Part shown: positions 1 to 64,000 of the stretch, one piece after another
How the letters are laid out: each line of letters opens with the position of its first letter
How positions within the stretch are numbered: the first letter of the stretch is position 1
From: Candidatus Gastranaerophilales bacterium
GTDB taxonomy: Bacteria > Cyanobacteriota > Vampirovibrionia > Gastranaerophilales > Gastranaerophilaceae
Direction: 5' to 3'
Assembly (NCBI GenBank): GCA_944322545.1
Contig: CALUPF010000033.1
Coordinates: 62,001-126,000, forward strand
Length of the DNA stretch: 64,000 bases
Program-made: the position numbers and the translations under genes
The notes under the pieces: generated by a model
The model's input: only the letters and a program-made list of their open reading frames with translations
Databases searched by the model: none
What the model was told of the DNA's origin: nothing

Positions 1-1231
1 TTTTAAATACAATAAACACAACAATAGGGAACCATACACAACATAAGAAAATACCAGTTTCTATTGCTTGTTTAAAACTTTGCCAACGAGACAAATGATT
101 GTATTTTCTAACACTATATAAAAGACCTGTTGTAAAAAATCCGCAAACAATCACAGAAACTAACAATGAAGACATTATACAATTTGGCGCTTCTTTTACA
201 AATCTGAAAGCTTGAAAACAAATTTCTGAAATCATCCAAAATGGAAGAATAAACTCTGTTATGTAAGCAATCATATCGATACTTGTTCTTAATGACATAT
301 CTTTTGAAAAAAGAACGCCCCAAAAATGTTCAAGATATCTTCTTATGCTGCCTTCAACCCAACGTCTTCTTTGTTTTAACAACGGAATAAATTTAACTAC
401 CGCTTCTTCGTAAACACAAACATCAGGACAAAAACGAACGTCCCAACCTTTGATATGAAGTCTTGTAGACATATCTAAATCATCAGTTATCGTATAATTA
501 TTCCAACCGTTAATATCTGTTAATGCTTCTCGTTTAATCAATTCACCATTTCCGCGAAGTTCAACTGCACCTTTGATTGAGTTTCTTCCTACTTGAAAAT
601 GTGTATCTAACGCATATTCATTATCCTGACAACGAGTCAAGAAATTCTCTTCTCTGTTGATGATTACTTTTCTCGCTTGTACAGCCCCGACATTATCCTT
701 TTCCAAATGAGGAATAAGTTTTGTCAAAAAGTCAGGTTTCACTCTTGCATCTGCATCAAAAACCAAAATAGCTTCACCCTTTGTTTCTGGCAAAACTTCA
801 TTCAAAACTGCTGATTTTCCAGGAAATGCATCTTTTGCACGGATAAAAGCTCTAACTTTTTCATATTTTTGCTCAAGCTCTTTTAGTTTCTCAGCTGTAT
901 TATCTTCACTTCTGTCATCTATCAATATAACTTCAAACTTCTCATAGTCCATTTCTAGGACATTTTCAACAGTTTTTTCAATAACATCTTGTTCATTATG
1001 AGCAGGAATCATAACAGAAACGAAAGGTTTATAATTCCAATTTAGCTCCTCAGGTTTTCTTTTTAACATAATCTTTTGGTGCTTTGCAGCAACCTGCATA
1101 TACACACAATAAAGACTCATAAAACCACAAAGGAACAAAATCGCCCAAAACGTAGACATAAAGTTCTGAAATATAAACAAAAATAGCCAAAGTGAAATAA
1201 TTAATATCGATAATACTATTCTCTCTATCAA
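1..1231 (-). CDS. Processive family 2 glycosyltransferase, membrane-bound (3' end cut by window)
   Basis: About 410 residues are visible, running off the left edge. A hydrophobic stretch (about residues 5-45) is followed by a GT-A domain with IPAHNE near 75, DAD near 159-161, TDDLD at 249-253 and QRRRW at 287-291. These are the D, DxD, TED/TDD and QxxRW signature of processive GT2 enzymes (cellulose synthase, hyaluronan synthase, PgaC type). More membrane helices follow, matching an inner-membrane enzyme that polymerises and exports a polysaccharide. The start chosen is TTG at 1231 behind AGAGGA, since no ATG precedes the first helix; the start is uncertain. Substrate cannot be read from the sequence. 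Confidence 0.85.
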   Translation of the reverse strand, partial: MIERIVLSILIISLWLFLFIFQNFMSTFWAILFLCGFMSLYCVYMQVAAKHQKIMLKRKPEELNWNYKPFVSVMIPAHNEQDVIEKTVENVLEMDYEKFEVILIDDRSEDNTAEKLKELEQKYEKVRAFIRAKDAFPGKSAVLNEVLPETKGEAILVFDADARVKPDFLTKLIPHLEKDNVGAVQARKVIINREENFLTRCQDNEYALDTHFQVGRNSIKGAVELRGNGELIKREALTDINGWNNYTITDDLDMSTRLHIKGWDVRFCPDVCVYEEAVVKFIPLLKQRRRWVEGSIRRYLEHFWGVLFSKDMSLRTSIDMIAYITEFILPFWMISEICFQAFRFVKEAPNCIMSSLLVSVIVCGFFTTGLLYSVRKYNHLSRWQSFKQAIETGIFLCCVWFPIVVFIVFK

Positions 1232-1407
1232 AACCCAGTCCTCTAAATAATTGTCCCCCTTAATTATACCAAAAACAAAACCGGTATAAAAAATATAGTT
1301 GCAGCAACTTTGTAACAATAATAAACAATTCTCAAGAAAATCGCAATATTTTAATTTTACAATTATATAATTATACATGTAAAAATAGCTCGATAGGAAA
1401 GAAAGGC

Positions 1408-1893
1408 ATGGGAAAAACAGCTATATATCCGGGAAGCTTTGACCCGATAACAAAAGGACACTTAGATGTACTTTCTAAAGCATCAAAAATGTTCGATAAA
1501 GTTATTATTGCTGTTTTAAAAAATGACGCTAAAAAAGGCGCACTATCAACAGAAGAAAGAGTAGCCTTAATAGAAGAGTCACTAAAAGAACTAGACCTTC
1601 CTAATGTCGAAGTGGATAGTTTTGATGGTCTAACTATCGAATATGCAAAAAAAGTAGGTTCTGATATTTTAATCAGAGGACTTAGGGCAGTATCAGATTT
1701 CGAGTATGAAATGCAATTATCTCAAACGAATAATGCTCTTGCTCCGTCTATTACCACTGTATTTTTGATAACAAAACCAAAATATAACTTTATTTCCTCA
1801 TCAACGGTTAAAGAAATTGCAAAATACAAAGGGGATATATCAAAATTTGTTCCCGAATGTGTGGTAAGATATTTTAATAATATAAATAATTAA
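1408..1893 (+). CDS. coaD: Phosphopantetheine adenylyltransferase (PPAT)
   Basis: Transfers AMP from ATP to 4'-phosphopantetheine, the penultimate step of coenzyme A synthesis, in the cytoplasm. The 161-residue length is standard. The nucleotidyltransferase motif GSFDPITKGHLD is at residues 9-20 and the second signature ISSSTVKE is near 128-135. A GGAAAG-type ribosome site precedes the ATG. It is followed after 23 bases by the DivIVA-like gene, an arrangement compatible with one transcript. Confidence 0.97.
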   Translation: MGKTAIYPGSFDPITKGHLDVLSKASKMFDKVIIAVLKNDAKKGALSTEERVALIEESLKELDLPNVEVDSFDGLTIEYAKKVGSDILIRGLRAVSDFEYEMQLSQTNNALAPSITTVFLITKPKYNFISSSTVKEIAKYKGDISKFVPECVVRYFNNINN

Positions 1894-1916
1894 TATTTGG
1901 AAAGGTAAAATCAGAT

Positions 1917-2519
1917 ATGACACAGCTTAGAATTAAAGAACTTTTAGGAAGAGCTTATTCAATTTTAGATAACAGTTTTCACTTCCTGCCAGGTTTTGTC
2001 ACAATCAAAAGCACTAAAATGGAAGATATTTTAGACAGAATTGATGCATCTATTCCTGAAGACATAAAAGAAGCTGAATCAATCCTTAGACGCCGTGAAG
2101 AAATTCAAATCGAAGCTCAACAAAGAGCAGAAAGAATTATCATGGAAGCAAAGGCCGAAGCAGATAAAATTCTAAGTGAGTCAGAACTTTTAAGTCAGGT
2201 TCAAAGAGAAGCTGAAAAAATAAAAGAACAAGTGCTTTCTGAATGCCAAGAACTTCGTGATAAAACAATTGAAGAAGCTAAGCAATTAAAAATCCAAGCT
2301 GAAGATGAAGCTCACAGAACTAAAGAAGGTGCTGAAAAATATGCTGAACAAATCTTAAACAACATTGAAAACGACCTTTCACAACTTCACCAGATTGTTA
2401 AAAACGGTCAATTATACCTAGAGAAATTAAGAACAAACAATGGTTCTGCTTCATATTCAAACGAGCAAAACCAATATCAATCTCAGGATGATTATACATC
2501 TGCTAATTATCCTATGTAA
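1917..2519 (+). CDS. DivIVA-like coiled-coil protein of cyanobacterial type
   Basis: 200 residues. A short N-terminal region (about 1-60: RIKELLGRAY, then DILDRIDASIPEDIKEA) resembles the head of the cyanobacterial DivIVA-like/Cdv3 proteins. It is followed by a long alanine/glutamate-rich coiled coil (about 60-170) with repeated EAEK/EAKQ heptads and a polar tail. Such proteins are thought to act in division or polarity scaffolding; the role here is inferred. An ATP-synthase b-like coiled coil would look similar in the middle but has no reason to carry this head and lacks a membrane helix. Likely co-transcribed with coaD and closed by a terminator just downstream. Confidence 0.7.
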   Translation: MTQLRIKELLGRAYSILDNSFHFLPGFVTIKSTKMEDILDRIDASIPEDIKEAESILRRREEIQIEAQQRAERIIMEAKAEADKILSESELLSQVQREAEKIKEQVLSECQELRDKTIEEAKQLKIQAEDEAHRTKEGAEKYAEQILNNIENDLSQLHQIVKNGQLYLEKLRTNNGSASYSNEQNQYQSQDDYTSANYPM

Positions 2520-2540
2520 TAAATCAAAATTAATAAAGAA

Positions 2541-2567
2541 AGACTCCCTAAATTGGGAGTCTTTTTT
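2541..2567 (+). terminator. Intrinsic terminator of the coaD operon
   Basis: Perfect 8-bp inverted repeat AGACTCCC (2541-2548) / GGGAGTCT (2555-2562) with a 6-base loop, followed by a run of T. It lies between the convergent DivIVA-like and dnaJ genes. Confidence 0.9.
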
Positions 2568-3630
2568 ATTGATTGTTTTCTAGTTTTAGTAACTCTTCAT
2601 ACAATTTAATTTCTTTTTCTGTAAGATTTTTAGGAACAGCAAGACTGATCTTAACATTCAAATTACCATATCCGCCAGATTTTTTAGGCAACCCTAGTTC
2701 CTTTAACCTCAAAACTGCACCGCAAGAAGTTCTTGGCGGTATTTTGATATTTATATTTCCATGCAAAGTTTGAAGTTCTTTTTTTGTACCAACAACAGCT
2801 TCAGCTGGTGTAACATCAATTGTTTTAGTTAAATCAGAACCATTTATTGTGTAATCTTTATCAGCAAATTTAACAACTAAAAACAAATCGCCTTTGACAC
2901 CATTTGACGCTTGACGACCTTCACCTTTAAGACGAATTTTTTGACCTTCTTTAACTTCAAGTGGAATTTTAACATTCAAAGTTTTTGTAAATGTTGTAAA
3001 TCCTGTTCCATTACAGTTAGGACACATTGAACCGACACCTGAACATTGCGTGCATTTTTCAAGATTGTTAATTCTTACACTGACAGGTTTTTGGTTAAAA
3101 ATATCTTTAGCTGTAACTTTTATATCTTGGGTTACATTAAGCTCTTGAGGTTGTGTTCTTTCCGTTTTTGAAGTTCTTGAAGAGCCACGAGAAGAAAAAC
3201 CGCCTAAATCTTCAAAGTTTATACCAGAAGAACGTTTTGAACGAGAAGAACCTGAGCTAAATCCACCACCAAATAGTGAATTGAAGAAATCAGAGAATCC
3301 TCCTAAATCTTCAAAATTAACACCTTGTGAAGAATACTGGTAGTTACCACCACCAAAACCTCCAAAATCAAAATTTTCAAACCCTGGAGGTGGTGTGTAA
3401 TTAGCACCTGCTTGCCAATTTGAACCAAGGCTATCATATCTTTTTCTTTTATTGTTATCGCCTAAAACCTCAAAAGCTTCATTTATATCTTTAAATTTTG
3501 CTGAAGCTTCAGGAGTCTTATTTACATCTGGGTGATATTTTTTCGCAAGCTTACGGTATGCTGACTTAATCTCAGCTTGTGTTGCATCACGTTTTACACC
3601 TAATATTTGATAATAATCTTTATATTCCAT
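2566..3630 (-). CDS. dnaJ: DnaJ-type co-chaperone with reduced zinc finger
   Basis: Stimulates the ATPase of Hsp70 and presents unfolded clients. The J domain occupies residues 1-70 with HPD near 34-36. A Gly/Phe/Ser-rich linker contains a repeated NFEDLGGFS phrase. A zinc region has only two CxxCxG motifs (CTQCSG, CPNCNG) instead of four, so at most one zinc site, followed by the C-terminal substrate domains. Reduced-finger DnaJ proteins are common in cyanobacteria. The start is placed at 3630 (MEYKDYY) because GGAG lies 6 bases upstream; an in-frame ATG at 3642 would bury that ribosome site inside the gene. Confidence 0.9.
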
Positions 3631-3787
3631 TAAAAGCTCCATTAATTATTCTTTATTTACATATTCTCATTTTATATCAAAATATGCTCTACTTAGTTGA
3701 TTTTAATTATTTATTAATAAATTATTCTTGAAATTGGACGATAATATCCATTGTAGTTTTACAATATTGGAATACTATAATAAGCTT

Positions 3788-5773
3788 ATGAAAAAATTCT
3801 CAGCCAATTTGTCAATTTTATTGTGCATATTTGCCCTATTTTATAGCGGGCTTAGTGCTGATGCAGGAATTTTTAAAAAGGCAAAAAAAACACCAGTCAA
3901 ACAAAATACCCAAACAAAAAATGACACAAAAGAACAAGAAATAATAAGTGTGCCAATTCCATATGAGGGTATACTTTCTCAATCCTCAATAAAAATAAAT
4001 TCAATAAATCCAACAGCCGGAGTAAACTACACTGGAAGCTTCTATCCAGGCGGAAGAGGAGCTAACCAGCTCGTTGTCTACACCACTCAAAATGGAATAA
4101 GAACAGGCACAAATGAATTTGGTGCAGAAGCAATAGTGGTAAACAATACAGTTGTTAGAATAAGCGGTGCCGATTCAATCATACCAAAAAACGGATATGT
4201 TATAAGCGGCCATGGAAGAGCTAAAACCTGGATGAACCAAAATCTCATTGTAGGTTCAAAAATATATATCGACCAGAAAAACATGATGCTCACTGCTTAT
4301 CTTACAAACGACAGTTTTATTTTTGCAACCCAAGAAAAAATCAAAGAAATCGATTCAATGATGCGTTACTATAAAGATAACGACATCTATTATGATGATT
4401 CGATTGCTCATGATTATGTAACAAAAGCATTAGACAACTTAAAAAGAGCTAACAGACACCCTGATGACACACAAAAGTATTCATCACTAGCAATTAATAA
4501 TGCTAACAAAGCTATGCAATATGCTTTACCCTACTACAAAGATGAATTTAAAGGTGTTTGGCTAAGACCGACAGAAAAAACTGAAGCGGATATAGAAAAA
4601 ACATTAGATAAAGTAAAAAAAGCAGGAATTGAAACTATATTTCTTGAAACTTATTATCAAGGTAAAACAATATTCCCTAGTGAATCTCTTGCAAAATATG
4701 GTGTACAGCCACAAAGACCAGAATTTGCAGGCTTTGATCCGTTGCAAATCTGGGTTGATGAAGCACATAAAAGAAACCTAAAAATTTATATCTGGTTTGA
4801 AACTTTTTATGCTGGAAATGAAAACCCAATGAATAACCCACAAAACGTTATTAACGTTTATCCGAAATGGGCAAATGTCACTAAAATGAAGTATAATTCC
4901 CCAACGCCTGTTGCTTCATTATCTGAACATAACGGATATTTTTTAGACCCTGCTAATCCTGAAGTTCAGACATATCTTTTAACACTTTTAGAAGAAATCA
5001 TAAAAAAATACAAACCTGATGGAATAAATCTTGATTATATAAGATACCCTCAGTCAATAAGTGCAAAATTCACAGGATATGATTTAAGCAACTGGGGTTA
5101 TACAGAATATGCAAGAAATGAGTTTAAAACAGCCTCCGGCGTTGATCCAATAGATGTAAAATATGGAACTCCTCAATGGGATGCTTGGGCTCAATACAGA
5201 CAAAACAAAGTTACTAGTTTCGTATTCAAAGCTAAACAGTTGACATCTAAGTATAATATTCCAATAACTGCAGTTATTTTCCCTGACAGATTTAAAAGCA
5301 TGGAAGTAAAAATGCAAGACTGGAAAACTTGGAGTGATAATAACTACATTGACGGATTTACTCCACTCATTTTGACTTGCGACAAAGACACTGCCGTTTA
5401 TTTAATAAACGACATAAAAGTAAATTCAAAACCTAATACTAAAATTTACCCTGGACTATTCGTAGCATTTATGAACGGCAATCCTGATGATTTACTTCGT
5501 CAGCTGCATGAAAGCAGAAAGCTTAAAATGTCTGGCATAATACTTTTTGACTTTGCACATCTAGATAAAAAATACACAGACGTACTTTTGACAAACGCTT
5601 TCACCCCATCAACGCCTTCACAAACAACACTTTCTAAAAAAAGTGCACCAGAAAACGAAAAGACAAACAAAGAAAAGCCTAAAAAGAAAAAGAAATTCCT
5701 TTTTTGGGGTAAAGACAAAGAATTAACCCAAAATGAAAAGCCTCAAGTTGTTGAAACAAAAGCTCAAAAATAG
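3788..5773 (+). CDS. Secreted GHL10-family glycosidase-like protein (DUF187)
   Basis: About 660 residues. The signal peptide is MKKFSANLSILLCIFALFYS, ending near SADA, which is why 3788 is preferred over the upstream ATG at 3728. A domain of about 200 residues follows with GANQLVVYT and NGYVISGHG, as found ahead of family-10-like glycosidases. Then comes a TIM-barrel region with FKGVWLRP, FLETYYQG, IYIWFETF and DGINLDYIRYPQ, typical of glycosyl-hydrolase-like GHL10. The C-terminus is a lysine-rich disordered tail. Probably acts in the envelope on a glycan; the substrate is unknown. Convergent with kdsB, 5 bases apart. Confidence 0.85.
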   Translation: MKKFSANLSILLCIFALFYSGLSADAGIFKKAKKTPVKQNTQTKNDTKEQEIISVPIPYEGILSQSSIKINSINPTAGVNYTGSFYPGGRGANQLVVYTTQNGIRTGTNEFGAEAIVVNNTVVRISGADSIIPKNGYVISGHGRAKTWMNQNLIVGSKIYIDQKNMMLTAYLTNDSFIFATQEKIKEIDSMMRYYKDNDIYYDDSIAHDYVTKALDNLKRANRHPDDTQKYSSLAINNANKAMQYALPYYKDEFKGVWLRPTEKTEADIEKTLDKVKKAGIETIFLETYYQGKTIFPSESLAKYGVQPQRPEFAGFDPLQIWVDEAHKRNLKIYIWFETFYAGNENPMNNPQNVINVYPKWANVTKMKYNSPTPVASLSEHNGYFLDPANPEVQTYLLTLLEEIIKKYKPDGINLDYIRYPQSISAKFTGYDLSNWGYTEYARNEFKTASGVDPIDVKYGTPQWDAWAQYRQNKVTSFVFKAKQLTSKYNIPITAVIFPDRFKSMEVKMQDWKTWSDNNYIDGFTPLILTCDKDTAVYLINDIKVNSKPNTKIYPGLFVAFMNGNPDDLLRQLHESRKLKMSGIILFDFAHLDKKYTDVLLTNAFTPSTPSQTTLSKKSAPENEKTNKEKPKKKKKFLFWGKDKELTQNEKPQVVETKAQK

Positions 5774-5778
5774 TTATT

Positions 5779-6510
5779 TTATTGAGCCACTGCCTTTTTG
5801 AAAGCTTCTAAATCTTCTTTTGTATCAATGCCAATCGGTTTGCAGTTTACAACTGATGTTATGATTTTCATGCCTGATTGCAATGCTCTTAATTGTTCAA
5901 GACTTTCAGTTTTTTCAAGCATTGTCTGAGGCAATGAAGTCATTTTAAATAAAGCATCTCTTTTATACGCATAAAGTCCTATATGACCGTAGAAAGTTGC
6001 TTCATTGAAGTTTCTTTCATAAGGAATTTTTGAACGTGAAAAATATAAAGCATAGTTATTATTATCAATTACACACTTAACAAGATTAGGATTTTCAACC
6101 TCATCTTTATCCTCGATAATCCTTAACAAAGTAGCTATATCAGCGTCTGTATTTTTCAAAGCTGAAATAATGCCATCTATACTTTCTGGCGTAATCATAG
6201 GCTCATCACCCTGAAGATTTATAATATATTCCATTTCATCATGTCTAGAAGCAACCTCTGCAATTCTATCAGATCCACACTTATGATCAGCTCTTGTCAT
6301 TTCAGCTTTACCACCAAAAGATTTCACGCAATCATATATTGCCTCATGATCAGTAGCCACTATAACTTCATCAGCTTGTTTCACTGCCATAGCCTTTTCA
6401 TAAACCCACTGAATTATAGGTTTGCCTTCAACTTCAATAAGTGGTTTTGCATGCAATCTTGTAGATGCATATCTTGATGGAATTATAATTGCAGTTTTCT
6501 TTTCAGACAT
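5779..6510 (-). CDS. kdsB: 3-deoxy-manno-octulosonate cytidylyltransferase (CMP-KDO synthetase)
   Basis: Activates KDO with CTP for lipopolysaccharide inner-core assembly, implying an outer membrane. The 243-residue protein begins MSEKKTAIIIPSRYASTRLHAKPL. It carries RYASTRLxxKPL near the N-terminus, VATDHEAI, the RxxHxxGSDR-type motif (RADHKCGSDR) and LQGDEP, all diagnostic. The start at 6510 is preferred because the longer in-frame extension to 6606 would overlap ruvB and adds no family sequence. Transcribed divergently from ruvB. Confidence 0.95.
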   Translation of the reverse strand: MSEKKTAIIIPSRYASTRLHAKPLIEVEGKPIIQWVYEKAMAVKQADEVIVATDHEAIYDCVKSFGGKAEMTRADHKCGSDRIAEVASRHDEMEYIINLQGDEPMITPESIDGIISALKNTDADIATLLRIIEDKDEVENPNLVKCVIDNNNYALYFSRSKIPYERNFNEATFYGHIGLYAYKRDALFKMTSLPQTMLEKTESLEQLRALQSGMKIITSVVNCKPIGIDTKEDLEAFKKAVAQ

Positions 6511-6573
6511 AATTTTCTTCTTTCTTTTAACTTCTGATATAATTATACTATCAGACAGGGAGAATTTTTTACA

Positions 6574-7644
6574 GTGGCAATTTTTTCTGACAACGAAGAC
6601 ATTCAAAAACCTTTGATAAAAAAGCCTGAAAAATCAGAGAATCTTGAATCAAAGGAAATTGATTTTGATAAATCTTTTGAAAATAACATAAGACCCAAAA
6701 CTCTTGACGATTATGTCGGTCAATCTGCTTTAAAATCAACTTTGAAAATCTCTATCGAAGCAGCAAAAAAAAGAAACAAACCACTAGACCATTTGCTTTT
6801 ATATGGTCCTCCTGGTCTTGGAAAAACGACTCTAGCGTCTGTTACGGCAAATGAACTGGACACGAAAATAAAAATAACATCAGCTCCAGCACTAGAAAGA
6901 CCTCGAGATATCATTGGAATTTTGATGTCGCTAAAAAATGGTGAAATTTTATTCATCGATGAAATCCATCGTTTAAACAAAGTTGCAGAAGAAATTCTTT
7001 ATCCTGCAATGGAAGACTTTTTCCTTGATATGACAACAGGGAAAGCTCAAACTGTGAAAACACTTCGTGTACCATTACCTAAATTCACATTGATTGGTGC
7101 AACAACAAAAGCAGGCTCACTTTCTGGCCCACTTAGAGATCGTTTTGGAATAATTCACAGATTACAATTTTACACAAAAGAAGAACTATCTTTGGTTGTT
7201 AAAAGAACTGCAAAAATTCTTGAAATTCCTATCACTGACGAAGGCGCATATGCTATTGCAAGTCGTTCAAGAGGCACGCCTAGAATTGCAAACAGACTCG
7301 TTAAAAGAGTTGGAGATTATGCAATTGTAAAATCAAACGGAGAAATCACAGAAGACATTGCAAAAGAAGCACTAGACAGCCTACACATAGATAGTTACGG
7401 ACTAGATACAACTGACAGAGCTTTGATGACACTCATCATCGAAAAATATGACGGAGGTCCTGTCGGAATTGAAACCCTAGCTGCTGCCCTTGGGGAAGAC
7501 GTCAAAACTATTGAAGACGTATATGAGCCATATCTTTTACAAGAAGGTTTCATTCAAAGAACACCTCGAGGCAGAAAAGTTTCACCTGAAGCTTTCAGAC
7601 ATCTTGGTTATAAAATGAACAACCAACAACAATCACTGTTTTAA
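6574..7644 (+). CDS. ruvB: Holliday junction branch-migration helicase RuvB
   Basis: Hexameric AAA+ motor that drives RuvA-bound Holliday junctions. Walker A GPPGLGKT is at residues 78-85, Walker B FIDEIHRL near 128-134, sensor [18 protein letters not shown], then the winged-helix DNA-binding domain ending RTPRGR. 356 residues is usual. The start codon is GTG at 6574 with GGGAG about 11 bases upstream. ruvA and ruvC are not adjacent. The tail converges on the response regulator, overlapping 4 bases. Confidence 0.97.
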
Positions 7645-8966
7645 CCGTTAAATTCTTTTAACAGCTGTTCAATCCAATTGAATAAACCAATCAATTCATA
7701 TGGTTTTGGAAGGTATAAATCTGCGCCAGCGTTCAAAATAAGTTTTTTATCATGAACGATTGTTGAAAGAACTATTTTAATATCTTTGAAATTATCATCT
7801 TTTTTCAATTTTCTGCACAGCTCAATACCTTTTAAAGAATCAGCATCACCAGCATCTAGAACAATTAACGCTGGTTCAGTGTTTTTTATTAAACTCATTG
7901 CTGCATCATAGCTATCTGTTTGAGAAACTTCGTAACCTTGCATTTCTGCTGTCGTTTTTAACAACAAACTCAAAGCATCATCAGGTTCTACAATAACTAT
8001 TTTTTTATTAAAATCTTTATCCAAAATAGAATCTTGTGCACTCAGTTTTGTTCTTTCTACTATGTAAGAAGAGCCTGATTTATATTTCGCCAATTTACAA
8101 GCTGAGAACAATCCGTTTAATGCACTGCTAAAATCCTCATAAGCTTTAAATTCGCTTGAGATTACACCAATACTTGTTGAAACAAGATTGATTCTTTTTC
8201 CTGCGTTATCATCACCATACAAAATTATATAGCCCTGTTTTGCATCTTCAGCGCTATAAAATTTTTCAACGATTGTTCCAAACGCATAAACTAAAAATGA
8301 AGCAACATGTTCAGCTTTCAAAGGATTGGTCAAAACAAGAAACTCACCTTCAGCTAACTCGCCTAAAAAATCATTCTCATCTAGTGCTGAGGTTATTATA
8401 GCTGTGTATGTTTGAAGCATTTTATCAGCGGCCAAATCCCCATATATTTCTTTATAAGAGTCAAAATCGTTTATTTTTACAAGCATCCCTGCCCATTTTT
8501 TTGAAGCATCAGAACATTCTTTTATAGTTCTTTTCAAAACCTTCAAAGAAAATCTAACATCAGGCAGTTGAGTTACATCATCTAACATGTTCTCAAAATG
8601 TCTTCTTAAATGAGCATTTATTCTTGCTTTGAACTCATCTGAATCGATAGGTTCACTTAAAAAATCATCAGCACCAGAGTCCAAAACAGCCAACTTATCT
8701 TTCAAATCATCTGACTTTGAAATTGCAACAATACAAGGTCTCGAAGAGCTGCTCAATAGTCGCAACTTTTTGCAAGCATCAGCCAAAGATGTATCTAAGC
8801 TATCTGAAACAATTATCATATCAGGTTCATAGTCATTTAAATATTCAAGACCTTTTTCAAAACTTTCTGAGATTTTTACACCTGAACCTGTACTTTCAAT
8901 AAGTTTTTTATACTTAGCTGGAAGTTCTTTTCTTTTATCTAAAATCATTACTAATTTTGATAACAT
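7641..8966 (-). CDS. Response regulator REC - degenerate GGDEF - REC
   Basis: 441 residues in three parts. The first receiver (about 1-120) has a serine where the phospho-accepting aspartate is expected (PDMIIVS). The central GGDEF-like domain (about 125-300) keeps the fold phrases [12 protein letters not shown] but has AEGEF in place of GGDEF, so it is probably inactive as a cyclase. The C-terminal receiver has EPDD, the acceptor in ALIVLD and the conserved lysine in LPKP, so it can probably be phosphorylated. The gene abuts the histidine kinase upstream, with its ribosome site GGAGGATAAG inside the kinase's last codons, so the pair is translationally linked. Confidence 0.85.
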
Positions 8967-9977
8967 TTACTTATCCTCCATAGCTTTGATACTTTGACTT
9001 GTATATGTCGCAGCAGGGAATAAAACTTCAAATGTAGAACCACTATTAGGCAATACAGTAGAGCTTTGAACAAAAATCTTTCCACCCATTTTTTCGACTA
9101 AACTTTTTACAATATACAAACCTAACCCACTTCCTTGAGTTTTTCTCGTGAGGTGATTTTCGATTCTTGCAAACTTTTCAAATATTTTGGTCATATTTTC
9201 TGGCTCAATCCCGACACCATGGTCTTCTACCTTGATAGAAACAAAGTTTTCCATATTATGCATTTTAGAATTTGCAACCCTAACAGTAACAGAACCTTTT
9301 TCGTATGAATATTTAGCAGCGTTGTCTAAAAGATTAATCATAACTTGTTGAAATTTGTTTTCATCAACCAAAATCGGCAAAACATCGTCTTCAATTTTCA
9401 ATTCAAAAGGATGATTAGGATATTGATTTTTCAACACAAAAATAGCCTGTTCAATCTGTGACTTTACATTAACAGATTTATAAACAAGATTTGTTTGTTG
9501 AACCTGTATTTTCGAAATAGATAAAAGGTTTTCAACAAGCTTTATTAATCTGTTTGACTGATCTTTTATAATGGACAAAAACTTTTTAATCTGAGTCTCA
9601 TCTAGCTTATCAAAAGACATAAGCATTGTATCAGCAAAACCTCTTATACTTGTTAATGGTGTTCGAAGCTCATGACTTACTGTCGAAATAAAATCAGAAT
9701 AAACTTTTTCCATTTCGCTATCAATGATATTCAAAAAGAAGTATGAGCAATATTCATCATTTTTTTTTGTAATTTTATACGTATAGTCTTTAATTAAAAC
9801 AGTATCTTTTCCCTCAGGAATAAAATCGTACAAACCCTTACCATTTAGATTTTCACAATTGGTATTAAAAAGAGAACAAAAAGCCTTATTTGCATAAAGT
9901 ATCTTGTTATCATAATCAACTGCAACTACAATTTCTTGCAAATTCTCTACTATTTTTTCAAAATCTATTTTTTCCAT
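8967..9977 (-). CDS. PAS-domain sensor histidine kinase (soluble)
   Basis: 336 residues. The N-terminal PAS-like sensor is at about 1-85. The dimerisation/phosphoacceptor helix has SHELRTPL with His102. The ATPase domain has N box NLLDNAAKYS, G1 DHGVGI, F box and G2 GSGLGLYIV. No transmembrane helix or signal peptide is visible, so it senses a cytoplasmic cue. It is first gene of a two-gene unit with the REC-GGDEF-REC protein, its likely partner. Confidence 0.93.
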   Translation of the reverse strand: MEKIDFEKIVENLQEIVVAVDYDNKILYANKAFCSLFNTNCENLNGKGLYDFIPEGKDTVLIKDYTYKITKKNDEYCSYFFLNIIDSEMEKVYSDFISTVSHELRTPLTSIRGFADTMLMSFDKLDETQIKKFLSIIKDQSNRLIKLVENLLSISKIQVQQTNLVYKSVNVKSQIEQAIFVLKNQYPNHPFELKIEDDVLPILVDENKFQQVMINLLDNAAKYSYEKGSVTVRVANSKMHNMENFVSIKVEDHGVGIEPENMTKIFEKFARIENHLTRKTQGSGLGLYIVKSLVEKMGGKIFVQSSTVLPNSGSTFEVLFPAATYTSQSIKAMEDK

Positions 9978-10128
9978 AACCTAATTATAACAACTTGTTT
10001 ATGTTTTTTTTTAATTTTAAGAATTTCTTAATCATTAAGGAATGTAAAAAAGAAAAGTGTTTTTTATGTAGCCTAGCAAAATATAATATTTTCATTTTTT
10101 TAACCAAAGGCACAACCGAGGATATTTG

Positions 10129-11505
10129 ATGATAATAACTAATTATAATTATTACCTGCAGCCTAAACTTTACACACAAAAAATAAACAAACCTAACTAT
10201 GCTCAATCTGCACCTACACAGACAAAACCAACACACTTAAGCCAAGCGACTTTCAATCCTTTCTTACATTTTCATCCTTCATTTGGGCTTGAGAAATTTG
10301 ACACAAAAGAAATCCTAAAAAAACAGGATGAATCAGGGGAATATGAAATCAACCTTTCAGACATATCAGATGAAATCCCAACTGGGTTTGAAAATATATT
10401 TTCTGATAAAACGGCAAATGTTGTAGGAGCAGGAAACATCTACACCAGCTTTTTGGGGCTAGGGAAAATAATTAATTTTTATTATGACAAAAACAACGAG
10501 ATTAATATCTTTGACCCAAAGCTGATTGATGAAAAAGAGCCAAGTAATAAAATACTTATAGGATATCATTTTCTTAAAGCCATAAAAGATATCTGCAAAG
10601 GTTCAGCCTTCATAATTTCTCCTCACAAATTCCATTCATCACAACTTGAAGAACTTGCACAAAAAGAGATTTTAGATGGTGTATACACAGACAAACCTAT
10701 GTGTATCAACAAACGAGAACTAAATAACATTGATAACATTGTTACCAAAACAAACACACCACTTTATTTTGGAGATTTCTTTTTCTTCTCTCAAATTCCG
10801 GCATTGAGACTGATGGGTGTTCCTATGCCTTATAAAGACGCAATCACAATACAGTTTGATAAAACAAAGGATAAAAAATTCACAAACTCAATTAAAACGG
10901 CAACCCCATTATATAAAGAAGATCAGATAAAAAAAGTAACCTGCAAAACAATTGAAAAATGCACAGATGATTTCTTAAAAAGAAAGTGGTTGCAAGAAAA
11001 AGAAAATGGTGGTGGAGTAATTTTAGATTTACAGGTACATATTTCGAATTTACTAAACCTAATGGGACTAGAATTAACAAAAATAAATTCTATAACAGCA
11101 GAAAAGTTTGAAAACGGTTCATTTAGACCTGTCACCAAAACAGAAGCTGAAGACAGAGCTGTCATTAAGGGCAAGCTAAATGACAAAATCCCAGTTTACA
11201 TGGAAACTGCACAATTCATGAATGAAAGAGACAACTCTATTATTTTTGAAATGAAAGATGGAAAAAAACTAAAAATTTACACTGATGTTTTTGATAAAAA
11301 AGTTGAGCTCATCGACAGAAACGGAAAAGTTCAAGCTAGGGCATATACGATAGCTATGCCATACTCTTTGATGTTCCACCATGTTCAAAAAAGTTTTGAA
11401 GACAAAAAAGCTAATAGAACCCCCATGTTTTACGATATCCAAAGAAAAACAATGAAACAACTTTTCGCAATGCAAGAGCTTATTGACGAACAATCTAAAG
11501 ACTAA
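10129..11505 (+). CDS. Gfo/Idh/MocA-like protein with polar N-terminal extension
   Basis: About 458 residues. The first 60 are polar and proline-rich with no known fold. A Rossmann-like region follows with VVGAGNIYTSF, then IISPHKFHSSQLEELA and DKPMCIN, which match the xxPxxxH...EKP signature of Gfo/Idh/MocA oxidoreductases. GGGVILDLQVHISNLLNLMG matches the GGGxxxDxGxHxxD signature, with glutamine replacing the usual glycine. Nucleotide-dependent oxidoreductase function is inferred; the weak third glycine of the Rossmann motif leaves cofactor use open. Start: ATG 10129 with GAGGA 5 bases upstream, not the TTG at 10126. Monocistronic. Confidence 0.7.
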   Translation: MIITNYNYYLQPKLYTQKINKPNYAQSAPTQTKPTHLSQATFNPFLHFHPSFGLEKFDTKEILKKQDESGEYEINLSDISDEIPTGFENIFSDKTANVVGAGNIYTSFLGLGKIINFYYDKNNEINIFDPKLIDEKEPSNKILIGYHFLKAIKDICKGSAFIISPHKFHSSQLEELAQKEILDGVYTDKPMCINKRELNNIDNIVTKTNTPLYFGDFFFFSQIPALRLMGVPMPYKDAITIQFDKTKDKKFTNSIKTATPLYKEDQIKKVTCKTIEKCTDDFLKRKWLQEKENGGGVILDLQVHISNLLNLMGLELTKINSITAEKFENGSFRPVTKTEAEDRAVIKGKLNDKIPVYMETAQFMNERDNSIIFEMKDGKKLKIYTDVFDKKVELIDRNGKVQARAYTIAMPYSLMFHHVQKSFEDKKANRTPMFYDIQRKTMKQLFAMQELIDEQSKD

Positions 11506-11659
11506 TCAAAACGCCGCATAATATATTTCAAAAAATAAATATTAATCCATTATTAAGGTGATTTTTTAGGATTAAAATTTTGTCAAAATAAGAATAACAA
11601 TAATAACAAATTTCCCCCAAACCCGACTATTACATTAATACATATGAGAGAGTTTAAAG

Positions 11660-11782
11660 ATGAATTTAAATGAAGAATGTTTGCTAAAATACTTGCAAAA
11701 CCCTGATGAGCTAATCGATTTAACCTCATTATTATTAGAATTTAACAAACTGGTGTGTGAAAATAGCTATGGAAAAGTTTAA
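11660..11782 (+). CDS. Small 40-residue ORF overlapping the cyclase start
   Basis: ATG at 11660 follows GAGAGAG by about 7 bases. The 40-codon frame ends with TAA inside the first codons of the next gene, a 14-base overlap with its ATG at 11769. The peptide (starting MNLNEECLLK) is leucine-rich and unlike anything I recognise. The arrangement suggests translational coupling or a leader peptide; it may also be chance. Confidence 0.45.
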   Translation: MNLNEECLLKYLQNPDELIDLTSLLLEFNKLVCENSYGKV

Positions 11783-13625
11783 AAAATTAATCAATGACAA
11801 AGCATTTTTTAAATATTTGCTTTATACAATATACATAATCATAACAGTAGGTCTTCTTTTCAGTCTTTTATCCCAATCATACATAAGAAATTTCTTTGCA
11901 ACCATAGAAAACAAAACTTTTGACGTTCGTCAAAGTCTTTTGGCTCCCTATAAAAAAGTCAACAAAGACATTGTAATAATTTCTGTTGATGAAGAAAGTT
12001 ATGAATACCTTTTTGGAAAATATGGCGAATGGCCTATTTCAAGAGGAATATATGCAGATTTAATTACATATCTTGAAAAACAAAACCCATCTGCTATTGC
12101 GTTTGATTTAATGTTTGTTAAATCTTTAAAAAGCAGCCTAAATGAGGATAATAAACTAGCTAATAACATCGCAAAATATGACAATGTTTTCACTTCAATC
12201 AATTTTGACAACCAATCATTTGATTTGCGAAAACCAATCGACTTACCGAACAACTTAAAAGCAAAAGTCGATAACAAATCAAAAGTCAACTTCAAAAACG
12301 AATACCTAGAATTCACTAATTGCAGAGCAATAATAAATCAAATATTAAACTCAACATCAAATATTGGACACATAAACATTATCAGAGAAAACGATGGAAT
12401 AGCAAGAGATTTGCCTCCATTCGTTGTTTACAAAAATGATTATTATCCACACCTAGCATTAAAAGTTGCATTAAAATACCTTGAAAAAAAAGAAGGATAC
12501 AAACAATCTGAATATAAAATAAATAAAAACGGTGAACTTATTTTAGGCAATAGAAAAATGCCTCTGACGCCAAATGGAACAGCTATTTTAAACTGGTATG
12601 GTCCTAGTGGAATGAATAATTCTGATTCTTTTGAATATGTTCCAATGTGGAAAGTCGAAAAAACAATGTATGAAAACAAAAAGCTTATTCCACAAAATTA
12701 TTTTAAAAACAAAATTATATATATAGGAACAAGTGCAACATCTCTATTTGACCTAAAAAGTGTACCAACAGATCGAATATTCCCAGGTGTTGAAATTCAT
12801 ACAACATTTGTGAATAACATTTTAGACAACAATTTCATAAAAAGACTACCAATACATTATGATATCCTAATAAGCCTTTTACTAAGCTTATTCGTAGGGC
12901 TCATTGTAATCAGAAGCGAATCAACTGTAATATCATCGCTAATCGCAATTTTAACAAGCATAATATACGTACTTTGCGCAACAGCAGTTATGTATTTGTT
13001 TAATATTTGGATTGGAATAGTCCTACAAATTGTTTCAATAGTTCTTGTATTTATTGCTGTGTACCTTGCAAAATACATATTAAAATCAAGAGATTTAGAA
13101 TATACATACGCTCTTGCAACTACTGACGGACTAACAGAATTGTATAACCACAGATATTTCCAAGAGCAAATGCTTTTAAATATAGAAACAAGCAAACGTT
13201 ATAACAAACAGTTTTCACTAATAATGATTGATATAGACTTTTTCAAAAAGTTCAATGATACATATGGACATCAATCTGGTGATGCGGTTTTAAGACAAGT
13301 TGCACAAATACTTAAAAAGAACGTAAGAAGCTCAGATATAGTTTGTCGTTATGGTGGAGAAGAAATGTCAATTATCCTCACAAACACAAACTATGATGAA
13401 GCATTAATCACTGCACAAAAAATATGTAATGCAGTTTCTGAAAATCCACTAAAACTAGTAAATGGAAATGATGTCAAAGTTACAATCAGTCTTGGTGTTT
13501 CAACATACCCTCAAAATGGTGAAACAACAGCTGATATGATTAAATTTGCTGATGATTGCTTGTACAAAGCTAAAGAAAATGGAAGAAATCAAGTTGGAAA
13601 CCTTGCTCCAGACAAAGAAAACTAA
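11769..13625 (+). CDS. CHASE2 - transmembrane - GGDEF diguanylate cyclase
   Basis: About 618 residues. The N-terminal membrane helix (about 15-38) is followed by a large extracytoplasmic CHASE2 sensor (IVIISVDEESYEYLF, WPISRGIYADLI, AIAFDLMF, FPGVEIHTTFVNNIL). Three more helices follow near 365-445, then a cytoplasmic GGDEF domain with DGLTELYNHRYF, MIDIDFFKKFND and active-site RYGGEEM. It should make cyclic di-GMP in response to a periplasmic signal. ATG 11769 is chosen; a GTG at 11757 in the same frame is possible. The 3' end overlaps the convergent gene by 4 bases. Confidence 0.93.
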   Translation: MEKFKKLINDKAFFKYLLYTIYIIITVGLLFSLLSQSYIRNFFATIENKTFDVRQSLLAPYKKVNKDIVIISVDEESYEYLFGKYGEWPISRGIYADLITYLEKQNPSAIAFDLMFVKSLKSSLNEDNKLANNIAKYDNVFTSINFDNQSFDLRKPIDLPNNLKAKVDNKSKVNFKNEYLEFTNCRAIINQILNSTSNIGHINIIRENDGIARDLPPFVVYKNDYYPHLALKVALKYLEKKEGYKQSEYKINKNGELILGNRKMPLTPNGTAILNWYGPSGMNNSDSFEYVPMWKVEKTMYENKKLIPQNYFKNKIIYIGTSATSLFDLKSVPTDRIFPGVEIHTTFVNNILDNNFIKRLPIHYDILISLLLSLFVGLIVIRSESTVISSLIAILTSIIYVLCATAVMYLFNIWIGIVLQIVSIVLVFIAVYLAKYILKSRDLEYTYALATTDGLTELYNHRYFQEQMLLNIETSKRYNKQFSLIMIDIDFFKKFNDTYGHQSGDAVLRQVAQILKKNVRSSDIVCRYGGEEMSIILTNTNYDEALITAQKICNAVSENPLKLVNGNDVKVTISLGVSTYPQNGETTADMIKFADDCLYKAKENGRNQVGNLAPDKEN

Positions 13626-14044
13626 AAATTGACATACCTCAAAAGCCTTTTTATCAGACCTTTCATTCCAATTTCATAAGAAATAGGATCATCCTGATAA
13701 TAAGGCTTATAACTTTCTATAATATTTTGAGGAAGTGGATTTCCATCTTTGAAAGCAAAAGCAATCATTTCCAAAAGTTCAATTTGCTGATTGTTGTAAT
13801 CGATGTCTTTTGCCCTAATATCTTCATCTGCTTCATAATGACACAAAGCATGCCATGCAGCATGAATAGAAGGATCTTCACATCCTTTAGGAAAAAGAAG
13901 AAGCCCTCTTTTCACGCTGATTCTTTCAGTTAACACAGAAATAATTATATTCCCAACAAACTGCCTGTCTTTTGAGTAATCAACTACTTTAGGGGCTTTT
14001 ACTTCTTTTATTTTTTCTTTAAATTTTTCTATTAAACTATACAA
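13622..14044 (-). CDS. Unknown 140-residue protein in BlaI-type operon
   Basis: Not recognised. No signal peptide or membrane segment. Central phrase HAAWHALCHYEADEDIR (about 62-78) has closely spaced His and Cys that could bind metal. The start overlaps the end of the BlaI-family gene by 8 bases, so the two are co-translated and probably functionally linked. It is not the BlaR1/MecR1 membrane sensor that usually partners BlaI. Confidence 0.65.
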   Translation of the reverse strand: MYSLIEKFKEKIKEVKAPKVVDYSKDRQFVGNIIISVLTERISVKRGLLLFPKGCEDPSIHAAWHALCHYEADEDIRAKDIDYNNQQIELLEMIAFAFKDGNPLPQNIIESYKPYYQDDPISYEIGMKGLIKRLLRYVNF

Positions 14045-14387
14045 GTTCCGCAGTTCTGCATTCCTTTTTTATTGCATCCATCAATGAATTCATGTCATTG
14101 TTAAAATACTGACTAGCCAACCTTTTTATAGCCTTTTGAGCCATTTCATCACGAGATGAAACGGTTTTATAAAAGAACTTTTTACCTTGTTTATATCTAA
14201 CCAACATATTTTTATCAACAAGTCTATCCATAACTGTTTTCACAGTTGTATAAGCTCTTGATGACTCAGCATTTCTGTTTATAGACTCTTGTACTTCATT
14301 AACAGAAACGTCGTCTTCAGATATATCTTCTAACATCCAAATTGTTTTTAAAATTTCATTTTCCAAACTACCGTGAGTATAATTCAT
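14037..14387 (-). CDS. BlaI/MecI/CopY-family transcriptional repressor
   Basis: 116 residues with a winged helix in about the first 80: GSLENEILKTIW, VQESINR, YTTVKTVMDRLVDKNML, then KFFYKTVSSRDEMAQKAI and a C-terminal dimerisation helix. These are the hallmarks of Penicillinase_R repressors, which bind paired half sites as dimers. First gene of a two-gene unit. No BlaR1 protease gene is nearby, so the inducing signal is unknown. Confidence 0.88.
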   Translation of the reverse strand: MNYTHGSLENEILKTIWMLEDISEDDVSVNEVQESINRNAESSRAYTTVKTVMDRLVDKNMLVRYKQGKKFFYKTVSSRDEMAQKAIKRLASQYFNNDMNSLMDAIKKECRTAELV

Positions 14388-14495
14388 TTTCTTTCCTTTT
14401 TTCGTCTACAATTACGTTTATAGTAATACAAAAACAAATAAAATTAAACAATATAAAACATAAAAATACTATGTTATTTATAAAATTATTAAATT

Positions 14496-14777
14496 CTATT
14501 TATCCCTAAAAATAGGCCCTAGGTCTATTTCTTCATATCCACCGCCAAGATTGATAACATTTCCTTTCATCGTTGCATGTGATGATTCTTGTTGTGGGGA
14601 ATGAATTCTTTTTGAGGAAGTAGCAACTTTTGACTCCATTGCTCCGGTAAAATCGCTACTGTGAATAACAACCCCGCTTTTAGCATTTATTACAGGTTTA
14701 TTATCCTTTTTACAGCCTGTGCAAAATATCACAAAACAGCAAATTAAGCATATAAAACCGTAACGAAAAACGTTCAT
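14496..14777 (-). CDS. Small predicted lipoprotein
   Basis: 93 residues from ATG 14777, which has AGGTGAT just upstream (an earlier in-frame ATG at 14795 lacks one). A hydrophobic signal with lipobox FCTGC predicts lipidation at Cys22 or so. The rest is short, polar and unrecognised. It lies upstream of the BlaI-type operon on the same strand, about 108 bases away, and might be its regulatory target. Confidence 0.7.
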   Translation of the reverse strand: MNVFRYGFICLICCFVIFCTGCKKDNKPVINAKSGVVIHSSDFTGAMESKVATSSKRIHSPQQESSHATMKGNVINLGGGYEEIDLGPIFRDK

Positions 14778-14827
14778 TTTATCACCTGTTAACACACTTT
14801 ACCGAAAAGTTACTACTACCATTATAG

Positions 14828-14852
14828 CATAGTATTTTTAAAATGCACTATG
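14828..14852. promoter_or_regulatory. Candidate operator: CATAGT / ACTATG inverted repeat
   Basis: Six-base perfect inverted repeat CATAGT (14828-14833) and ACTATG (14847-14852) separated by 13 AT-rich bases, in the divergent region between the lipoprotein and ade. A related TACTATG occurs near 14468 beside the lipoprotein stop. BlaI-family repressors bind dyads of similar half-site style; assignment is speculative. Confidence 0.3.
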
Positions 14853-14950
14853 TTTTATAAAAAAATCATACTTTCAGTTGAAATTATTGTATAATACAAA
14901 ATAAACTTAATCCAAGTTTGAATACTTAAAATCATTTAAAGGGCAAAACA

Positions 14951-16687
14951 TTGAAAAATATAACTCAATCATCTAATCTTGAAAAAATCATAAAAGTCGC
15001 AAAAGGTGAAATACCTGCTGATCTTGTTATTAAAAATGCAAAAGTAATTAACGTATTATCTGAAGAAATTCACGAAGCAGATGTTGCAATTGTTGGCGAC
15101 ATAATCGCCGGAGTAGCTAAAGATTACAAGGGACTAGAAGAAATAGATGCAAAAGGAATGTATTTATCCCCATCTTTTATTGACGGACACGTACATCTTG
15201 AAAGTTCAATGTTAATGCCATCTGAGTTTGCTAAAATGGTAGTTCCTTCGGGAACAACTACAGTTATTGCTGACCCACATGAAATTTCAAACGTAATGGG
15301 TCTACAAGGTATAAGCTTCATGCGAGAAGCCACAAAAAATCTGCCCTTAGACGTTTATATGATGCTGCCATCTTGTGTTCCAGCGACATCATTAGAAACT
15401 TCAGGTGTTGACCTAAACAGTTATGATCTTGCGCTTTTAATTGATGCTCCTTGGGTTTTAGGAATTGCAGAGATGATGAACTTCCCTGGAGTTGTCAATC
15501 AGGATGCCAGTGTTTTAAGCAAAATCAAACTCGGACTTGAAAAAGACAAACGTATAGACGGACATGCTCCCCATCTTAGCGGCAAAGACTTATGCGCATA
15601 TATAGCAGCGGGCGTTCGTTCAGACCATGAATGCACAACTAAAGAAGAAGCTATTGAAAAGCTAAGACTAGGCATGTATCTGATGATTCGTGAAGCAACA
15701 GGAGCAAGAGATTTAGAAGCTTTAATCCCTGTTTTAAAAACAGTAAACACAAGAAAATGTATGTTCGTGACTGATGACAGACATCCTAAACACTTGGCAA
15801 AACATATTTCGCGAATGGTTAAAAAAGCTGTCAAAAATGGTATTGATCCAATTAAAGCAATCCAAATGGCATCATTAAACACAGCTGAATATTTCAACCT
15901 ACAAAACTTAGGTGCAATTGCCCCAGGATACAAAGCAGATATTGCAATATTCGAAAACCTTGAAAATTTTGAACCTCATATGGTATTTAAAGACGGAAAA
16001 AAAATTGCACAAAATGGCAAAATGCTAATTGACACAAATGCTTTTAAAGCTCCAACATTAAGAGGTTCTGTCAACATAAAATACTTGTATAAAGAAGACT
16101 TACAAATAAAAGTTCCAGAAGGTAAATCAAAAGTAAAAACAATAAATGTTATACCAAAACAACTTATTACAAAACAAACTATAGAACTACCTAAAATTGA
16201 AAATGGTTATGCAATAGCTGATACCCAAAACGATTTGTTAAAAATCGCAGTTATAGAACGTCACAAAGCGACAGGCAACATCGGTTTAGGCTTTGTTAAA
16301 GGCTTTGGGCTAAAATCTGGTGCAATCGCATCTACTGTTGCTCATGATTCTCACAATATGATAGTTATAGGCACTAATGATGACGATATTTACTACGCAG
16401 CTGTTGAACTAGTTAAATCTCAAGGCGGTAAAATCATTGTTGAAAACGGTAAAACTCTAGCTCACCTAAAACTTCCTATTGCTGGACTTATGTCAGACAA
16501 GCCAAATGAAGAAGTTCAACAAAAAATTGCAGAGCTAGATTTAGCAGCGAAAAAAATCGGCTGTAAAATAGATGAGCCATTTATGAGTATGGCGTTTTTG
16601 TCATTATCAGTTATTCCTGAACTAAAAATTACAGACAAAGGATTAATTGACGTAAATAAGTTTGAAGTAACTGATTTATTTGTATAA
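14951..16687 (+). CDS. ade: Adenine deaminase
   Basis: Converts adenine to hypoxanthine and ammonia in purine salvage. 578 residues, amidohydrolase superfamily. The metal-binding motif is DGHVHLESS near 77-85; further motifs are ADPHEISNVMG and GHAPHLSG. The C-terminal Adenine_deam_C domain has VAHDSHNMIVIG and ends MSMAFLSLSVIPELK. It starts with TTG at 14951 behind AAAGGG. uvrC follows after 20 bases. Confidence 0.97.
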   Translation: MKNITQSSNLEKIIKVAKGEIPADLVIKNAKVINVLSEEIHEADVAIVGDIIAGVAKDYKGLEEIDAKGMYLSPSFIDGHVHLESSMLMPSEFAKMVVPSGTTTVIADPHEISNVMGLQGISFMREATKNLPLDVYMMLPSCVPATSLETSGVDLNSYDLALLIDAPWVLGIAEMMNFPGVVNQDASVLSKIKLGLEKDKRIDGHAPHLSGKDLCAYIAAGVRSDHECTTKEEAIEKLRLGMYLMIREATGARDLEALIPVLKTVNTRKCMFVTDDRHPKHLAKHISRMVKKAVKNGIDPIKAIQMASLNTAEYFNLQNLGAIAPGYKADIAIFENLENFEPHMVFKDGKKIAQNGKMLIDTNAFKAPTLRGSVNIKYLYKEDLQIKVPEGKSKVKTINVIPKQLITKQTIELPKIENGYAIADTQNDLLKIAVIERHKATGNIGLGFVKGFGLKSGAIASTVAHDSHNMIVIGTNDDDIYYAAVELVKSQGGKIIVENGKTLAHLKLPIAGLMSDKPNEEVQQKIAELDLAAKKIGCKIDEPFMSMAFLSLSVIPELKITDKGLIDVNKFEVTDLFV

Positions 16688-16707
16688 AACAAGGTTAAAA
16701 TAACAAT

Positions 16708-18561
16708 ATGGCGACCGACAAATTAAAAGAAGAAGTTAAACAGACACTATCCATTCTCCCTGAATTAAGCGGTTCATATCAGTTTTTTGATGAGAATGGT
16801 GAAATAATTTATGTTGGAAAAGCCAAAAACCTAAAAAGAAGAGTTTATAGCTATTTTAATAAACACCACGACTCACCAAAACTAAAAATAATGGTGCCAC
16901 AAATAGCAAAAATACAATTCATTGTCACGGACAGTGAAGTAGAAGCGCTAATTTTAGAATCACATCTCATAAAAAAACATAAGCCAAAGTATAATGTACT
17001 TTTAAAAGATGACAAAAAATTCCCATATTTTGTAATTACAGAAGAAGAATATCCAAGAATAATAGTTGCAAGAAAATCAAATAAAAACAAAATCAAAGGC
17101 AAATATTTTGGCCCATATACAGATTCAAGAGCAATGTATGCTACTTTAGACTTGATAAAAAAGCTGTTCCCACTAAAACAATGCAAAAATCCAAAATTCA
17201 AAGATCGTCCTTGTCTGTATTATCACATAGGCAGATGTATGGCACCTTGTCAAAAGCTGATTTCACCTGAAGATTACAAAAAAATACTCAAAAACGTGGA
17301 GCTATTTCTTTCCGGTAAACAAAAAGAACTTGTCACTGCACTGCAAAAAGAAATGGAAAAATTTGCAGCAAAAGAAGAGTTTGAAAAAGCAGCAAGATAT
17401 CGTGACAGCTGGCTGGATGTTCAAAAAACTATGGAACATCAAAAAGTTGTTTTTGAAAACACAAACATAAATCAAGACATCGCATCTGTTTATTTTGAAG
17501 GAAATCTTTTTGTCGTTTCAATGCTGCAAATAAGACAAGGTAGGTTAACAGACAAAAAAGATTTTCAATTCTCTAATACTGATGGAAATCTTTCAAACGA
17601 AGCTGAAGTTTTATCTACATTCTTAAAAGAATACTACACAATGGTGTCAGAGGTTGAAATTCCTTCGACTATTGTACTTCCAAAACTTTTAGAAAAAGAA
17701 GATGTCGAACTTTATTCAAAATGGCTGTCCGATAAAGCTGAAAAAACGATCAAAATAACTGACGCTTCAACAAAACGAAACATTGAACTTTTGAACCTTG
17801 CTCAAAAAAATGCCAAATTCTACTTTGAAAAAGTAAAACTAGAAAAACTCACAGAAATTCAAAGAGATTACAATGAAGTAGGTAGTTATATCCAAGAAAA
17901 ATTAGGACTCTCAAAATTCCCATACATTGTAGAATGTTTTGATATTTCTCATATTCAAGGTACAAACACAGTAGCGTCAATGGTTACGTTTGAAAACGGG
18001 CTCCCTAAAAAATCCAAGTACAGAAAATTCAAGGTTAAATCAACAGAATCAAAACCTGATGATTTCAAATCATTGCAAGAAGTTGTAGAAAGAAGATATT
18101 TCGGCAAATTAACAGAAACGCTTCCAATGCCTGATTTAATAATCATAGATGGAGGTAAAGGACAATTATCATCAGTTATGGAAATTTTTGACGCGCATGA
18201 TTTTCATCCTGACGTCGTATCATTAGCTAAAAGGCTTGAAGAGGTTTTCAAGCCTCATGAATCAAACCCAGTTATATTTCCAATAAACTCACCTGCGCTT
18301 TATTTCTTCCAAAGAATAAGAGATGAAGCCCACAGATTCGCCATTACTTTCCATCGGAAACTAAGAGGACAAAAAGCAACAGAGTCTATTTTAGACGAAA
18401 TCAAGGGTCTTTCTAAACAAAATAAAGAAATACTAATCAAAGAATTCAAAGATATAAAACACATCTCACAAGCAAGCTACGAGCAGCTTTGCGAGAAAGT
18501 CAACAAACGTTGTGCCAAAGCTGTGTACAACTTTTTCAATCCGAATATTCAAATTGATTAG
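16708..18561 (+). CDS. uvrC: Excinuclease ABC subunit C
   Basis: Makes both incisions in nucleotide excision repair. The 617 residues contain the GIY-YIG nuclease (about 20-100: GSYQFFDENGEIIYVGKAKNLKRRV) and four Cys near 167-187 (CKNP...CLYYHIGRCMAPC). A UVR helix pair is near 210-245, the RNase H-like second nuclease follows (ECFDISHIQGTNTVASMV, LIIIDGGKGQL), and a C-terminal helix-hairpin-helix. Probably in one transcript with ade. Convergent with the spermidine-synthase-like gene, overlapping 4 bases. Confidence 0.97.
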   Translation: MATDKLKEEVKQTLSILPELSGSYQFFDENGEIIYVGKAKNLKRRVYSYFNKHHDSPKLKIMVPQIAKIQFIVTDSEVEALILESHLIKKHKPKYNVLLKDDKKFPYFVITEEEYPRIIVARKSNKNKIKGKYFGPYTDSRAMYATLDLIKKLFPLKQCKNPKFKDRPCLYYHIGRCMAPCQKLISPEDYKKILKNVELFLSGKQKELVTALQKEMEKFAAKEEFEKAARYRDSWLDVQKTMEHQKVVFENTNINQDIASVYFEGNLFVVSMLQIRQGRLTDKKDFQFSNTDGNLSNEAEVLSTFLKEYYTMVSEVEIPSTIVLPKLLEKEDVELYSKWLSDKAEKTIKITDASTKRNIELLNLAQKNAKFYFEKVKLEKLTEIQRDYNEVGSYIQEKLGLSKFPYIVECFDISHIQGTNTVASMVTFENGLPKKSKYRKFKVKSTESKPDDFKSLQEVVERRYFGKLTETLPMPDLIIIDGGKGQLSSVMEIFDAHDFHPDVVSLAKRLEEVFKPHESNPVIFPINSPALYFFQRIRDEAHRFAITFHRKLRGQKATESILDEIKGLSKQNKEILIKEFKDIKHISQASYEQLCEKVNKRCAKAVYNFFNPNIQID

Positions 18562-20099
18562 TTCCAATATCTCCAGCCTTGCAAATAGTAGTCTAATATT
18601 GCAGGCTTATCTAATGTTGAATATTTGATATTGTCTCTTATGATGTCTTTTTCAATAACAAATGCTTTTTTGAAAGTTTCTTTATCTAAATATTTAGTTG
18701 GAACAGCCAATTTAAATTTATCTAAATCATATTTAACGTTAGAAGCCATAACAAAGCCCCAGTCACCAAAAGACGGTACATAAACATGATAAGGATATGT
18801 ATATCTAAATCCAGCTGCTTTCAATGTTTCATTCACACACCAGTATGCTTCTGATGAAAAATAAGGACTTGTTGACTGTGAAACTAACAAACCATCTTTA
18901 GAAAGTTTTTTTCTAACAACTTTATAAAACTCTCTGCTATATAATCTAGCCAAAGAAGAATTATTCGGGTCAGGTAAATCAACTATTATCACATCAAAAA
19001 ATTCGTTAGAATTTTCAACATATTTAAACGCATCAGAATTAACAATTTTCACTTTAGGATTAAAAAAGCTGCCTTGATTTAGCTCTTTAACTATTCTGTT
19101 ATATTTAGCAAGGTCTGTCATATCCTTGTCTAAATCAACAACAGTAATATTTTTAACATCTTTGTATTTTAAAAGTTCTCTTGCAGCAAGTCCGTCACCA
19201 CCGCCTAGGACTAGAATATTTTCTTTATGCTTAGCTAATGACATAGGTACGTGAATAAGCAACTCATGGTATCTATGCTCATCAACTGAAGAAAACTGAA
19301 CATTACCGTCTATAAAAAGTCTTATGTCTTCTTTATTTTGAGTCATAACCAATTTTTGATACTTTGTTTGTTTTGAAAAAATCACTCTGTCATCAAAAAT
19401 ATTGTTTTCCCAATATTTCATAAGCCCTTTTGAGCAAACAAAAATACCAATTAATAAAAACAAAATCAAAACAGCTGAAGTTCTAAGCTTAGCACGTCTT
19501 TTAAAAGTAATCTTATCTTTAAACCAATAAAAATTAATTATACCAACTACAAGATTCAAAAGCCCAGCAAAAACAGAACTTTCAAAAATGCCCATCAAAG
19601 GCAAAAGTAAAAACGGAAACGCTAATGTAGCAATAAATGCACCTAAATAATCTAATGACAATACGTTTGAGATGTTGTTTCTCAAATCATAATACTGTTC
19701 CATAATTCTTGTTAATAAAGGAATTTCAAGACCAATCAGTGTTCCAATTGCCATAATCAAAATAAACATGACAGGATAATAAATCGGCTCACACATATAT
19801 GAAAAATACAAAATAGGCACACATAAACCACCAACTATGGCCAAAATAATTTCTATTAATATAAACCAATAGATTAAATTGCTTTTAACAAGCCTAGAAA
19901 CTAACGTACCAAGCCCCATAGCTGTCATTGTGAGCCCAATTACAAGAGAAAACTGTTTTATGCTATCTCCTAAAAAATAAGAAGACACACTTCCTATCAA
20001 AAGCTCATAAATAATCGTGCAAAAACCTACGACAAAAACTGACAACAAAAGAATAACAGACTCTTTTGTTGTCAAAACATGTTTTTTATTTTCCACCAC
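18558..20099 (-). CDS. Membrane-anchored spermidine-synthase-like aminopropyltransferase
   Basis: 513 residues. The first about 215 form roughly seven membrane helices. A class I methyltransferase-fold aminopropyltransferase domain follows: YQKLVMTQ, DGNVQFSSVDEHRYHE, LVLGGGDGLAARE, VDLDKDM and VIIVDLPDP. The DEHRYHE and GGGDG motifs are those of SpeE-like enzymes; the usual catalytic Asp region reads DLPDP. Last gene of the PspA operon. Membrane-bound SpeE-like proteins recur beside PspA/DUF350 genes in many bacteria, but whether they make spermidine or modify something else is unproven. Start GTG, overlapping the preceding gene by 14 bases. Confidence 0.85.
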   Translation of the reverse strand: MVENKKHVLTTKESVILLLSVFVVGFCTIIYELLIGSVSSYFLGDSIKQFSLVIGLTMTAMGLGTLVSRLVKSNLIYWFILIEIILAIVGGLCVPILYFSYMCEPIYYPVMFILIMAIGTLIGLEIPLLTRIMEQYYDLRNNISNVLSLDYLGAFIATLAFPFLLLPLMGIFESSVFAGLLNLVVGIINFYWFKDKITFKRRAKLRTSAVLILFLLIGIFVCSKGLMKYWENNIFDDRVIFSKQTKYQKLVMTQNKEDIRLFIDGNVQFSSVDEHRYHELLIHVPMSLAKHKENILVLGGGDGLAARELLKYKDVKNITVVDLDKDMTDLAKYNRIVKELNQGSFFNPKVKIVNSDAFKYVENSNEFFDVIIVDLPDPNNSSLARLYSREFYKVVRKKLSKDGLLVSQSTSPYFSSEAYWCVNETLKAAGFRYTYPYHVYVPSFGDWGFVMASNVKYDLDKFKLAVPTKYLDKETFKKAFVIEKDIIRDNIKYSTLDKPAILDYYLQGWRYWN

Positions 20100-20343
20100 T
20101 CAAACCTCTTTGAGAAAATCTATTTCCATTTACGCTATTTTCTCTGTTAGAAGGATAATAACTTTCATCATAATTTCTGATATACCAAAAAGAATGATAA
20201 TGATGATGATGATATCCTCTATAACCAGGATAGCCATATCCTTTATAAGCCACATTAAAACACGCAAAATAAATAATTGCCAAAACAATAATAAGACATA
20301 TATAAATCAAAAACTCAAAAAATTTACCGTTATTAATCATCAC
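20086..20343 (-). CDS. Small Tyr/Gly/His-rich single-pass membrane protein
   Basis: 85 residues: one helix (about 8-32), then YKGYGYPGYRGYHHHHYHSF, a tyrosine/histidine-rich stretch, and a polar tail. It overlaps the upstream gene by 11 bases and the downstream speE-like gene by 14, so it is locked into the operon. Small proteins of similar placement (for example DUF4247) occur in other PspA-DUF350 clusters; I cannot assign it to that family from sequence alone. The histidine run might bind metal. Confidence 0.75.
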   Translation of the reverse strand: MMINNGKFFEFLIYICLIIVLAIIYFACFNVAYKGYGYPGYRGYHHHHYHSFWYIRNYDESYYPSNRENSVNGNRFSQRGLSGGK

Positions 20344-20935
20344 TCATCTCTTCTATCTTTTCATTTATAACAGCCAACTTTTCACAAACCCATTGTTTGT
20401 TTAACAAGAAGAATATTATCATTGCGATAAGTAAAAATAGTGAACCAAATTGAGAATGTGCAACATAGCTGCCTTTCACAAGCTGAATAGTTATATCAAT
20501 ATTGCGCATATTTTTTTCTTCAGTATTAAACTGGATATAATAAGTACCTTTTTCTTTAAAGGTCAAATATGCAGTCATTTTTCTTTCTGACTCTGACCAA
20601 TAACCCTCAGAATCATAACCTGATTCGTGCCAAAGATCTTTTCCAAATTCATATAAGGTATCTTTGTCTTTATCTAAAACTTCACCTGAAAGATATGTAG
20701 ATGTATTACTTCCTCCAAAGTTTGCAATAATCTTATATATCTTAGGTTGTTTGTCTATTTTAATTGGGCCATAAGTCATACCTTCTCTGATTTCATAATC
20801 AGTTCTTCCAACTGAAGTTGAAGCCTGAAGATTCAATGATGTAATAAAACATATTATTGAAAATATAACAACTATCAAAAGAAGATTGTTATAAAAAAGT
20901 TTATCTCTTAATTTTTGTTGAGGTCTGATTAACAT
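20333..20935 (-). CDS. Two-helix membrane protein with extracytoplasmic domain, PspA operon
   Basis: 200 residues. Helix near 15-38, an outside domain of about 120 residues (YEIREGMTYGPIKIDK, YLSGEVLDKDKDTLYEFG, AYLTFKEKGTYYIQF) that looks like a beta-sandwich, a second helix near 163-180, and a charged cytoplasmic tail. Not recognised. Its context suggests it senses or carries load for the envelope-stress system; similar two-helix proteins sit with DUF4178/DUF350 genes elsewhere. Confidence 0.7.
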   Translation of the reverse strand: MLIRPQQKLRDKLFYNNLLLIVVIFSIICFITSLNLQASTSVGRTDYEIREGMTYGPIKIDKQPKIYKIIANFGGSNTSTYLSGEVLDKDKDTLYEFGKDLWHESGYDSEGYWSESERKMTAYLTFKEKGTYYIQFNTEEKNMRNIDITIQLVKGSYVAHSQFGSLFLLIAMIIFFLLNKQWVCEKLAVINEKIEEMSDD

Positions 20936-20945
20936 AAATCTTTCC

Positions 20946-21818
20946 TTAAATTGCTACCGTAAAATCGACCATAAAAAATACCAATAAAGCAAAACATGTG
21001 ATGCATGTGAATTCAATTAATCCAGCTGCAACGTTATTGTTTTTCAACTCTTTATTGATATCAATTGCTTTTACAATAAAGTTTCCTAAAACATATCTCA
21101 CTGTTGGCAACATCAATAAAATTGCAGAAAGATCAACAAAATAAGTAATCAAACTATTTTTCCAACCATCGACATCACCTAAAGTCGCTTTCATCAAAAT
21201 AATACCAATAGCAATGATATTCCCTGCTAAAGCAATGCCTACAGCATAATTATCATTTTCTAATTCATCGTGCACAGAATATGGTGTAATCAAATCATAA
21301 ATTCGTAAAAATACGAACATAAAACATACACTTAAAACATAATAGAAAATCGAAGACAAAATACCACCAACATCACCATTTACGCAAGCAGCAATGATAA
21401 GACCATGAGCAACATAAAAGCCAAAATACACTGCAGCTGTACCTATATTTTTGTCCTGCAATAGTTCTTTAGCATTATCAAAACGATTAAGCATAATCTT
21501 TCTTGTGACAAACCCTGAAGTGGTCATCAAAATCACACCGACAATAGCATATGCAACGTACATTGCTAAATCTAGTCTGAATGTTTTTGAAGAAGGTCCA
21601 ACAAAAGCACCAACGAGAATAAATGCCATACCAATAATATAGCCACAAAAAGCTATTATAGCCGTATAATTGCAATTTTTAATCTCTTTTTCCGGTTGAA
21701 AAATAGAAAACTTGTCAAACATAAACTTAGACAAAAAAAGCATTATACAAGATATAGAAAGGTAAATCACACTTTGAACAATCGGATTGTTACCAACAGC
21801 TGATAAACTTATGCTCAT
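20946..21818 (-). CDS. Tandem DUF350 (YjfL-type) membrane protein
   Basis: 290 residues with about eight predicted helices, twice the usual DUF350 length. The characteristic phrase (short acidic loop, K/D-N-x-A, then a Gly-rich helix) occurs four times: IKNCNYTAIIAFCGYIIG, LQDKNIGTAAVYFGFYV, LENDNYAVGIALAGNIIA and LKNNNVAAGLIEF. It is therefore two fused DUF350 units. Function of DUF350 is not established; genes recur with PspA homologs (for example yjfJ-yjfL). AGGAG ribosome site; 8 bases from the DUF4178 gene. Confidence 0.85.
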   Translation of the reverse strand: MSISLSAVGNNPIVQSVIYLSISCIMLFLSKFMFDKFSIFQPEKEIKNCNYTAIIAFCGYIIGMAFILVGAFVGPSSKTFRLDLAMYVAYAIVGVILMTTSGFVTRKIMLNRFDNAKELLQDKNIGTAAVYFGFYVAHGLIIAACVNGDVGGILSSIFYYVLSVCFMFVFLRIYDLITPYSVHDELENDNYAVGIALAGNIIAIGIILMKATLGDVDGWKNSLITYFVDLSAILLMLPTVRYVLGNFIVKAIDINKELKNNNVAAGLIEFTCITCFALLVFFMVDFTVAI

Positions 21819-21826
21819 ATATACTC

Positions 21827-22489
21827 CTATTCTTCTTTATTTCTTAAAACAGTAATTTGAGATGGACGCATTATCTGTGAAACAAATACTTCATAATCAC
21901 TTTCACCCCATTTTTCAACACTTAAAGATTTATTTCCTTGTACAAAATCCCAGTAATACAATTTTTCAGCTTTTTCACTATCACAAAATCTGTAAAATAT
22001 AGCATCACCAGAATCTTCATAATGATAACCACAAACATTGCCACTTTCTTCATCGTCAATGACATCAAGCTGTGAAGGAGTCAAACCAATGTCTGATAGT
22101 TTCTTTTTCTCTAAAACAACACTTACTTTTGTATCATCATCGTCTTCGACTTCAACCCAAACTTTTTCATCACTTCCATCATCACATTCGAGCTCAAACC
22201 AAGAGAAATCACCTTCTTGATATAAGTGTTTAGCAATAACTTTTAAAGTCATATCTTTATAATCTTTGCCAACACCTCTTAACTCGAACACGCCTCCTCT
22301 TTCTAAGTTAACAACGTGAGGAGCCTGTTCAGGAACTTTGTTTAAATTTTCTTTTATAGACTTATTTCTCATTATGATTGCATATGCAACAACTGCACCA
22401 ATCACAAGAAATATCACATTCATACCAATTGTTGGTATAAGAATTATCACAAATATGGCTAAGATGATTAACACTATTGCTAACTGCAT
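21827..22489 (-). CDS. DUF4178-domain membrane protein
   Basis: 220 residues. Two hydrophobic segments near 3-40, then a DUF4178-like domain (FELRGVGKDYKDMTLKVIAK, FSWFELECDDGSDEKVWVEVE, then WGESDYEVF with a C-terminal core). The domain is known mainly by its association with PspA, DUF350 and spermidine-synthase genes, and has no assigned reaction. AGGAG 6 bases before the ATG. Confidence 0.8.
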   Translation of the reverse strand: MQLAIVLIILAIFVIILIPTIGMNVIFLVIGAVVAYAIIMRNKSIKENLNKVPEQAPHVVNLERGGVFELRGVGKDYKDMTLKVIAKHLYQEGDFSWFELECDDGSDEKVWVEVEDDDDTKVSVVLEKKKLSDIGLTPSQLDVIDDEESGNVCGYHYEDSGDAIFYRFCDSEKAEKLYYWDFVQGNKSLSVEKWGESDYEVFVSQIMRPSQITVLRNKEE

Positions 22490-22513
22490 ATAAACTCCTT
22501 TGATTTTATTTAA

Positions 22514-23290
22514 TTACTCATTTTCTAACTCATTTTTTTGTTCAGCTAGATTGTCTTGCTCAACATTCAATGACTCAGCAGATTTATCTGTAAGCATTTT
22601 AGCTTTTAACTCAGCCAAAGAAGCTTGCACATCAGGAGATGCACTAGTACCAATAGCAGCATTAATTTCCTTATCAATATCAGTTTCAATACTCTCCATT
22701 GATCCATAAGCTTCAGCTAAAGCCTCTTCCTCGTTAATTTTGTTTTTCATATCTTCTAACATACCTGCTGTGCTATCCGAACTCATAGAAACAAGCTGTT
22801 GGTTGATTTTTTTAGAAGAAACAGCAACCGTATGACGAGCTTTTAATGTTTTTAATTGGTTTTCCCATTTTTTAATTTGTTCTTTCAAGTTAGCAATTTT
22901 GTTTTCAAATTGCTTAATCATCATATTGTATTTTTCTAAAGAGCTTTTTAACTGAGCAGCATCTTGCAAAGCTTCTTGTTTTTTTGCCAAAGCTTCAGAT
23001 GCTAATCTGTCAGCCTCTGCGGGGTCCAAAGTACCTGCTTGAGCATTTTTCAAAAGAGCCATTGCTTTATTTTCATAATCTTGAGCAATTTGTTTCTTTT
23101 CTTCTAACTCACGTTTTGTTGAAATGGCAATAGCTTTGACTTCAGCTAACCCCTTCAAACTATTATCAAAATCTGTTTTTAAATCTCTAATTCCTTGTTC
23201 AGCTAGTTTTATAGGATCTTCGAATCTTGATACGATTGAATGCAATGTTGCTTGTATAACTTTGAACAATCTTTCTAATAAACCGGCCAT
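22514..23290 (-). CDS. pspA: PspA/IM30/Vipp1-family membrane remodelling protein
   Basis: 258 residues, almost wholly helical. N-terminal amphipathic helix MAGLLERLFKVIQATLHSIV, then EDPIKLAEQGIRDLKTD (the family signature) and long coiled coils to about 215. A C-terminal extension makes it Vipp1 length rather than the about 220 of classic PspA. PspA/Vipp1 proteins are ESCRT-III-like and assemble on stressed inner membranes. It sits directly behind the J-domain gene, 22 bases away, with AGGAG. Confidence 0.93.
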   Translation of the reverse strand: MAGLLERLFKVIQATLHSIVSRFEDPIKLAEQGIRDLKTDFDNSLKGLAEVKAIAISTKRELEEKKQIAQDYENKAMALLKNAQAGTLDPAEADRLASEALAKKQEALQDAAQLKSSLEKYNMMIKQFENKIANLKEQIKKWENQLKTLKARHTVAVSSKKINQQLVSMSSDSTAGMLEDMKNKINEEEALAEAYGSMESIETDIDKEINAAIGTSASPDVQASLAELKAKMLTDKSAESLNVEQDNLAEQKNELENE

Positions 23291-23312
23291 TTAAAAACTC
23301 CTATCTAATTCA

Positions 23313-23693
23313 TTACTTACTATATTTCTCTTCAAAATAATTATATGCGAGGTTCAGTTTTTTCACAACTTCCTGAGCAATCGCAAGTTTTTTTTCATTT
23401 CCATAAAATTTATCAGGATGATATTTTTTTAAAAGTCTTTTATATGATGCTTTTATTTCATCAAAACCAGCACCATAAGGCAATTCTAAATTTGCGTAAT
23501 ATTCTTGTTCTAAAGAATTCCCATCAGCGCCTTTATTAACTGCTTTTTTTACACGATCATCGAATTCAATATCTTCAAAATCGGGACGAAAATTATCAAA
23601 ATTAACTTCAGGCCCAAAATCATTTTCATATACAGATTCTTTGGAATTAATATTGCTTCTTACGATATTTTTTATTCTTTTAAATAAACTCAA
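23313..23693 (-). CDS. J-domain protein with Vipp1/PspA-like N-terminal amphipathic helix
   Basis: 126 residues. The N-terminus MSLFKRIKNIVRSNINS closely resembles the membrane-binding helix that starts Vipp1/PspA proteins. A polar acidic linker follows to about 60, then a J domain (about 65-126: YANLELPYGAGFDEIKASYKRLLKKYHPDKF) with HPD at 92-94. A membrane-directed Hsp70 co-chaperone for the adjacent PspA is the natural inference; in Chlamydomonas, J-protein CDJ2 delivers VIPP1 to HSP70B. TTG start at 23693. First gene of the operon. Confidence 0.82.
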   Translation of the reverse strand: MSLFKRIKNIVRSNINSKESVYENDFGPEVNFDNFRPDFEDIEFDDRVKKAVNKGADGNSLEQEYYANLELPYGAGFDEIKASYKRLLKKYHPDKFYGNEKKLAIAQEVVKKLNLAYNYFEEKYSK

Positions 23694-23874
23694 AATTCAA
23701 TCCAATATTCTCAGTTCTCATTGATATCATAATATTAAATTTTTCAAGGGTTTTCAAGTTTTTTCTTTTAAAAATAAAAAATATATGATACTATTGTCTT
23801 AGTTTAGTAATAAAGAATAATAATTTTATATGAATTAATAAACTAATTCAAAACACAATTGAAAATTAAGCCTA

Positions 23875-23905
23875 AATATGCTCATTTACAAAAAATTAGC
23901 ATATT
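23875..23905 (+). promoter_or_regulatory. Inverted repeat in the rny upstream region
   Basis: AATATGCT (23875-23882) and AGCATATT (23898-23905) form a perfect 8-bp stem with a 15-base loop, about 47 bases before the preferred rny start and inside the probable 5' leader. No T-run follows, so it is not a terminator. It could be a regulator site or an mRNA structure. Confidence 0.4.
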
Positions 23906-23951
23906 GGGTTATGTGTATATATAGAAAATGAGGTATAGGACAATCGAAACA

Positions 23952-25481
23952 ATGGATTTATCACTTGCACTCTTAATAATTGCCCTGATTGTTATCATTG
24001 GTCTTTTAGGACTTTCGGTTGCTTTGTGGCAAAAGAAAAAAGCAGTGCAAAAGCTTTATGAAGATCTTTCAAAAGAAACTTCAGAAAAAGAAAATCTTTT
24101 GAAAAAAGAAGCTATGATACAGGCTAAAGAAGCTCTACACGCAGAACGTGAAAAATTTGATGATGAAGTCAGAGAAAGACGACAAGACTTACAAAGACAA
24201 GAATCAAAGCTTATCAAAAAAGAAGATATGCTAGAAGACAAAATCCAAGAAGCTACTGACAAAGAATCAGCAGCTCAAAGAAAAATGGATGAACTGTTAG
24301 AAAAAGAAGACTATCTTGCTGACTTGATTGCAAAACAAATTGAAGAAACTGAAAGAATTTCAGGAATGTCCCGTGAAGAAGCAAGACACATGTTGATCGA
24401 GCAACTTAAGCAGGATCTTCAACAAGAACAAATGCAATTAATTAAAGAAAATGAAGCAAAAATAAGAGAGACAGCTAAACAAACAGCTCAAGACATTCTT
24501 TCAACTACAATGCAAAGATGTGCTATTGATCAAGTTGTTGAATCAACTGTTTCTGTTGTTAACCTTCCATCTGATGAAATGAAAGGTCGTATCATCGGAC
24601 GTGAGGGTCGTAACATAAGAACACTGGAAACTCTAACAGGAGTTGATTTAATTATCGACGATACTCCTGAAGCTGTTGTTCTTTCAAGCTTTGACCCCGT
24701 AAGACGTGAGATAGCTAAAGTTGCTTTAGAAAAGCTAATCTCAGACGGTCGTATTCACCCTGTAAGAATCGAAGAAATGGTCGAAAAAGCACAGGAAGAA
24801 ATTGAAGAAAAAATCAAAAAAGAAGGTGAAAATGCAGCAGTAGATATGGGTGTATTAAACCTTCATAAAGAGTTAATCAAAACATTAGGACGCTTATATT
24901 ACAGAACAAGCTATGGACAAAATGTTTTGAAACACTCACTAGAAGTCGGACATATTGCAGGTATGCTAGCAGCAGAACTAGGTGCTAATGTACAAGTTGC
25001 AAAACGTGCAGGACTTTTACATGACATTGGAAAGGCAGTTGACCAAACTCAAGATGGAACACATATTGAGCTAGGTGTTGAACTTGCCCGTCGTTATGGA
25101 GAAAAAGAAGAAATTGTGCACGCAATTGAAGCTCACCACGATGACGTTACAGCAAATACGATTGAAGCAGTTTTGGTAAAACTTGCGGATGCTATATCAG
25201 CCGGACGCCCCGGTTCAAGACGAGATACTCTTGAAATTTACATCAAAAGACTTAAAAAGATTGAAGAAATCGCCTCTAGCTATGAAGGCATCAAGCAGTC
25301 TTTTGCTGTTCAAGCGGGTCGTGAGGTTAGGATTATCGTCCAACCTGACATGTTCGATGATTTAGCAAGTGCTAAGTTAGCCCGCGATATTGCTAAGCGT
25401 ATTGAAGAAGAACTCGATTACCCTGGTCAAATCAGAGTTACAGTGGTACGTGAAATCAGAACAACTGAAATCGCAAAATAG
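23952..25481 (+). CDS. rny: Ribonuclease Y
   Basis: Membrane-anchored endoribonuclease that starts mRNA decay. N-terminal helix ([20 protein letters not shown]), long coiled coil to about 190, KH domain ([24 protein letters not shown]), then HD domain with [10 protein letters not shown] and AIEAHHDD. About 509 residues. ATG 23952 is preferred because it places the helix first and follows AGGA; ATG 23928 in the same frame adds 8 polar residues without a ribosome site. Heads an RNA-turnover run with ymdB and a PHP gene. Confidence 0.97.
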
Positions 25482-25523
25482 TTAACCAAAACGACTCTAT
25501 TTGACCTGTACGCACAGGCAAAC

Positions 25524-26354
25524 ATGAACGAATCTAACACACAGATAAATGTATTATTTTTAGGTGACATAGTAGGTCGCCCTGGACGTAATATTGTAAA
25601 ATATTACCTAGGCGACCTAGTGTCTTCTGAAAAAAATCCATATGATTTTATAATAGCTAACGTTGAAAATGCATCACACGGATTTGGTCTCACAGAAAAA
25701 AACCATAAAGAACTCTCTGAAATGGGCATAAATTGTTTCACTTCAGGGAATCATATTTGGGATAAAAAAGATGTTTATTCATATATAAACAACTCAGACA
25801 GACTTATTCGTCCTTGGAATTATCCTAAAGGTACCTATGGAGTTGGTTATAGAATTTTTGAAGTAAAAAACACTAAAATGGCCGTTTTAAATTTCCTTGG
25901 CAGAACATTTATGAACCCTGTTGATTCTCCTTGGGAAATAATACAAAACGAAATTGAAAAAATAAAACAAGAAGCACCGATTGTAATAGTAGATTTTCAT
26001 GCAGAAGCAACTGCTGAAAAAATCTGTTTTGGTAAATTTTGTTGTGACCATAAAATAAGCGCTGTTTTAGGCACACACACACATGTTCAAACAGCTGATG
26101 AAAAAATCATCAATGATTACACAGCATATATATCAGATGCAGGATTTTGTGGAGCACATAATTCAGTTATTGGTATGGCATATGAATCTTCTCTAAAAAG
26201 ACTCATAACCAGCATTCCTGAAAGATTTGACATAGATGAAAACCCTGTTTTAGAACTTAACGCAGTGGCAATGAGCTTTGATGCCGTTTCTGGGCAAGCA
26301 CAAAGCATTAAAAGAATTCAATTTATAAAAAATATTAGTGAGGTAAATACATGA
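25524..26354 (+). CDS. ymdB: YmdB-family metallophosphoesterase
   Basis: 276 residues. Metal-binding motifs in order: FLGDIVGRPGR, NVENASHGFGLT, SGNHIWD, VDFHAEATAEK and GTHTHVQTAD, the signature of the TIGR00282/YmdB family. Family members hydrolyse 2',3'-cyclic phosphodiesters, and Bacillus ymdB lies next to rny as here. Forty-two bases after rny, with a small CCTGT/ACAGG hairpin in the gap. Confidence 0.95.
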   Translation: MNESNTQINVLFLGDIVGRPGRNIVKYYLGDLVSSEKNPYDFIIANVENASHGFGLTEKNHKELSEMGINCFTSGNHIWDKKDVYSYINNSDRLIRPWNYPKGTYGVGYRIFEVKNTKMAVLNFLGRTFMNPVDSPWEIIQNEIEKIKQEAPIVIVDFHAEATAEKICFGKFCCDHKISAVLGTHTHVQTADEKIINDYTAYISDAGFCGAHNSVIGMAYESSLKRLITSIPERFDIDENPVLELNAVAMSFDAVSGQAQSIKRIQFIKNISEVNT

Positions 26355-26369
26355 TGAAAGGATAGAAAG

Positions 26370-27236
26370 GTGAAAGTCGATTTACACATTCACACAATCT
26401 ATTCGGATGGCGTTTTCAGCCCCGAAAAGATTGTGGATACTGCTATTGATGCAGGGCTGGATGCTATCGCGATTACTGATCACGATAACGTTTTAGCCTA
26501 CCCGATTGCTGTTGAATATGCAAACAGACACGCAAAAGAAACCAGTCAAAAACCACTTGAAATTCTTCCGGGTGTTGAAATCAATACGATTTATAAAAAC
26601 AACGAAATTCACATTCTTGGATATTTTATGAATCGAAATGACAGCGATTTTCAAGAAATGCTTAAATCACAACAAAAAGCACGTATTGAACAAACTGAAG
26701 AAATCATACATCTTTTAAACAAAAAAGAAGGTATCCATATTACATTTGATAAAATAAAAAGCCTAGTTGCTGATGGCGGTAGCATAGGTCGTCCACATAT
26801 TGCTAAAGCAATAACTCTTGTAGGTGGCACAAACAGTGTTATGGAAGCCTACAATAAATATATAAACAATGACTCAGATGTTTATGTACAAAGAAAAACA
26901 ATCTCACCACATGAAGCAATAGAAATTATCTATGATGCAGGTGGCATACCTGTTTTTGCTCATCCTTTTGACGTTGAAGACGCAGAAAATCTTATCAAAG
27001 AATTTATGCACTATGGACTAAGAGGTGTTGAAGCTTATCATAGAAAACACTCACCAGCAATGGTTGAATATTATTCATCTATTGCAGAAAAAAATGGACT
27101 AATAATAACAGGTGGTTCAGATTTTCATGCACCAAACCCTAACAACGGTCAAATTATCCTTGGCAAAAATTTCATACCAGAATGGATATACGACAAATTA
27201 ATAAAAGAAAAAAAACAACTTGATTTGGCAAGATAA
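26370..27236 (+). CDS. PHP-domain phosphoesterase, TrpH/RNase AM-like
   Basis: 288 residues. PHP motifs DLHIHTIYSDG at 4-14, ITDHDN near 36, PGVEIN near 67, GRPHIAKA, FAHPFD and GGSDFHAP give a full set of metal ligands. The layout matches YciV/TrpH proteins, which act as 5'-3' exonucleases on short RNA or nucleoside 3',5'-bisphosphates. Location directly behind rny and ymdB supports a role in RNA turnover. GTG start at 26370 with GGATAG-type site. Confidence 0.88.
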   Translation: MKVDLHIHTIYSDGVFSPEKIVDTAIDAGLDAIAITDHDNVLAYPIAVEYANRHAKETSQKPLEILPGVEINTIYKNNEIHILGYFMNRNDSDFQEMLKSQQKARIEQTEEIIHLLNKKEGIHITFDKIKSLVADGGSIGRPHIAKAITLVGGTNSVMEAYNKYINNDSDVYVQRKTISPHEAIEIIYDAGGIPVFAHPFDVEDAENLIKEFMHYGLRGVEAYHRKHSPAMVEYYSSIAEKNGLIITGGSDFHAPNPNNGQIILGKNFIPEWIYDKLIKEKKQLDLAR

Positions 27237-27237
27237 T

Positions 27238-27879
27238 ATGAACAAAAAACTCAAAGCATTTAATATGGTAGAAATAATGATTGTGGTCTGTCTTCTTATG
27301 ACCACAGTCACTTTATGCATCCCAACAATTTTCAACAACTCTAAACAAGCACGTATTATTTCAGGTTGGAAAAAACTTTATGGAGAAATGCAATCTAATT
27401 ACGAAGTATATAACGTAAGTGATGCAGCAACAGTTGATAAAATATGCAAAAGCAACGTACCAGAAAAAGAACCAGAAATTTTTAGAATTATAAGTCCATA
27501 TCTAAACGTTGATTTATCCAAAAACCCTAACAATTTAAAAAGCTATCATTATAAATTTAAAAATGGTGCTCAAGTTCCAATGCAATCACTTGTTTTTACA
27601 AGATTTTTCTCTTATCAGGAAAATGGCAACATTGTAGGATTTAAATGGTTAGGTTGCAAATGCAGCCAAACAAAACCCTGTGCAACAGTTATTTTCGATA
27701 TGAATGGAATCGAAAAGCCTAACAGAATAGGAAAAGATATCTTTGGTGTATACATATACAAAAATTCAATAGAAGCATTTGGCTCTGAACTAACAAACCA
27801 AGAACTCGAAAAAGACTGCAATAGCCACTCTAGCGGATTAAGCTGCTCAGAATATTACCTAAGAGGCGGGCAATTCTAA
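27238..27879 (+). CDS. Type IV pilin-like / pseudopilin protein
   Basis: 213 residues from ATG 27238. The N-terminus MNKKLKAFNMVEIMIVVCLL has the prepilin pattern: short positive leader, cleavage expected after Ala8, Phe+1 and Glu+5, then a hydrophobic helix. Ala instead of Gly at -1 is tolerated but uncommon. The C-terminal domain is polar with six or more Cys (for example CKCS, KDCNSHSSGLSC) that may form disulphides. It starts 1 base after the PHP stop. It could be a minor pilin, or an uptake or secretion pseudopilin. Confidence 0.75.
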   Translation: MNKKLKAFNMVEIMIVVCLLMTTVTLCIPTIFNNSKQARIISGWKKLYGEMQSNYEVYNVSDAATVDKICKSNVPEKEPEIFRIISPYLNVDLSKNPNNLKSYHYKFKNGAQVPMQSLVFTRFFSYQENGNIVGFKWLGCKCSQTKPCATVIFDMNGIEKPNRIGKDIFGVYIYKNSIEAFGSELTNQELEKDCNSHSSGLSCSEYYLRGGQF

Positions 27880-27888
27880 AATAAAATT

Positions 27889-28398
27889 CTATTGATCAGA
27901 TTCTTTGTCGTGCTTAATAAGCTTTTCAAAATCAGAAGGTTTTATCGTTTGGATAAAATCTCTAAACTCTTTTGCTTCTTCTTCATCTTTTGCTGTATCA
28001 CAAGACACTGAACCATTCGCTAAAACATTTGCAGTAACGAAAATAGGTGCATCAACACGAATCGCAACAGCAATAGCATCAGATGGTCTTGAATCAATTT
28101 CTAAAACCTTACCCTCATCATTTACAAGATAAATGATTGCGTAATATGTCTCTTTCTCAACATCATTAATCTCAACACGATCAACAGAGTATCCTGTTTT
28201 TTCAACAATTTCAGCAATAAGGTCGTGAGTCATAGGACGACTTACTGCAATATTCTCAATTCTTCTTATAATAGCACTAGCCTCAGCAGATCCAATCCAT
28301 ATAGGCAAAGCCTTTCTGTTGTCTTTGTCGTGCAATACAACAATCGGTGAACCCGTTCTTGTATCAAGTGCTATTCCCATTACCTTCATTTCTATCAT
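27889..28398 (-). CDS. Bifunctional nuclease family protein (DUF151)
   Basis: 169 residues from ATG 28398 (MIEMKVMGIALD), preferred over the ATG at 28437 because family members begin here. Core phrases GSPIVVLHDKDNRKALPIWIG, EASAI, RPMTHDLIAEIV and IDSRPSDAIAVAIRVDAPIFV are diagnostic of DUF151, which is widespread in cyanobacteria, actinobacteria and plants. Plant homologs show DNase and RNase activity; the bacterial role is unsettled. Convergent with the pseudopilin gene, divergent from aroQ. Confidence 0.92.
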   Translation of the reverse strand: MIEMKVMGIALDTRTGSPIVVLHDKDNRKALPIWIGSAEASAIIRRIENIAVSRPMTHDLIAEIVEKTGYSVDRVEINDVEKETYYAIIYLVNDEGKVLEIDSRPSDAIAVAIRVDAPIFVTANVLANGSVSCDTAKDEEEAKEFRDFIQTIKPSDFEKLIKHDKESDQ

Positions 28399-28461
28399 AA
28401 CTACATTATAATCCAAAATTAAAATTAGACAAAACACTTTGAAACATGATAAGTTATTTAT

Positions 28462-28905
28462 ATGAAAATATTAGTTATAAATGGTCCGAATATTAATCTT
28501 TTAGGAACAAGAGAACCTGAAATCTATGGAACCTTGACTCTAGATAAGATTAATGAAGAGATTAAAAAACTGGGTAATGAACTTGGCGTTGAAATAATAA
28601 CATTTCAAAGCAACATTGAAGGTGAAATTGTAAATGCTATACAAAAAGCAAAATCACCTGACTGGAACTGCGACGGTATTGTAGTCAATCCCGCGGCATA
28701 TACACATACAAGTGTAGCTATTCGTGATGCAATTTCAGCAGTCGCTATTCCAACAGTTGAAATCCATATTTCAAATATACACGCTAGAGAAGAATTCAGA
28801 AAAAATTCACTAACTGCTCCCGTATGTATAGGTCAAATATGTGGATTTGGGCTAGACAGCTACAAACTCGGCTTAAGAGGTCTTGTTAATTATTTGCAAT
28901 TGTAA
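28462..28905 (+). CDS. aroQ: Type II 3-dehydroquinate dehydratase
   Basis: Dehydrates 3-dehydroquinate to 3-dehydroshikimate in the shikimate pathway. 147 residues. [17 protein letters not shown] at 7-23 holds the active-site Tyr; [23 protein letters not shown] and [14 protein letters not shown] with the catalytic His complete the site. Stands alone between divergent and unrelated genes. Confidence 0.97.
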
Positions 28906-29008
28906 ACCTAATGTAAATTTTAGGCTTGAAAAATTAATATTTTTGTTGCTACAATAATAACAACCATTTGCCGTATACATTAATTTAAAATACTGGATTT
29001 TTACATCA

Positions 29009-29830
29009 ATGAATCATCGAACTGGAATGAAGATTTTATTATATTTTTGCATCTCTCTCATAATATTTTTCACAGCTAATACTGTATCTTTTGCATCAGA
29101 TTATCAATATAAAATTTTAGATCCTAAGTATAATCCTCAAGCAGAAGAAATAATGAAGGGTAATATTCCACCCATTGAAGAAGTGAAATTGCCTGAAGAG
29201 AACAAAGGGTTTGATTTTAAATTATTATTTTCAATATTTGTACTCGTAACTTTCCCAATCGTCATAGTTACGCTAGCAGCTAAATCTTATAAAAAAATAT
29301 TTGATGAAGTGCCTGGACGAGAACCAATTGAAGAAAAACAAGTCATTGGAAATATAAAAATCCCTGAAAAAGATAAACAAATAGAAAAACAAGAACAAAA
29401 AGAAATAAAAAAAATTAGTGAAACAAAAATCAACAATATTCAAAAAACAGTTTACAAAGCTGAACTAAAATCATCAAAACCCAGAATTACCCCTGAAAAA
29501 AAGATTCCACAAACAACAGGAAAATCTATAAATAAATATTTTTCATCACCAATTGAAAAAGTAAAAAACCCTATGCTATTAAACACTTCTGTTTTATCTA
29601 GCAATAAAGGTATTTGTCTTGTTGAATATAATAAAAAATATTCTTTAATTGGATATATAAACAATGAAATTTTTATGCTAAACCAGTTTAATGCAATAAA
29701 TGGCACAGAAATAAGAGCAAGACTATCTGAAACATTGGCTGGTAAAGACAGATACATCGTTAGACTAGGCGATTTCAAGGCTCTCGTTGAAGTTTCTGAT
29801 AAAAACATGAAAATGCTTCTTGAGCTATAA
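29009..29830 (+). CDS. Secreted/membrane protein with FliO-like C-terminal patch (tentative)
   Basis: 273 residues. Signal-like segment near 8-30, a second helix near 72-90, a Lys/Glu-rich linker of about 90 residues, then a small beta-rich domain (GICLVEYNKKYSLIGYINNEIFMLNQF). That domain resembles the LLxVxxxxxxLLGVTDxxIxLL core of the flagellar export protein FliO. FliO normally places it closer to the helix, so the match is only suggestive. Start could instead be ATG 29027. Eight bases before the solute-binding gene. Confidence 0.45.
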   Translation: MNHRTGMKILLYFCISLIIFFTANTVSFASDYQYKILDPKYNPQAEEIMKGNIPPIEEVKLPEENKGFDFKLLFSIFVLVTFPIVIVTLAAKSYKKIFDEVPGREPIEEKQVIGNIKIPEKDKQIEKQEQKEIKKISETKINNIQKTVYKAELKSSKPRITPEKKIPQTTGKSINKYFSSPIEKVKNPMLLNTSVLSSNKGICLVEYNKKYSLIGYINNEIFMLNQFNAINGTEIRARLSETLAGKDRYIVRLGDFKALVEVSDKNMKMLLEL

Positions 29831-29837
29831 TTAAAAA

Positions 29838-31082
29838 ATGAAAAAAATTGCTTTTATGATTTCGATTTTACTCATTTTATGTTTTTTGTTTTTCTTTGTT
29901 TTTAAAAAGCCAAAAGAAACAAAAACTATTGTTAAATTTTCAAGTTGGGGTTCCCAATCAGAAACAGAACTATTAAAACCGTTATTAAAAGAATTTGAAA
30001 AACAAAATTCTGATATAAAAATAGAATTCATTCATATTCCACAAAACTATTTTCAAAAACTTCATCTTTTATTCGCATCAAATCTTGCTCCTGATGTTGT
30101 ATTCATAAATAACTATTATGCTCCTAAATATATACAATCAGGATTGTTAGAAGATTTAACTCCATTTTTTAATAAAAATGAATACTTCAAAAAATCTTAT
30201 GAAGGTTTTTGTTTTAACAACAAGATTTATGCAATACCACGAGATGTTTCAAATCTAGTTGTTTATTACAACAAAGATTTATTTAAAAAATATGATGTGC
30301 CTTACCCATCAAACAATTGGTCAATTGAAGATTATATAAAAACAGCTAAACTGCTAACAAAAGATACAAATAATGACAAAAAAACAGACATTTGGGGAAC
30401 AAGTTTTGAAAAAGATGTCATTTTTTGGCTACCATATCTTTTTAGCAATAATGCATCTATTTTAAGTGATGACGGAAGCACAATTCTAATAAATAAAAAA
30501 GAATCAATTGATTCTCTAGATTTATACAGCGACCTTGTGAACAAATACAAAGTTGCACCATCAAAAGCTGACAACGCTAGTCTTACATTGGCACAACTAT
30601 TTTTGCAACAAAAACTAGCAATGCAAGTTTCAGGGAGATGGCTTGTACCTAAATATAGATCTGAAGCAAATTTTGACTGGGATATTGCACCATTTCCGCA
30701 AGGTACAAATGGCTCTGTTGTTAATATCGATGCATCAGGTTACGCAATTTCAAAATCCTCAAAACATAAAAAAGAAGCTTTGAAATTTGTAAAATTTATA
30801 AGCTCAAATGAAGCGCTTGAAAAGCTTGTTGAAAGCGGACTTATTGTTCCAGCTAGAAAAGATACAGCTTTTTCTGAGAAATTCCTTGAAAAAAACAAAA
30901 AACCCCAAAATGCTGCAGTTTTTCTCAGAGCAATAGAAAATGGAAAAACAACTCCTGTTAATAAAAACTATCAAAAACTCACAGATAGATTGAATATTAT
31001 TCTTGAACCAGTTTTTCTTGGACAGAAAAAAGCCCGAGAGGTATTAACTCCCGAGCAAGTAATAATCTTAAATAGATTTTAA
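29838..31082 (+). CDS. ABC-type sugar-like solute-binding protein (orphan)
   Basis: 414 residues. An N-terminal helix anchors or exports it (ILLILCFLFFFVF; no lipobox Cys in place). Family 1 solute-binding features: VKFSSWGSQSETELLKPLLKEFEKQ, APDVVFINNYY, AIPRDVSNLVVYYNKDLFKKY, FLQQKLAMQVSGRW and the KEALKFVKFISSNEA tail. Binds a sugar or oligosaccharide outside the inner membrane. No permease or ATPase gene is beside it, so partners must be elsewhere. Confidence 0.9.
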   Translation: MKKIAFMISILLILCFLFFFVFKKPKETKTIVKFSSWGSQSETELLKPLLKEFEKQNSDIKIEFIHIPQNYFQKLHLLFASNLAPDVVFINNYYAPKYIQSGLLEDLTPFFNKNEYFKKSYEGFCFNNKIYAIPRDVSNLVVYYNKDLFKKYDVPYPSNNWSIEDYIKTAKLLTKDTNNDKKTDIWGTSFEKDVIFWLPYLFSNNASILSDDGSTILINKKESIDSLDLYSDLVNKYKVAPSKADNASLTLAQLFLQQKLAMQVSGRWLVPKYRSEANFDWDIAPFPQGTNGSVVNIDASGYAISKSSKHKKEALKFVKFISSNEALEKLVESGLIVPARKDTAFSEKFLEKNKKPQNAAVFLRAIENGKTTPVNKNYQKLTDRLNIILEPVFLGQKKAREVLTPEQVIILNRF

Positions 31083-31089
31083 GTAGATA

Positions 31090-31572
31090 TTAAATTCCTA
31101 GCATATATCGATTCAAAGAAGATAACTGACTTGCGCCTGAAAAATAACTGATACTGTTTTGTTTAGAGCTGTTATACTCTGATTCAACCTGATCTTTCAA
31201 AGCCTCATAGTATTCTTTTTCTTCATCAGTATATGCCATACCTATTTCATAATCGAGTTTATCAATAGTATTGTCATAATCTTCGTCAAGATCACCAGAT
31301 ACAGTAAGATTCAACGTGTTCATTATGTCTTCAAAAGGTATAGATTGTTTTGAATTGGAAGCACTTTGAGATTCCATCATCTCTTGAATACGTTCAGCAG
31401 TTTCTAATCTTGCTTTATCTGTATCTTTATCCCCTGTAACAGTTAGTCCCATAGCCATAAGTTCTTGCTTAATAAGCTCATATTCATAGTCCTTTTCTTC
31501 AGCAGAAGATGATGACGCAGTGCTTGCGACATACATAGACATCATTGAGGCTGATATAGGACTTATAGACAT
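31090..31572 (-). CDS. Unknown 160-residue acidic protein with internal repeat
   Basis: Not recognised. Ser/Met-rich N-terminus (MSISPISASMMSMYVAS) without a clear signal peptide. Two copies of a repeat of about 25 residues: IKQELMAMGLTVTGDKDTDKARLE (near 34-57) and FEDIMNTLNLTVSGDLDEDYDNTI (near 80-103). Both have LTV-S/T-GDxDxD, a possible divalent-cation loop, though not a canonical EF-hand. Flanked by unrelated genes on the other strand. Confidence 0.6.
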   Translation of the reverse strand: MSISPISASMMSMYVASTASSSSAEEKDYEYELIKQELMAMGLTVTGDKDTDKARLETAERIQEMMESQSASNSKQSIPFEDIMNTLNLTVSGDLDEDYDNTIDKLDYEIGMAYTDEEKEYYEALKDQVESEYNSSKQNSISYFSGASQLSSLNRYMLGI

Positions 31573-31701
31573 GATAAACAGACCACTCGTTATACCTTAT
31601 ACCATGTTAATACCCTTAAATAGGATTTTTTAAACTTTAATATTTTACTATAATGAACTTTTCTGCAATCATATATATAAGGTTTTTCACGAGGAGCAAA
31701 T

Positions 31702-32073
31702 ATGGCAATTAAAGCTATTAATACACTATCAAGAAACAATTTTTTAATGCAAAATTTTAAATCCAACAAAATTGAAAAAGCAGAAAACAATCAAAATCAA
31801 AAAAACAAAAAAACTAACAAAATAAACTACACACCTTTTCTTTTAACAACATTTACTGGCGCCCTTATAGGTAGTGGCATCTACTGTGACACAATAGATA
31901 AACAAACACTAAAAGAAAATGAAAAAACAATGCAACAAAAAATCATAAAAGTTGATACAACAAAAATCAAAAATTTGAAAATCGATAATGATTTTGACAT
32001 TTTCATAAATAAAAAAGATGGAACTATTGTTGCGATAGATTTTTTTGTTCCACAATCCCCAAAGCAAAAATAA
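31702..32073 (+). CDS. Unknown small single-pass membrane protein
   Basis: 123 residues. A polar Asn/Lys/Gln-rich N-terminus of about 48 residues, a helix near 50-66 (FLLTTFTGALIGSGIYC), then a Lys-rich region ending in a short strand-rich motif (FDIFINKKDGTIVAIDFFVP). GAGGAGC precedes the ATG. No recognised family; one of several proteins here with a polar, low-complexity start. Confidence 0.6.
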   Translation: MAIKAINTLSRNNFLMQNFKSNKIEKAENNQNQKNKKTNKINYTPFLLTTFTGALIGSGIYCDTIDKQTLKENEKTMQQKIIKVDTTKIKNLKIDNDFDIFINKKDGTIVAIDFFVPQSPKQK

Positions 32074-32104
32074 TCAACAATTATCATTTTACAAATGAAA
32101 TCAT

Positions 32105-32575
32105 TTATCTATGATAAGATTCGTTATTTATTATTTTAAACGCTCTATAAATTTGCTCGTAAAGAAAAACTCTAATGAGCTGGTGTGTAAATGTCATTTT
32201 TGAAAAACTTAATTTAAAATTAGCTCTTTCACTTACCTTAGAAGCTAAACCATTTGCGCCTCCAATAACAAAGACAATTTCATTATGTCCTTCATTTGCT
32301 AAACTTTTAATTTTTTCAGCAAACACCTCTGAAGAGAGCATTTTACCTAGTATTTCTAAGGTTATTACATAAGAATCTTGTTTAATGTGATTGAGTATTT
32401 TTTCGGCTTCTATTTCCATATATTTTTGAGCCAAATTGTCATCTTTTATTTCCTGTGCAGGAACTTCTATTAAAGATAAACTGCAATAAGCACTTAGCCG
32501 TTTTGCAAATTCATCAATAGCCTCTTTTGTATATTTTTCCTTGATTTTCCCTACTGCAATAATTTTAATATTCAT
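32105..32575 (-). CDS. rlmH: 23S rRNA (pseudouridine1915-N3)-methyltransferase
   Basis: SPOUT-class enzyme that methylates pseudouridine 1915 in 23S rRNA. 156 residues: IIAVGKIKEKYTKEAIDEFAKRL, FVIGGANGLA with the trefoil-knot SAM site, and C-terminal SKMTFTHQLIRVFLYEQIYRAFKI that ends in SYHR as is typical. Third in a same-strand run after dedA and manC. Confidence 0.97.
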   Translation of the reverse strand: MNIKIIAVGKIKEKYTKEAIDEFAKRLSAYCSLSLIEVPAQEIKDDNLAQKYMEIEAEKILNHIKQDSYVITLEILGKMLSSEVFAEKIKSLANEGHNEIVFVIGGANGLASKVSERANFKLSFSKMTFTHQLIRVFLYEQIYRAFKIINNESYHR

Positions 32576-32656
32576 AACATCAAAATATCACAACATCCCT
32601 ATAAAAATAACATTTATTATCAAAAGCAGATTCTTGAACTAAAAAAACAATAGCTC

Positions 32657-34120
32657 TTATACTCTTCCATACATATCTTCAAAACGAACAATATCATTTT
32701 CATCTAAAATATCACCTTGTTGCACCTCTAGAATTTTTAAAGGCTCATCAAAAGGATTTTGCAAAGAGTGTTTTTCTTCGACTTCAATATCAACACTTTC
32801 ACCGTTTTGCAGCTCAAAAAGTTCTTCGCCTTTTAACACCATAGCTTTACCTTCTACGACAACCCAATGTTCACTTCGATGATGATGCAATTGAACACTA
32901 AGCTTTGCGCCTGGGTTCACATAAATGCACTTAGTCAAAAATCCATTACCCTCTGTCAAAACAGTGTAATAGCCCCAAGGTCTATAAACGGTCTTGTGAG
33001 TTAACTGAACTTCATCCCCACGTTCTTTCAAATGGCTCACTATTTTTTTTACGTCATTAGAATTTTCTCTATCACAAACCAATAAAGCATCTTCTGTTTC
33101 AACAACAACAGTATCTTCGAGTCCGATTGACGTAATCAGCTTTGAAGTAGAATAGATCATTGAATTTTTGCTGCCCAAATCTACAACATTTCCCATTAAA
33201 TAGTTGCCATTTTCATCTTTCTCAGAAATTTCGTAAATTGCATCCCAAGAACCTACATCTTTCCACTCACAATCTAATGGAACCATAGCCAATTTTTTAG
33301 TGGCTTCCATAACTGCATAATCAATAGATATATCAGGCATTTTTTCAAAATCAGTATAAGCTATAGTTGGTGTTTGTGAAGAAATTTCAGATTTTTTCAA
33401 AATATCAACTATTTCTGGTTCATATTTTTTAAGCTCTGCCATCATAACAGAAGCTTTGAAAACATATATTCCACTATTCCAATAATACTTTTTAGAATCA
33501 ACAAACTCTTGAGCTGATTCTTTATCAGGTTTTTCAATAAAATATTCAACCTTCAACGCATCCATTGAAATATCTTTAATCTTTTTATTACGTTTGGTTT
33601 TAATATAACCTAGACCGGCATCAGCCCTTTCAGGTTTTACGCCTAATGCAACTATATAATTTTCTTTCGCCAGTTTAACTGCTTCATTAATTGCTTCAGA
33701 GAATTTTTCCTCATCACCAATCAAAGAATCAGAAGGAACAGAAATAATTATAGGGTCATCTTTAGGACAATTTCCTAATGCAGCATCTTGCATTTTTTCT
33801 ACAAATTTAATACCTAATGCAATAGCTGGAGCTGTATTTTTACTCTCCGGCTCTGTAACCACTCTGTAACTAGAATTTCGACAAAACTTTTCTTGAAGCT
33901 CCTTCAATTGAGTTCTAACTTGAGTTTCCAGCTTAACATTTGTGATACTCAAAATGTTTTTATCATCAACGCAGTTTACTAAACGAATAAAAGCAGCTTG
34001 AAAAAGAGTATAATCCCCTTCGATTTTCATCAATTGCTTAGGATGAAGCTCTCGACTCAACGGCCACAACCTGCTTCCAGATCCACCTGCAAGAATTAAT
34101 GCGTATAAACTGCCTGCCAT
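32657..34120 (-). CDS. manC: Mannose-1-phosphate guanylyltransferase / mannose-6-phosphate isomerase
   Basis: 487 residues. The nucleotidyltransferase domain starts LILAGGSGSRLWPLSRELHPKQL (about 7-29) and has FIEKP and WNSGIYVFK. The C-terminal cupin isomerase domain (about 370-487) has RPWGYY, PGAKLSVQLHHHRSEHWVVVEG. Supplies GDP-mannose for surface glycans. Together with kdsB and the two glycosyltransferases it supports an outer membrane with complex polysaccharide. Confidence 0.93.
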   Translation of the reverse strand: MAGSLYALILAGGSGSRLWPLSRELHPKQLMKIEGDYTLFQAAFIRLVNCVDDKNILSITNVKLETQVRTQLKELQEKFCRNSSYRVVTEPESKNTAPAIALGIKFVEKMQDAALGNCPKDDPIIISVPSDSLIGDEEKFSEAINEAVKLAKENYIVALGVKPERADAGLGYIKTKRNKKIKDISMDALKVEYFIEKPDKESAQEFVDSKKYYWNSGIYVFKASVMMAELKKYEPEIVDILKKSEISSQTPTIAYTDFEKMPDISIDYAVMEATKKLAMVPLDCEWKDVGSWDAIYEISEKDENGNYLMGNVVDLGSKNSMIYSTSKLITSIGLEDTVVVETEDALLVCDRENSNDVKKIVSHLKERGDEVQLTHKTVYRPWGYYTVLTEGNGFLTKCIYVNPGAKLSVQLHHHRSEHWVVVEGKAMVLKGEELFELQNGESVDIEVEEKHSLQNPFDEPLKILEVQQGDILDENDIVRFEDMYGRV

Positions 34121-34161
34121 AATAAAAACTCCTTAAAAATATATAATATTATATAAAAATA

Positions 34162-34782
34162 TTATGAATCTTTCAAATGTTTGAAATGTTTGTACAAATA
34201 CGCAATTCCCAAAATCACGCATGCTATAATTATTAAAATGTCGAATTTGTGCCAAATATGTTTAAAAGCTTCCATATTTTGACCCATTTTCACACCAACA
34301 TAAACTAAAAAATAACTCCAAACTAAAGAACCCAAGAATGTAAAAGTGAAAAAGAATCTTTTTTTAGCTCTTAAAATCCCAGCCGGCAAAGAAATAAAGG
34401 TTCTAACAACGGGTAACATTCTACATAGGAAAAATGCCCAATCCCCATATTTTTCTACCCATTTATCAGCATCTTCGAGGTCTTTTTTACTTACTAAAAA
34501 CCACTTTCCATATTTTTCAACAAATTTTCTACCACCAAAATACCCAATATAATAAGATGGCACAGAACCTAAAACACATCCAAATGCACCAGCAAAAGCC
34601 GCAACGTGAATACTAAACACACCTTTTGAAACTAAATATCCTGCAAATGGCAAAATAGCTTCACTTGGCAATGGAATATTACAAGACTCAATTGCCATCA
34701 ACAGCATGATGCCCCACGCACCTGTTGCTGTAATTACTGATTCTATAAAACTTATCAAATGACCTAAAATTAAATCCAACAT
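34162..34782 (-). CDS. DedA-family inner-membrane protein
   Basis: 206 residues, several helices. SNET/DedA phrases: IESCNIPLPSEAILPFAGYL near the start, GCVLGSVPSYYIGYFGGRKFVEKYGKW, CRMLPVVRTFISLPAGILRAKKRFF (the conserved E, FxRxxP and G motifs). DedA proteins support membrane homeostasis, some as lipid (undecaprenyl phosphate or PE) flippases. Upstream of manC by 41 bases on the same strand. Confidence 0.93.
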   Translation of the reverse strand: MLDLILGHLISFIESVITATGAWGIMLLMAIESCNIPLPSEAILPFAGYLVSKGVFSIHVAAFAGAFGCVLGSVPSYYIGYFGGRKFVEKYGKWFLVSKKDLEDADKWVEKYGDWAFFLCRMLPVVRTFISLPAGILRAKKRFFFTFTFLGSLVWSYFLVYVGVKMGQNMEAFKHIWHKFDILIIIACVILGIAYLYKHFKHLKDS

Positions 34783-34860
34783 GAAACTCTATCCCTTAAT
34801 AACTCACATGAAAATTCTAACAAAAACACAAACTTGTATTAATATAAATTCTACTAATTT

Positions 34861-34889
34861 AAAAGCCTCTCTTAAAAAGAGAGGCTTTT
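34861..34889 (-). terminator. Terminator of tpiA (bidirectional)
   Basis: Perfect 13-bp inverted repeat, AAAAGCCTCTCTT / AAGAGAGGCTTTT, with a 3-base loop and flanking A/T runs, just past the tpiA stop codon. Confidence 0.92.
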
Positions 34890-34929
34890 AATCATTAAAA
34901 TTAAACTTTTAGCTCCGTAAAAATTTAAC

Positions 34930-35706
34930 TTACATAGCACCTTTAACAATTTGAGCGAAGCTGTCAGCTTTCAAGCTAGCACCGCCGACCAAAGCACCAT
35001 CAATATCAGATTGAGCCATTTGTTCAGCAATTGTAGCAGGTTTTACACTACCACCATAAAGAATTCTGATAGCATCAGCAGCTTGAGCACCAGCAACTTC
35101 TTTAACAACATTTCTAATCATAGCGATTACTCTGTTAGCTTCAACAGAATCACAAGTTTTACCTGTTCCGATAGCCCAGATTGGTTCGTAAGCAATGATT
35201 GATTTAGCAACTTCTTCTGCAGTCATACCTTCTAAAGCAGCTTTGATTTGAGAAGCAATATGAGAGTCTGTAACACCAGCTTCTCTTTGCTCTAAAGACT
35301 CACCGCAGCAGATTATAGGAACAAGGCCTTCTGCTAAGATTTTTTTAGCTTTTTTGTTAACCATTTCATCAGTTTCACCAAAATATTGTCTTCTTTCTGA
35401 GTGACCAATAATAATATATTCACAACCTGCATCTTTAGCCATTTCTACTGAAACCTCTCCAGTGAAAGCACCTTGAGTTTCAAAATAGCAGTTTTGACAA
35501 GCAAGTCTAACTTTGCCACAACCACAATCTGTCATAGCTTTATTTACTGCATACAATGAAGTAAATACAGGAGCAACAACAACCTCAGGCATTGTAGCTT
35601 TGTCCAAATCTTTTAATTCAGCCATCAAACCGTTGATTAATTCAACAGATTCAGCTTGTAAATTGTGCATTTTCCAGTTACCAGCGATTACAGGTCTTCT
35701 TGACAT
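34930..35706 (-). CDS. tpiA: Triosephosphate isomerase
   Basis: Interconverts dihydroxyacetone phosphate and glyceraldehyde-3-phosphate in glycolysis. 258 residues: AGNWKMH at 8-14 (Asn, Lys), IIGHSERRQYFGE with catalytic His, AYEPIWAIGTGKT with catalytic Glu, and phosphate loop LYGGSVKP. Monocistronic, AGGAG ribosome site. Confidence 0.98.
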   Translation of the reverse strand: MSRRPVIAGNWKMHNLQAESVELINGLMAELKDLDKATMPEVVVAPVFTSLYAVNKAMTDCGCGKVRLACQNCYFETQGAFTGEVSVEMAKDAGCEYIIIGHSERRQYFGETDEMVNKKAKKILAEGLVPIICCGESLEQREAGVTDSHIASQIKAALEGMTAEEVAKSIIAYEPIWAIGTGKTCDSVEANRVIAMIRNVVKEVAGAQAADAIRILYGGSVKPATIAEQMAQSDIDGALVGGASLKADSFAQIVKGAM

Positions 35707-35867
35707 AATAAAGTCTCCTTATTTTGTACTAATTCACAATTGAATAGTAGACAAAACAAGGAGATTTATCAAGAAAGATTTAAATACAAAATAAAGAAAG
35801 TAAAAAAAAGCAATTTTTCAACAAAAAAAATACTTTAATAATGTATAAAGTATTAGGAAGGACAACT

Positions 35868-36305
35868 ATGTCTATGCAAATCTGTAGCAGCTATGCTTAT
35901 GCTTATTCAGGGAACACACCCAAAGTAAAAAGAATACAAGGTTTTGACCCATCAAAAATCTCCAGTCTAAAAATCAATCAAAAAGACATGGAAGACTATG
36001 GAATCAAAGAGTCTGACTGGTCAAAAGTAGATTCTGATGCGGATGGTTACATTACATCCTCAGAATTTCTCAAAAGTGGAATAAACTTCACATCTATATT
36101 CAACGCGTTTAAAGAACTTGCTTCACCAATTGAAGGAGCATACCAAGTTGATGAAAGCAAAAATGCAAATGGAAGTGAAGAAACAAACAATGATAAATTT
36201 ACTCAAAATAATAATCAATTGTCACCATTTGCTACACAACATATAAAGCATAATGCAAGACCCTTACCCCAACACTTGGGTCAACATGCTGATTTTATAG
36301 CATAA
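35868..36305 (+). CDS. EF-hand protein of unknown role
   Basis: 145 residues from ATG 35868, which has AGGA 6 bases upstream (an ATG at 35841 does not). A canonical EF-hand loop DSDADGYITSSE lies at 55-66 with Asp at 1, 3, 5, Gly6, Ile8 and Glu12, flanked by helices, so it should bind calcium. The rest is polar and Asn/Gln/His-rich, without a signal peptide. The stop abuts the convergent zinc-ribbon gene. Confidence 0.7.
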   Translation: MSMQICSSYAYAYSGNTPKVKRIQGFDPSKISSLKINQKDMEDYGIKESDWSKVDSDADGYITSSEFLKSGINFTSIFNAFKELASPIEGAYQVDESKNANGSEETNNDKFTQNNNQLSPFATQHIKHNARPLPQHLGQHADFIA

Positions 36306-36677
36306 CTATAGTCCTTGTGTTAAAAGACTCAAAAGTCTGATTGATTCATTATTTTCTCTTTCTAGCCAAGTTTGGCTTCTGTTTCTAGAAAGCTCTTCAT
36401 TAACTTCTTTGACTAAAACAGCAAAGTTTATGTCAATAAAGTTTATGTTTTTCACAAGTTCAACGTGAAAATGCTCAGAACCACAATTAGGACAATATTT
36501 TGTCTCTGGCATAATCGTACCGAATTTTATTATGCTTTTTCTTTTTACATTACAACAATTACAACGTGTTAAATACCACTTGTTTTCAATATATTTGCCA
36601 CAATCAGGACAATAACAAGAATCCTTATCTGGTGTAACTCTTGAGTGAGTACATTCTTTTTTTCTTTGAAAAAACAA
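36306..36677 (-). CDS. Zinc-ribbon protein, unknown function
   Basis: 123 residues. Cys pairs CYCPDC (about 21-26), CNCC (about 39-42) and CPNC (about 62-65) indicate one or two zinc ribbons; a helical tail follows (VKEVNEELSRNR). TTG start at 36677 with GAGG 8 bases upstream. No recognised family; could be a nucleic-acid-binding or adaptor protein. Confidence 0.65.
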   Translation of the reverse strand: MFFQRKKECTHSRVTPDKDSCYCPDCGKYIENKWYLTRCNCCNVKRKSIIKFGTIMPETKYCPNCGSEHFHVELVKNINFIDINFAVLVKEVNEELSRNRSQTWLERENNESIRLLSLLTQGL

Positions 36678-36836
36678 TATATTTACCTCAACAAAACCTT
36701 TTACAAAATCTTTTTAATTATTTTTCTTACAATGTCAATTATTAAATAAACTTAACAATACAAGGCTAAATAGTAAAGAGATCTCAAACTTAAACCGATA
36801 AAACAAACATATAGGAAAAAGCAGTAAGGAAGATAT

Positions 36837-37856
36837 ATGACAGATTCAGTTAATTTAAATCCATTTATCAAGTCCCTATCACCAATCGAATATAAAGAAA
36901 TTGCTGAAAGCAATAATTCAAATAATACAAAAGAAACCTCCAAAGAAGCATATGTATCAGAAGATGAAGAGTATGGATTAATTGAAGATGGAACTTTTAC
37001 TGGCAACTCTGATTTTGCAACAAGCCTGGAAAATTGCATAGAAAACTTGATTAAATCATTTGAAATAGATGCAAATTTAAAAATAGGACAACAAGCAGCA
37101 AATATATCAAATATAAATTGGGATTCAGACAATCAAATCTTAGGATTACAAAACGAGCTTTCTAACGCAAAAAATGAATACAGCAAGCTTATTGAAAAAT
37201 ACAAAGCTGAATTTATAGAACAGTACACAGGCGATGGAAAAAATTTAGAAACAGAATTTATATCATTTTTAACGTCAAAAGATGATTATAAAGCCTTGAC
37301 CCAAAAGTACGACCAAACACAACAATATAAAGAACTTAACAACAAACAAAATGAATATGATCAACTTAATGCAGAACTAGAATCACTAAGAAAAAGTGGT
37401 AAAAATGACAGGGAAACACAAGCAAGAATAAGCTATCTAGAAGTACAAATTCAAAATCTTTCCACAATAATTGACTCAGCACATAAAAGCATAGAATACC
37501 AAAATGCATCTATTGGTAGCCCTAACCAAACGACAAATGCAAACGATTCAAACCCAAATAAGACAAATATAAACTTTAATGACTTTTGGAACAGTTTGTT
37601 GACAAAGAATGAATCTGAACAGACGCCTAATACAACTTACTCAACAAATGTAGATGACATTATTAAAGAAATGCTATCAGAAAAAGAATTAAGTTTGCTA
37701 AATTCATCGAACTACAAAAGCTCTTTAAAGTATCAAGAAATAATAGAAATAGTAGAAGGAATGAATGGTTCCTCAAACAAAGAATATGAAATGGCTTCAA
37801 TAGAAAGCTTGATAAAAGAAATACTAGAAGAAATAAACAAAGAAAATAAACAATAA
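36837..37856 (+). CDS. Unknown coiled-coil protein
   Basis: 339 residues, acidic and Asn/Ser-rich, with a coiled coil at about 100-220 (LQNELSNAKNEYSKLIEKYK, LNAELESLRKSG). No signal peptide or membrane helix. Starts with AAGGAAG about 5 bases before ATG and ends ahead of a strong terminator. No family recognised; secretion through the flagellar or another export route is conceivable but not shown. Confidence 0.6.
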   Translation: MTDSVNLNPFIKSLSPIEYKEIAESNNSNNTKETSKEAYVSEDEEYGLIEDGTFTGNSDFATSLENCIENLIKSFEIDANLKIGQQAANISNINWDSDNQILGLQNELSNAKNEYSKLIEKYKAEFIEQYTGDGKNLETEFISFLTSKDDYKALTQKYDQTQQYKELNNKQNEYDQLNAELESLRKSGKNDRETQARISYLEVQIQNLSTIIDSAHKSIEYQNASIGSPNQTTNANDSNPNKTNINFNDFWNSLLTKNESEQTPNTTYSTNVDDIIKEMLSEKELSLLNSSNYKSSLKYQEIIEIVEGMNGSSNKEYEMASIESLIKEILEEINKENKQ

Positions 37857-37884
37857 ATATAACTACAATTATCAGATAAAAAAA

Positions 37885-37917
37885 GCCAAAATTATCGACC
37901 TAATTTTGGCTTTTTTA
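37885..37917 (+). terminator. Intrinsic terminator upstream of tuf
   Basis: 10-bp perfect stem GCCAAAATTA (37885-37894) / TAATTTTGGC (37901-37910), 6-base loop, followed by TTTTTTA. Confidence 0.93.
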
Positions 37918-37939
37918 TGTATTATACCATGGGTTTTGC

Positions 37940-37975
37940 TTGACAAATTAGAATGAGCATATAAGATTGTATAAT
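37940..37975 (+). promoter_or_regulatory. Probable tuf promoter
   Basis: TTGACA at 37940-37945. The -10 could be TAAGAT (37962-37967, spacer 16), or a perfect TATAAT at 37970-37975, which is too far from that -35 to pair with it. Confidence 0.6.
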
Positions 37976-37978
37976 GGT

Positions 37979-38013
37979 AAGGCATATTATGCCTTCTCTG
38001 CTAACTCGTTAGC
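37979..38013 (+). promoter_or_regulatory. Two tandem hairpins in the tuf leader
   Basis: Hairpin 1 is AAGGCAT (37979-37985) / ATGCCTT (37989-37995) with loop ATT. Hairpin 2 is GCTAAC (38000-38005) / GTTAGC (38008-38013) with a 2-base gap, so the closing pair would open. Both are perfect. They lie at the expected 5' end of the tuf mRNA, about 65 bases before the start codon; no T-run follows. Confidence 0.55.
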
Positions 38014-38077
38014 AGCAACTATTTGAAATACAATAGAAAAAGTAGTAGATAACTTAGAACAAAAGGAGATTACTCTA

Positions 38078-39286
38078 ATGGCACGCGAAAAGTATGAACG
38101 TACGAAACCGCACGTTAACATTGGTACAGTAGGCCACGTTGACCACGGTAAAACTACATTGACAGCAGCAATTACTTCTGTATTAGCAGCAGCTGGTCAA
38201 GCACAAGCTAAAAAATTCGATGAAATCGATGCTGCTCCAGAAGAAAAAGCAAGAGGTATCACTATCTCTACTGCTCACGTAGAATACGAAACAGAAACAA
38301 GACACTATGCTCACGTTGACTGCCCAGGCCACGCTGACTATGTTAAAAACATGATCACAGGTGCAGCTCAAATGGACGGTGGTATCCTTGTTATCGCAGC
38401 AACAGATGGTCCTATGCCACAAACTAGAGAACACATCTTGCTTGCAAGACAAGTTGGTGTACCTAAATTGGTTGTATTCTTGAACAAATGCGACATGGTT
38501 GACGATGAAGAATTGCTTGACCTTGTTGAAATGGAAACAAGAGAATTGTTATCTTCATACGAATTCGATGGTGACAATATTCCTATAATCAAAGGTTCTG
38601 CTTTGAAAGCTTTAGAAGCTGTACAAGCTAACCCTTCAATCAAAAGAGGCGAAGACAAATGGGTTGACAAAATCTGGGAACTTATGGATGCTGTTGACTC
38701 TTACATTCCAACTCCAGAACGTGATTTAGATAAACCATTCTTGATGCCTGTTGAAGACGTATTCTCTATCACTGGTCGTGGTACAGTTGCTACTGGCCGT
38801 GTTGAAAGAGGACGTGTTAAAGTTGGTCAAGAAGTTGAAATCGTTGGTTTCGGTGAAACTAAGAAAACAACTGTTACTGGTGTTGAAATGTTCAGAAAAT
38901 TGTTAGACGAAGGTCTAGCTGGTGACAACATCGGTGCTTTACTTCGTGGTGTTGATAAAACTGAAATCCAACGTGGTCAAGTATTGGCTGCTCCTGGTTC
39001 AATCACACCTCACACTAAATTCACAGCTAACGTTTACGTATTGACAAAAGAAGAAGGTGGACGTCACACTCCATTCTTCCCTGGTTACAGACCACAGTTC
39101 TACATCAGAACTACAGACGTAACTGGTTCAATCAAATTCAATGGCGAAATGGTTATGCCTGGTGACAACGTTGTTATGGACGTTGAATTGATCGCTCCTG
39201 TAGCTATCGAACAAGGTATGAGATTCGCTATTCGTGAAGGCGGACGTACAGTTGGTGCTGGTGTTGTTGACAAAATCGTTGAATAG
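38078..39286 (+). CDS. tuf: Elongation factor Tu
   Basis: GTPase that delivers aminoacyl-tRNA to the ribosome. 402 residues: G1 GHVDHGKT at 19-26, G3 DCPGHADY, G4 NKCD, then domains II and III. Ribosome site AAAGGAG. Codon use is richer in C-ending codons (AAC, TTC, GAC) than in neighbouring genes, as expected of a highly expressed gene. It stands alone with its own promoter and terminator, not in an str operon with fusA and rpsL. Confidence 0.99.
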
Positions 39287-39313
39287 TCACAATACTAACA
39301 ACATAAATTTAAA

Positions 39314-39346
39314 AACAGCTTCGAATTATTTTGGAGCTGTTTTTTA
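39314..39346 (+). terminator. tuf terminator
   Basis: Stem AACAGCT (39314-39320) / AGCTGTT (39335-39341) followed by TTTTT, 27 bases after the tuf stop. Confidence 0.88.
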
Positions 39347-39379
39347 TATTAAGTTGATTAGTTATTCTAACTTCAAAAT

Positions 39380-39408
39380 AAAAAGACCGCCTTGATTGCG
39401 GTCTTTTT
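39380..39408 (-). terminator. rpmE terminator (works on both strands)
   Basis: Perfect 11-bp stem AAAAAGACCGC (39380-39390) / GCGGTCTTTTT (39398-39408), loop of 7, ahead of a T-rich run on the minus strand. Confidence 0.92.
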
Positions 39409-39436
39409 AAAAAACTTTTTAAATTCAAAACAAAAA

Positions 39437-39637
39437 CTATTTGTTTTCGTATCTTTTTTTGAATCTTTCAACTCTACCTTCAGTATCCATGATTTTTTGA
39501 TTACCAGTGTAGAATGGGTGACATTTGTTGCAAATTTCAACTGTAATATTTTCTTCAATTGAACCAGTTTCGATTTCGTTGCCACAAACACATTTGATTT
39601 TCATTTTTTTATATTCTGGATGAATATCTTTTTTCAT
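39437..39637 (-). CDS. rpmE: 50S ribosomal protein L31 (zinc-binding form)
   Basis: 66 residues from MKKDIHPEY. CxC (KCVCGN) and [10 protein letters not shown] supply zinc ligands, marking the C+ form; [22 protein letters not shown] is diagnostic. The start at 39637 is preferred because GAAGGG lies 10 bases upstream; the ATG at 39646 is only one base after it. Own terminator downstream. Confidence 0.96.
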
Positions 39638-39938
39638 TGTTTTCATTCCCTTCTTTAAAGTTTATTTAGTACTACAATTTTAGACTGCTGAAAAATTATT
39701 ATCAAGAGTTTTTATAATTATATTAAAGTCTATGAAGAATTAATTTCCTAAAAGCCTTGCTTTTCATATATAAATTAAAAATCTATTTGCAAAATCATAT
39801 TACGCAGAAACTAAGAATATTTTATCAATAAATAGCAGTTAGGATATTTCATCTAGATATTTTCATAGATATATAAAAATCAAGTTTGTTTTTTGTGATA
39901 ACATTAAAGAAAATGTAATATAAGAGGATTTGACAATT

Positions 39939-41705
39939 ATGAAAATGTCTAGATTGTTTGTACAAACACTAAGAGAATTTCCTTCAGATGCTGAAGTTAT
40001 GAGCCACAAGCTTCTTGTTAGAGCTGGGTATATAAGAAAACTCGCACAAGGTGTTTATAACTATTTACCTTTGATGTGGAGAGTATTAAAAAAAGTTGAA
40101 AATATCGTAAGAGAAGAAATGGACGCAGCAGGCGCTCAAGAAATGCTTATGCCATTTGTTCAACCTGAAGAACTTTGGCAAGAATCAGGCAGATGGGAAG
40201 TATATGGCAAAGAATTAATGAGATTGAAAGACAGACACAACAGAGGAATGTGTCTTGGACCAACTCATGAAGAAGTTATCACAGCAGTAGCAAGAGAAGG
40301 CATCAAATCTTACAAACAATTGCCTGTTAACTTATACCAAATCCAATCAAAATTCCGTGATGAAGTCCGTCCAAGATACGGTCTTTTAAGAGGTCGTGAG
40401 TTTATCATGAAAGACGCATACAGCTTTGATTCTTCCCAAGAAGGTTTAGAAAAATCTTATGCTGATATGGCAGAAGCATATTACAAAATTTTTGAAAGAT
40501 GTGGACTAGAGACAAAAGCAGTACAATCAGATTCTGGAGCAATCGGTGGTGCTGTTTCACACGAATACATGGTTTTAATTGATGACACAGAAAACAATGC
40601 AGGCGAAAATGATGTATTCTTCTGCAAAAACAAAAACTGTGGCTATGCAGCTAATGCAAACCACGCGGTATCAGTATTAGAACCAGCAGAAACTGATGGT
40701 TCAAAATATTTTGCAAACTTTGAAAAAGTAGATACTCCAAACACAACTACAATTGAAGAATTAGCAGAATTTTTAAAAATTCCTCAAACGGTAATTCTAA
40801 AATCTATGATTTATGTTGCTGACAACAAAATAGTTATGGCATTAATCAGAGCAGATAAAACGTTTGAAGAAACAAAAGTTATGAACGCTGTTAGCGCAAA
40901 TGATATAAGAAGTGCAGCACCTGCTGAACTAGAAGCAATTTTTGGAGCAAGCAAAGGCTTCGTTGGTCCTAAAGAAATTGAACAAGTGAAAATTCCTGAA
41001 GAATATGATGGAGAAAAAATCACCGTTGTTGCAGATTTAACAGCACAAGAAATGAAAAACTTTGTAATTGGCGCTAACGAAACAGACAAGCACTTTGTTG
41101 GTGTTAACTGGTCTGATTTAAATACACCAATATTTGCTGATATTAGATTAGTTGAAAAAGGTGAAAAATGCCCTGATTGCGGAGAGCCTTTGTATGTAAC
41201 AAAAGGTATTGAAGTAGGTAACATTTTCCAACTTGGTACAAAATATTCAAAAGCAATGAACGCAGTATACCTCGATGAAAACGGAAAAACTCAACCATTT
41301 ATAATGGGATGTTATGGTATAGGCATTTCTAGAACAGCCGCTGCTGCTGTTGAAAGACATCATGATGAATGGGGTATTAAATGGCCTATCTCAATTGCTC
41401 CATATCATGTTGATATTGTGCCTGTAAACATCCAAGACGAACTACAAATGAAAGTCGCAAATGAATTATATGACAAATTGAACAAAGCTGGTGTTGAAAC
41501 AGTTTTCGATGACAGAGATGAAAGAGCTGGAGTTAAATTCAAAGATGCTGACCTAATTGGCTTCCCATTTAGAATCACTGTTGGTAAAACTATTAACGAA
41601 GGTTTAGTTGAATTCAAAGTCAGAGAAACAGGCGAAGTATTCAAAGTAAAACCAGACGAAGCAGCTGAAAAAATAATTGAATATGTAAAACTATATATCA
41701 AATAA
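39939..41705 (+). CDS. proS: Prolyl-tRNA synthetase, bacterial type with editing domain
   Basis: Charges tRNA-Pro. About 588 residues: class II core with GPTHEE and FRDEVRPRYGLLRGREFIMKDAYSF. An inserted editing domain (about 225-400) has KSMIYVADNKIVMALIRADKTFEETKV. Motif 3 is GCYGIGISRTAAAAVE, then the anticodon-binding domain. ATG 39939 is chosen: AGAGGA lies about 10 bases upstream, whereas the TTG at 39930 would be only 1-2 bases from it. Confidence 0.98.
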   Translation: MKMSRLFVQTLREFPSDAEVMSHKLLVRAGYIRKLAQGVYNYLPLMWRVLKKVENIVREEMDAAGAQEMLMPFVQPEELWQESGRWEVYGKELMRLKDRHNRGMCLGPTHEEVITAVAREGIKSYKQLPVNLYQIQSKFRDEVRPRYGLLRGREFIMKDAYSFDSSQEGLEKSYADMAEAYYKIFERCGLETKAVQSDSGAIGGAVSHEYMVLIDDTENNAGENDVFFCKNKNCGYAANANHAVSVLEPAETDGSKYFANFEKVDTPNTTTIEELAEFLKIPQTVILKSMIYVADNKIVMALIRADKTFEETKVMNAVSANDIRSAAPAELEAIFGASKGFVGPKEIEQVKIPEEYDGEKITVVADLTAQEMKNFVIGANETDKHFVGVNWSDLNTPIFADIRLVEKGEKCPDCGEPLYVTKGIEVGNIFQLGTKYSKAMNAVYLDENGKTQPFIMGCYGIGISRTAAAAVERHHDEWGIKWPISIAPYHVDIVPVNIQDELQMKVANELYDKLNKAGVETVFDDRDERAGVKFKDADLIGFPFRITVGKTINEGLVEFKVRETGEVFKVKPDEAAEKIIEYVKLYIK

Positions 41706-41726
41706 ATGTTACAAAGTCTTTATAAG

Positions 41727-41759
41727 AAAAGGTGATTATGGCAAGTAATCACCTTTTTG
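41727..41759 (+). terminator. proS terminator
   Basis: 12-bp perfect stem AAAAGGTGATTA (41727-41738) / TAATCACCTTTT (41746-41757), 7-base loop, T-rich 3' side. Confidence 0.92.
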
Positions 41760-41793
41760 GTTTTTGTAATATTGCAATAAAAAAGGAAAAATC

Positions 41794-42624
41794 ATGATAG
41801 ATAAAATTACATCACCTGTTTTTAACCGTGTCACTAAGAATTTAAACACACCATCTCAACCCCAAACACCCATCGAAAATAATCAACAATCAAATAAAGA
41901 CCCTTTTAAATGTGTTGCATTTTATGGCAAAGATCTTGTGCAAACACAACAAAAATCAAATGCTGATTTGAGCGTTGTATTCAAAAAACTCGAAGGTCTT
42001 GAGGGAGATGAATTTGCAAAAACTGCATACAAAGAGCTTGTAAAACACATGGGCCTTGAAGATGTAGCACCTAAAGAACTTTCTTTTGAACCTAAAGAAG
42101 GTCGTCCAATAGCCAGTGACTATAAATGGTATGAAAACAAAGTTGTAGTGTACAGAGATTATTTTGACAAAGCATCAAAAGCCGAAAAACTAGGCTTCAT
42201 TGCACACGAACTAATGCATTGTAAACAGACAACAAATATTTTAAAAACAGATTCACCCAATATTGTTCAACAATATGCATTTGCTATTGCAACTTCCGAT
42301 TTTAGAGCAGCAATGGTCAACGATATTCAGACAAAATTAGGCTTCATAAAAGCTAATCAAATGGGTAAAGCTAATGAATATGCACAGGCAATGATATACA
42401 GGCAAGCTGCAGCAACTTATAAAGAGCTTACTACAATTTTTGCAGATGTATTAAAACAACCAAAACACCCTCTAAATTCTGCAAATGGTCAAAAAGCACT
42501 ACACGACATTAAGGCTCAATCTGTATATAACGGAGCCAATGCAAATGGCTGGGCAAATTGTCCTCTCGAAGCAGAAGCAATGGGATTTGAAAAATCTGTT
42601 GTAAATGCATATTTAACAAAGTAG
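41794..42624 (+). CDS. Putative zincin metallopeptidase, lineage-type N-terminus
   Basis: 276 residues. Polar Pro/Gln/Asn-rich N-terminus to about 36, a VAFYG phrase, then a helical domain with FIAHELMHCKQTT: His138, Glu139, His142 give HExxH. EAEAMGFE near the C-terminus can supply the third ligand (HExxH...E, gluzincin-like). No clear signal peptide. Substrate unknown. AAAGGAAAA before ATG; own terminator upstream separates it from proS. Confidence 0.65.
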   Translation: MIDKITSPVFNRVTKNLNTPSQPQTPIENNQQSNKDPFKCVAFYGKDLVQTQQKSNADLSVVFKKLEGLEGDEFAKTAYKELVKHMGLEDVAPKELSFEPKEGRPIASDYKWYENKVVVYRDYFDKASKAEKLGFIAHELMHCKQTTNILKTDSPNIVQQYAFAIATSDFRAAMVNDIQTKLGFIKANQMGKANEYAQAMIYRQAAATYKELTTIFADVLKQPKHPLNSANGQKALHDIKAQSVYNGANANGWANCPLEAEAMGFEKSVVNAYLTK

Positions 42625-42762
42625 CATTGGTCAAAATGTAATAATTTCTTTACTTAATCTTTTTTTATCTCCATGAAAAATTCTTTTTTATGGTAGAGTT
42701 GTTGTGTGTGCCTTTTTTAAGATAAACACACAACAGCTGACAGGATAGTGAAAGGAATTAAG

Positions 42763-43404
42763 ATGAGTAAATTCAATTTGTTAGCATACATTCTGCCTCC
42801 TGAGGAGAAAGTTTTTTATACACTTTTTGAAGAAAGTGCTCAAGTTTGTCATGATGTCGCAGAACTTTATAAAGATATCGTCACAACATCACTAACAGAA
42901 GATCACGTTATAAACGCAAAAAGGCTAAAACACAAAAGCAATGATTTACTCAAAGAAACTCTTCATCAACTCAATGTAACATTAATCACACCAATTGATA
43001 GAGAAGACATTCAATGTATCGCTTCATTATTAAATAAAATTACAAAAAGAATTGTAAAAGCATCATTGAACCTTAAAGTATACAGACTTGAAAATTTCAC
43101 TGAAAACATGAAAAAACAAGCACAAACTCTTTATCAAGCAACAGAAGAGTTGAAAATCATTATTCATAACTTTAAAAAATCTAGTTCAATAAAAGAAATG
43201 ACAGAAACAAACCTCAAAATGAAAGAAATTGAATCTCATGGGGACGAAATTCACTATCATGCAATTGATGAATTGTTCTCTGGAAAATATGATGCATTGA
43301 CAGTTATAAAATTAAGAGACATTCATAAAGATATCGAAAACGCATTAGACAGCTGCTTCTCAGTATCAGACCAAGTAGTAAATGTTGTTTTAAAACAGAG
43401 CTAA
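42763..43404 (+). CDS. DUF47 (PhoU-like) Pit accessory protein
   Basis: 213 residues, all-helical. PPEEKVFYTLFEESAQ near the N-terminus and IESHGDEIHYHAIDELF match the PhoU-like DUF47 family with conserved acidic metal ligands. DUF47 genes regularly precede pit phosphate transporters, and pit follows here by 36 bases. Probably gates or regulates phosphate uptake. ATG 42763 has AAAGGA upstream; the GTG at 42748 is less likely. Confidence 0.92.
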   Translation: MSKFNLLAYILPPEEKVFYTLFEESAQVCHDVAELYKDIVTTSLTEDHVINAKRLKHKSNDLLKETLHQLNVTLITPIDREDIQCIASLLNKITKRIVKASLNLKVYRLENFTENMKKQAQTLYQATEELKIIIHNFKKSSSIKEMTETNLKMKEIESHGDEIHYHAIDELFSGKYDALTVIKLRDIHKDIENALDSCFSVSDQVVNVVLKQS

Positions 43405-43440
43405 ATTTTTTGTTGGAATAGTTGAGGGAAAGAAAATTAT

Positions 43441-44457
43441 ATGACAGTTTCAATAGTATTGTTAGTTTTGGTAGTTGTAGGAGCTCTTGTATTCGAATAC
43501 ATTAACGGATTCCACGATGCAGCGAATGCAATTGCAACAGTAGTTTCAACAAAAGTATTAACACCAAGACAAGCAGTTATATATGGTGCAACACTAGAAT
43601 TCACTGGTGCACTAACTGGTACACACGTAGCTAAAACAATTGGGGCAGGTATCGTAGACCCTTCTACAATAACATTGCATGTTATATTTTGTGCACTTTG
43701 CGCAGCAATAATTTGGAATTTAATCACTTGGTTTTTTGGACTTCCATCCAGCTCATCTCATGCTTTGATAGGTGGTCTTATAGGCGCATCTGTCGTTAAT
43801 GCCGGTTGGGGATGTGTAAGATTTATGGAATTAGCTGACAAAGTTATTGAACCTATGTTTTTAGCACCAATCATTGGCTTTGGAACAGGTTTTATAGTAA
43901 TGGCAATTTTGCTTAGAATCTTTTATAAAGCTAATCCTGATAAAGTTAACAGACGTTTTAGAAGATGTCAGATTTTCTCAGCAGGGCTAATGGCACTAAG
44001 CCATGGTTCAAACGATGCTCAAAAAACTATGGGTATCATCACTCTTGCGCTACTAGCAGGAGGAATCGTTAAACACAATGCAGCTGGTAGCTTTGATATC
44101 CCAATTTATGTAATTCTATCTTGTGCAACAGTAATGAGTTTGGGTGTTATGTCAGGTGGTTGGAAAATCATCAGAACAATGGGAAGTAAAATTATAAAAC
44201 TTAAACCTATCAATGGATTTGCTGCTGAAACATCAGCCGCATCAATTATCCTTGCAGCATCACATTTTGGTGTTCCATTAAGTACAACTCACGTAATTTC
44301 AACAGCAATCATGGGTGTAGGAACAACTTATAAAGCTCATGCTGTAAAATGGGGTGTAATTGGAAACATCGTTTGGGCTTGGGTTTTAACTATTCCAATT
44401 TGTGTAATAATTTCAGGTGTAATTTTCTTCTTATACAAATTGTTAATCATAGGTTAA
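43441..44457 (+). CDS. pit: PiT-family inorganic phosphate transporter
   Basis: 338 residues with about ten helices. The inverted repeat signature of PiT transporters appears twice: FHDAANAIATVVSTK (about 24-38) and LSHGSNDAQKTMGIITLAL (about 185-203). Also GLPSSSSHALIGG and GVPLSTTHVISTAIMG. Low-affinity metal-phosphate symport across the inner membrane. Paired with the DUF47 gene. Confidence 0.96.
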   Translation: MTVSIVLLVLVVVGALVFEYINGFHDAANAIATVVSTKVLTPRQAVIYGATLEFTGALTGTHVAKTIGAGIVDPSTITLHVIFCALCAAIIWNLITWFFGLPSSSSHALIGGLIGASVVNAGWGCVRFMELADKVIEPMFLAPIIGFGTGFIVMAILLRIFYKANPDKVNRRFRRCQIFSAGLMALSHGSNDAQKTMGIITLALLAGGIVKHNAAGSFDIPIYVILSCATVMSLGVMSGGWKIIRTMGSKIIKLKPINGFAAETSAASIILAASHFGVPLSTTHVISTAIMGVGTTYKAHAVKWGVIGNIVWAWVLTIPICVIISGVIFFLYKLLIIG

Positions 44458-44461
44458 AAAT

Positions 44462-44494
44462 AAAAAGGTCATTGAAAACTCAATGACCTTTTTT
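44462..44494 (+). terminator. Terminator between pit and rnpB (both converge on it)
   Basis: 11-bp stem AAGGTCATTGA (44465-44475) / TCAATGACCTT (44480-44490), 4-base loop, T-run on the plus side and A-run on the other, so it can end pit and the minus-strand rnpB. Confidence 0.92.
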
Positions 44495-44510
44495 AATAAA
44501 AATATAAAAC

Positions 44511-44861
44511 GGAGTAGCTCATAAGCCGGGTTCTGTTTCAAGATAATTATCTGTCTCGACTTACAGTTGCCTGCAAGCTCAAGCGGTTTGTCAAAAGATG
44601 GCGGGACACCTTAACCTTTTATTCAACCTTGCACCCAACCGGGGTTTACCTGGCCAAGACCTCTCAGCCTTGCCGGTGAGCTCTTACCTCGCCGTTGCAC
44701 CATCGCCTGTTTTCACTGATAAATCAGGAATCATCGGCAGTCTTCATTTCTGTGGCACTATCCTCACGGTCGCCCGCACCTGACGTTATCAGGCGGTCTG
44801 CCCTAGGGTGCCCGGACTTTCCTCACAGAATTTTTCATCTGCGCAATTATCCGACTACTCC
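44511..44861 (-). ncRNA. rnpB: RNase P RNA, bacterial class A
   Basis: Catalytic RNA that trims tRNA 5' leaders. On the minus strand the 5' end GGAGTAGTCGG leads to the universal GAGGAAAGTCCGGGC (about 44811-44825). Internal conserved ...GGGTAAACCCC-type segments occur near 44640-44650. The 3' ACAGAACCCGGCTTA pairs P4 and is followed by GAGCTACTCC, which closes P1 with the 5' end. About 351 bases. The ends are set by the P1 pairing GGAGTAG/CTACTCC. Confidence 0.97.
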
Positions 44862-44924
44862 ATTACTTAATTTATCATACATTCCTACTAATTCAAATCC
44901 CGTATGCCTCTTTGATTAAGTAAT
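44862..44924. repeat. Inverted repeat flanking the rnpB promoter region
   Basis: ATTACTTAAT (44862-44871) and ATTAAGTAAT (44915-44924) are perfect 10-base inverted repeats 43 bases apart, immediately upstream of rnpB. On the minus strand a TATGAT lies between them at the right distance for a -10. Purpose unknown. Confidence 0.45.
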
Positions 44925-45144
44925 ACTAATAAATTATTTTTTTTAGAATTTCAAAGCCCTTTTGCAACAAGGATTTTGAGTGAAATATTAACCACATGGT
45001 CTAGATTCAAAGATATAGTGAAATCGCTTATTATTTCAATCCAATAGTCGATGAGGCTCTACTCTATTTAGGGGTAATATACATGGTGTAAATAATATAA
45101 GTACACGATTAAAAATTTATAAAGAAAAATCTTGGGGGGAGTAG

Positions 45145-45855
45145 ATGAGAAGAGGTCTTGAATTTAAGAAGAAAGCAAGAATCATTATTGTCGATGACAA
45201 CTATGATCATTTGTCAGGGATCAAAGAATTGATTGAAATTGAAAGCGATTTCGATGTAGTGGCAACAGCTACAAGTGCAAGTGTTGCAATCAGTCTTATT
45301 AAGAAGTATCGTCCTGAAATCGTTTTAATGGATATCAACATGCCTGAAAAAGATGGTTTAACCGCAATTGCGGAAATTGAAAAATTAGATTTGGGAGTGC
45401 GTACCATCGCTTTAACAGGTTATGATGATCCTGATTTGATCTTCAGAGCAATGAAAATCGGAGCTAAAGGCTACATCTTAAAAACAATGGCCTCTGCTCA
45501 ACTCATCTATGCAATTGACGAAGTTGCATCAGGAAAAATCTATCTTCCTGCAACTTTGTCCTCAAGATTCTTCGAATACTTCCAAAAATCATTCAAAGAA
45601 GAAACACAAACTGTTAATGACGAAGAAAACCTTTTGAACTACCTAACACAAAGAGAAGAAGAAGTCCTAGACCTTCTAACTCAAGGTATCACATACAAAG
45701 GCGTAGCTCAAAAATTGTTCATCTCAGAAACAACTGTAAAAACACACGTTAACAATATATTCCAAAAACTACAAGTCAATGATAGAACACAAGCTGTTTT
45801 ATATGCATTGAATAACGGTTTTTTGAACAGAAGAAAAGTCAAAATCGCTATATAG
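45145..45855 (+). CDS. NarL/LuxR-type response regulator upstream of flagellar genes
   Basis: 236 residues. Receiver domain with acidic pair Asp17/18, acceptor Asp63 (VLMDINMP), Thr/Ser switch near 91 and Lys113. The C-terminal HTH_LuxR domain has LTQREEEVLDLLTQGITYKGVAQKLFISETTVKTHVNNIFQKL. DNA-binding regulator whose likely partner is the kinase 78 bases downstream, and whose likely targets include the flagellar genes that follow. Strong GGGGGGAG ribosome site. Confidence 0.95.
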   Translation: MRRGLEFKKKARIIIVDDNYDHLSGIKELIEIESDFDVVATATSASVAISLIKKYRPEIVLMDINMPEKDGLTAIAEIEKLDLGVRTIALTGYDDPDLIFRAMKIGAKGYILKTMASAQLIYAIDEVASGKIYLPATLSSRFFEYFQKSFKEETQTVNDEENLLNYLTQREEEVLDLLTQGITYKGVAQKLFISETTVKTHVNNIFQKLQVNDRTQAVLYALNNGFLNRRKVKIAI

Positions 45856-45933
45856 TTGATTCCTTGCAAGATTGAGTTAATAACTAAGTCAAGCAAAAGG
45901 TTTAAGAGAATAAATTAAGGTAAGATTAAAGTA

Positions 45934-47208
45934 ATGGGCGGAGCAAACTTCAGACAAAAAAATCTTTTAAAAGATTTAATATATCTTGGTCAAACTAGGC
46001 CAATAAACAAACAAACAATCAAAGGATTGTTTCGCTTCGCCCTAGAACCGCTTTTGGAAGCACAATCACAAAAAGCGGTTGCTATGATTAGACTTTTTGA
46101 TACAAAAGAACTCGATGGAGTATTAAAAAGATTAGAATTTACAAATGCAGAAGTTTATTCTTTTGATGACACAACTAAAGGTGAAAATTTAACAAAAGAT
46201 GATATTTGGGGAAATACAGAATTTTTAGTGATACTTTCTCCAAGATACTCTGTATGTCTTTTATGGGATTATTCAACAGAAACCGTAAAAGACACTTCTT
46301 GTGTTTATCATCTTTTGAACTCAAAAGACGTAAATCACGTTATAAGAATCATCTCAGAAAACTCTAAAATTGATTTGATGAGATACACGCAAGAATACAC
46401 ACCAGAAAGAAGAAGCAATGAACTTTTAAACAAAGCTGTTCATAAATTCATTAACTTTGCTGATTCATTTGTTGAAGAAGCCTCAATGACTCAAGCTGAA
46501 GCAGGTCTTTTAGGTGAAAATGATGACATCATAAAAAAATATGAATACATATCAACAAAAGCAAAAGTTATATCTCATGACATAAAAAATCATCTTTCTG
46601 TGATTGATTTGTACTCAAAAATAATGGAAAAAAGACTTGAGTTTGTTTCAAACAAAGAACTTCAAGACTCAATGACAAATGCAATTAACAGTATAAAAAA
46701 ATCAAAAGATTCAATAGCAACACTTTTGACTGAACTGAGAACTATACAAAGTGCAAAACTTGTCACAATTAACTTCTCAAAAGTTCTTGAAACAGCAATC
46801 AGTCTAGTTCAAGCAAAAGCGCAGGAAACAGACTCTAAATTTGAAGTTTCTAACCAATTTACAGGCAATATTTTGGCAGATGAAAACAAACTTTTGAATG
46901 TTATGATCAACCTGTTTTATAACGCTTTAGATGCAATCCAATGTAAAAAGGAAAGCGGAAAAATCAAAATTAAAACAGAAGAAACAAATGACAACATGCT
47001 AAAAATATCTGTTTCAGACAACGGCTGTGGAATTGATGCTGATCAGCAAGAAAAAATCTTTGAAGATGGATACACATCAAAAATGACAGGTTCAGGACTT
47101 GGACTTTATATTTCAAAAGAAGCAATGAAAGAGCAATATGGAGACTTAAACCTTGCTCATTCAGACGCAAACGGAACAACTTTTGAAATCCTGATACCCA
47201 AATTATAG
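45934..47208 (+). CDS. Soluble sensor histidine kinase with DICT-like N-terminal domain
   Basis: 424 residues. The N-terminal about 150 residues resemble the DICT sensor domain common in cyanobacterial signalling (for example NTEFLVILSPRYSVCLLWDY); this is tentative. The phosphoacceptor region is SHDIKNHLS with His215. The ATPase domain has NLFYNALDAIQ, SDNGCGI and GSGLGLYIS. No membrane helix. Fifteen bases before flgB with a GGAGGAAAG site between, so it is co-expressed with the rod genes. Confidence 0.92.
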   Translation: MGGANFRQKNLLKDLIYLGQTRPINKQTIKGLFRFALEPLLEAQSQKAVAMIRLFDTKELDGVLKRLEFTNAEVYSFDDTTKGENLTKDDIWGNTEFLVILSPRYSVCLLWDYSTETVKDTSCVYHLLNSKDVNHVIRIISENSKIDLMRYTQEYTPERRSNELLNKAVHKFINFADSFVEEASMTQAEAGLLGENDDIIKKYEYISTKAKVISHDIKNHLSVIDLYSKIMEKRLEFVSNKELQDSMTNAINSIKKSKDSIATLLTELRTIQSAKLVTINFSKVLETAISLVQAKAQETDSKFEVSNQFTGNILADENKLLNVMINLFYNALDAIQCKKESGKIKIKTEETNDNMLKISVSDNGCGIDADQQEKIFEDGYTSKMTGSGLGLYISKEAMKEQYGDLNLAHSDANGTTFEILIPKL

Positions 47209-47223
47209 AAAGGAGGAAAGCAT

Positions 47224-47736
47224 ATGGATTTGTTTAACGTAAGAGCAATTGAAGTTTCTAAACTAGCTATGGACGGCTTGGTTAAAAGACAATCTGCTAT
47301 CGCTTCTAATACAGCCAATGCAATGACTCCTGACTACCAAAGAAAAATGGTAGCATTCGAAGACCAGCTTCAAGAAATCATTGAAAAAGATGATATAAGA
47401 AGAGACTTGAGGATGAAAAACAGCCTTGCTTATGAAAATGACCACTCATATAAAACTGGCTATTCTCACGATTATAATCCAATGACTAAAAACATTGCAC
47501 AAAAACTTCCTCAAGAACAAATGATTTACATCCAACAAACACAAGCAGACACAAATGCTTATTCTCCTGAAGTTATAAGAGATGAACGTTGGATAGACTA
47601 CGGCAACGGCAACAACGTCAACCTTGAAGAAGAAATGATGGATATGGCAAAAGCCGGAACACAATATAATGTACTAGCAACAGTAGAAGGAAGATTTATG
47701 ACAAATCTTCTAGATGTGGTAAAAGGAGGGTCATAA
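47224..47736 (+). CDS. flgB: Flagellar basal-body rod protein FlgB
   Basis: 170 residues, longer than the usual about 130. N-terminal LAMDGLVKRQSAIASNTANAMTPDYQRK matches the Flg_bb_rod motif. The C-terminal helix region has NNVNLEEEMMDMAKAGTQYNVLATV with the conserved VNLExEM. Proximal rod subunit, exported by the flagellar type III apparatus. The extra length lies between the rod motif and the C-terminal helix. Three bases before flgC. Confidence 0.93.
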   Translation: MDLFNVRAIEVSKLAMDGLVKRQSAIASNTANAMTPDYQRKMVAFEDQLQEIIEKDDIRRDLRMKNSLAYENDHSYKTGYSHDYNPMTKNIAQKLPQEQMIYIQQTQADTNAYSPEVIRDERWIDYGNGNNVNLEEEMMDMAKAGTQYNVLATVEGRFMTNLLDVVKGGS

Positions 47737-47739
47737 TAA

Positions 47740-48246
47740 ATGAGTTTTAGCGCATTTGATATTTCAGGCTCAGGAATGTATGCCCAAAGAACAATGATGG
47801 ATAATATCGCATCAAATATGGCAAACGTAAATACAACAAGAAATCCTGACGGAACTCCTGGTGTTTACGTCAAAAAAAATGTAACATTCAAAGCTGTCTA
47901 TGCTGATAAATTAGGTTCAACAGCACCAGCATTTCCAGATGGGCAGCATCACGCATACTACAGCCCATCTAATGGAACGGTAGCTCTCAAAGGCGGCATA
48001 TCTTACGATGAAAAACAAATTTCTCAAGGTGTTGAAGTTGCAGAAATTACGCCATCAGCAGACCCTTATAAAACAATATATGATCCGTCTAACCCTGAAG
48101 CAGACGCTGATGGGTTTGTAACTTTACCTAACATAAATATCGTAGAAGAAATGGTGAACATGGTTTCTGCCTCACGTGCTTACGAAGCCAATGCAACAAC
48201 AGCAGAAACAACTAAAGGAATGATTTCTGCGGCTTTAAGAATTTAA
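47740..48246 (+). CDS. flgC: Flagellar basal-body rod protein FlgC
   Basis: 168 residues. FDISGSGMYAQRTMMDNIASNMANVNTTR is the FlgC/rod N-terminus; PYKTIYDPSNPEADADGFVTLPNINIVEEMVNMVSASRAYEANATTAETTKGM is the FlgC C-terminal signature. Rod subunit. GGAGGG ribosome site overlaps the end of flgB. Confidence 0.95.
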   Translation: MSFSAFDISGSGMYAQRTMMDNIASNMANVNTTRNPDGTPGVYVKKNVTFKAVYADKLGSTAPAFPDGQHHAYYSPSNGTVALKGGISYDEKQISQGVEVAEITPSADPYKTIYDPSNPEADADGFVTLPNINIVEEMVNMVSASRAYEANATTAETTKGMISAALRI

Positions 48247-48269
48247 AGTCTTAAAAAAGGAGTATAAAA

Positions 48270-48785
48270 TTGCAATTTAATCAAATAGCAAATAATTCAA
48301 TATCAAACTATAACAAAATATTTTCAAAAGAAATGGAATCCTTCAACATAAGCTCTGACAAAAATGGGATGACAGCTTTTGATAATGTTTTAAATCAACA
48401 AATAGATAATATGGCTCATACACCCCAAGGTCCAATTATAAACACAGGAATTCAAATGAATGTTGGACTAGAAAATATGGGTTTATCACCACTTGAAAGA
48501 ATAGACAATGCCCAAGGTGTTCAAGAAACACAAAAAAGAAGCAAATCTGCTGTAGAAAATATGGCGAATGATTTTGGGAAAGCCTTTTCAAACGGATTAA
48601 ACTCTGTTAATGATTCACAAAATGCAGCATATGAAGCAGCTGAAACTTTTGCAGCCGGTGGTGACATAAGCGTTCACGAAGTTATGCTTGCTTCTCAAAA
48701 AGCAAACCTTACTATGCAAATGGCGATTCAAATGAGAAACAGACTCGTCAATGCATATAACGAAATAAACAATGTACGAGTATAG
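48270..48785 (+). CDS. fliE: Flagellar hook-basal body complex protein FliE
   Basis: 171 residues, longer than the usual about 100. The C-terminal half is FliE: FAAGGDISVHEVMLASQKANLTMQMAIQMRNRLVNAYNEI. The N-terminal about 80 residues are polar and specific to this lineage. Links the MS ring to the rod. Starts with TTG at 48270 behind AGGAG. Order flgB-flgC-fliE is the ancestral one; fliF and downstream genes are absent here. Confidence 0.92.
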   Translation: MQFNQIANNSISNYNKIFSKEMESFNISSDKNGMTAFDNVLNQQIDNMAHTPQGPIINTGIQMNVGLENMGLSPLERIDNAQGVQETQKRSKSAVENMANDFGKAFSNGLNSVNDSQNAAYEAAETFAAGGDISVHEVMLASQKANLTMQMAIQMRNRLVNAYNEINNVRV

Positions 48786-48853
48786 ATTTACTTTCATAAA
48801 CTGTTATTTCTAGACTAAAAAGGGGAATATTCCCTAATAAATCCCGTTATATG

Positions 48854-48883
48854 TTGACAAACGGATGATTAGCAATCTAAAAT
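48854..48883 (+). promoter_or_regulatory. infC promoter, housekeeping type
   Basis: TTGACA (48854-48859), 18-base spacer, TAAAAT (48878-48883); the RNA start would fall near 48890, giving a leader of about 25 bases. Confidence 0.8.
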
Positions 48884-48914
48884 AGCGTAATAGATTAAAA
48901 AAGGAGAACATACC

Positions 48915-49448
48915 ATTAGTAGAGATTTTTCAAACGGCAAAGACACACCACTTATTAACAGAAACATTAGGTGTAAAGAAGTTAGATTAATAGGAAGCGA
49001 AGGAGAAAACTTCGGCGTAATTCCTACAATAGAAGCCCAAAAAATGGCTGATGAGAAAGACCTCGATTTGGTAGTTGTATCTCCAAACCAAAATCCGCCA
49101 GTAGCAAAGATTATGAACTACGGCAAATACAAATATGAACTCGATAAAAAAGCTAAAGAAGCTAAGAAAAAACAACATACTATCGAAATAAAAGAAATTA
49201 AAATCAGATATAAAATTGACGTTCACGATTATAACGTTAGAATTAAAAACATCAAAAAATTTATTGCTTCAGGTGACAAAGTTAAAATTGTTATCATGTT
49301 GAGAGGTCGTGAAATGCAACATACAGAACTTGCTTTCGATCTTGCAAACAGATTCATTGCTGACCTAGAAGGTGAACCAATAAACATTGAAAAGAAACCT
49401 TCAATGGAAGGTAGAAACCTTATTATTATTTTGGCACCATCTAATTAG
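48915..49448 (+). CDS. infC: Translation initiation factor IF-3, with ATT start
   Basis: 177 residues. The N-terminal domain has PLINRNIRCKEVRLIGSEGENFGVIPTIEAQKMA. The C-terminal domain has KEIKIRYKIDVHDYNVRIKNIKKFIASGDKVKI and MRGREMQHTELAFDL. Full-length IF-3 needs the start upstream of the first ATG (49044). An in-frame TAG at 48891 bounds the frame, and no ATG, GTG or TTG lies between it and PLINRNI. ATT at 48915 sits 8 bases after AAGGAG (48901-48906). AUU starts let IF-3 repress its own translation, as in E. coli. No rpmI or rplT follows. Confidence 0.95.
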   Translation: MSRDFSNGKDTPLINRNIRCKEVRLIGSEGENFGVIPTIEAQKMADEKDLDLVVVSPNQNPPVAKIMNYGKYKYELDKKAKEAKKKQHTIEIKEIKIRYKIDVHDYNVRIKNIKKFIASGDKVKIVIMLRGREMQHTELAFDLANRFIADLEGEPINIEKKPSMEGRNLIIILAPSN

Positions 49449-49776
49449 ATTTTTTCCAAAAAGGTTTAAAATTTTTGATATTTTCAATGGCATCAGTGTA
49501 GTTACCATTGAATTTTATGCACCTATCATCAAGTTGAACAAAAGCAGGCTTTTTTTCTTTTGTCACATAGTCTATATAAGAAGAAAGAGAATTCTCCTCT
49601 ATCCATTTTTGAACAAGTTTTTCAGGACGACTCGAAAATATCACAACTTTATAGTTTTTACTTAGGATTTCTAAAAACTCTTTTGCATGTTCTCTCAAAG
49701 CAGGAATAAAATCTTCTTTGTAGTCACCACAATATTCATTTAATACACCATCTAAATCTACTAATACTGTTTTCAT
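49441..49776 (-). CDS. Small HAD-superfamily phosphatase-like protein
   Basis: 111 residues. Motif I VDLDGVLNEY (DxDGV) at about 6-15, motif II KVVIFSSRPEKLV (Ser), then KKPAFVQLDDRCIKF with motif III Lys and DD of motif IV. No cap domain. Similar small HADs act on nucleotides or sugar phosphates; substrate unknown. Converges on infC with an 8-base overlap. Confidence 0.82.
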   Translation of the reverse strand: MKTVLVDLDGVLNEYCGDYKEDFIPALREHAKEFLEILSKNYKVVIFSSRPEKLVQKWIEENSLSSYIDYVTKEKKPAFVQLDDRCIKFNGNYTDAIENIKNFKPFWKKSN

Positions 49777-49855
49777 TTTTCACCTTTTAAAATTAAACCT
49801 TGGTTATTGCGAATCGGCAATAAAATTAGATTAATTATATACAATAATTGCAAAT

Positions 49856-50083
49856 ATGCAATACAATGAAAAATTAGCAAATTATTTAAAATTCATACGA
49901 AAGCAAAAATACATAAAGCTTAACTCTTTTGCATACAAAAATGGGATTGAACCCTCAACACTTAGTCGCATTGAAAACAATCTTTTGGAGATAAAAATTT
50001 CTGTTTTAGAAAAAATAGCAAAAGGTTACGGGAAAACCCCATCTCAATTATTAAAAGATTTTGAAGAATCAGAATTTATATAA
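49856..50083 (+). CDS. Small XRE-family HTH protein
   Basis: 75 residues, a single Cro/CI-type helix-turn-helix: LANYLKFIRKQKYIKLNSFAYKNGIEPSTLSRIENN, followed by VLEKIAKGYGKTPSQLL. No sensor domain. Probably binds its own promoter or a nearby gene; divergent from the HAD gene and overlapping the PHP gene end by 8 bases. Confidence 0.85.
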   Translation: MQYNEKLANYLKFIRKQKYIKLNSFAYKNGIEPSTLSRIENNLLEIKISVLEKIAKGYGKTPSQLLKDFEESEFI

Positions 50084-50729
50084 TTTTTTGAATCTCACCA
50101 TGTGAGTCAGAGCCACCCGTCATTATAACGCCATATTTTTTTGCTATGCGTTTTACAGCTTCTGCTGTGTGGAATTTTATTATTCCCCTATGACGTCTGT
50201 ACAGATAATAAGATTCAACTCCATCAAGACCTATGTCTATTAAAGTCTTTATAAAATGATCCAAATTAATAGCCCAATAACATGCCGGATGCGCCAAAAC
50301 AGCTAACCCCTGAGCTTTATGAATTGCATCAATTACATGTTTAGGATGTCTGTGATTAAAAAGTCGCACTAAATCAGCTTCTGTTTCTTTTTTAGTTTTT
50401 GCACAAATTTCTAAAAGCTCAGAACAATTAATATCAACTCCATAACCTAAAATATGGACAAGCACACCTTTATACCAACAATCAAATTCAATAGCTGGAA
50501 TAACCAATCCACTTTCTAGCACATTTGTTTTTTTATAGCCCTCAACTGTATTATGATCTGCTATTGCAATTAATCTATACCCTTTTTTTTTCGCATCTTC
50601 AACTAATTCCTCAGGTGAAAGTTTTCCATCAGAAAAACAAGAATGCATATGCAAATCAACATTGTTCTCAAAATCAACCTGAGTTAAAGAAGCTAGTATT
50701 TCTTTTATATTTTTGTTTTGCTCATCCAT
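50076..50729 (-). CDS. PHP-domain metal-dependent phosphoesterase (short form)
   Basis: 217 residues. DLHMHSCFSDGKLSPEELV at about 25-43, IADHNTVEGY, PAIEFD, AHPACYW and GGSDSHGE provide the PHP metal ligands. Shorter than the TrpH-like copy at 26370, lacking its middle insert. Substrate could be a nucleotide, short RNA or phosphosugar. Confidence 0.85.
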   Translation of the reverse strand: MDEQNKNIKEILASLTQVDFENNVDLHMHSCFSDGKLSPEELVEDAKKKGYRLIAIADHNTVEGYKKTNVLESGLVIPAIEFDCWYKGVLVHILGYGVDINCSELLEICAKTKKETEADLVRLFNHRHPKHVIDAIHKAQGLAVLAHPACYWAINLDHFIKTLIDIGLDGVESYYLYRRHRGIIKFHTAEAVKRIAKKYGVIMTGGSDSHGEIQKII

Positions 50730-50782
50730 AATTACATGTTAATATAAACATAATTAGAAAGCGTTATTCGGGTGAAATTACA

Positions 50783-51769
50783 GTGGCAAAAAATGATTCA
50801 ACATTTGTAAGTGTTATGAAAATATTTTTTAATGGGATTAAACTGTATTTTTTGAATTTTGAAAAATTCTTCAAATATATGGCTTTTCCTATATTCGGAC
50901 AAATTGTTGGAATTTCATTAATATTTTTTGCATCATATATTTTTACTATCCATATCTCAGCTTTCACAACAAAAAGTCCAGTATTTGATAATATTCCATT
51001 AGTATTTCTTGTGTTGATTCTTTTAACACTACCTGGATTTTTTATTTTTTGCAAAGCTTTTTGGGATTATATGATAGCAATCGCAGCTCTTAACTCTATG
51101 GCAAGCACGCTTTTAGAAGGCGGCTCGCTTGAAGACACAGGAATGCACGCTGAATTAATCAAAAGAAGAAGCGGCTCGTATATTTTGCTTTTATTACTTT
51201 TGACGATAATTTATCTCATATTATCTGTACCAATTTTATGGGGACTGCTTGTCATTGCATTTGTATATCTTTCATTGAGTTTTCAGGTATTTGCCCTAGA
51301 AGAAGAAAAAGGCGCTTTTGAAGCAATAAAAACTGGCATAAATCTTGTTAAATTCAATTTCATTAAAACCTCGTTACTTTTAATATTGCTTGGAATTTTG
51401 ACATACTGGCTTTTGCCAGGACTCATCAGCTGGGGCTTTGACAAAGGAGATTTGGTCGGATTTTTCTCGTATCCTGTTGAACAATACGTAAGACTTTTAC
51501 CTCTTGATGATTTAAACAATATGCTACACAGCTTTCATATGCCTATAACAATAAAAAGCTACGACATTGCAAAAGCAGTTGTTCTATCTTGTGTATCATT
51601 CGTAGTAACAGGATTCACATTACCAATAAGAAGCCTTTGCTGCACAAACCTTTATAAAGAGATATACAAAAAGAACTATGCAGGTAAAATTGCAGCTGAA
51701 AAACTAGCTTCTAGAGCACAAATCAAAAAAACATCTAAAAGAAAAAATATAGAGGATGAAGAAGAATAA
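50783..51769 (+). CDS. Polytopic membrane protein, unknown
   Basis: 328 residues with about six to seven helices (near 38-60, 70-95, 135-170, 195-215, 262-285). The C-terminus is lysine/arginine-rich (IKKTSKRKNIEDEEE). General look is that of DUF975/YciC-like membrane proteins with amphipathic helical pairs, but no diagnostic motif is seen. GTG start at 50783. Stop and next start overlap by 1 base. Confidence 0.7.
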   Translation: MAKNDSTFVSVMKIFFNGIKLYFLNFEKFFKYMAFPIFGQIVGISLIFFASYIFTIHISAFTTKSPVFDNIPLVFLVLILLTLPGFFIFCKAFWDYMIAIAALNSMASTLLEGGSLEDTGMHAELIKRRSGSYILLLLLLTIIYLILSVPILWGLLVIAFVYLSLSFQVFALEEEKGAFEAIKTGINLVKFNFIKTSLLLILLGILTYWLLPGLISWGFDKGDLVGFFSYPVEQYVRLLPLDDLNNMLHSFHMPITIKSYDIAKAVVLSCVSFVVTGFTLPIRSLCCTNLYKEIYKKNYAGKIAAEKLASRAQIKKTSKRKNIEDEEE

Positions 51770-51999
51770 TGTTCGTCTGTAAAAACTGTAAATCAGTTGA
51801 TAAATTTGAGTTGATGTTTGCACCAAATTACAAAGGGTCCAAAAATTTCAAATGGGAATACAATAACAATAATGATATTGTCATTACTGTTGATGGATAT
51901 ACATTTGTGCCCGATTTGGGATTCATGAATCAACACGCAGTTTGCAGATATTGTGGACAAATTTACATGTGGGATTATAGCCAAGAAGATAAAAATTAA
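51769..51999 (+). CDS. Small zinc-ribbon-like protein coupled to the membrane gene
   Basis: 76 residues: CKNC at 4-7 and CRYC at 59-62 could bind zinc, spanning a beta-rich core (IVITVDGYTFVPDLGF). The ATG shares a base with the previous stop, so it is translationally coupled. Function unknown. Confidence 0.65.
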   Translation: MFVCKNCKSVDKFELMFAPNYKGSKNFKWEYNNNNDIVITVDGYTFVPDLGFMNQHAVCRYCGQIYMWDYSQEDKN

Positions 52000-52006
52000 A
52001 TCATAT

Positions 52007-52762
52007 TCATTTTTTAATACTAGATTTAATTTTAAACCTTTTCCCTAAAACGGTAACAATTTTATATTTAACTGTTTTATCCTTTGAATATTCATTTTTC
52101 ACAGAAAAAACTTTTTGGAAAAATGTAGGATTTTTAGCCCAACTGTTATTCCACCAGTGAACTGCATAAGTGTTTTCTGTTATACAATCTTCTTTAAATT
52201 CATCACCTAAATAAAACGGATAAAAATATTCACAAGGATAAACTTTATAGTCATTGCCTTTGTAGTTTTTCAAAACTTTTTCAAAAACATCAGGTATAAT
52301 TAATGGTCCACCATTTAAATTTTTATCATTGTAAAAATCTAACATTTCTTTTAACAACTGATGATTTTTTACTGAACCTATTACACCAACACCAGCTCTT
52401 TTAGGTAATTCTTCACCAACAAAAAATTCGTTTTTTAACAAAGGTGTAAAATCTTTTTCTACTGTCACATCAGTATCTAAATAAATTCCACCATAATCAT
52501 ACAAAACTTTACAACGAATATAATCACTAACAAAAGCCCATTCCTTATTGTCATACCTGTTTTTAAAATATTCACAGTTTTTATACTCGTATTCAAAGTC
52601 AAAATAAGGTGAGCCTTCATTTATTTCTATTATTTCATAATCTTTAAGTTTTTGTTTCCAATTGTGAAGACAAACATTTGCTAATGGTGATTTCAATCCA
52701 CCAAGCCAAACATAAAAAATTCTTTTAGGAATATTTAATAATTCTTCAATATTATCAGTCAT
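52007..52762 (-). CDS. GT32-type glycosyltransferase
   Basis: 251 residues. IPKRIFYVWLGG at 11-22 and AFVSDYIRCKVLYDYGGIYLDTDV with DxD are typical of the Gly_transf_sug/GT32 family (capsule, glycolipid and Och1-like enzymes), as are GGPLIIP and AVHWWNNSW near the end. Transfers a hexose from a nucleotide sugar to a surface glycan; acceptor unknown. Monocistronic. Confidence 0.88.
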   Translation of the reverse strand: MTDNIEELLNIPKRIFYVWLGGLKSPLANVCLHNWKQKLKDYEIIEINEGSPYFDFEYEYKNCEYFKNRYDNKEWAFVSDYIRCKVLYDYGGIYLDTDVTVEKDFTPLLKNEFFVGEELPKRAGVGVIGSVKNHQLLKEMLDFYNDKNLNGGPLIIPDVFEKVLKNYKGNDYKVYPCEYFYPFYLGDEFKEDCITENTYAVHWWNNSWAKNPTFFQKVFSVKNEYSKDKTVKYKIVTVLGKRFKIKSSIKK

Positions 52763-52820
52763 TAGCTTTTATTAAATATAATACTACTGTTTAAGAAAAT
52801 ATTTTCTATTTTAATGATTC

Positions 52821-53222
52821 TTACAGTTCAAACCCATAAGGCAACAGTTCTTCAATAGTAAACACTGCACATTTAGAATCTTCACTTTCCAAGACAATTT
52901 GAAGCTCTTTATCTTTTTTAAACTCTGCCATCCATTGTCTACAAGCACCACAAGGCATACAATTTGTTCTATTGTTTGAATATATTGCTATTTTTACAAG
53001 CTTGCCCTTTTCGCCAGCAACTATCGCATTTGACATTGCATTTCTTTCTGCGCATAAAGAAAGACCATAACTAGCATTTTCAACATTACAACCAAGATAA
53101 TAATTGCCAGAATCATAAAGTGCACAAGCTCCAACATTAAAATTAGAATATGGAGCATAAGCTTTTTCGCAAGCTTCTTTTGCTAGGTTTAACATTTCTA
53201 AATTATTAAGCATAGTCTGCAT
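52821..53222 (-). CDS. cdd: Cytidine deaminase
   Basis: Pyrimidine salvage: cytidine or deoxycytidine to uridine. 133 residues, homotetrameric type. AYAPYSNFNVGACAL, NVENASYGLSLCAERNAM (zinc Cys and catalytic Glu) and PCGACRQWMAEF (two zinc Cys). The start is uncertain among three nearby ATGs (53222, 53213, 53204). Confidence 0.95.
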   Translation of the reverse strand: MQTMLNNLEMLNLAKEACEKAYAPYSNFNVGACALYDSGNYYLGCNVENASYGLSLCAERNAMSNAIVAGEKGKLVKIAIYSNNRTNCMPCGACRQWMAEFKKDKELQIVLESEDSKCAVFTIEELLPYGFEL

Positions 53223-53370
53223 ACCCGATTACCATTTTGTATATCCTAAGTTCCATAATTTTACAACATTTCATAGATTTATTAAATACAAACAACTAAA
53301 AATACTATATTTAAGGGATATAAATTGAATAAAAAATGAACGATAATTAAAGAAAATAATAGGGATAATT

Positions 53371-54852
53371 ATGACTTGGGATAATATGAAAAGATTTGTA
53401 ATTTGTGCGTTTATAGTTATATCAGCATTTTTCAATGCTTGTGAAAGCATTGCAGCACCCAGAAAAATTCCAACTGTCGCAGTTATAAGTGATACTAGTC
53501 AAAGAAACGGGACAACATATCTTGTTTGTGGAGCTGCATCTGATATCATTGCCACTGATATAATCAATAGACTAAACCAAACTGGACGTATTAAAGCACC
53601 TTTGCTTGGTGAAAGTATGTCAAAAATCACACAAAAAAATCTATCCCTATATTATGTCACTTTTTTTAGAGAATACAAATATAACTACAACGTTGATTTT
53701 GTGAATCTTAAAAGACTCACAAAAAATATCAATGCCGACTATATTCTTATGATAACAAGTGGGCTTGATACTCAAACAGAATTTTTCAAAGAAACTTGGT
53801 GGAGCAAATGGGGCATCTCAAGCTCTGAACCAATCAGACCAAATTTCAAATTAGCAACTTTAATTACACTAATCGACAAAAAAACATATTCTATTGTTTG
53901 GCAAGATCTCTACCAAAGAGAAATTAGAGCAAAAGATATGGATTTGAGCTTAATCCAATTTTCGCCTAGCTATTCTCAACTTGCAAAAATCAAAAAATAT
54001 TCAAAAAACATGTCCGAATATGTTGTAAATATTGTTGATAAACAAGTAAATCCTTGGATAGTTCCGCCAGAAGAACCTAAAGCTATCGAAATGAAAAGCA
54101 GATTCATAAATGAAGGAACTAAAGTTTATTACCCAACAGTCAATGGAGAAGTTGTAAAAGAAAACATAACAGATTTTAAAGAAAACACACAACGCAAAAT
54201 TGACAACTACAAAAAAGAACGTGAAATAAAAAAACAAAAACATATTGAAAATGTAAACTATCAGAAAAAGCAAGAAGCTGAAAGAAAAGCTACTATGCAA
54301 AAAATAAAACAACTTGAAGAACAAACTCAAGCTACACACCAAATGCAAAAAACACAAAAATCACAACCAAAAAAAGAAGAAAGATTGTTTGATTCAATAA
54401 GAAACAATATCGACGATATGTCTAATTCTTTGCCACCACAAAAAGAAATGACAGAAGATGATTATATAAAACCAGCAGTCCAAATCGAACCAAAACAAGA
54501 AAAAACAGAAAGGCCTGCTCAAACTGAAATCAAACAAACAGAAAATAAAAAGCCGACAGTTCAAAAAGAAGAGCCTAAGTTAATCAATCCAGTTATGAAT
54601 AAACCTGTAAAACAGGCACAACCAAAATCTTCTCAAACAATAAAAAAAGAAACAAAACCTATAGACAATACCCAAAAACAAGAAAGTGCAAAACCACAAG
54701 AAAAATTGCCATCATATGATTGGAATTTACAAAATATTTACCTACAAAAAATAGGCAATGAAAAGCCTGAACAGAATAATAAGCCTGTTATCGAAAAGAA
54801 ATATAAAAGAACAGCTCAAAAAAATGCTTTAATCAAAGCGGAAACAGAATAA
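53371..54852 (+). CDS. Exported protein with charged repetitive tail
   Basis: 493 residues. Signal peptide near 6-28 (FVICAFIVISAFFNACESIAA). An N-terminal domain of about 200 residues (IPTVAVISDTS, ASDIIATDIINRLNQTGRI, ADYILMITSGL) has the look of CsgG/TolB-N-like envelope domains; tentative. The rest is a Lys/Gln/Glu-rich disordered tail with coiled-coil potential and proline-rich segments. GGGAT ribosome site before ATG 53371. Probably periplasmic. Confidence 0.65.
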   Translation: MTWDNMKRFVICAFIVISAFFNACESIAAPRKIPTVAVISDTSQRNGTTYLVCGAASDIIATDIINRLNQTGRIKAPLLGESMSKITQKNLSLYYVTFFREYKYNYNVDFVNLKRLTKNINADYILMITSGLDTQTEFFKETWWSKWGISSSEPIRPNFKLATLITLIDKKTYSIVWQDLYQREIRAKDMDLSLIQFSPSYSQLAKIKKYSKNMSEYVVNIVDKQVNPWIVPPEEPKAIEMKSRFINEGTKVYYPTVNGEVVKENITDFKENTQRKIDNYKKEREIKKQKHIENVNYQKKQEAERKATMQKIKQLEEQTQATHQMQKTQKSQPKKEERLFDSIRNNIDDMSNSLPPQKEMTEDDYIKPAVQIEPKQEKTERPAQTEIKQTENKKPTVQKEEPKLINPVMNKPVKQAQPKSSQTIKKETKPIDNTQKQESAKPQEKLPSYDWNLQNIYLQKIGNEKPEQNNKPVIEKKYKRTAQKNALIKAETE

Positions 54853-54943
54853 ATCGTAATATAATTTACATTATTTGAATTATTTGAGACAAAATTTGTT
54901 GGTTATATTATGATTATAGAAGAGAAAAATTCGGAGGATAACA

Positions 54944-56263
54944 TTGGCTGAGAAACTTAAAATTGTAGGAGGAAATGCACTACACGGTGAAGTATCAATT
55001 AGTGGTGCAAAAAATGCTGTTTTAAAACTAATGGCAGCTGCAATCTTAGCCAAAGGTGAAACAATCATACACAATGTCCCTGAATTAACGGACGTCCAAA
55101 TTATGCTTCGAGTAATTGAAGGTCTTGGCGTTAAAACAAAGTATAACAAAGCAAATAAAACTGTTGCAATAGATGCTACAAATCTAACAAGTATCACAGC
55201 AAAATATGAATTAGTTAGTAAAATGAGAGCTTCTTTCATCGTTTTAGGTGCACTTGTTTCAAGATGCAAAGAAGCAATTGTAGCTCTTCCTGGCGGTTGT
55301 GCAATAGGTGAAAGAAGAGTTGATTTCCATATCAAAGGGCTTGAAGCTTTAGGAGCAGAAATAAAAATCGAAAATGGTTATGTTCACGCTAAAGCACAAA
55401 ATCTAAAAGGCACAGATATCTACTTAGACATTCCATCAGTAGGTGCGACCGAAAACCTTATGTTAGCTGCAATTTTAGCGGATGGCGCAACTAGAATCCA
55501 AAATGCAGCACAAGAACCTGAAATTGTAGACCTTGCTAACTTCTTAAACTCAATGGGTGCTGACATTTCAGGAGCAGGAACATCAGAAATTGTGATCAAT
55601 GGTGTAAAACAAGAAGACCTACATCCTATTGAATACACAACAATTCCTGACAGAATCGAAGCTGGAACATACATGGCTGCAATTATTGCAACAAAAGGAA
55701 AAGGCATCATAAAAAATGTTTTTCCTTCACACCTAACTTTTTACAACTCAAAATTGATTAAAATGGGTGCAAATATAAAACTCATTGAACCGACTGTTAT
55801 TGAAGTTAGTTGTAATCAAAGATTAAATGCAGTAAATATTGTTACTCAGCCATATCCAGGATTCCCAACAGACTTGCAATCATTAGCTATGGCTATGCTA
55901 ACAACTGCAGATGGAGTCAGCATAATAACAGAAAGTCTGTATGAAAACAGATTCATGCAAGTTCCTGAATTAAGAAGAATGGGAGCTGACATTCACCAAG
56001 AAAGAAATCATGCTTTAGTCAGAGGGGTTAAATCTCTAAATGGAGCAAATGTAAAAGCCAGCGATTTAAGAGCAGGAGCATCTTTGATCATTGCAGCCCT
56101 TATGGCAGAAGGCGAAAGCGAAATTGAAGCACTTCATCATATCGACAGAGGTTATGAACTTTTTGAAACAAAATTTGCCAACATGGGGGCAAACATAGTA
56201 AGATACAATGATGATAGTGAAACTGTGGAAATAAAAAAGGGAAACGTTAATGCCTCAATATAA
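54944..56263 (+). CDS. murA: UDP-N-acetylglucosamine 1-carboxyvinyltransferase
   Basis: First committed step of peptidoglycan synthesis. 439 residues: GGNALHGEVSISGAKNAVL at 9-27, catalytic Cys119 in PGGCAIGERRVDFHIKG (fosfomycin-sensitive form), TIPDRIEAGTY, PYPGFPTDLQ, RAGASLIIAAL. TTG start at 54944 behind GGAGGAT. The end overlaps the repeat-protein gene by 14 bases. Confidence 0.97.
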   Translation: MAEKLKIVGGNALHGEVSISGAKNAVLKLMAAAILAKGETIIHNVPELTDVQIMLRVIEGLGVKTKYNKANKTVAIDATNLTSITAKYELVSKMRASFIVLGALVSRCKEAIVALPGGCAIGERRVDFHIKGLEALGAEIKIENGYVHAKAQNLKGTDIYLDIPSVGATENLMLAAILADGATRIQNAAQEPEIVDLANFLNSMGADISGAGTSEIVINGVKQEDLHPIEYTTIPDRIEAGTYMAAIIATKGKGIIKNVFPSHLTFYNSKLIKMGANIKLIEPTVIEVSCNQRLNAVNIVTQPYPGFPTDLQSLAMAMLTTADGVSIITESLYENRFMQVPELRRMGADIHQERNHALVRGVKSLNGANVKASDLRAGASLIIAALMAEGESEIEALHHIDRGYELFETKFANMGANIVRYNDDSETVEIKKGNVNASI

Positions 56264-56582
56264 AAGATGGTACGATCATGACCCGGTTTTAATGGAAGTC
56301 GTTGAATTACTGAGAAATTATCAAGATGAATTGAGAGCTCAGGCAGAGATTTTTTTGGCAAAAATAGAAGAAAAAGTGTCTAAAGAAACTATTGATAAAT
56401 TCTATGATATGGTGAAGCCTATTAATGGGAATCGCTGGTATGACAAAGATCCTGTTATTTCAAAAACTGTTGAACTATTAAGAGTTGTTCCACCTGAAAT
56501 ACAAAAATCAGCAGCTGAAAATTTCATCAAATCATTAGAAGAATTAGGCGTAGATAGAAAAGCTAAAACTGAAAACAATTAA
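56250..56582 (+). CDS. Unknown 110-residue protein with duplicated WYDxDPV motif
   Basis: Two copies of a unit of about 55 residues: RWYDHDPVLMEVVELLRNY at 6-24 and RWYDKDPVISKTVELLRVV at 62-80, each followed by a helical stretch (QAEIFLAKIEE / AAENFIKSLEE). No signal peptide. ATG lies within the last codons of murA with GGGAAA ahead, so translation is coupled. A regulator or adaptor of early cell-wall synthesis is a possible role by location only. Confidence 0.75.
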   Translation: MPQYKRWYDHDPVLMEVVELLRNYQDELRAQAEIFLAKIEEKVSKETIDKFYDMVKPINGNRWYDKDPVISKTVELLRVVPPEIQKSAAENFIKSLEELGVDRKAKTENN

Positions 56583-56587
56583 AAAAA

Positions 56588-57226
56588 CTATCTTTTTCTG
56601 AAGATTTGTGGTGCTTGTTTTTCAGTTACTTCTTTTCCACTGATAAAAAGTCTGTCATTTGGCGAAATTGAAATTTCTTCAAAAAAGTCCAACAACTTTT
56701 TTAAAGAGTTAACAACATCGGGCTTTTCTTGATTTGAACGCCACTCTAGCAACCTTAAAGTCCAAGTGTCATCAGCTTTTGAATATTTAAAATCAACTTC
56801 TCCGCCTTGCTTTGTAATCGTTTGAAACCAAGATAAATTTGAACACTTTTTTTGCAACATTTTTTTCATACATAAAAAGTTTTTAACTGATTTTTTTGCA
56901 AATTCTGTTTTTTTAGATCCAACTATCAAAGCGCTGTCAACTTGGGGAAATGAATCCTTTATAAAATCCACATACTTTTTAAACAAACTCGATTCTTCAC
57001 AATCCCAAAGATGAAAGCCCAAAGCAGTTAACTCATTTTTTGAGCTCAAGCCCCCACCAGTACAAGTTCTTACGTTAACAGTACTAAAAGTATCAGATTT
57101 TAAAATATTAGCATTTGATGCATCAGAAAAATAATGAATATACTTACCTTTTGGAATTTTATCAAAGGCTTTCATTCCTACAATATTTATTCTTGACTTA
57201 AAAGAAACATTAGAAAAATCTTGCAT
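56588..57226 (-). CDS. Protein with CheD-type Thr-Cys-His catalytic spacing
   Basis: 212 residues from ATG 57226 (an ATG at 57247 is also possible). Polar start VSFKSRINIVG. A core phrase TVNVRTCTGGG...LGFHLWD has Thr at -6 and His at +17 from Cys55 (Thr49, Cys55, His72), the same spacing as the catalytic triad of CheD glutamine deamidases. The following SFPQVDSALIVGSK and a later KYSKADDTWTLRLLEW fit an alpha/beta fold. Overall similarity to CheD is low; function is inferred, possibly an unusual deamidase or thiol hydrolase. Nothing for chemotaxis is nearby. Confidence 0.6.
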   Translation of the reverse strand: MQDFSNVSFKSRINIVGMKAFDKIPKGKYIHYFSDASNANILKSDTFSTVNVRTCTGGGLSSKNELTALGFHLWDCEESSLFKKYVDFIKDSFPQVDSALIVGSKKTEFAKKSVKNFLCMKKMLQKKCSNLSWFQTITKQGGEVDFKYSKADDTWTLRLLEWRSNQEKPDVVNSLKKLLDFFEEISISPNDRLFISGKEVTEKQAPQIFRKR

Positions 57227-57368
57227 AACAAGATAAAATATGAACATAAAAATTTTTGCTTACATTTTGAATCTTTATAAAATATTAATCTCAAACTACT
57301 TCCCAAAAACAGTTTTTTGAAATAGAATCTTATAATAATTTAATTAGACAATTCGAGGATTAGATAAT

Positions 57369-59216
57369 ATGTGTGGAATAGTAGGATATGTTGGTTCAAA
57401 ATCTGTTGTTGATATTTTGCTAAATGGATTAAGCAAACTAGAATACAGAGGCTACGATTCAGCAGGTGTTGCAATAAATTCTGAAGGAAAAATTAAGGTA
57501 TATAAAGCAGAAGGCAAACTCCAAAACCTTAAAGAACTTCTTGAAAAACACAATTCTGAAATAATTGAAACAACAGCAGGAATTGGACATATCCGTTGGG
57601 CAACACACGGTCTTCCTAACACTATTAATGCTCATCCACACACTTGTAACTGTGGAAAATTAGCAATCGTCCATAACGGAATCGTTGAAAACTACAAAGA
57701 ATTAAAAGCTGAATTAGTTAATGAAGGTTGTATTTTTAAATCAGAAACAGATACAGAAGTAGTCGCTCATTTAATTGCTCATGAATACGGAAAATTAAAT
57801 GACCTACCTAAAGCAGTAAGAGCTGCAGCAAAAAGACTCAAAGGGGCATATGCTTTATGTGTTATGCACCAAGACGAACCAAATATCTTAGTTGGAACAA
57901 GAAAAAACGCCCCACTAATTGTTGCATTAGGTCAAGGTGAAAACTACCTAGCGAGTGACTCACCAGCCATTATCCAATATACTAAAAGAGTTATTTACCT
58001 AGACGACGACCAAGTTGCTGTTTTAACACCATCTAGTGTCTTAATTACGGATATAGATGGAAAGCAAATTGATAAAAAAGAAGAAATTCTTCCTTGGGAA
58101 CCAATTGCTATGAGCAAAATGGGATATAAACACTTCATGCTTAAAGAAATCCATGAGCAACCTGATGTAATCAGAAACGTTTTATCAGGAAAACTTCCAG
58201 ATATTAACAAACCAATTGTTCTTGATGAAGTAAAACTTACAAAAGACGAAATTAAAAACCTAAAAAGAATTGAGATTATTGCCTGTGGAACCTCATTGCA
58301 TGCAGCAATGGTCGCAAAATATATCTTAGAAGCATTCACAAACATTCCTGTTGATGTTGAAGCTTCTAGTGAATACATCTACAGAAAAACTGTTACTGAC
58401 GCTAACACATTGGTAATAGGTATCTCACAATCAGGTGAAACTTCTGATACAATAACTGCTATAAGACAAGCAAAATCAGTCGGCTCACATGTTTTGATTA
58501 TCACAAACAGACCAGACTCTATTATGGCAAGAGAAGCTCACAGCTTAATTCCTGTAAACGCAGGCATAGAAGTTAGTGTTGCAGCTACAAAATCTTTCAA
58601 TGCTCAATTAATAGCACTTTATCTTTTCGCAATGTATATTGCAGAAATCAAAGGAACTTTTGATTTAGATAAAATCAAATCATTGAAACATGAAATGTTA
58701 TTGCTTCCACAAAAAATTGAAACAGTTCTTTCACACAAAGATGATGTTATTAAATGTGCAAGAGCATTTGCTTCATACAAAAACTTTATTTATATAGCTA
58801 GAGGAATCAACTTCCCAACAGCATTAGAAGGAGCTTTGAAATTAAAAGAAATCAGCTATATTAACGCAACAGGATATCCAGCTGGAGAACTCAAACATGG
58901 CCCTATCGCAATGCTTGATGAAACAATGCCTGTATTAGCAATTCTTATGCCAGGTAGCATAGTTTATGAAAAAGTTCTTTCAAATGCAGAAGAAGCAAAA
59001 GCAAGAAACGCAAGAATGATAGCGCTTACATCAGCAGAAGATAAACACTTAGAAGATGTATTTGAATACATTCTAAAAGTACCTGCTGTTGATGAATACT
59101 TATCACCAGTTATTGCATCAGTTCCATTGCAACTACTTGCGTACTATATTGCAGAATTTCTAGGTAAAGATGTAGATCAACCAAGAAACCTTGCTAAATC
59201 TGTTACGGTAGAATAA
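57369..59216 (+). CDS. glmS: Glutamine-fructose-6-phosphate aminotransferase
   Basis: Makes glucosamine-6-phosphate for peptidoglycan and lipopolysaccharide. 615 residues: catalytic Cys2 (MCGIVGYVG), HIRWATHGLP, HNGIVENY, then two SIS domains (ACGTSLHAAMV, GISQSGETSDT) and the C-terminal DQPRNLAKSVTVE. No glmS ribozyme core is apparent in the 120 bases upstream. Followed by a coupled small ORF. Confidence 0.98.
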   Translation: MCGIVGYVGSKSVVDILLNGLSKLEYRGYDSAGVAINSEGKIKVYKAEGKLQNLKELLEKHNSEIIETTAGIGHIRWATHGLPNTINAHPHTCNCGKLAIVHNGIVENYKELKAELVNEGCIFKSETDTEVVAHLIAHEYGKLNDLPKAVRAAAKRLKGAYALCVMHQDEPNILVGTRKNAPLIVALGQGENYLASDSPAIIQYTKRVIYLDDDQVAVLTPSSVLITDIDGKQIDKKEEILPWEPIAMSKMGYKHFMLKEIHEQPDVIRNVLSGKLPDINKPIVLDEVKLTKDEIKNLKRIEIIACGTSLHAAMVAKYILEAFTNIPVDVEASSEYIYRKTVTDANTLVIGISQSGETSDTITAIRQAKSVGSHVLIITNRPDSIMAREAHSLIPVNAGIEVSVAATKSFNAQLIALYLFAMYIAEIKGTFDLDKIKSLKHEMLLLPQKIETVLSHKDDVIKCARAFASYKNFIYIARGINFPTALEGALKLKEISYINATGYPAGELKHGPIAMLDETMPVLAILMPGSIVYEKVLSNAEEAKARNARMIALTSAEDKHLEDVFEYILKVPAVDEYLSPVIASVPLQLLAYYIAEFLGKDVDQPRNLAKSVTVE

Positions 59217-59377
59217 TGATTCTCACAGAAAATTTTAAAATAGAGAAATGTGACAATATAACAAGCCAATACATAGAATCAAAACTCAAAAATATTGGTA
59301 TTGTTCCTTTGAGATGGGCTATTGTTGATGAAGAAAAAGACTTTTGGGTAATTTCTGTGTCATACGAAAAAGTATAA
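59216..59377 (+). CDS. 53-residue ORF coupled to glmS
   Basis: TAATG overlap: the ATG at 59216 uses the last base of the glmS stop. The peptide (MILTENFKIEKCDNI to SVSYEKV) has a helix-then-strands look (IVPLRWAIVDEEKDFWVISVSYEK) and balanced composition, unlike random AT-rich frames. Not recognised. Confidence 0.6.
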   Translation: MILTENFKIEKCDNITSQYIESKLKNIGIVPLRWAIVDEEKDFWVISVSYEKV

Positions 59378-59468
59378 TTGTGACATTCTTTTAACAATTC
59401 TAAAAGAGATAGCAAAAATTTTTTTTCACGAGCTTTTTATCTCATACAAGTTTTGAAAGGAAATAAAA

Positions 59469-59789
59469 ATGGCACCAAAAATTCAGCCCAAAGTTATTAT
59501 TGAAAGAACATTTAACAAAGACGGAAGCATTCTTAGAAAATATGCTCACACAACTGGAGATGTAACATACACTCTTAGCAACAAGATTCCCGGAGTAGGA
59601 TATTTTGGAAGAGCTCTAAGATGCGACAAGTTTGAAACACCTATAAAAGCTATTATAAGTGAACCTAATAAGCCAGTTGAATCATACATGAAAGCTCCAG
59701 ATGGAAGCACAATCAAAAAAGTTGGTGACAAAATGATTCAACTTAAAAATGTTGTTTTTTACAACTTCTGTGAAAAATTTTTAAAATAA
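59469..59789 (+). CDS. Unknown 106-residue basic protein
   Basis: Predicted beta-rich, Lys-rich (pI high), no signal or membrane segment. Start has GAAAGG about 11 bases upstream. The phrase VTYTLSNKIPGVGYFGRALR is distinctive but unassigned. A weak GCCTT/AAGGC stem follows the stop. Confidence 0.55.
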   Translation: MAPKIQPKVIIERTFNKDGSILRKYAHTTGDVTYTLSNKIPGVGYFGRALRCDKFETPIKAIISEPNKPVESYMKAPDGSTIKKVGDKMIQLKNVVFYNFCEKFLK

Positions 59790-59859
59790 AAAGCCTTCGT
59801 CAGTCCAACAAAGGCATTAATAAATTAGGATATTTTTATAACAACTGGTAGGCTCTTAA

Positions 59860-60696
59860 TTATGAGCTTATCAGTTGTAGTACTTCTTGTAAAAGCTGTT
59901 TGTTTGTTTGAATCAGTTTGTTTGATACATCAAGCTGCATTTTTGCTTGTTGATAATAAGAAATATTCGCTTTAAAGTCACAGTTTGACATTTCTAACAA
60001 ACCGCCTCTAACTTCACCACGGCCAATTACCGGACGTCCTGATTCTTCAGTTTCAATAAATTCGCCTTGTTTAGTTTCATAAAGGCCTTCAGGGTTATGG
60101 AAATTCATAATAGCTAATTTGTATAATGGCACTACATTTTTTCCGCCATCTGATTTACCATATAAAATTCCATCGCCTTTGAATTCAAATTCATCATATT
60201 TTCCAAGATATTTACCATTATTAGGGTCAATCCATAGCTTGATATTTGTAGTTGGGATATTCACAGCACCACCTTTGATACCGGTTTCAGCATAAATATC
60301 AGCATCAATAGGCTTAGTACCTTGCATAATTTCACCCTTATCGTTCAAAATATAACCTTGAACAGTATATCCGCTTGGGTTTTTATATACACCTTCTTTA
60401 TCAAAAGTAAATTCACCTAACCTTGAATAGACAATTTGCCCATCTGAACGACGCAAAGTAAAATATCCTTCACCTTCTAAAAAGACGTTTTCATTAGATG
60501 TACCAGGAGTAGATTTACCCTGTCCAACATTCTTGTTAAATCCATCAATTATCGCTGTGTTTAAAAAAGTTTTAAAACTTGCTTGAGTTTCTCTATACCC
60601 AGGAGTATAGATGTTTGTAAGGTTTTCTGAAATTGCATCCATCCAATCGGATGTAGCTTTTTGTGTATTTAGAGCGTTTACAAATGAATCATTCAT
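59860..60696 (-). CDS. Flagellar hook/rod protein of FlgE-FlgF-FlgG family
   Basis: 278 residues. The N-terminal rod motif is NALNTQKATSDWMDAISENLTNIYTPGYRET. The beta-rich middle has FLEGEGYFTLRRSDGQIVYSRLGEFTFDKEGVYKNPSGYTVQGYI. The C-terminal helical motif is MSNCDFKANISYYQQAKMQLDVSNKLIQTNKQL. Length favours a distal rod (FlgF/FlgG) or short hook protein; the exact role is not fixed. Three bases after the fliK-like gene. Confidence 0.88.
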   Translation of the reverse strand: MNDSFVNALNTQKATSDWMDAISENLTNIYTPGYRETQASFKTFLNTAIIDGFNKNVGQGKSTPGTSNENVFLEGEGYFTLRRSDGQIVYSRLGEFTFDKEGVYKNPSGYTVQGYILNDKGEIMQGTKPIDADIYAETGIKGGAVNIPTTNIKLWIDPNNGKYLGKYDEFEFKGDGILYGKSDGGKNVVPLYKLAIMNFHNPEGLYETKQGEFIETEESGRPVIGRGEVRGGLLEMSNCDFKANISYYQQAKMQLDVSNKLIQTNKQLLQEVLQLISS

Positions 60697-60698
60697 TT

Positions 60699-61457
60699 TT
60701 ACTCTCCTTTATCTTTTCTTTGTTGTTGTCTTTCACGATTTTGATTGTTTTGATTTGATTGCCTGTAAAACAAGTCATTGTATGGCAAATTTTGATCATC
60801 AAATCTTTGTTTAAGATATCCTATATTGTTTCTTAAATAAGCTTCTACTGCCTTATCTCCAGGAATAAACTCAGCAGAAACCTTACCTTTTGTATCTACT
60901 TTCAGAATAACTGAGACATTATTATCGAAGTCTATTCTTACCGGCTTTTGATCAGTATAAGCTTTGTTGATAAGATCTGTGAGAACCTTGGATGTTTGCT
61001 GAGCTTTGTATGTTGGCCCAACTTCATCAGCAAATTTGATCAAGTTTGTTTTGTCGCCGTTTTGTTGAACTGCAAACTGTTTATTTTCAACAAGATCAGC
61101 AAAAAACTTTGCATCTTCTTTTGAAATTTTTAAAGAATCATAATTGTACATTGATTTCAAATTTTTGAGACTAGAAACTGTATCAAAACCGAATTTATTT
61201 ATATAGTCCTCATTCAGCATGTTCATATTTTGTTGATTTTGAACAGGCTGTTCGATGCTGACTTTATCAGTACTTTTAGGTTCTTCTAACAATTTTTGGA
61301 ATTCTCCTTTGTTTTCACCTTCATTTGTATCTTTTTTTTCTTCTGTTTTAGATGAAGATGAAACTTTTTCAGAATTTTTTATATTATTTTTTTCACTAAC
61401 TTGCGTTGTTTGTTGTGTTTCTGTTGCTGTTGGAGTCTGGGTAGTTGAAATATTCAT
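60699..61457 (-). CDS. FliK-like hook-length control protein
   Basis: 252 residues. Ser/Thr/Gln/Lys-rich disordered N-terminus of about 75 residues. A C-terminal domain (about 170-240) has KPVRIDFDNNVSVILKVDTKGKVSAEF then AVEAYLRNNIGYLKQRFDDQNL, matching the Flg_hook core (valine-rich strands, then LRxNLxxLKxxLxxxGL). Shorter than typical FliK (about 350-450). The start overlaps fliJ by 62 bases. Placement between fliJ and a hook-family gene supports the call. Confidence 0.75.
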   Translation of the reverse strand: MNISTTQTPTATETQQTTQVSEKNNIKNSEKVSSSSKTEEKKDTNEGENKGEFQKLLEEPKSTDKVSIEQPVQNQQNMNMLNEDYINKFGFDTVSSLKNLKSMYNYDSLKISKEDAKFFADLVENKQFAVQQNGDKTNLIKFADEVGPTYKAQQTSKVLTDLINKAYTDQKPVRIDFDNNVSVILKVDTKGKVSAEFIPGDKAVEAYLRNNIGYLKQRFDDQNLPYNDLFYRQSNQNNQNRERQQQRKDKGE

Positions 61458-61950
61458 TTATATCAGTTCCTTCACTGTACTGGGAATTTTTTAATTGTTC
61501 AGCGAGTTCTTCTTCTTGCTGTGCTTTTGTTTTTGCAAAATATTTTTGAATAGCAACTTCAGAAAGTCTTTTTAGTTCTAATTGTTTTTCTTCTTCTAAA
61601 TATGCTTCACGACTTCTTTCTTTATGCTTTTCTAGAACTTTAACGGCTTTTTCTAATTCACGAAGTTTGTCTTTTTCTATTTCTAATGCTTTTAAAGCTT
61701 CTTGCTTATCCGCTTCTAGTTGTTCTCCTTTAACATACAAATGTTTTAGAAAATTGTCATAAGCCTCATACATCGTAAAATCTGCCTGTCGCATATTTAT
61801 TCTTGTTGTTGCAATTTCTTTGTTATTTCGGTCAATTAATCCTTCTATTTTCAACACCAAAGCCTGTGCATTACGTACATTTTGAAGTTGTTCTTCTTTT
61901 TTTCTGATTCTGAAATCCAGAATTTTTTGTAATCTATAACGAAAAGGCAT
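61396..61950 (-). CDS. fliJ: Flagellar export chaperone FliJ
   Basis: 184 residues, nearly all coiled coil. MPFRYRLQKILDFRIRKKEEQLQNV is the FliJ N-terminus; a C-terminal polar tail follows. FliJ sits in the export ATPase ring and carries chaperones. The 3' end lies inside the fliK-like gene in another frame. Confidence 0.85.
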   Translation of the reverse strand: MPFRYRLQKILDFRIRKKEEQLQNVRNAQALVLKIEGLIDRNNKEIATTRINMRQADFTMYEAYDNFLKHLYVKGEQLEADKQEALKALEIEKDKLRELEKAVKVLEKHKERSREAYLEEEKQLELKRLSEVAIQKYFAKTKAQQEEELAEQLKNSQYSEGTDINEYFNYPDSNSNRNTTNNAS

Positions 61951-62239
61951 GGGGCTTGCTAATTATAACTACACTAACTAATTATTGAAGATTACCCTTC
62001 TGTTTACTACATCTGTTTGTATGATTATGTTTTAATAATTTATGTTAAAAAGTCAATTGATTTATTAACAAATAACAGCATTCAAATTATTACAAATTGT
62101 AAAAAAGAATTTTATATTCAAAATCCTGTGGTAGACTAGTTTTAGGATATCTATTCAAAAATTTGTGTGTTTTCAATAGCAAAAATTTTTTTGAGGAACC
62201 TTTAAATAGTAGGACTATACATGCGATTCAAGGGGAACT

Positions 62240-63367
62240 ATGGTTACTGTGTCAAAAAATCTAGTGAATTACGTAAATAATCCTGCCGCAATCGGCTCAT
62301 TTTCTGCATCTTCAACTAGCACAAAATCTTATATAGACAAAAATTTAAAAGAAAAAGAAGCTAAAAAAGAGAATAATCATATCTATAAAAAAGATACTCT
62401 TTTAGATGACACTATCTCTGAAAAAATGAGAGTAAATTGGGAAAAAACTAAAGACATTCCCCTCAAACATTTCCCAAGAGGATTAGGCGGAGCGCAAGAT
62501 TATACATTTTTTGAATTTTTACAAACAGCTAAATTCCCTTATTACGTTGGTGGTCCTATTCTTGCAGCCTTATTTTATGCTGGTGTAAATAAAAACAATT
62601 TCCAAGCAGCTAAAGCTGCAAAAACAGTTGCTAAACATATGGCTTTAGGAGTTGCTTTGTATTATGTTGGAGCAGCAATTGCAAAAGGAATAGTAAACAA
62701 AACCGTAAAATGGACAAGAGGTATCGATTTAAATCAACCTTATGCTCGAGCTATACCTACTTCAACAAACCAAACAGGTGTATTTAGAAAAGATACGGAA
62801 TATCATAAAGTTTTCGAAAGTGCTGATTTCACTAGATGGGATTTACTATACAACCACGATGGTAAAACTCCTGCTGAAATCAATGAAAGATACAGCAAAA
62901 TTGCAAAAAGATATGGCATAAAAGAAGATGCAAGTGATGTTGATTCAACAGTAAAACCACTAATCAAAAAAACTATAATAATGGCAAGAGCATGGCAATA
63001 TGCACTAACAGCATGTTATGTTGCTTTAGGAATTGGTCTTGCAAATCAAAATCCTTGGAACAAAGAATCACTCGCAGGATTTAAACGTACTGTGAAAGAT
63101 GGTATTTTCGGCAAAGGATATAATATAAAAGATCGTTTACACAATGCAAAAATTGCAGTTTATGACTATGCACTAAAACCACTAGGCAGAAGTTTTGAAA
63201 GCTTCTGGAAGGGTCATAACAAAGCTTCATCAATAGCAGGCAAAACTGTTATTGGTTTAACAGGATTGGCTACTTTAACTGCAATATCTCTTCTTATCGG
63301 AAAAACATCTGGAAGAGGACACAAAATTGTAAACAAAGATGGACAGAATAATGAGGTGCAAAAATAG
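62240..63367 (+). CDS. Unknown membrane protein, first of a paralogous pair
   Basis: 375 residues. Polar Ser/Thr/Asn-rich N-terminus to about 70, helices near 102-118, 132-150, 250-268 and 332-352. The phrase TVKWTRGIDLNQPYAR recurs in the next gene. GGGGAA ribosome site. Not recognised; unlikely to be flagellar since it is divergent from that cluster. Confidence 0.6.
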   Translation: MVTVSKNLVNYVNNPAAIGSFSASSTSTKSYIDKNLKEKEAKKENNHIYKKDTLLDDTISEKMRVNWEKTKDIPLKHFPRGLGGAQDYTFFEFLQTAKFPYYVGGPILAALFYAGVNKNNFQAAKAAKTVAKHMALGVALYYVGAAIAKGIVNKTVKWTRGIDLNQPYARAIPTSTNQTGVFRKDTEYHKVFESADFTRWDLLYNHDGKTPAEINERYSKIAKRYGIKEDASDVDSTVKPLIKKTIIMARAWQYALTACYVALGIGLANQNPWNKESLAGFKRTVKDGIFGKGYNIKDRLHNAKIAVYDYALKPLGRSFESFWKGHNKASSIAGKTVIGLTGLATLTAISLLIGKTSGRGHKIVNKDGQNNEVQK

Positions 63368-64000
63368 ATGGGCAATTTAATTAATACTATTCCTGTTTAC
63401 AAACCTCAAACTACACAAACAACAGCAACAAATAGTGTTTCTGTAAAAGCGCCTGCTCATGCAATTGAAACACAATTCCCCCAATATCAAAATTTTTCAT
63501 ACTTACCAGCCGAACCATTAAGCCCAGCAAGAACTACTCCTAAAGGAATGAAACCACACAGCCCTAATGGTTATCTTGTAAAAGAAAATATTTTCCAATC
63601 AGCTGCCAGCACTGTTAAATCATATGCTGATTACGTTAAATATTTCTACAATGCAGCCTTCAAAGGAGAAGGTACAGACTATTCAGTAGGTAAAATCAAT
63701 GACCTTGCTATTAGAACTGGATCTTTAGGAATTGCTGCTGTTTTGGCAACATCTAAACTTTTCCCATTTGCTAAAGGAATGGAATTCGTAGGTCTTGCAA
63801 CTTGGTTCGCTTCTATGGCAGTTTGGCCTAGAGTAATTGGCACACCAATAAAAATGGCAACTGGTGTTGATATAAACCAAAAATATGTAGATTCATATGG
63901 TAGAAGAAAGAATTTCTTTGAAGATCCACAATACTTAGCTTGGGATTTATACAGACACATAGATAAAAATGGAAACTTCAACAAACAAGCTCCTGATTAC
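63368..64000 (+). CDS. Unknown membrane protein, second of the pair (cut by window end)
   Basis: 211 residues visible, no stop. Polar Pro/Thr-rich N-terminus to about 65, helices near 116-132 and 138-152, then PIKMATGVDINQKYVDSYGRR and DPQYLAWDLYRH. These align with KWTRGIDLNQPYAR and DFTRWDLLYNH in the preceding gene. ATG immediately follows the previous stop TAG, with GAGGTG as ribosome site. Confidence 0.65.
   Translation, partial: MGNLINTIPVYKPQTTQTTATNSVSVKAPAHAIETQFPQYQNFSYLPAEPLSPARTTPKGMKPHSPNGYLVKENIFQSAASTVKSYADYVKYFYNAAFKGEGTDYSVGKINDLAIRTGSLGIAAVLATSKLFPFAKGMEFVGLATWFASMAVWPRVIGTPIKMATGVDINQKYVDSYGRRKNFFEDPQYLAWDLYRHIDKNGNFNKQAPDY

What the first reader, a model, noticed from the sequence alone, without database searches (positions are those of the whole stretch)
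18558..23693. Seven-gene envelope operon: J-protein, PspA, DUF4178, double DUF350, two small membrane proteins, membrane SpeE
Every gap is 24 bases or less and the last three genes overlap, so the set is one unit. PspA with DUF4178, DUF350 and SpeE-like genes recurs across bacteria, but no biochemical role is known for the set. The J-protein at its head and the two unassigned membrane proteins make this version distinctive. I infer a membrane-repair or membrane-charge module in which a membrane-bound aminopropyltransferase-like enzyme works with PspA.
Basis: partly seen in the sequence, partly recalled or inferred. Interest (0 to 1): 0.78.

Follow-up and report, generated by a model that had tools for sequence, protein, structure and literature searches.

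The report
PspA operon with J-protein and aminopropyltransferase
A gut bacterium carries a conserved seven-gene membrane-stress operon that probably pairs the membrane-repair protein PspA with its own Hsp70 helper and, in the same unit, attaches a spermidine-like group to the tail of a small exported protein; both ideas appear new and can be tested directly.

Summary
The seven genes are real and exactly placed. The window is from Candidatus Gastranaerophilales. Gene order is identical in all six operon-bearing congeners sampled; seven others lack J, PspA and DUF350 together. The core (PspA-DUF4178-double DUF350-membrane SpeE) is a known cluster type (Ravi 2024; Li 2019), and the two 'unassigned' membrane proteins belong to it. 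Two things appear new.

(1) The J-protein belongs to a family that nearly always sits upstream of PspA (39 of 39 readable pairs on one strand) in Gastranaerophilales, Latescibacterota, Chlorobi/Bacteroidota and KSB1. Its N-terminus copies the PspA/Vipp1 membrane helix, and its tree mirrors PspA's (r 0.87). I infer that it delivers DnaK to PspA, as CDJ2-HSP70B does to chloroplast VIPP1. Here it stands in for CesT/Tir.

(2) Nearly every SpeE locus encodes a small membrane protein or lipoprotein ending in Gly-Lys (61 of 64 by strict pattern, three more on inspection; background 6 of 934). Partners of E. coli-type peptide-spermidine ligases end in Gly-Gly (7 of 7). I infer that SpeE aminopropylates this C-terminal lysine, giving a spermidine-like group.

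Operon unit: near certain. J-PspA pairing: strong. Lysine acceptor: plausible, no biochemistry.

The parts
23313..23693 (-). J-domain protein (here called PspJ): PspA-like N-terminal amphipathic helix (residues 1-17), linker, J-domain with HPD (residues 64-121)
   Evidence: Pfam DnaJ 3.8e-9; N-terminus scores 41.2 against canonical PspA/Vipp1 helices, best of 1069 other N-termini 9.0; upstream of PspA in 13 of 13 J-bearing genomes of the order sample
22514..23290 (-). PspA/IM30 family (bacterial ESCRT-III) protein
   Evidence: Pfam PspA_IM30 1.1e-40; Vipp1/PspA structures in PDB by sequence; only PspA in the held genome
21827..22489 (-). DUF4178 protein, N-terminal membrane hairpin then soluble acidic domain
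   Evidence: Pfam DUF4178 1e-13; hydropathy
20946..21818 (-). Double DUF350 (YjfL-type) membrane protein
   Evidence: Pfam DUF350, two stretches, 1.7e-47; anchor for 80 named loci
20333..20935 (-). 200 aa protein: membrane helix, extracytoplasmic eight-stranded beta-sandwich (GOLD/PPC-like), second membrane helix
   Evidence: AlphaFold2 pLDDT 87.9; VIA-align p24 GOLD Z 8.3, rmsd 2.6 over 89; homologues in the same place
20086..20343 (-). 85 aa single-pass membrane/lipoprotein-like protein with Gly-Tyr-rich tail ending in Gly-Gly-Lys; predicted aminopropyl acceptor
   Evidence: 27 of 27 homologues end in Gly-Lys; same C-terminal tail as the lipoprotein of other clusters
18558..20099 (-). Membrane-embedded aminopropyltransferase (seven helices plus spermidine-synthase domain)
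   Evidence: NCBIfam PRK03612 2.7e-188; AlphaFold2 pLDDT 91.1, spermidine synthases E 2.5e-17; active-site residues invariant in 43
23694..23927 (.). Divergent intergenic region between the J-protein and RNase Y genes, presumed to hold the operon promoter
   Evidence: sequence; the best promoter-like hit upstream of J, TTGAAA-17-TATTAT at 23757-23729, belongs to a class no more frequent than in shuffles

Best explanation
The operon is a PspA-based envelope-maintenance module with two coupled machines. Inside the cell, PspA polymerises on stressed membrane as a bacterial ESCRT-III. The J-protein binds the same membrane or polymer through its PspA-like N-terminal helix and brings DnaK, whose ATP cycle assembles, disassembles and recycles PspA; this is the job of CDJ2-HSP70B on chloroplast VIPP1 and of Vps4 on eukaryotic ESCRT-III. 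In this genus the J-protein takes the place of the CesT/Tir-like chaperone that heads related operons. In the membrane, SpeE uses decarboxylated AdoMet to add an aminopropyl group to the C-terminal lysine of the 85 aa protein. A lysine side chain (four-carbon amine) plus aminopropyl has the spermidine skeleton, so the result is a polycationic tail at the envelope, the same end state that E. coli-type operons should reach by ligating spermidine to a C-terminal Gly-Gly lipoprotein. DUF350 and the 200 aa beta-sandwich protein would form the membrane scaffold or channel. Shown: gene set, order, conservation, J-PspA linkage, helix similarity, invariant active site, invariant C-terminal lysine. Inferred: DnaK delivery (about 0.75), aminopropyltransfer to the lysine (about 0.45), catalytic domain outside the membrane (about 0.6).
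For: J-PspA: 13 of 192 genomes of the order have the J family, all 13 have PspA (18 of 192 do; hypergeometric 1.7e-16, ignoring relatedness) and in all 13 J lies just upstream on the same strand, G150 with CesT between. J-PspA pairs also stand alone without the DUF350 genes. J-CesT-PspA triads occur in Latescibacterota, Chlorobi/Bacteroidota and KSB1. 39 of 39 readable pairs are on one strand; J and PspA tree distances correlate at 0.865, and 0.80-0.92 within groups. The J N-terminus matches canonical PspA/Vipp1 helices far beyond 1069 controls. Hsp70 with CDJ2 drives VIPP1 assembly and disassembly (PMC10602608); DnaK2 binds Vipp1 (PMC4297356). Lysine tail: 61 of 64 scoreable SpeE loci carry a C-terminal Gly-Lys protein by strict pattern and the other three on inspection, 6 of 7 loci without SpeE do not, Fisher 3.9e-6, background 6 of 934. 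Out of sample: Ensifer and Alteromonas partners end in Gly-Lys, Tritonibacter and Novosphingobium in Lys. Seven DUF1190 proteins of the ligase-type systems end in Gly-Gly; YgiC/YjfC are peptide-spermidine ligases (Pederick 2023, cited). SpeE active site invariant in 43; SpeD is in the operon in relatives and in the window genome.
Against: No biochemistry. A J-family member can lie away from PspA (L146, L148, L149). DnaK in this genome was not searched. If the catalytic domain is outside (seven helices, positive-inside in 43 of 43), the decarboxylated AdoMet must be exported, for which there is no evidence; if it is inside, it and the exported tail are on opposite sides unless modification precedes export. 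The genome also has a soluble spermidine synthase. No identifiable lysine-tailed partner was found in Burkholderia or Gemmatirosa, and the haloarchaeal partners end without lysine. The tail could be conserved for other reasons.
Confidence: 0.5

Rival explanations
1. The enzyme makes a free polyamine, or aminopropylates a membrane lipid headgroup, at the membrane; the lysine tail is only a targeting or assembly tag. PspA responds to the changed membrane.
For: Membrane-fixed enzyme with a conserved spermidine-synthase pocket; Ravi 2024 suggests that polyamine level or aminopropylation alters membranes.
Against: Spermidine is already covered by a soluble SpeE and SpeD in this genome. Li 2019, from my own memory of the abstract, reports no complementation of a spermidine synthase deletion. 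Does not explain why the partner protein ends in lysine when SpeE is present and in Gly-Gly when a spermidine ligase is present.
Confidence: 0.25
2. The J-protein is a chaperone adaptor for the membrane proteins or for CesT of the operon, not for PspA itself; its helix merely anchors it at the membrane.
For: CesT lies between J and PspA in most triads; short amphipathic helices are common anchors.
Against: J-PspA two-gene units exist with neither CesT nor the other operon genes beside them; J and PspA trees match; the helix resembles the PspA helix specifically.
Confidence: 0.15
3. The J-protein is a decoy: its PspA-like helix caps or competes with PspA on membranes and the J-domain is vestigial.
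For: The J helix fits the canonical PspA consensus better than the helix of its own PspA partner (41 against 25).
Against: HPD and neighbouring residues are invariant in the 12-member alignment across four groups, which argues for a working J-domain; a single outlier (L208) has HQD.
Confidence: 0.08

Closest known systems
CesT/Tir-PspA operon with 7TM-spermine synthase, 8TM DUF350, DUF4178 and lipoprotein (second group of Ravi et al. 2024, PMC11237479; Shewanella AAN56744-AAN56747)
   Same: PspA, DUF4178, double DUF350, membrane SpeE, small exported protein
   Different: J-protein in place of CesT/Tir in this genus (CesT_Tir_1 not found in the window genome); extra 200 aa beta-sandwich protein; short 85 aa protein in place of the ~250 aa lipoprotein. 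The main text of that paper mentions no DnaJ or J-domain
AdoMet decarboxylase + MFS-spermidine synthase fusion + DUF350 clusters (Li et al. 2019, Biochem J 476:2579; not held, cited)
   Same: Membrane SpeE fusion, DUF350, SpeD in some relatives
   Different: SpeD is elsewhere in this genome; acceptor left unknown there (from memory of the abstract), lysine tail proposed here
HSP70B-CDJ2-CGE1 acting on VIPP1 (Chlamydomonas; Liu 2005, 2007, via PMC10602608)
   Same: J-domain protein dedicated to a PspA/Vipp1 family polymer
   Different: Bacterial; gene fixed next to pspA; carries a PspA-like N-terminal helix; activity untested
E. coli yjfIJKLMC and ygiBC with peptide-spermidine ligases YjfC/YgiC (Pederick 2023)
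   Same: PspA, DUF350 and a lipoprotein with a Ser/Arg/Gly-rich C-terminal tail beside a polyamine enzyme
   Different: ATP-grasp ligase and Gly-Gly terminus there; aminopropyltransferase and Gly-Lys terminus here

Membership tests
Ravi 2024 PspA-CesT/Tir-spermine synthase operon | CesT/Tir-like chaperone paired with PspA | tested here: not met
   No CesT_Tir_1 (PF22550) in the window genome or congeners; J-protein at the head instead
Ravi 2024 PspA-CesT/Tir-spermine synthase operon | PspA, DUF4178, 8TM DUF350 | tested here: met
   Pfam hits
Ravi 2024 PspA-CesT/Tir-spermine synthase operon | Spermine synthase domain fused to N-terminal 7TM region | tested here: met
   AlphaFold2 model, hydropathy and positive-inside over 43 sequences
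Ravi 2024 PspA-CesT/Tir-spermine synthase operon | Lipoprotein (Ctha_1186 domain) | tested here: inconclusive
   85 aa protein shares only the C-terminal tail with the ~250 aa lipoproteins; Cys after the helix in most Gastranaerophilales, not in gammaproteobacteria
Aminopropyltransferase (spermidine synthase) family | Conserved donor-binding and catalytic residues (Gly-rich loop, DxxDP, YHE) | tested here: met
   Invariant in 43 sequences; fold match to 7xif, 1uir, 1inl
Aminopropyltransferase (spermidine synthase) family | Donor supply: AdoMet decarboxylase in the genome | tested here: met
   SpeD at G000:C15; in the operon in L010, L028, L029
Aminopropyltransferase (spermidine synthase) family | Transfers aminopropyl to an amine | not testable with these tools
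   Needs assay
J-domain protein dedicated to PspA/Vipp1 (CDJ2-like) | J-domain with HPD | tested here: met
J-domain protein dedicated to PspA/Vipp1 (CDJ2-like) | Interaction with Hsp70 and remodelling of the polymer | not testable with these tools
   Only genomic linkage and co-evolution shown
PspA/IM30 (ESCRT-III) family | PspA_IM30 domain over its full length | tested here: met
   1.1e-40, residues 3-231
Peptide-spermidine ligase system (YjfC/YgiC type) | ATP-grasp ligase and DUF1190 lipoprotein ending in Gly-Gly | tested here: not met
   Neither is in the operon; the small protein ends Gly-Gly-Lys

The most novel reading that the evidence does not exclude
A new post-translational modification: the membrane SpeE builds N-epsilon-(3-aminopropyl)lysine, perhaps extended further, on the C-terminal lysine of an exported small protein, so that bacteria have two chemistries for putting a spermidine-like group on an envelope protein tail; and in the same operon a J-protein makes DnaK the missing ATPase of bacterial PspA.
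Probability: 0.35. Interest if true: 0.92.

Novelty: new variant of a known kind. Interest (0 to 1): 0.74.

Why it matters
It is an open question which ATPase, if any, remodels bacterial PspA/Vipp1 polymers; the 2021 Cell paper on Vipp1/PspA says so explicitly (PMC8281802), and Ravi 2024 says it is unknown how PspA without an AAA partner is regulated. A J-protein fixed beside pspA in several phyla names DnaK as the candidate and gives a simple in vitro test. Separately, membrane SpeE fusions with DUF350 lack a known acceptor; an invariant C-terminal lysine on the neighbouring exported protein names one, and mass spectrometry can settle it.

Tried and rejected
Promoter and terminator scans: no better than shuffles. 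A 16-pair hairpin inside the start of speE: weakens in close relatives and is lost further away, treated as a by-product of coding sequence. J homologues in photosynthetic cyanobacteria: the hits inspected are J-domains without the PspA-like helix, many in long proteins; one 138 aa protein (L165) looked similar but its helix did not score. Reading the 85 aa protein as a lipoprotein everywhere: the Cys is missing in gammaproteobacteria. A specific fold for the 200 aa protein: GOLD/PPC/jelly-roll matches are all near Z 8, so only 'beta-sandwich, GOLD/PPC-like' is claimed. P. aeruginosa speE2 (PA4774) as the same enzyme: it is a 349 aa thermospermine synthase (PMC11107197). Li 2019 and Liu 2005 could not be read.
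Full report
Observation. The seven ORFs lie exactly as described on the minus strand. Gaps are 22, 24, 8 and 10 bases, then overlaps of 11 and 14. Pfam and NCBIfam confirm DnaJ, PspA_IM30, DUF4178, double DUF350 and a membrane polyamine aminopropyltransferase (PRK03612, 2.7e-188); the 200 and 85 aa proteins (below S200 and S85) match nothing. The operon is bounded by a divergent RNase Y gene and a convergent uvrC gene.

Origin and conservation. Named relatives are Candidatus Gastranaerophilales gut genomes. In a sample of 192 genomes of the order, double DUF350 is found in 13. Within the genus, six of 13 genomes have it, always as J-PspA-DUF4178-DUF350-S200-S85-SpeE beside RNase Y; the other seven lack DUF350, J and PspA together. 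The module is therefore gained or lost as a block. In other genera of the order the core order is kept but the head changes: J then CesT (L028), CesT only (L010, L029, L033, L034), or no head gene (L031, L032). SpeD, the AdoMet decarboxylase, follows SpeE in L010, L028 and L029.

What was known. Ravi et al. 2024 (PMC11237479) describe this operon type with CesT/Tir, PspA, DUF4178, an 8TM DUF350, a lipoprotein and a 7TM-spermine synthase; the main text has no DnaJ or J-domain. Li et al. 2019 (cited, not held) treat AdoMet decarboxylase beside a membrane-SpdSyn fusion and DUF350; from memory of its abstract, the fusion did not replace spermidine synthase and was proposed to aminopropylate something else. 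The core is therefore not new.

The J-protein. It has an N-terminal helix, a linker and a J-domain with HPD. In the order sample, all 13 J-bearing genomes have PspA, and J is immediately upstream in each, with CesT between in one; chance overlap is 1.7e-16 if genomes were independent, which they are not. Some genomes carry a separate J-PspA pair away from the DUF350 genes (L145, L147, L159-L162). Outside the order, J-CesT-PspA occurs in 17 of 17 readable loci of the phylum of L098 (Latescibacterota-like), in 10 of 11 hits of the Chlorobi/Bacteroidota sample, the eleventh being PspA-DUF4178-like-J-SpeD (L208), and in two KSB1 loci. All 39 readable pairs are on one strand, and J and PspA distances correlate at 0.865 overall and 0.80-0.92 within groups. 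Exceptions: J without adjacent PspA in L146, L148 and L149. CesT_Tir_1 is absent from every J genome of the order sample except G150. So the family is tied to PspA and, in this genus, stands where CesT stands elsewhere.

Inferred role of J. Chloroplast HSP70B with CDJ2 and CGE1 assembles and disassembles VIPP1 (PMC10602608), and Synechocystis Vipp1 binds DnaK2 and DnaK3 (PMC4297356). Whether bacterial Vipp1/PspA has an ATPase partner is stated as open (PMC8281802). The simplest reading is that the J-protein delivers DnaK to PspA. DnaK was not searched in this genome.

The enzyme. AlphaFold2 gives a confident model (pLDDT 91.1) whose soluble part matches spermidine synthases (7xif, E 2.5e-17). 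Q248, Q268, E274, Y277-H278-E279, the glycine loop, D322, D324, D356, D374, D377-P378 and others are invariant in 43 sequences. Seven hydrophobic helices with Lys/Arg on the N-terminal side loops in 43 of 43 put the catalytic domain outside the cytoplasm; this is a prediction, and it raises the problem of donor export. The genome also has a soluble SpeE and SpeD, so housekeeping spermidine is covered.

The small proteins. S200 models as a membrane-anchored beta-sandwich, nearest GOLD/PPC-like folds at Z about 8. S85 is a one-helix protein with a Gly-Tyr-rich tail; 27 of 27 homologues end in Gly-Lys. In Chlorobi, KSB1, Bacteroidota and deltaproteobacterial clusters a ~250 aa lipoprotein in the same gene set ends RSRSGGFGK or similar. 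Of 64 scoreable loci with SpeE, 61 have a Gly-Lys-ended partner by strict pattern; the other three (L081, L114, L086) also have one on inspection. Six of seven loci without SpeE have none. Background is 6 of 934 ORFs. In records not used to find this, Ensifer and Alteromonas partners end in Gly-Lys, and Tritonibacter and Novosphingobium partners in Lys; none was identified in Burkholderia or Gemmatirosa, and the partners of more distant haloarchaeal enzymes do not end in lysine.

Comparison that suggests function. E. coli yjfIJKLMC has the same skeleton (YjfI, PspA, DUF2491, DUF350, DUF1190 lipoprotein) with YjfC, a peptide-spermidine ligase (Pederick 2023, cited). Seven of seven DUF1190 proteins from such systems end in Gly-Gly with a similar Ser/Arg/Gly tail. 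Aminopropylating a lysine side chain gives the spermidine skeleton, so Gly-Gly plus spermidine and Gly-Gly-Lys plus aminopropyl would yield nearly the same tail. This is inference; that YjfM and YgiB are the ligase substrates is itself an assumption here.

Verdict. The operon is a variant of a known type. The PspA-dedicated J-protein family and the lysine-tail correlation are, as far as the searchable literature shows, undescribed; supplements and subscription papers could not be checked.

Noticed in passing
L145, L147, L158-L161: The stand-alone J-PspA pair directly follows a roughly 490-850 aa helicase-like ORF (motif FKGxWRxYQxRVLxELE where read) in several Gastranaerophilales genomes; in L146 the J gene is near the same helicase without PspA.
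   Followed up: partly
L063, L074, L088, L219, L222: An ion-channel gene (TVGYGD filter in the first three) sits in several SpeE- or ligase-type DUF350 clusters; polyamines block potassium channels, so the link may matter.
   Followed up: no
window 20039-20075 (minus strand): A 16-pair hairpin followed by a T run lies within the first codons of speE; it is partly kept in the closest relatives only.
   Followed up: yes
L122 (G000:C1:1-200): A second, partial AdoMet decarboxylase gene at a contig edge, beside a second response regulator like that at L121, suggests strain mixture or contamination in the assembly.
   Followed up: no
L046: A contig labelled 'uncultured Clostridia' carries the full Gastranaerophilales operon next to RNase Y (DUF350 protein 80% identical); probably a mislabelled genome.
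   Followed up: no
L208:1501-1866: A J-family protein between a DUF4178-like gene and SpeD has HQD instead of HPD, the only such case seen.
   Followed up: no
L215:4527-4673 and L212:4534-4728: In clusters with a single short DUF350 the partner shrinks to a tiny one-helix protein (48 and at most 64 aa) that still ends in lysine.
   Followed up: partly

What the first reader, a model, noticed from the sequence alone, without database searches (positions are those of the whole stretch)
23313..23693. J-domain protein that begins with a Vipp1-like membrane helix, encoded just before pspA
The first about 17 residues (MSLFKRIKNIVRSNINS) look like the amphipathic helix that starts Vipp1/PspA, while the C-terminal half is a J domain with an intact HPD. 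The next gene is PspA/Vipp1. In algae a separate J-protein recruits Hsp70 to VIPP1 oligomers; here the membrane-binding helix appears to be built into the J-protein, suggesting direct recruitment of Hsp70 to PspA-coated membrane.
Basis: partly seen in the sequence, partly recalled or inferred. Interest (0 to 1): 0.82.

Follow-up and report, generated by a model that had tools for sequence, protein, structure and literature searches.

The report
J-protein bearing PspA's membrane-binding helix
A small bacterial Hsp70 helper protein carries the same kind of membrane-binding front helix as the membrane-repair protein PspA encoded beside it, and this pairing recurs in distant bacteria, suggesting a dedicated bacterial way to bring Hsp70 to PspA-type (ESCRT-III-like) coats.

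Summary
On the minus strand (23693-23313, TTG start) lies a 126-aa J-protein: an alpha0-like N-terminal helix, a disordered linker and a C-terminal J domain with intact HPD (Pfam DnaJ 3.8e-9). It is followed 22 bp later by pspA, then DUF4178, DUF350, two small genes and a membrane spermidine-synthase gene. The N-terminus resembles PspA/Vipp1 alpha0 specifically. Searching 177,635 PDB sequences with residues 1-25 ranks four Vipp1/PspA N-termini first, in register 1-17; a Cytophagales homologue finds only Vipp1. 37 of 43 family N-termini outscore every one of 848 background N-termini on an alpha0 profile. J and PspA co-occur in Gastranaerophilales (14/14 J genomes have PspA) and are neighbours there, in Cytophagales and in the phylum of Chitinivibrionales. 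Among 59 J loci found by similarity, 10 of 13 alpha0-type ones lie within 1 kb of pspA, against 0 of 46 others. In one relative a CesT/Tir chaperone occupies J's slot; another has both. Best explanation: alpha0 brings J, hence DnaK, to PspA-coated membrane to remodel PspA polymers, as CDJ2/HSP70B does for algal VIPP1. The sequence facts are shown; the mechanism is inferred. The main text of the PSP survey read does not mention it.

The parts
23313..23693 (-). J-domain protein gene (126 aa, TTG start at 23693)
   Evidence: ORF; Pfam DnaJ 3.8e-9; start conserved as TTG/GTG/ATG in relatives
23640..23693 (-). codons 1-18: PspA/Vipp1 alpha0-like amphipathic helix MSLFKRIKNIVRSNINSK
   Evidence: PDB search top hits Vipp1 1-17; PSSM 20.4 vs background max 10.9; AF2 helix 4-15, low confidence pLDDT about 50
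23523..23639 (-). codons 19-57: variable linker, predicted disordered
   Evidence: AF2 pLDDT <50 for residues 12-56; unconserved and length-variable in alignment A1
23316..23522 (-). codons 58-126: J domain at the C-terminus
   Evidence: Pfam; AF2 pLDDT about 80 for 58-125; VIA-align Z 8.0, rmsd 2.7, 61 residues to the DnaJ J domain bound to DnaK, 5nro_B
23412..23420 (-). HPD motif (His92-Pro93-Asp94), invariant in the family
   Evidence: alignment A1, invariant K89 K90 Y91 H92 P93 D94
22514..23290 (-). pspA (PspA/IM30 family), 22 bp downstream of the J gene
   Evidence: Pfam PF04012 1.1e-40
21827..22489 (-). DUF4178 protein
   Evidence: PF13785 1e-13
20946..21818 (-). DUF350 (YjfL-family) membrane protein
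   Evidence: PF03994 1.7e-47
20333..20935 (-). 200-aa conserved protein of the operon
   Evidence: no Pfam family over cut-off; conserved position in relatives
20086..20343 (-). 85-aa conserved small protein of the operon
   Evidence: no Pfam hit; conserved position in relatives
18558..20099 (-). polyamine aminopropyltransferase (spermine/spermidine synthase) with N-terminal hydrophobic region
   Evidence: PF01564 3.3e-43; NCBIfam PRK03612 2.7e-188, over cut-off

Best explanation
The gene encodes a class C J-domain protein dedicated to PspA. Its N-terminal helix, built like the alpha0 of PspA/Vipp1, binds the same kind of negatively charged or stressed inner-membrane surface that PspA coats. 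The flexible linker holds the J domain near the PspA polymer. The J domain then recruits DnaK and stimulates its ATPase on PspA, so that Hsp70 remodels or disassembles the ESCRT-III-like PspA coat and recycles subunits. This would be the work that Vps4 does for eukaryotic ESCRT-III and HSP70B-CDJ2 does for algal VIPP1. Shown here: domain anatomy, alpha0 similarity, conserved linkage and co-occurrence, an intact HPD, and one DnaK in the genome. Inferred: membrane binding, DnaK partnership, PspA as client, and the direction of remodelling.
For: J domain with invariant KKYHPD; the modelled J domain superposes on the DnaK-bound DnaJ J domain, Z 8.0 over 61 residues. A single 614-aa DnaK in the genome. 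The alpha0 signal ranks Vipp1/PspA first in the PDB for two distant lineages and exceeds all background N-termini in 37/43 homologues. Linkage: same-strand J-PspA pairs in Gastranaerophilales; 19 of the 30 best Cytophagales loci with PspA immediately downstream and 2 with it divergent; CesT/Tir-PspA-J trio in G612. 10/13 alpha0-J loci near pspA against 0/46 other J loci, Fisher 4.6e-9. Gastranaerophilales co-occurrence 14/14, Fisher 3e-16 with an assumed 100 genomes with neither. The slot is that of the CesT/Tir chaperone of known PspA-polyamine operons (PMC11237479). [quoted passage not shown]
Against: No interaction, localisation or activity data. Some alpha0-J genes have no pspA nearby: L043, L051, L058, and L206-L211 and L217 within the stretch fetched. 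Two sampled Gastranaerophilales genomes have PspA but no J found (G201, G279). The J helix is more like Vipp1-type alpha0 than like the alpha0 of its own PspA. L021 keeps the J-PspA pair but lacks the alpha0 signal. Individual alpha0 E-values are weak because the segment is short.
Confidence: 0.58

Rival explanations
1. The alpha0 copy is a PspA mimic: instead of mainly binding lipid, the helix inserts among PspA alpha0 helices (co-assembly in the coat), so J is tethered to the polymer itself and feeds DnaK from inside it.
For: Similarity to alpha0 exceeds simple amphipathicity (class-preserving shuffles, mean z 2.1), and gene linkage fits a direct physical partner.
Against: The J helix matches non-cognate Vipp1-type alpha0 better than its own PspA's alpha0 (mean score 23.2 vs 16.3). 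Isolated alpha0 helices of PspA and Vipp1 bind lipid on their own according to the review PMC13051332.
Confidence: 0.17
2. The helix is a general inner-membrane anchor: J directs DnaK to membrane-protein clients (for example the DUF350 or synthase proteins, or damaged membrane proteins) in the same stress regulon, and PspA is a co-expressed partner rather than the client.
For: Several alpha0-J genes stand alone without pspA, and the window operon encodes membrane proteins.
Against: Pairing is with pspA specifically. Stand-alone two-gene J-pspA units exist without the polyamine genes (L131), while polyamine operons lacking J also exist in the same genomes (L127, L128).
Confidence: 0.2
3. Recent partial duplication: the 5' end of the neighbouring pspA was copied onto a J gene, and the helix has no special role.
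For: Physical adjacency of the two genes.
Against: J alpha0 is conserved in register across distant phyla and is on average less similar to its own PspA than to foreign Vipp1-type helices; alpha0-J genes also exist away from pspA.
Confidence: 0.02
4. Chance resemblance of a short basic N-terminus, together with an accidental gene neighbour.
For: Single-sequence E-values for 17 residues are about 1, and one member (L013) gave no PDB hit.
Against: 37/43 homologues exceed all background N-termini, and linkage recurs in several lineages.
Confidence: 0.02

Closest known systems
CDJ2-HSP70B-VIPP1 (Chlamydomonas chloroplast; CDJ2 = DJC73 clade)
   Same: A dedicated J-protein linking Hsp70 to a PspA/Vipp1 ESCRT-III-like polymer
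   Different: Eukaryotic and plastidic, with no homologue in cyanobacteria according to PMC3720927; no alpha0-like helix is mentioned in the passages read here (CDJ2 sequence not compared). Here the J-protein is bacterial, about 110-165 aa, gene-linked to pspA and alpha0-tipped
CesT/Tir-PspA dyad in spermine-synthase/DUF350/DUF4178 operons (Ravi et al. 2024, PMC11237479)
   Same: Same operon (PspA, DUF4178, DUF350, small genes, TM-spermine synthase), with a chaperone-like gene beside pspA
   Different: Here that slot holds a J-protein, or J plus CesT/Tir in G199. The paper's main text mentions neither DnaJ nor J-domain
Membrane J-proteins DjlA / DjlB / DjlC of E. coli
   Same: J-proteins associated with the inner membrane
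   Different: [quoted passage not shown] here the presumed anchor is an N-terminal PspA-type amphipathic helix. DjlA NCBIfam score 27 vs cut-off 162
PspA/Vipp1 alpha0 helix
   Same: In-register sequence similarity over about 17-18 residues, conserved Arg, amphipathic
   Different: The rest of PspA (alpha1 onward, coiled coil) is absent; joined to a J domain instead

Membership tests
J-domain proteins (class C) | J domain with HPD | tested here: met
   PF00226 3.8e-9 over cut-off; HPD invariant; VIA-align Z 8.0 to 5nro_B
J-domain proteins (class C) | no G/F, zinc-finger or C-terminal beta-domains (not class A/B) | tested here: met
   126 aa with only the J domain matched in Pfam; no NCBIfam DnaJ equivalog reaches its cut-off
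J-domain proteins (class C) | stimulates a Hsp70 ATPase | not testable with these tools
   one DnaK present in the genome; biochemistry needed
PspA/IM30/Vipp1 | alpha0 amphipathic N-terminal helix | tested here: met
   (of the J protein's N-terminus, at family level)
PspA/IM30/Vipp1 | PspA_IM30 domain (alpha1-alpha5 coiled coil) | tested here: not met
   no PF04012 match in the J protein; it is not a PspA
CDJ2/DJC73 clade | sequence orthology to CDJ2 | not tested
   CDJ2 sequence not at hand; literature says no cyanobacterial homologue (PMC3720927)
CDJ2/DJC73 clade | binds Vipp1/PspA and recruits Hsp70 | not testable with these tools
   inferred from linkage only
CesT/Tir-PspA-spermine synthase operon | PspA + DUF4178 + DUF350 + TM-spermine synthase gene set | tested here: met
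CesT/Tir-PspA-spermine synthase operon | CesT/Tir protein adjacent to pspA | tested here: not met
   absent in the window; J sits there. Present in G201 and, with J, in G199

The most novel reading that the evidence does not exclude
A widespread bacterial family of alpha0-tipped J-proteins (Cyanobacteriota, Cytophagales and the phylum of Chitinivibrionales, with single candidates elsewhere) is the missing ATP-dependent recycling factor for PspA-type ESCRT-III polymers that lack an AAA+ ATPase. Hsp70, targeted by a PspA-type membrane helix, would play the part that Vps4 plays in eukaryotes, interchangeably with or alongside the CesT/Tir chaperone.
Probability: 0.4. Interest if true: 0.88.

Novelty: new variant of a known kind. 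Interest (0 to 1): 0.7.

Why it matters
How PspA/Vipp1 polymers are disassembled in bacteria is open: Ravi et al. [quoted passage not shown] An alpha0-tipped J-protein encoded beside pspA makes a bacterial Hsp70-PspA system directly testable with small, expressible proteins, and shows the ESCRT-III-type membrane helix used as a targeting module on another protein.

Tried and rejected
(1) HMM of only the Gastranaerophilaceae J N-termini against all ORFs: PspA N-termini appear among the first non-J hits (bits 7.6, 6.2), but E-values are 1.5-16, so this alone would not convince. It was replaced by the PSSM/shuffle test. (2) PDB search with the L013 N-terminus gave no hits. (3) Hydrophobic moment of the window helix alone is not significant against its own shuffles (p=0.10); the family-wide result is. 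(4) Recent duplication of the pspA 5' end: rejected. (5) Promoter/terminator scan: numbers as expected by chance, so operon structure rests on spacing and conservation only. (7) No complex prediction was available. (8) The CDJ2 primary paper (PMC551482) is not held. (9) VIA-align rows cover mostly residues 50-126; the helix and linker are barely tested by structure comparison. (10) The Cytophagales survey used a profile that includes the N-terminus, so it favours J proteins alike there; the linkage control was therefore done on loci gathered with the single window protein, one of whose six search patterns lay in the N-terminus.

Full report
What is there. The ORF at 23313-23693 lies on the minus strand and encodes 126 aa from a TTG start (MSLFKRIKNIVRSNINSKESVYENDFG...). 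In relatives the start falls at the same codon as TTG, GTG or ATG, so the N-terminus used here is well supported. Pfam finds only a DnaJ domain, residues 64-121, E 3.8e-9, with an intact HPD in an invariant KKYHPD. AlphaFold2 gives helix 4-15 (low confidence, pLDDT about 50), a disordered stretch to about residue 56, and a J domain 58-125 at pLDDT about 80. The modelled J domain superposes on the J domain in the DnaK-DnaJ structure 5nro_B (Z 8.0, rmsd 2.7, 61 aligned).

Surroundings. 22 bp after the J gene comes pspA (PF04012, 1.1e-40), then DUF4178, DUF350, a 200-aa protein, an 85-aa protein and a polyamine aminopropyltransferase with an N-terminal hydrophobic region. This is the PspA-polyamine operon that Ravi et al. 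describe with a CesT/Tir-like chaperone beside pspA (PMC11237479). Here the J gene stands in the CesT/Tir position. In the same family, genome G201 has CesT_Tir_1 (PF22550, 5e-45) exactly in that slot and no J, and G199 has J, CesT_Tir_1 and PspA in a row. Other genomes have the J-pspA pair as a separate two-gene unit and a polyamine operon with its own pspA and no J (G141, G266). J therefore follows pspA rather than the polyamine genes. The genome has one DnaK and five J-domain genes.

Is the N-terminus really PspA alpha0? Four tests agree. (a) A PDB search with residues 1-25 ranks four Vipp1/PspA chains first among 177,635 sequences, aligned 1-17 to 1-17 (MGLFDRIKRVVSSNLND; E 0.73-1.2). The N-terminus of a Cytophagales homologue (MFDRLFNILKANLNSALDKEDV...) finds only Synechocystis Vipp1, residues 2-29. 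The E-values are weak because the segments are short, but the ranking and register are specific. (b) A PSSM of 28 non-cognate PspA/Vipp1 alpha0 segments scores the window at 20.4 and the family at a median of 17.1. The highest of 848 unrelated N-termini is 10.9, and 37 of 43 family members exceed it; nearly all align in the register set by the conserved basic position, usually Arg, the divergent L021 being the clear exception. (c) Shuffles that keep the hydrophobic/basic/polar pattern still score lower (mean z 2.1 over the family, p=0.009 for the window), so the likeness is more than amphipathicity. (d) Hydrophobic moments (mean 0.47) are like those of PspA alpha0 (0.52) and unlike background (0.20). 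The J helix is on average closer to Vipp1-type alpha0 of other genomes than to the alpha0 of its neighbour PspA, which speaks against a recent copy of the neighbour's 5' end.

Is the link with PspA real? In the sampled genomes of the order Gastranaerophilales, all 14 with the J-protein have PspA, and 16 have PspA over the cut-off. With an assumed 100 genomes with neither (more than that are listed or implied), Fisher p is 3e-16. In Cytophagales, 19 of the 30 best loci have PspA directly downstream on the same strand, and 2 more have a Vipp1-like PspA divergently next to it; two further genomes fetched, G326 and G352, have the downstream pair. In the phylum of Chitinivibrionales, G576 and G612 have PspA directly before J, the latter preceded by CesT_Tir_1. 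As an internal control, 59 J loci were gathered by similarity to the window protein (one of six search patterns lay in the N-terminus). Of 13 with an alpha0 N-terminus, 10 lie within 1 kb of pspA; of 46 without, none do (Fisher 4.6e-9). These loci are not phylogenetically independent, so the p-values overstate the case, but the association recurs in three lineages with different gene orders. Exceptions exist: solitary alpha0-J genes (L043, L051, L058, L206-L211, L217).

Mechanism. Established knowledge: J domains recruit and trigger Hsp70, and J-proteins are targeting factors (PMC8215388). [quoted passage not shown] Putting a PspA-type alpha0 on a J domain, in an operon with pspA, most simply means that DnaK is brought to PspA-coated membrane to remodel the coat. 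Shown: anatomy, alpha0 likeness, linkage, HPD, DnaK. Inferred: lipid binding, partner choice, remodelling. Rivals are co-assembly with PspA through alpha0, and a general membrane J-protein with PspA only co-expressed.

Novelty. No NCBIfam model names the protein (all far below cut-off). The main text of the 2024 PSP survey has no mention of DnaJ or J-domain; its supplementary tables were not checked, and literature searches reached only open-licence papers. A J-protein serving a PspA/Vipp1 polymer is known from algae, so this is a new variant of a known kind: bacterial, operon-linked, with a membrane helix of the client's own type as the address tag.

Noticed in passing
L125:3627-4022 (+), G201; L042/L130, G199: CesT_Tir_1 (PF22550) occupies the J slot upstream of pspA in G201; in G199 the order is J, CesT_Tir_1, PspA. 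The two chaperone-like genes may be alternative or joint PspA partners.
   Followed up: partly
L216:941-2555 (-), G612: CesT_Tir_1 - PspA - J in one direction, the J gene after rather than before pspA.
   Followed up: partly
L041: Contig titled 'uncultured Clostridia' carries the full seven-gene cassette (J about 65% identical to the window's): probable binning or naming error, or horizontal transfer.
   Followed up: no
window 20075-20039 (-): 16-bp stem with T-rich tail just inside the start of the spermidine-synthase gene: attenuator-like or coding palindrome; the scan's count is no higher than chance.
   Followed up: no
L231:1498-1938 (-), G663: A J gene in another family of the same phylum begins MGDIFKRLVNLAKAEISHI, alpha0-like, with no pspA within the 1.5 kb held.
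   Followed up: no
L213 (J 6469-6852 -, PspA 7241-7924 +); L182: Cytophagales genomes with J and a Vipp1-like PspA divergently transcribed, a different arrangement of the same pair.
   Followed up: partly
L021 / L129 (G171): J-PspA pair kept, but the J N-terminus (MRDLKDMLKGAVDKIKS) lacks the alpha0 signal.
   Followed up: no
L046, L048, L053, L054, L068, L077, L090: A distinct Cytophagales J subfamily with a shared N-terminus (MITKMLLEIFQAIAEDPT...) and a long region before the J domain, not alpha0-like and not near pspA in the loci held.
   Followed up: no

What the first reader, a model, noticed from the sequence alone, without database searches (positions are those of the whole stretch)
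56588..57226. CheD-like Thr(-6)-Cys-His(+17) catalytic spacing in an otherwise unrecognised protein
In CheD deamidases the triad is Thr, Cys six residues later and His seventeen after that (T21/C27/H44 in the Thermotoga enzyme). This protein has exactly that spacing in TVNVRTC...GFH, followed by strand-helix elements in similar order. No chemotaxis gene is nearby, and the polar VSFKSRI start resembles other lineage-specific proteins. It may be a new branch of the CheD/CNF-type glutamine-deamidase fold, possibly an effector or envelope enzyme.
Basis: partly seen in the sequence, partly recalled or inferred. Interest (0 to 1): 0.75.

Follow-up and report, generated by a model that had tools for sequence, protein, structure and literature searches.

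The report
Hidden CheD-like deamidase family
An unannotated 212-residue protein of a gut bacterium (Candidatus Gastranaerophilales) belongs to a large, previously unrecognised branch of the protein-deamidase fold shared by the chemotaxis enzyme CheD, the human enzyme NTAN1 and some bacterial toxins; its active site is conserved, but its target is unknown and is probably not chemotaxis.

Summary
In detail: the 212-aa protein (56588-57226, minus strand) has Thr49, Cys55 and His72, exactly the -6/+17 spacing of CheD.

(1) Conservation: in 73 members, Cys is kept in 71, His in 71, and Thr or Ser at -6 in 72. The Cys-His gap varies from 15 to 17.

(2) Fold: a confident AlphaFold2 model (pLDDT 93.5) matches CheD first (Z 11.1), then human NTAN1, YfiH and CNF1. 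A model of a divergent subfamily gives CheD and NTAN1 first again. A second CheD-like family (mostly with EF-hands) links it to CheD by sequence.

It is not CheD proper: no PF03975 match, no CheC in the genus, no chemotaxis neighbours, patchy presence. The family is almost confined to Gastranaerophilales, often multi-copy, fast-diverging, transferred between genera and sometimes decayed.

Best reading: a cysteine amidohydrolase, probably a protein deamidase, acting outside chemotaxis. Export as an effector is possible: these bacteria carry a second type III export apparatus, and the protein shares an N-terminal motif with unrelated lineage proteins. Activity, substrate and export are not shown.

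The parts
56588..57226 (-). CheD/NTAN1-like cysteine hydrolase gene, 212 aa, stop TAG at 56588-56590, likely start ATG at 57226 (an upstream in-frame ATG at 57247 is less likely)
   Evidence: ORF list; homologue starts lie close before the ISFxSxI motif; dN/dS 0.04-0.06 in close pairs of homologues
57188..57208 (-). N-terminal motif VSFKSRI (residues 7-13); F, S and I nearly invariant across the family; candidate export signal or first strand of the fold
   Evidence: similar N-terminal motifs in unrelated proteins of the genome
57080..57082 (-). codon of Thr49, third member of the putative triad (Thr or Ser in 72 of 73)
57062..57064 (-). codon of Cys55, putative nucleophile (71 of 73)
57011..57013 (-). 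codon of His72, putative general base (71 of 73)
56783..56785 (-). codon of Tyr148, invariant in the 40- and 52-member alignments; possible counterpart of the BLF1/CNF1 active-site Tyr (inference)
   Evidence: PMC7022378 says BLF1/CNF1 have such a Tyr and NTAN1 lacks it
54944..56263 (+). murA-like gene (named by eye), left flank of the locus within the genus
56250..56582 (+). 110-aa conserved small protein, convergent neighbour (5 bp between the two genes)
57369..59216 (+). glmS-like gene (named by eye), right flank, divergently transcribed

Best explanation
The protein is a cysteine amidohydrolase of the CNF1/YfiH-like fold, and CheD is its nearest solved relative. Cys55 acts as nucleophile, His72 as base and Thr49 orients the His, to hydrolyse a carboxamide on a protein (Gln or Asn to Glu or Asp). 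It founds a lineage-specific superfamily in Candidatus Gastranaerophilales that works outside chemotaxis. It most likely modifies a protein that changes rapidly or differs between hosts, perhaps after export. SHOWN: the gene is real and under purifying selection, the triad is conserved, the fold is predicted with confidence, and it is linked to CheD through an intermediate family. INFERRED: deamidase chemistry (about 0.7), a protein substrate outside chemotaxis (about 0.65), and export by the lineage's second type III apparatus (about 0.3).
For: Triad: C 71/73, H 71/73, T/S(-6) 72/73. Fold: AF2 model pLDDT 93.5, pTM 0.90; Foldseek best hit CheD 2f9z_C, E 1.9e-4, prob 1.00; VIA-align Z 11.1 over 132 residues at 2.8 A, NTAN1 9.6, YfiH 6.9, CNF1 6.8, first row outside this fold class 4.3. 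Independent model of a divergent subfamily (pLDDT 88.0): CheD E 5.6e-6 and Z 11.4, NTAN1 9.6, BLF1 6.3. Sequence chain: the family profile aligns to the second CheD-like family A2 with score 37.4, against 17.8 for the best of 200 column-shuffled controls, with T, C and GG in register; A2 matches CheD with prob 98.3, E 1.5e-14 and PDB 2f9z_C at E 1.2e-12. Selection: dN/dS 0.04-0.06 in close pairs. Not chemotaxis: no PF03975 match in G000, no CheC in any of 23 genus genomes, patchy family although every genus genome has an MCP. Fast change: 41-48% identity at the same locus where murA and glmS are 88-93%; g10 copies nest among g1 copies with 100% support; decayed remnant at the same locus in G001.
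Against: No activity has been measured and no substrate is known. The direct profile comparison with true CheD is not significant (score 15.2, inside the shuffled range). A shared fold shows no function: this fold class also includes the zinc-binding YfiH. Evidence for export is indirect, and the N-terminal motif may simply be the first strand of the fold.
Confidence: 0.65

Rival explanations
1. It is an N-terminal asparagine (or glutamine) amidohydrolase, working like human NTAN1 rather than like CheD, and it modifies the first residue of peptides or proteins.
For: NTAN1 is the second-best fold, Z 9.6 in both models. NTAN1 uses Ser at -6, and 21 of 73 family members have Ser there (PMC7022378). 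The second CheD-like family scores PF14736 at 3e-5 to 1e-4 in its EF-hand members.
Against: CheD scores better in both models. PF14736 does not match the window protein even at E 10. NTAN1 specificity comes from an appended C-terminal region covering the active site (PMC7022378), whose counterpart was not shown here. NTAN1 lacks the BLF1/CNF1 Tyr (PMC7022378), whereas this family has an invariant Tyr whose position in space was not checked.
Confidence: 0.13
2. It is a diverged CheD that deamidates the lineage's single chemoreceptor.
For: Nearest solved fold is CheD. Every genus genome has an MCP and CheW proteins.
Against: CheC is absent from all 23 genus genomes. The gene is present in only some genus members although the MCP is in all. 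It is not beside chemotaxis genes in the flanks read. True CheDs of the order score PF03975 at 1e-19 to 1e-33 and occur in other families of the order.
Confidence: 0.07
3. It has the fold but another chemistry or none: a YfiH/YlmD-like zinc enzyme, a protease or transglutaminase, or a binding protein.
For: YfiH has the same fold class, Z 6.9. Three of 73 family members have lost Cys or His.
Against: Only one His is invariant, so no conserved Cys-His-His zinc site is seen. Cys, His and Thr/Ser are kept nearly everywhere while overall identity falls to 21-25%.
Confidence: 0.12
4. The -6/+17 spacing is a chance coincidence in an unrelated protein.
For: The bare pattern occurs in 2 of 643 ORFs of the genome, and C-H spacing varies in homologues.
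Against: Conservation of all three positions and two independent CheD-like models.
Confidence: 0.03

Closest known systems
CheD, receptor-modifying glutamine deamidase (PF03975; T. maritima 2F9Z)
   Same: Fold (Z 11.1 and 11.4), Thr-x5-Cys...His triad with identical spacing in the window protein, glycine pair (GG or GS) after the second strand-helix unit
   Different: No PF03975 match, 11-14% identity over the fold, no CheC in the genus, no chemotaxis neighbours; extra N-terminal strand with ISFxSxI motif and a different C-terminal part; most members have a Cys-His gap of 15-16
NTAN1, protein N-terminal asparagine amidohydrolase (PF14736; 6A0E)
   Same: Fold (Z 9.6), Ser/Thr-x5-Cys...His triad
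   Different: No PF14736 match in the window protein; appended C-terminal specificity region of NTAN1 not identified here; invariant Tyr148 in this family
CNF1/CNFy and BLF1 glutamine deamidases
   Same: Same fold class (Z about 4-7); Cys-His active site; Thr as third residue in BLF1 by PMC7022378; possible equivalent of their active-site Tyr
   Different: Much weaker structural match than CheD or NTAN1; no sequence similarity detected
YfiH/YlmD (DUF152)
   Same: Same fold class (Z 6-7)
   Different: No conserved second His for the zinc site
Second CheD-like family of the same order (L054, L055, L056 with EF-hands; L058 without)
   Same: Triad and GG motif in register; significant profile link (score 37.4 against 17.8 in controls)
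   Different: EF-hand N-terminal part in three of four members; direct sequence similarity to CheD and weakly to NTAN1; GPC loop rather than TCTGGG

Membership tests
[quoted passage not shown]
   Two AF2 models; CheD, NTAN1, YfiH and CNF1 or BLF1 fill the top rows and stand clear of unrelated chains
[quoted passage not shown]
   C 71/73, H 71/73
CheD | match to PF03975 | tested here: not met
   No PF03975 hit for the window protein at E 10 and none in G000; true CheDs of the order score up to 113 bits
CheD | Thr-Cys-His triad | tested here: met
   T49/C55/H72; T or S 72/73
CheD | CheC partner and chemotaxis context (typical, not universal for CheD) | tested here: not met
   CheC in 0 of 23 genus genomes with working controls; flanks hold no chemotaxis gene
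CheD | deamidation of chemoreceptor glutamines | not testable with these tools
   Needs purified protein and MCP
NTAN1 | match to PF14736 | tested here: not met
   No PF14736 hit for the window protein at E 10; only the second CheD-like family approaches it
NTAN1 | Ser-Cys-His triad in the shared fold | tested here: met
   Ser or Thr at -6; VIA-align Z 9.6
NTAN1 | appended C-terminal region that covers the active site | tested here: inconclusive
   Alignment to NTAN1 ends at model residue 155; the C-terminal 53 residues were not compared on their own
YfiH/YlmD | zinc site with Cys and two His | tested here: not met
   Only one invariant His in the 40- and 52-member alignments
Type III secreted effector | translocation by a type III apparatus | not testable with these tools
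   Apparatus genes are present; secretion not tested

The most novel reading that the evidence does not exclude
Gastranaerophilales use a second, non-flagellar type III apparatus, kept through the order even where the flagellum appears lost, to export a multi-copy family of CheD-like protein deamidases. A short N-terminal motif ([ILV]SF.[SG]) shared with other lineage proteins would be the export tag. The CheD/NTAN1 fold would then have been recruited a further time as a secreted effector, here in a common gut commensal lineage.
Probability: 0.22. Interest if true: 0.85.

Novelty: new variant of a known kind. Interest (0 to 1): 0.62.

Why it matters
It adds a large branch, invisible to Pfam and NCBIfam here, to a small enzyme superfamily that spans chemotaxis, the N-degron pathway and deamidating toxins. 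The branch is found in 167 of 383 sampled genomes of a widespread gut lineage whose ways of acting on neighbours or host are largely unknown. The conserved triad makes the activity directly testable with one Cys mutant.

Tried and rejected
Pfam and NCBIfam on the window protein: only chance-level hits (DUF3189, RusA). PDB by sequence with one protein or the 40-row profile: nothing relevant. Direct hhalign against nine true CheDs: not significant. First genome-contig scan with the single protein: no relatives; the 40-row alignment was too divergent to scan; a closer group found 41 loci, mostly titled Candidatus Gastranaerophilales. Viral contigs: none. Conserved neighbour as a functional clue: murA-small-glmS only within the genus, nothing shared across genera that explains function. 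Co-occurrence with FHIPEP as a test of export: uninformative, because all 383 genomes have it. CheR in the genus: mixed, mostly weak hits, no use. Promoter and terminator scan: no clear signal. Literature on type III secretion in this order: nothing relevant in the open-access set. YfiH-like zinc enzyme: rejected because only one His is conserved.

Full report
What is there. The window lies in a 1.92-Mb genome (G000, contig C33). Relatives of its protein are found in records titled Candidatus Gastranaerophilales, so the organism belongs to that non-photosynthetic gut lineage of the cyanobacterial phylum (inferred; G000 itself is unnamed). The ORF 56588-57226 (-) encodes 212 aa. It sits tail to tail with a 110-aa protein (5 bp between the two genes) and is divergent from glmS; murA overlaps the start of the small protein. 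The reading MQDFSNVSFKSR... (ATG at 57226) fits the homologues best.

Check of the observation. T49, C55 and H72 are at -6 and +17. The same spacing is in T. maritima CheD in a tool alignment, and is published for CheD (Thr21/Cys27/His44) and for NTAN1 (Ser69/Cys75/His92) (PMC7022378). As a pattern it occurs in 2 of 643 ORFs of this genome and in 0.16% of shuffles, so it needed other evidence.

Conservation. A search of 59 relatives gave 12 full-length homologues in several genera and families plus one decayed fragment. A profile search of 383 genomes of the order found matches in 167. A broader profile over 386 genomes of the phylum found 102, all in the order except one in another order of the same class. 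Across 53 members C is kept in 52, H in 53 and T/S(-6) in 52, with C-H spacing 15, 16 or 17. Adding divergent subfamilies (73 members) gives C 71, H 71, T/S 72. The exceptions are a tandem copy without the Cys (L076:799-1377), a copy with His changed (L144) and one with both changed (L148). Other invariants or near-invariants are F9, S11 and I13 of the N-terminal motif, a Gly of the GG/GS pair, a Ser in the following helix, Tyr148 and an Asp near the C terminus. Close pairs of homologues have dN/dS 0.04-0.06, so this is a real, constrained protein.

Fold. AlphaFold2 on a 13-row alignment gave pLDDT 93.5 and pTM 0.90. Foldseek's only hit below 1e-3 is CheD (2f9z_C, E 1.9e-4, prob 1.00), followed by NTAN1 and YfiH, with CNFy lower down. 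VIA-align gives CheD Z 11.1 (132 residues, 2.8 A), NTAN1 9.6, YfiH 6.9 and CNF1 6.8; the first unrelated chain is at 4.3. A second model, of a divergent subfamily with its own alignment (pLDDT 88.0), gave CheD E 5.6e-6 and Z 11.4, NTAN1 9.6, YlmD 6.9 and BLF1 6.3. I had no coordinates, so the triad overlay is inferred from aligned ranges and sequence, not measured.

Sequence link to CheD. Direct profile comparison with nine true CheDs of the order is not significant. A PF03975 search exposed a second CheD-like family in the order: three proteins with an EF-hand-like N terminus (L054, L055, L056) and one without (L058). It matches CheD by profile at prob 98.3, E 1.5e-14 and PDB 2f9z_C at E 1.2e-12, and scores weakly on PF14736/NTAN1. 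The present family aligns to it with score 37.4 against 17.8 for the best of 200 column shuffles and 13.0 for the reversed alignment, with T, C and the glycine pair in register. Homology to CheD is therefore supported by fold and by an intermediate.

Not chemotaxis. No PF03975 protein is found in G000. CheC is absent from all 23 genomes of the genus while the controls ring. Every genus genome has an MCP and CheW proteins, on another contig in G000, while the present gene is patchy. The flanks read share no partner gene across genera that would explain function.

Evolution. At the same murA-small-glmS locus within the genus, murA and glmS are 88-93% identical, but this protein only 41-48%. Its nearest homologues (58%) are in another genus at another locus, and the tree places them beside the window copy, nested among same-genus copies, with 100% support. 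In G001 only the last 53 codons remain at the locus. So the gene diverges fast, moves and is lost, yet is constrained over short times. This is typical of accessory genes that face a changing partner (inference).

Export lead. No signal peptide-like start is apparent by eye. The motif ISFxSxI is nearly invariant. Similar motifs ([ILV][ST]F[KRGT][GS]) occur in the first 40 residues of proteins of this lineage more often than elsewhere: 11 seen against 0.77 expected, three of them family members and at least one a doubtful ORF. The pattern was tuned after looking, so this is a lead. Separately, all 383 genomes of the order have FHIPEP proteins. G000 has a flagellar one and a second full-length one in an operon with YscJ/FliF and FliH/SctL. 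FliP/FliQ/FliR-like genes lie together at another locus with a FliM/N-like ORF (FliP, FliR and FliM/N by eye). The three f1 genomes checked that have a single FliQ match (G060, G064, G034) carry it in this second type of locus. This gives a possible export route, but nothing ties the present protein to it. The N-terminal motif could equally be structural, since the model places residues 11-15 in a strand.

Mechanism. By analogy with CheD and NTAN1, whose C75A and H92A mutants are dead and S69A about five-fold slower (PMC7022378), Cys55 would attack a carboxamide carbon, His72 would act as base and acid, and Thr49 would orient His72. Tyr148 may correspond to the BLF1/CNF1 Tyr that NTAN1 lacks (PMC7022378); this is inference. 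Whether the substrate is an internal Gln or an N-terminal Asn or Gln cannot be told from the data.

Verdict. A new, lineage-expanded branch of a known enzyme fold; 'works like a deamidase' is likely, 'is CheD' is not supported.

Noticed in passing
L054:630-1409 (+), L055:1073-1849 (-), L056:1097-1867 (-), L058:300-1628 (-): A second CheD-like family, three of four with an EF-hand-like N-terminal part, with a C...AH motif and GG; close to CheD and weakly to NTAN1 by profile, not beside chemotaxis genes as far as read. It may be a calcium-regulated deamidase.
   Followed up: partly
G000:C3:22715-24691 (+) and L152:9200-14749 (+); L164:7245-11286 (+): A second type III export apparatus (YscJ/FliF, FliH/SctL, FlhA/SctV; FliP/Q/R-like genes at another locus) besides the flagellar FlhA. 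FHIPEP proteins occur in all 383 sampled genomes of the order, and the genomes checked with a single FliQ keep this second type.
   Followed up: partly
L153:7696-9153 (+): A 486-aa protein carrying only the soluble cytoplasmic half of FlhA/SctV (FHIPEP positions 321-653) after an unrelated N terminus.
   Followed up: no
L104:1824-2126, L104:2204-2536, L109:13930-14292, L115:15564-15878, L116:6436-6846, L165:4218-4616, L165:11936-12346, L166:7753-8196: Short unrelated proteins with an N-terminal motif like [VI][ST]F[KRG][GS]; three of them lie within a few kb of the second type III locus in G060 and G034. Possible lineage-wide export or sorting tag.
   Followed up: partly
L129:482-1537, L130:786-1880, L131:959-2023, L132:1091-2158: A subfamily of about 355 aa with the CheD-like domain behind an extra N-terminal region of about 150 residues of unknown fold.
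   Followed up: no
L076:799-1377 (-) beside L076:1349-1993 (-): Tandem pair in which one copy has lost the catalytic Cys and the Thr/Ser at -6 but kept the His: possible decay or pseudo-enzyme.
   Followed up: no
G000:C35:13033-17898: Single chemosensory cluster (one MCP, tandem CheW protein, CheW-domain protein of about 1050 aa), with counterparts in all 23 genus genomes; no CheC in the genus and no CheD in G000.
   Followed up: partly
window 47224-48785 and 59860-61950: Flagellar-type genes by eye (FlgB, FlgC, FliE-like; hook, FliK- and FliJ-like), the second group about 650 bp beyond glmS.
   Followed up: no
L153:9303-11717 (-): A starch/glycogen-synthase-like protein with a long N-terminal extension containing ISFGHA, like the lineage N-terminal motif, next to the soluble FlhA-like gene; argues that the motif is not limited to effectors.
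   Followed up: no
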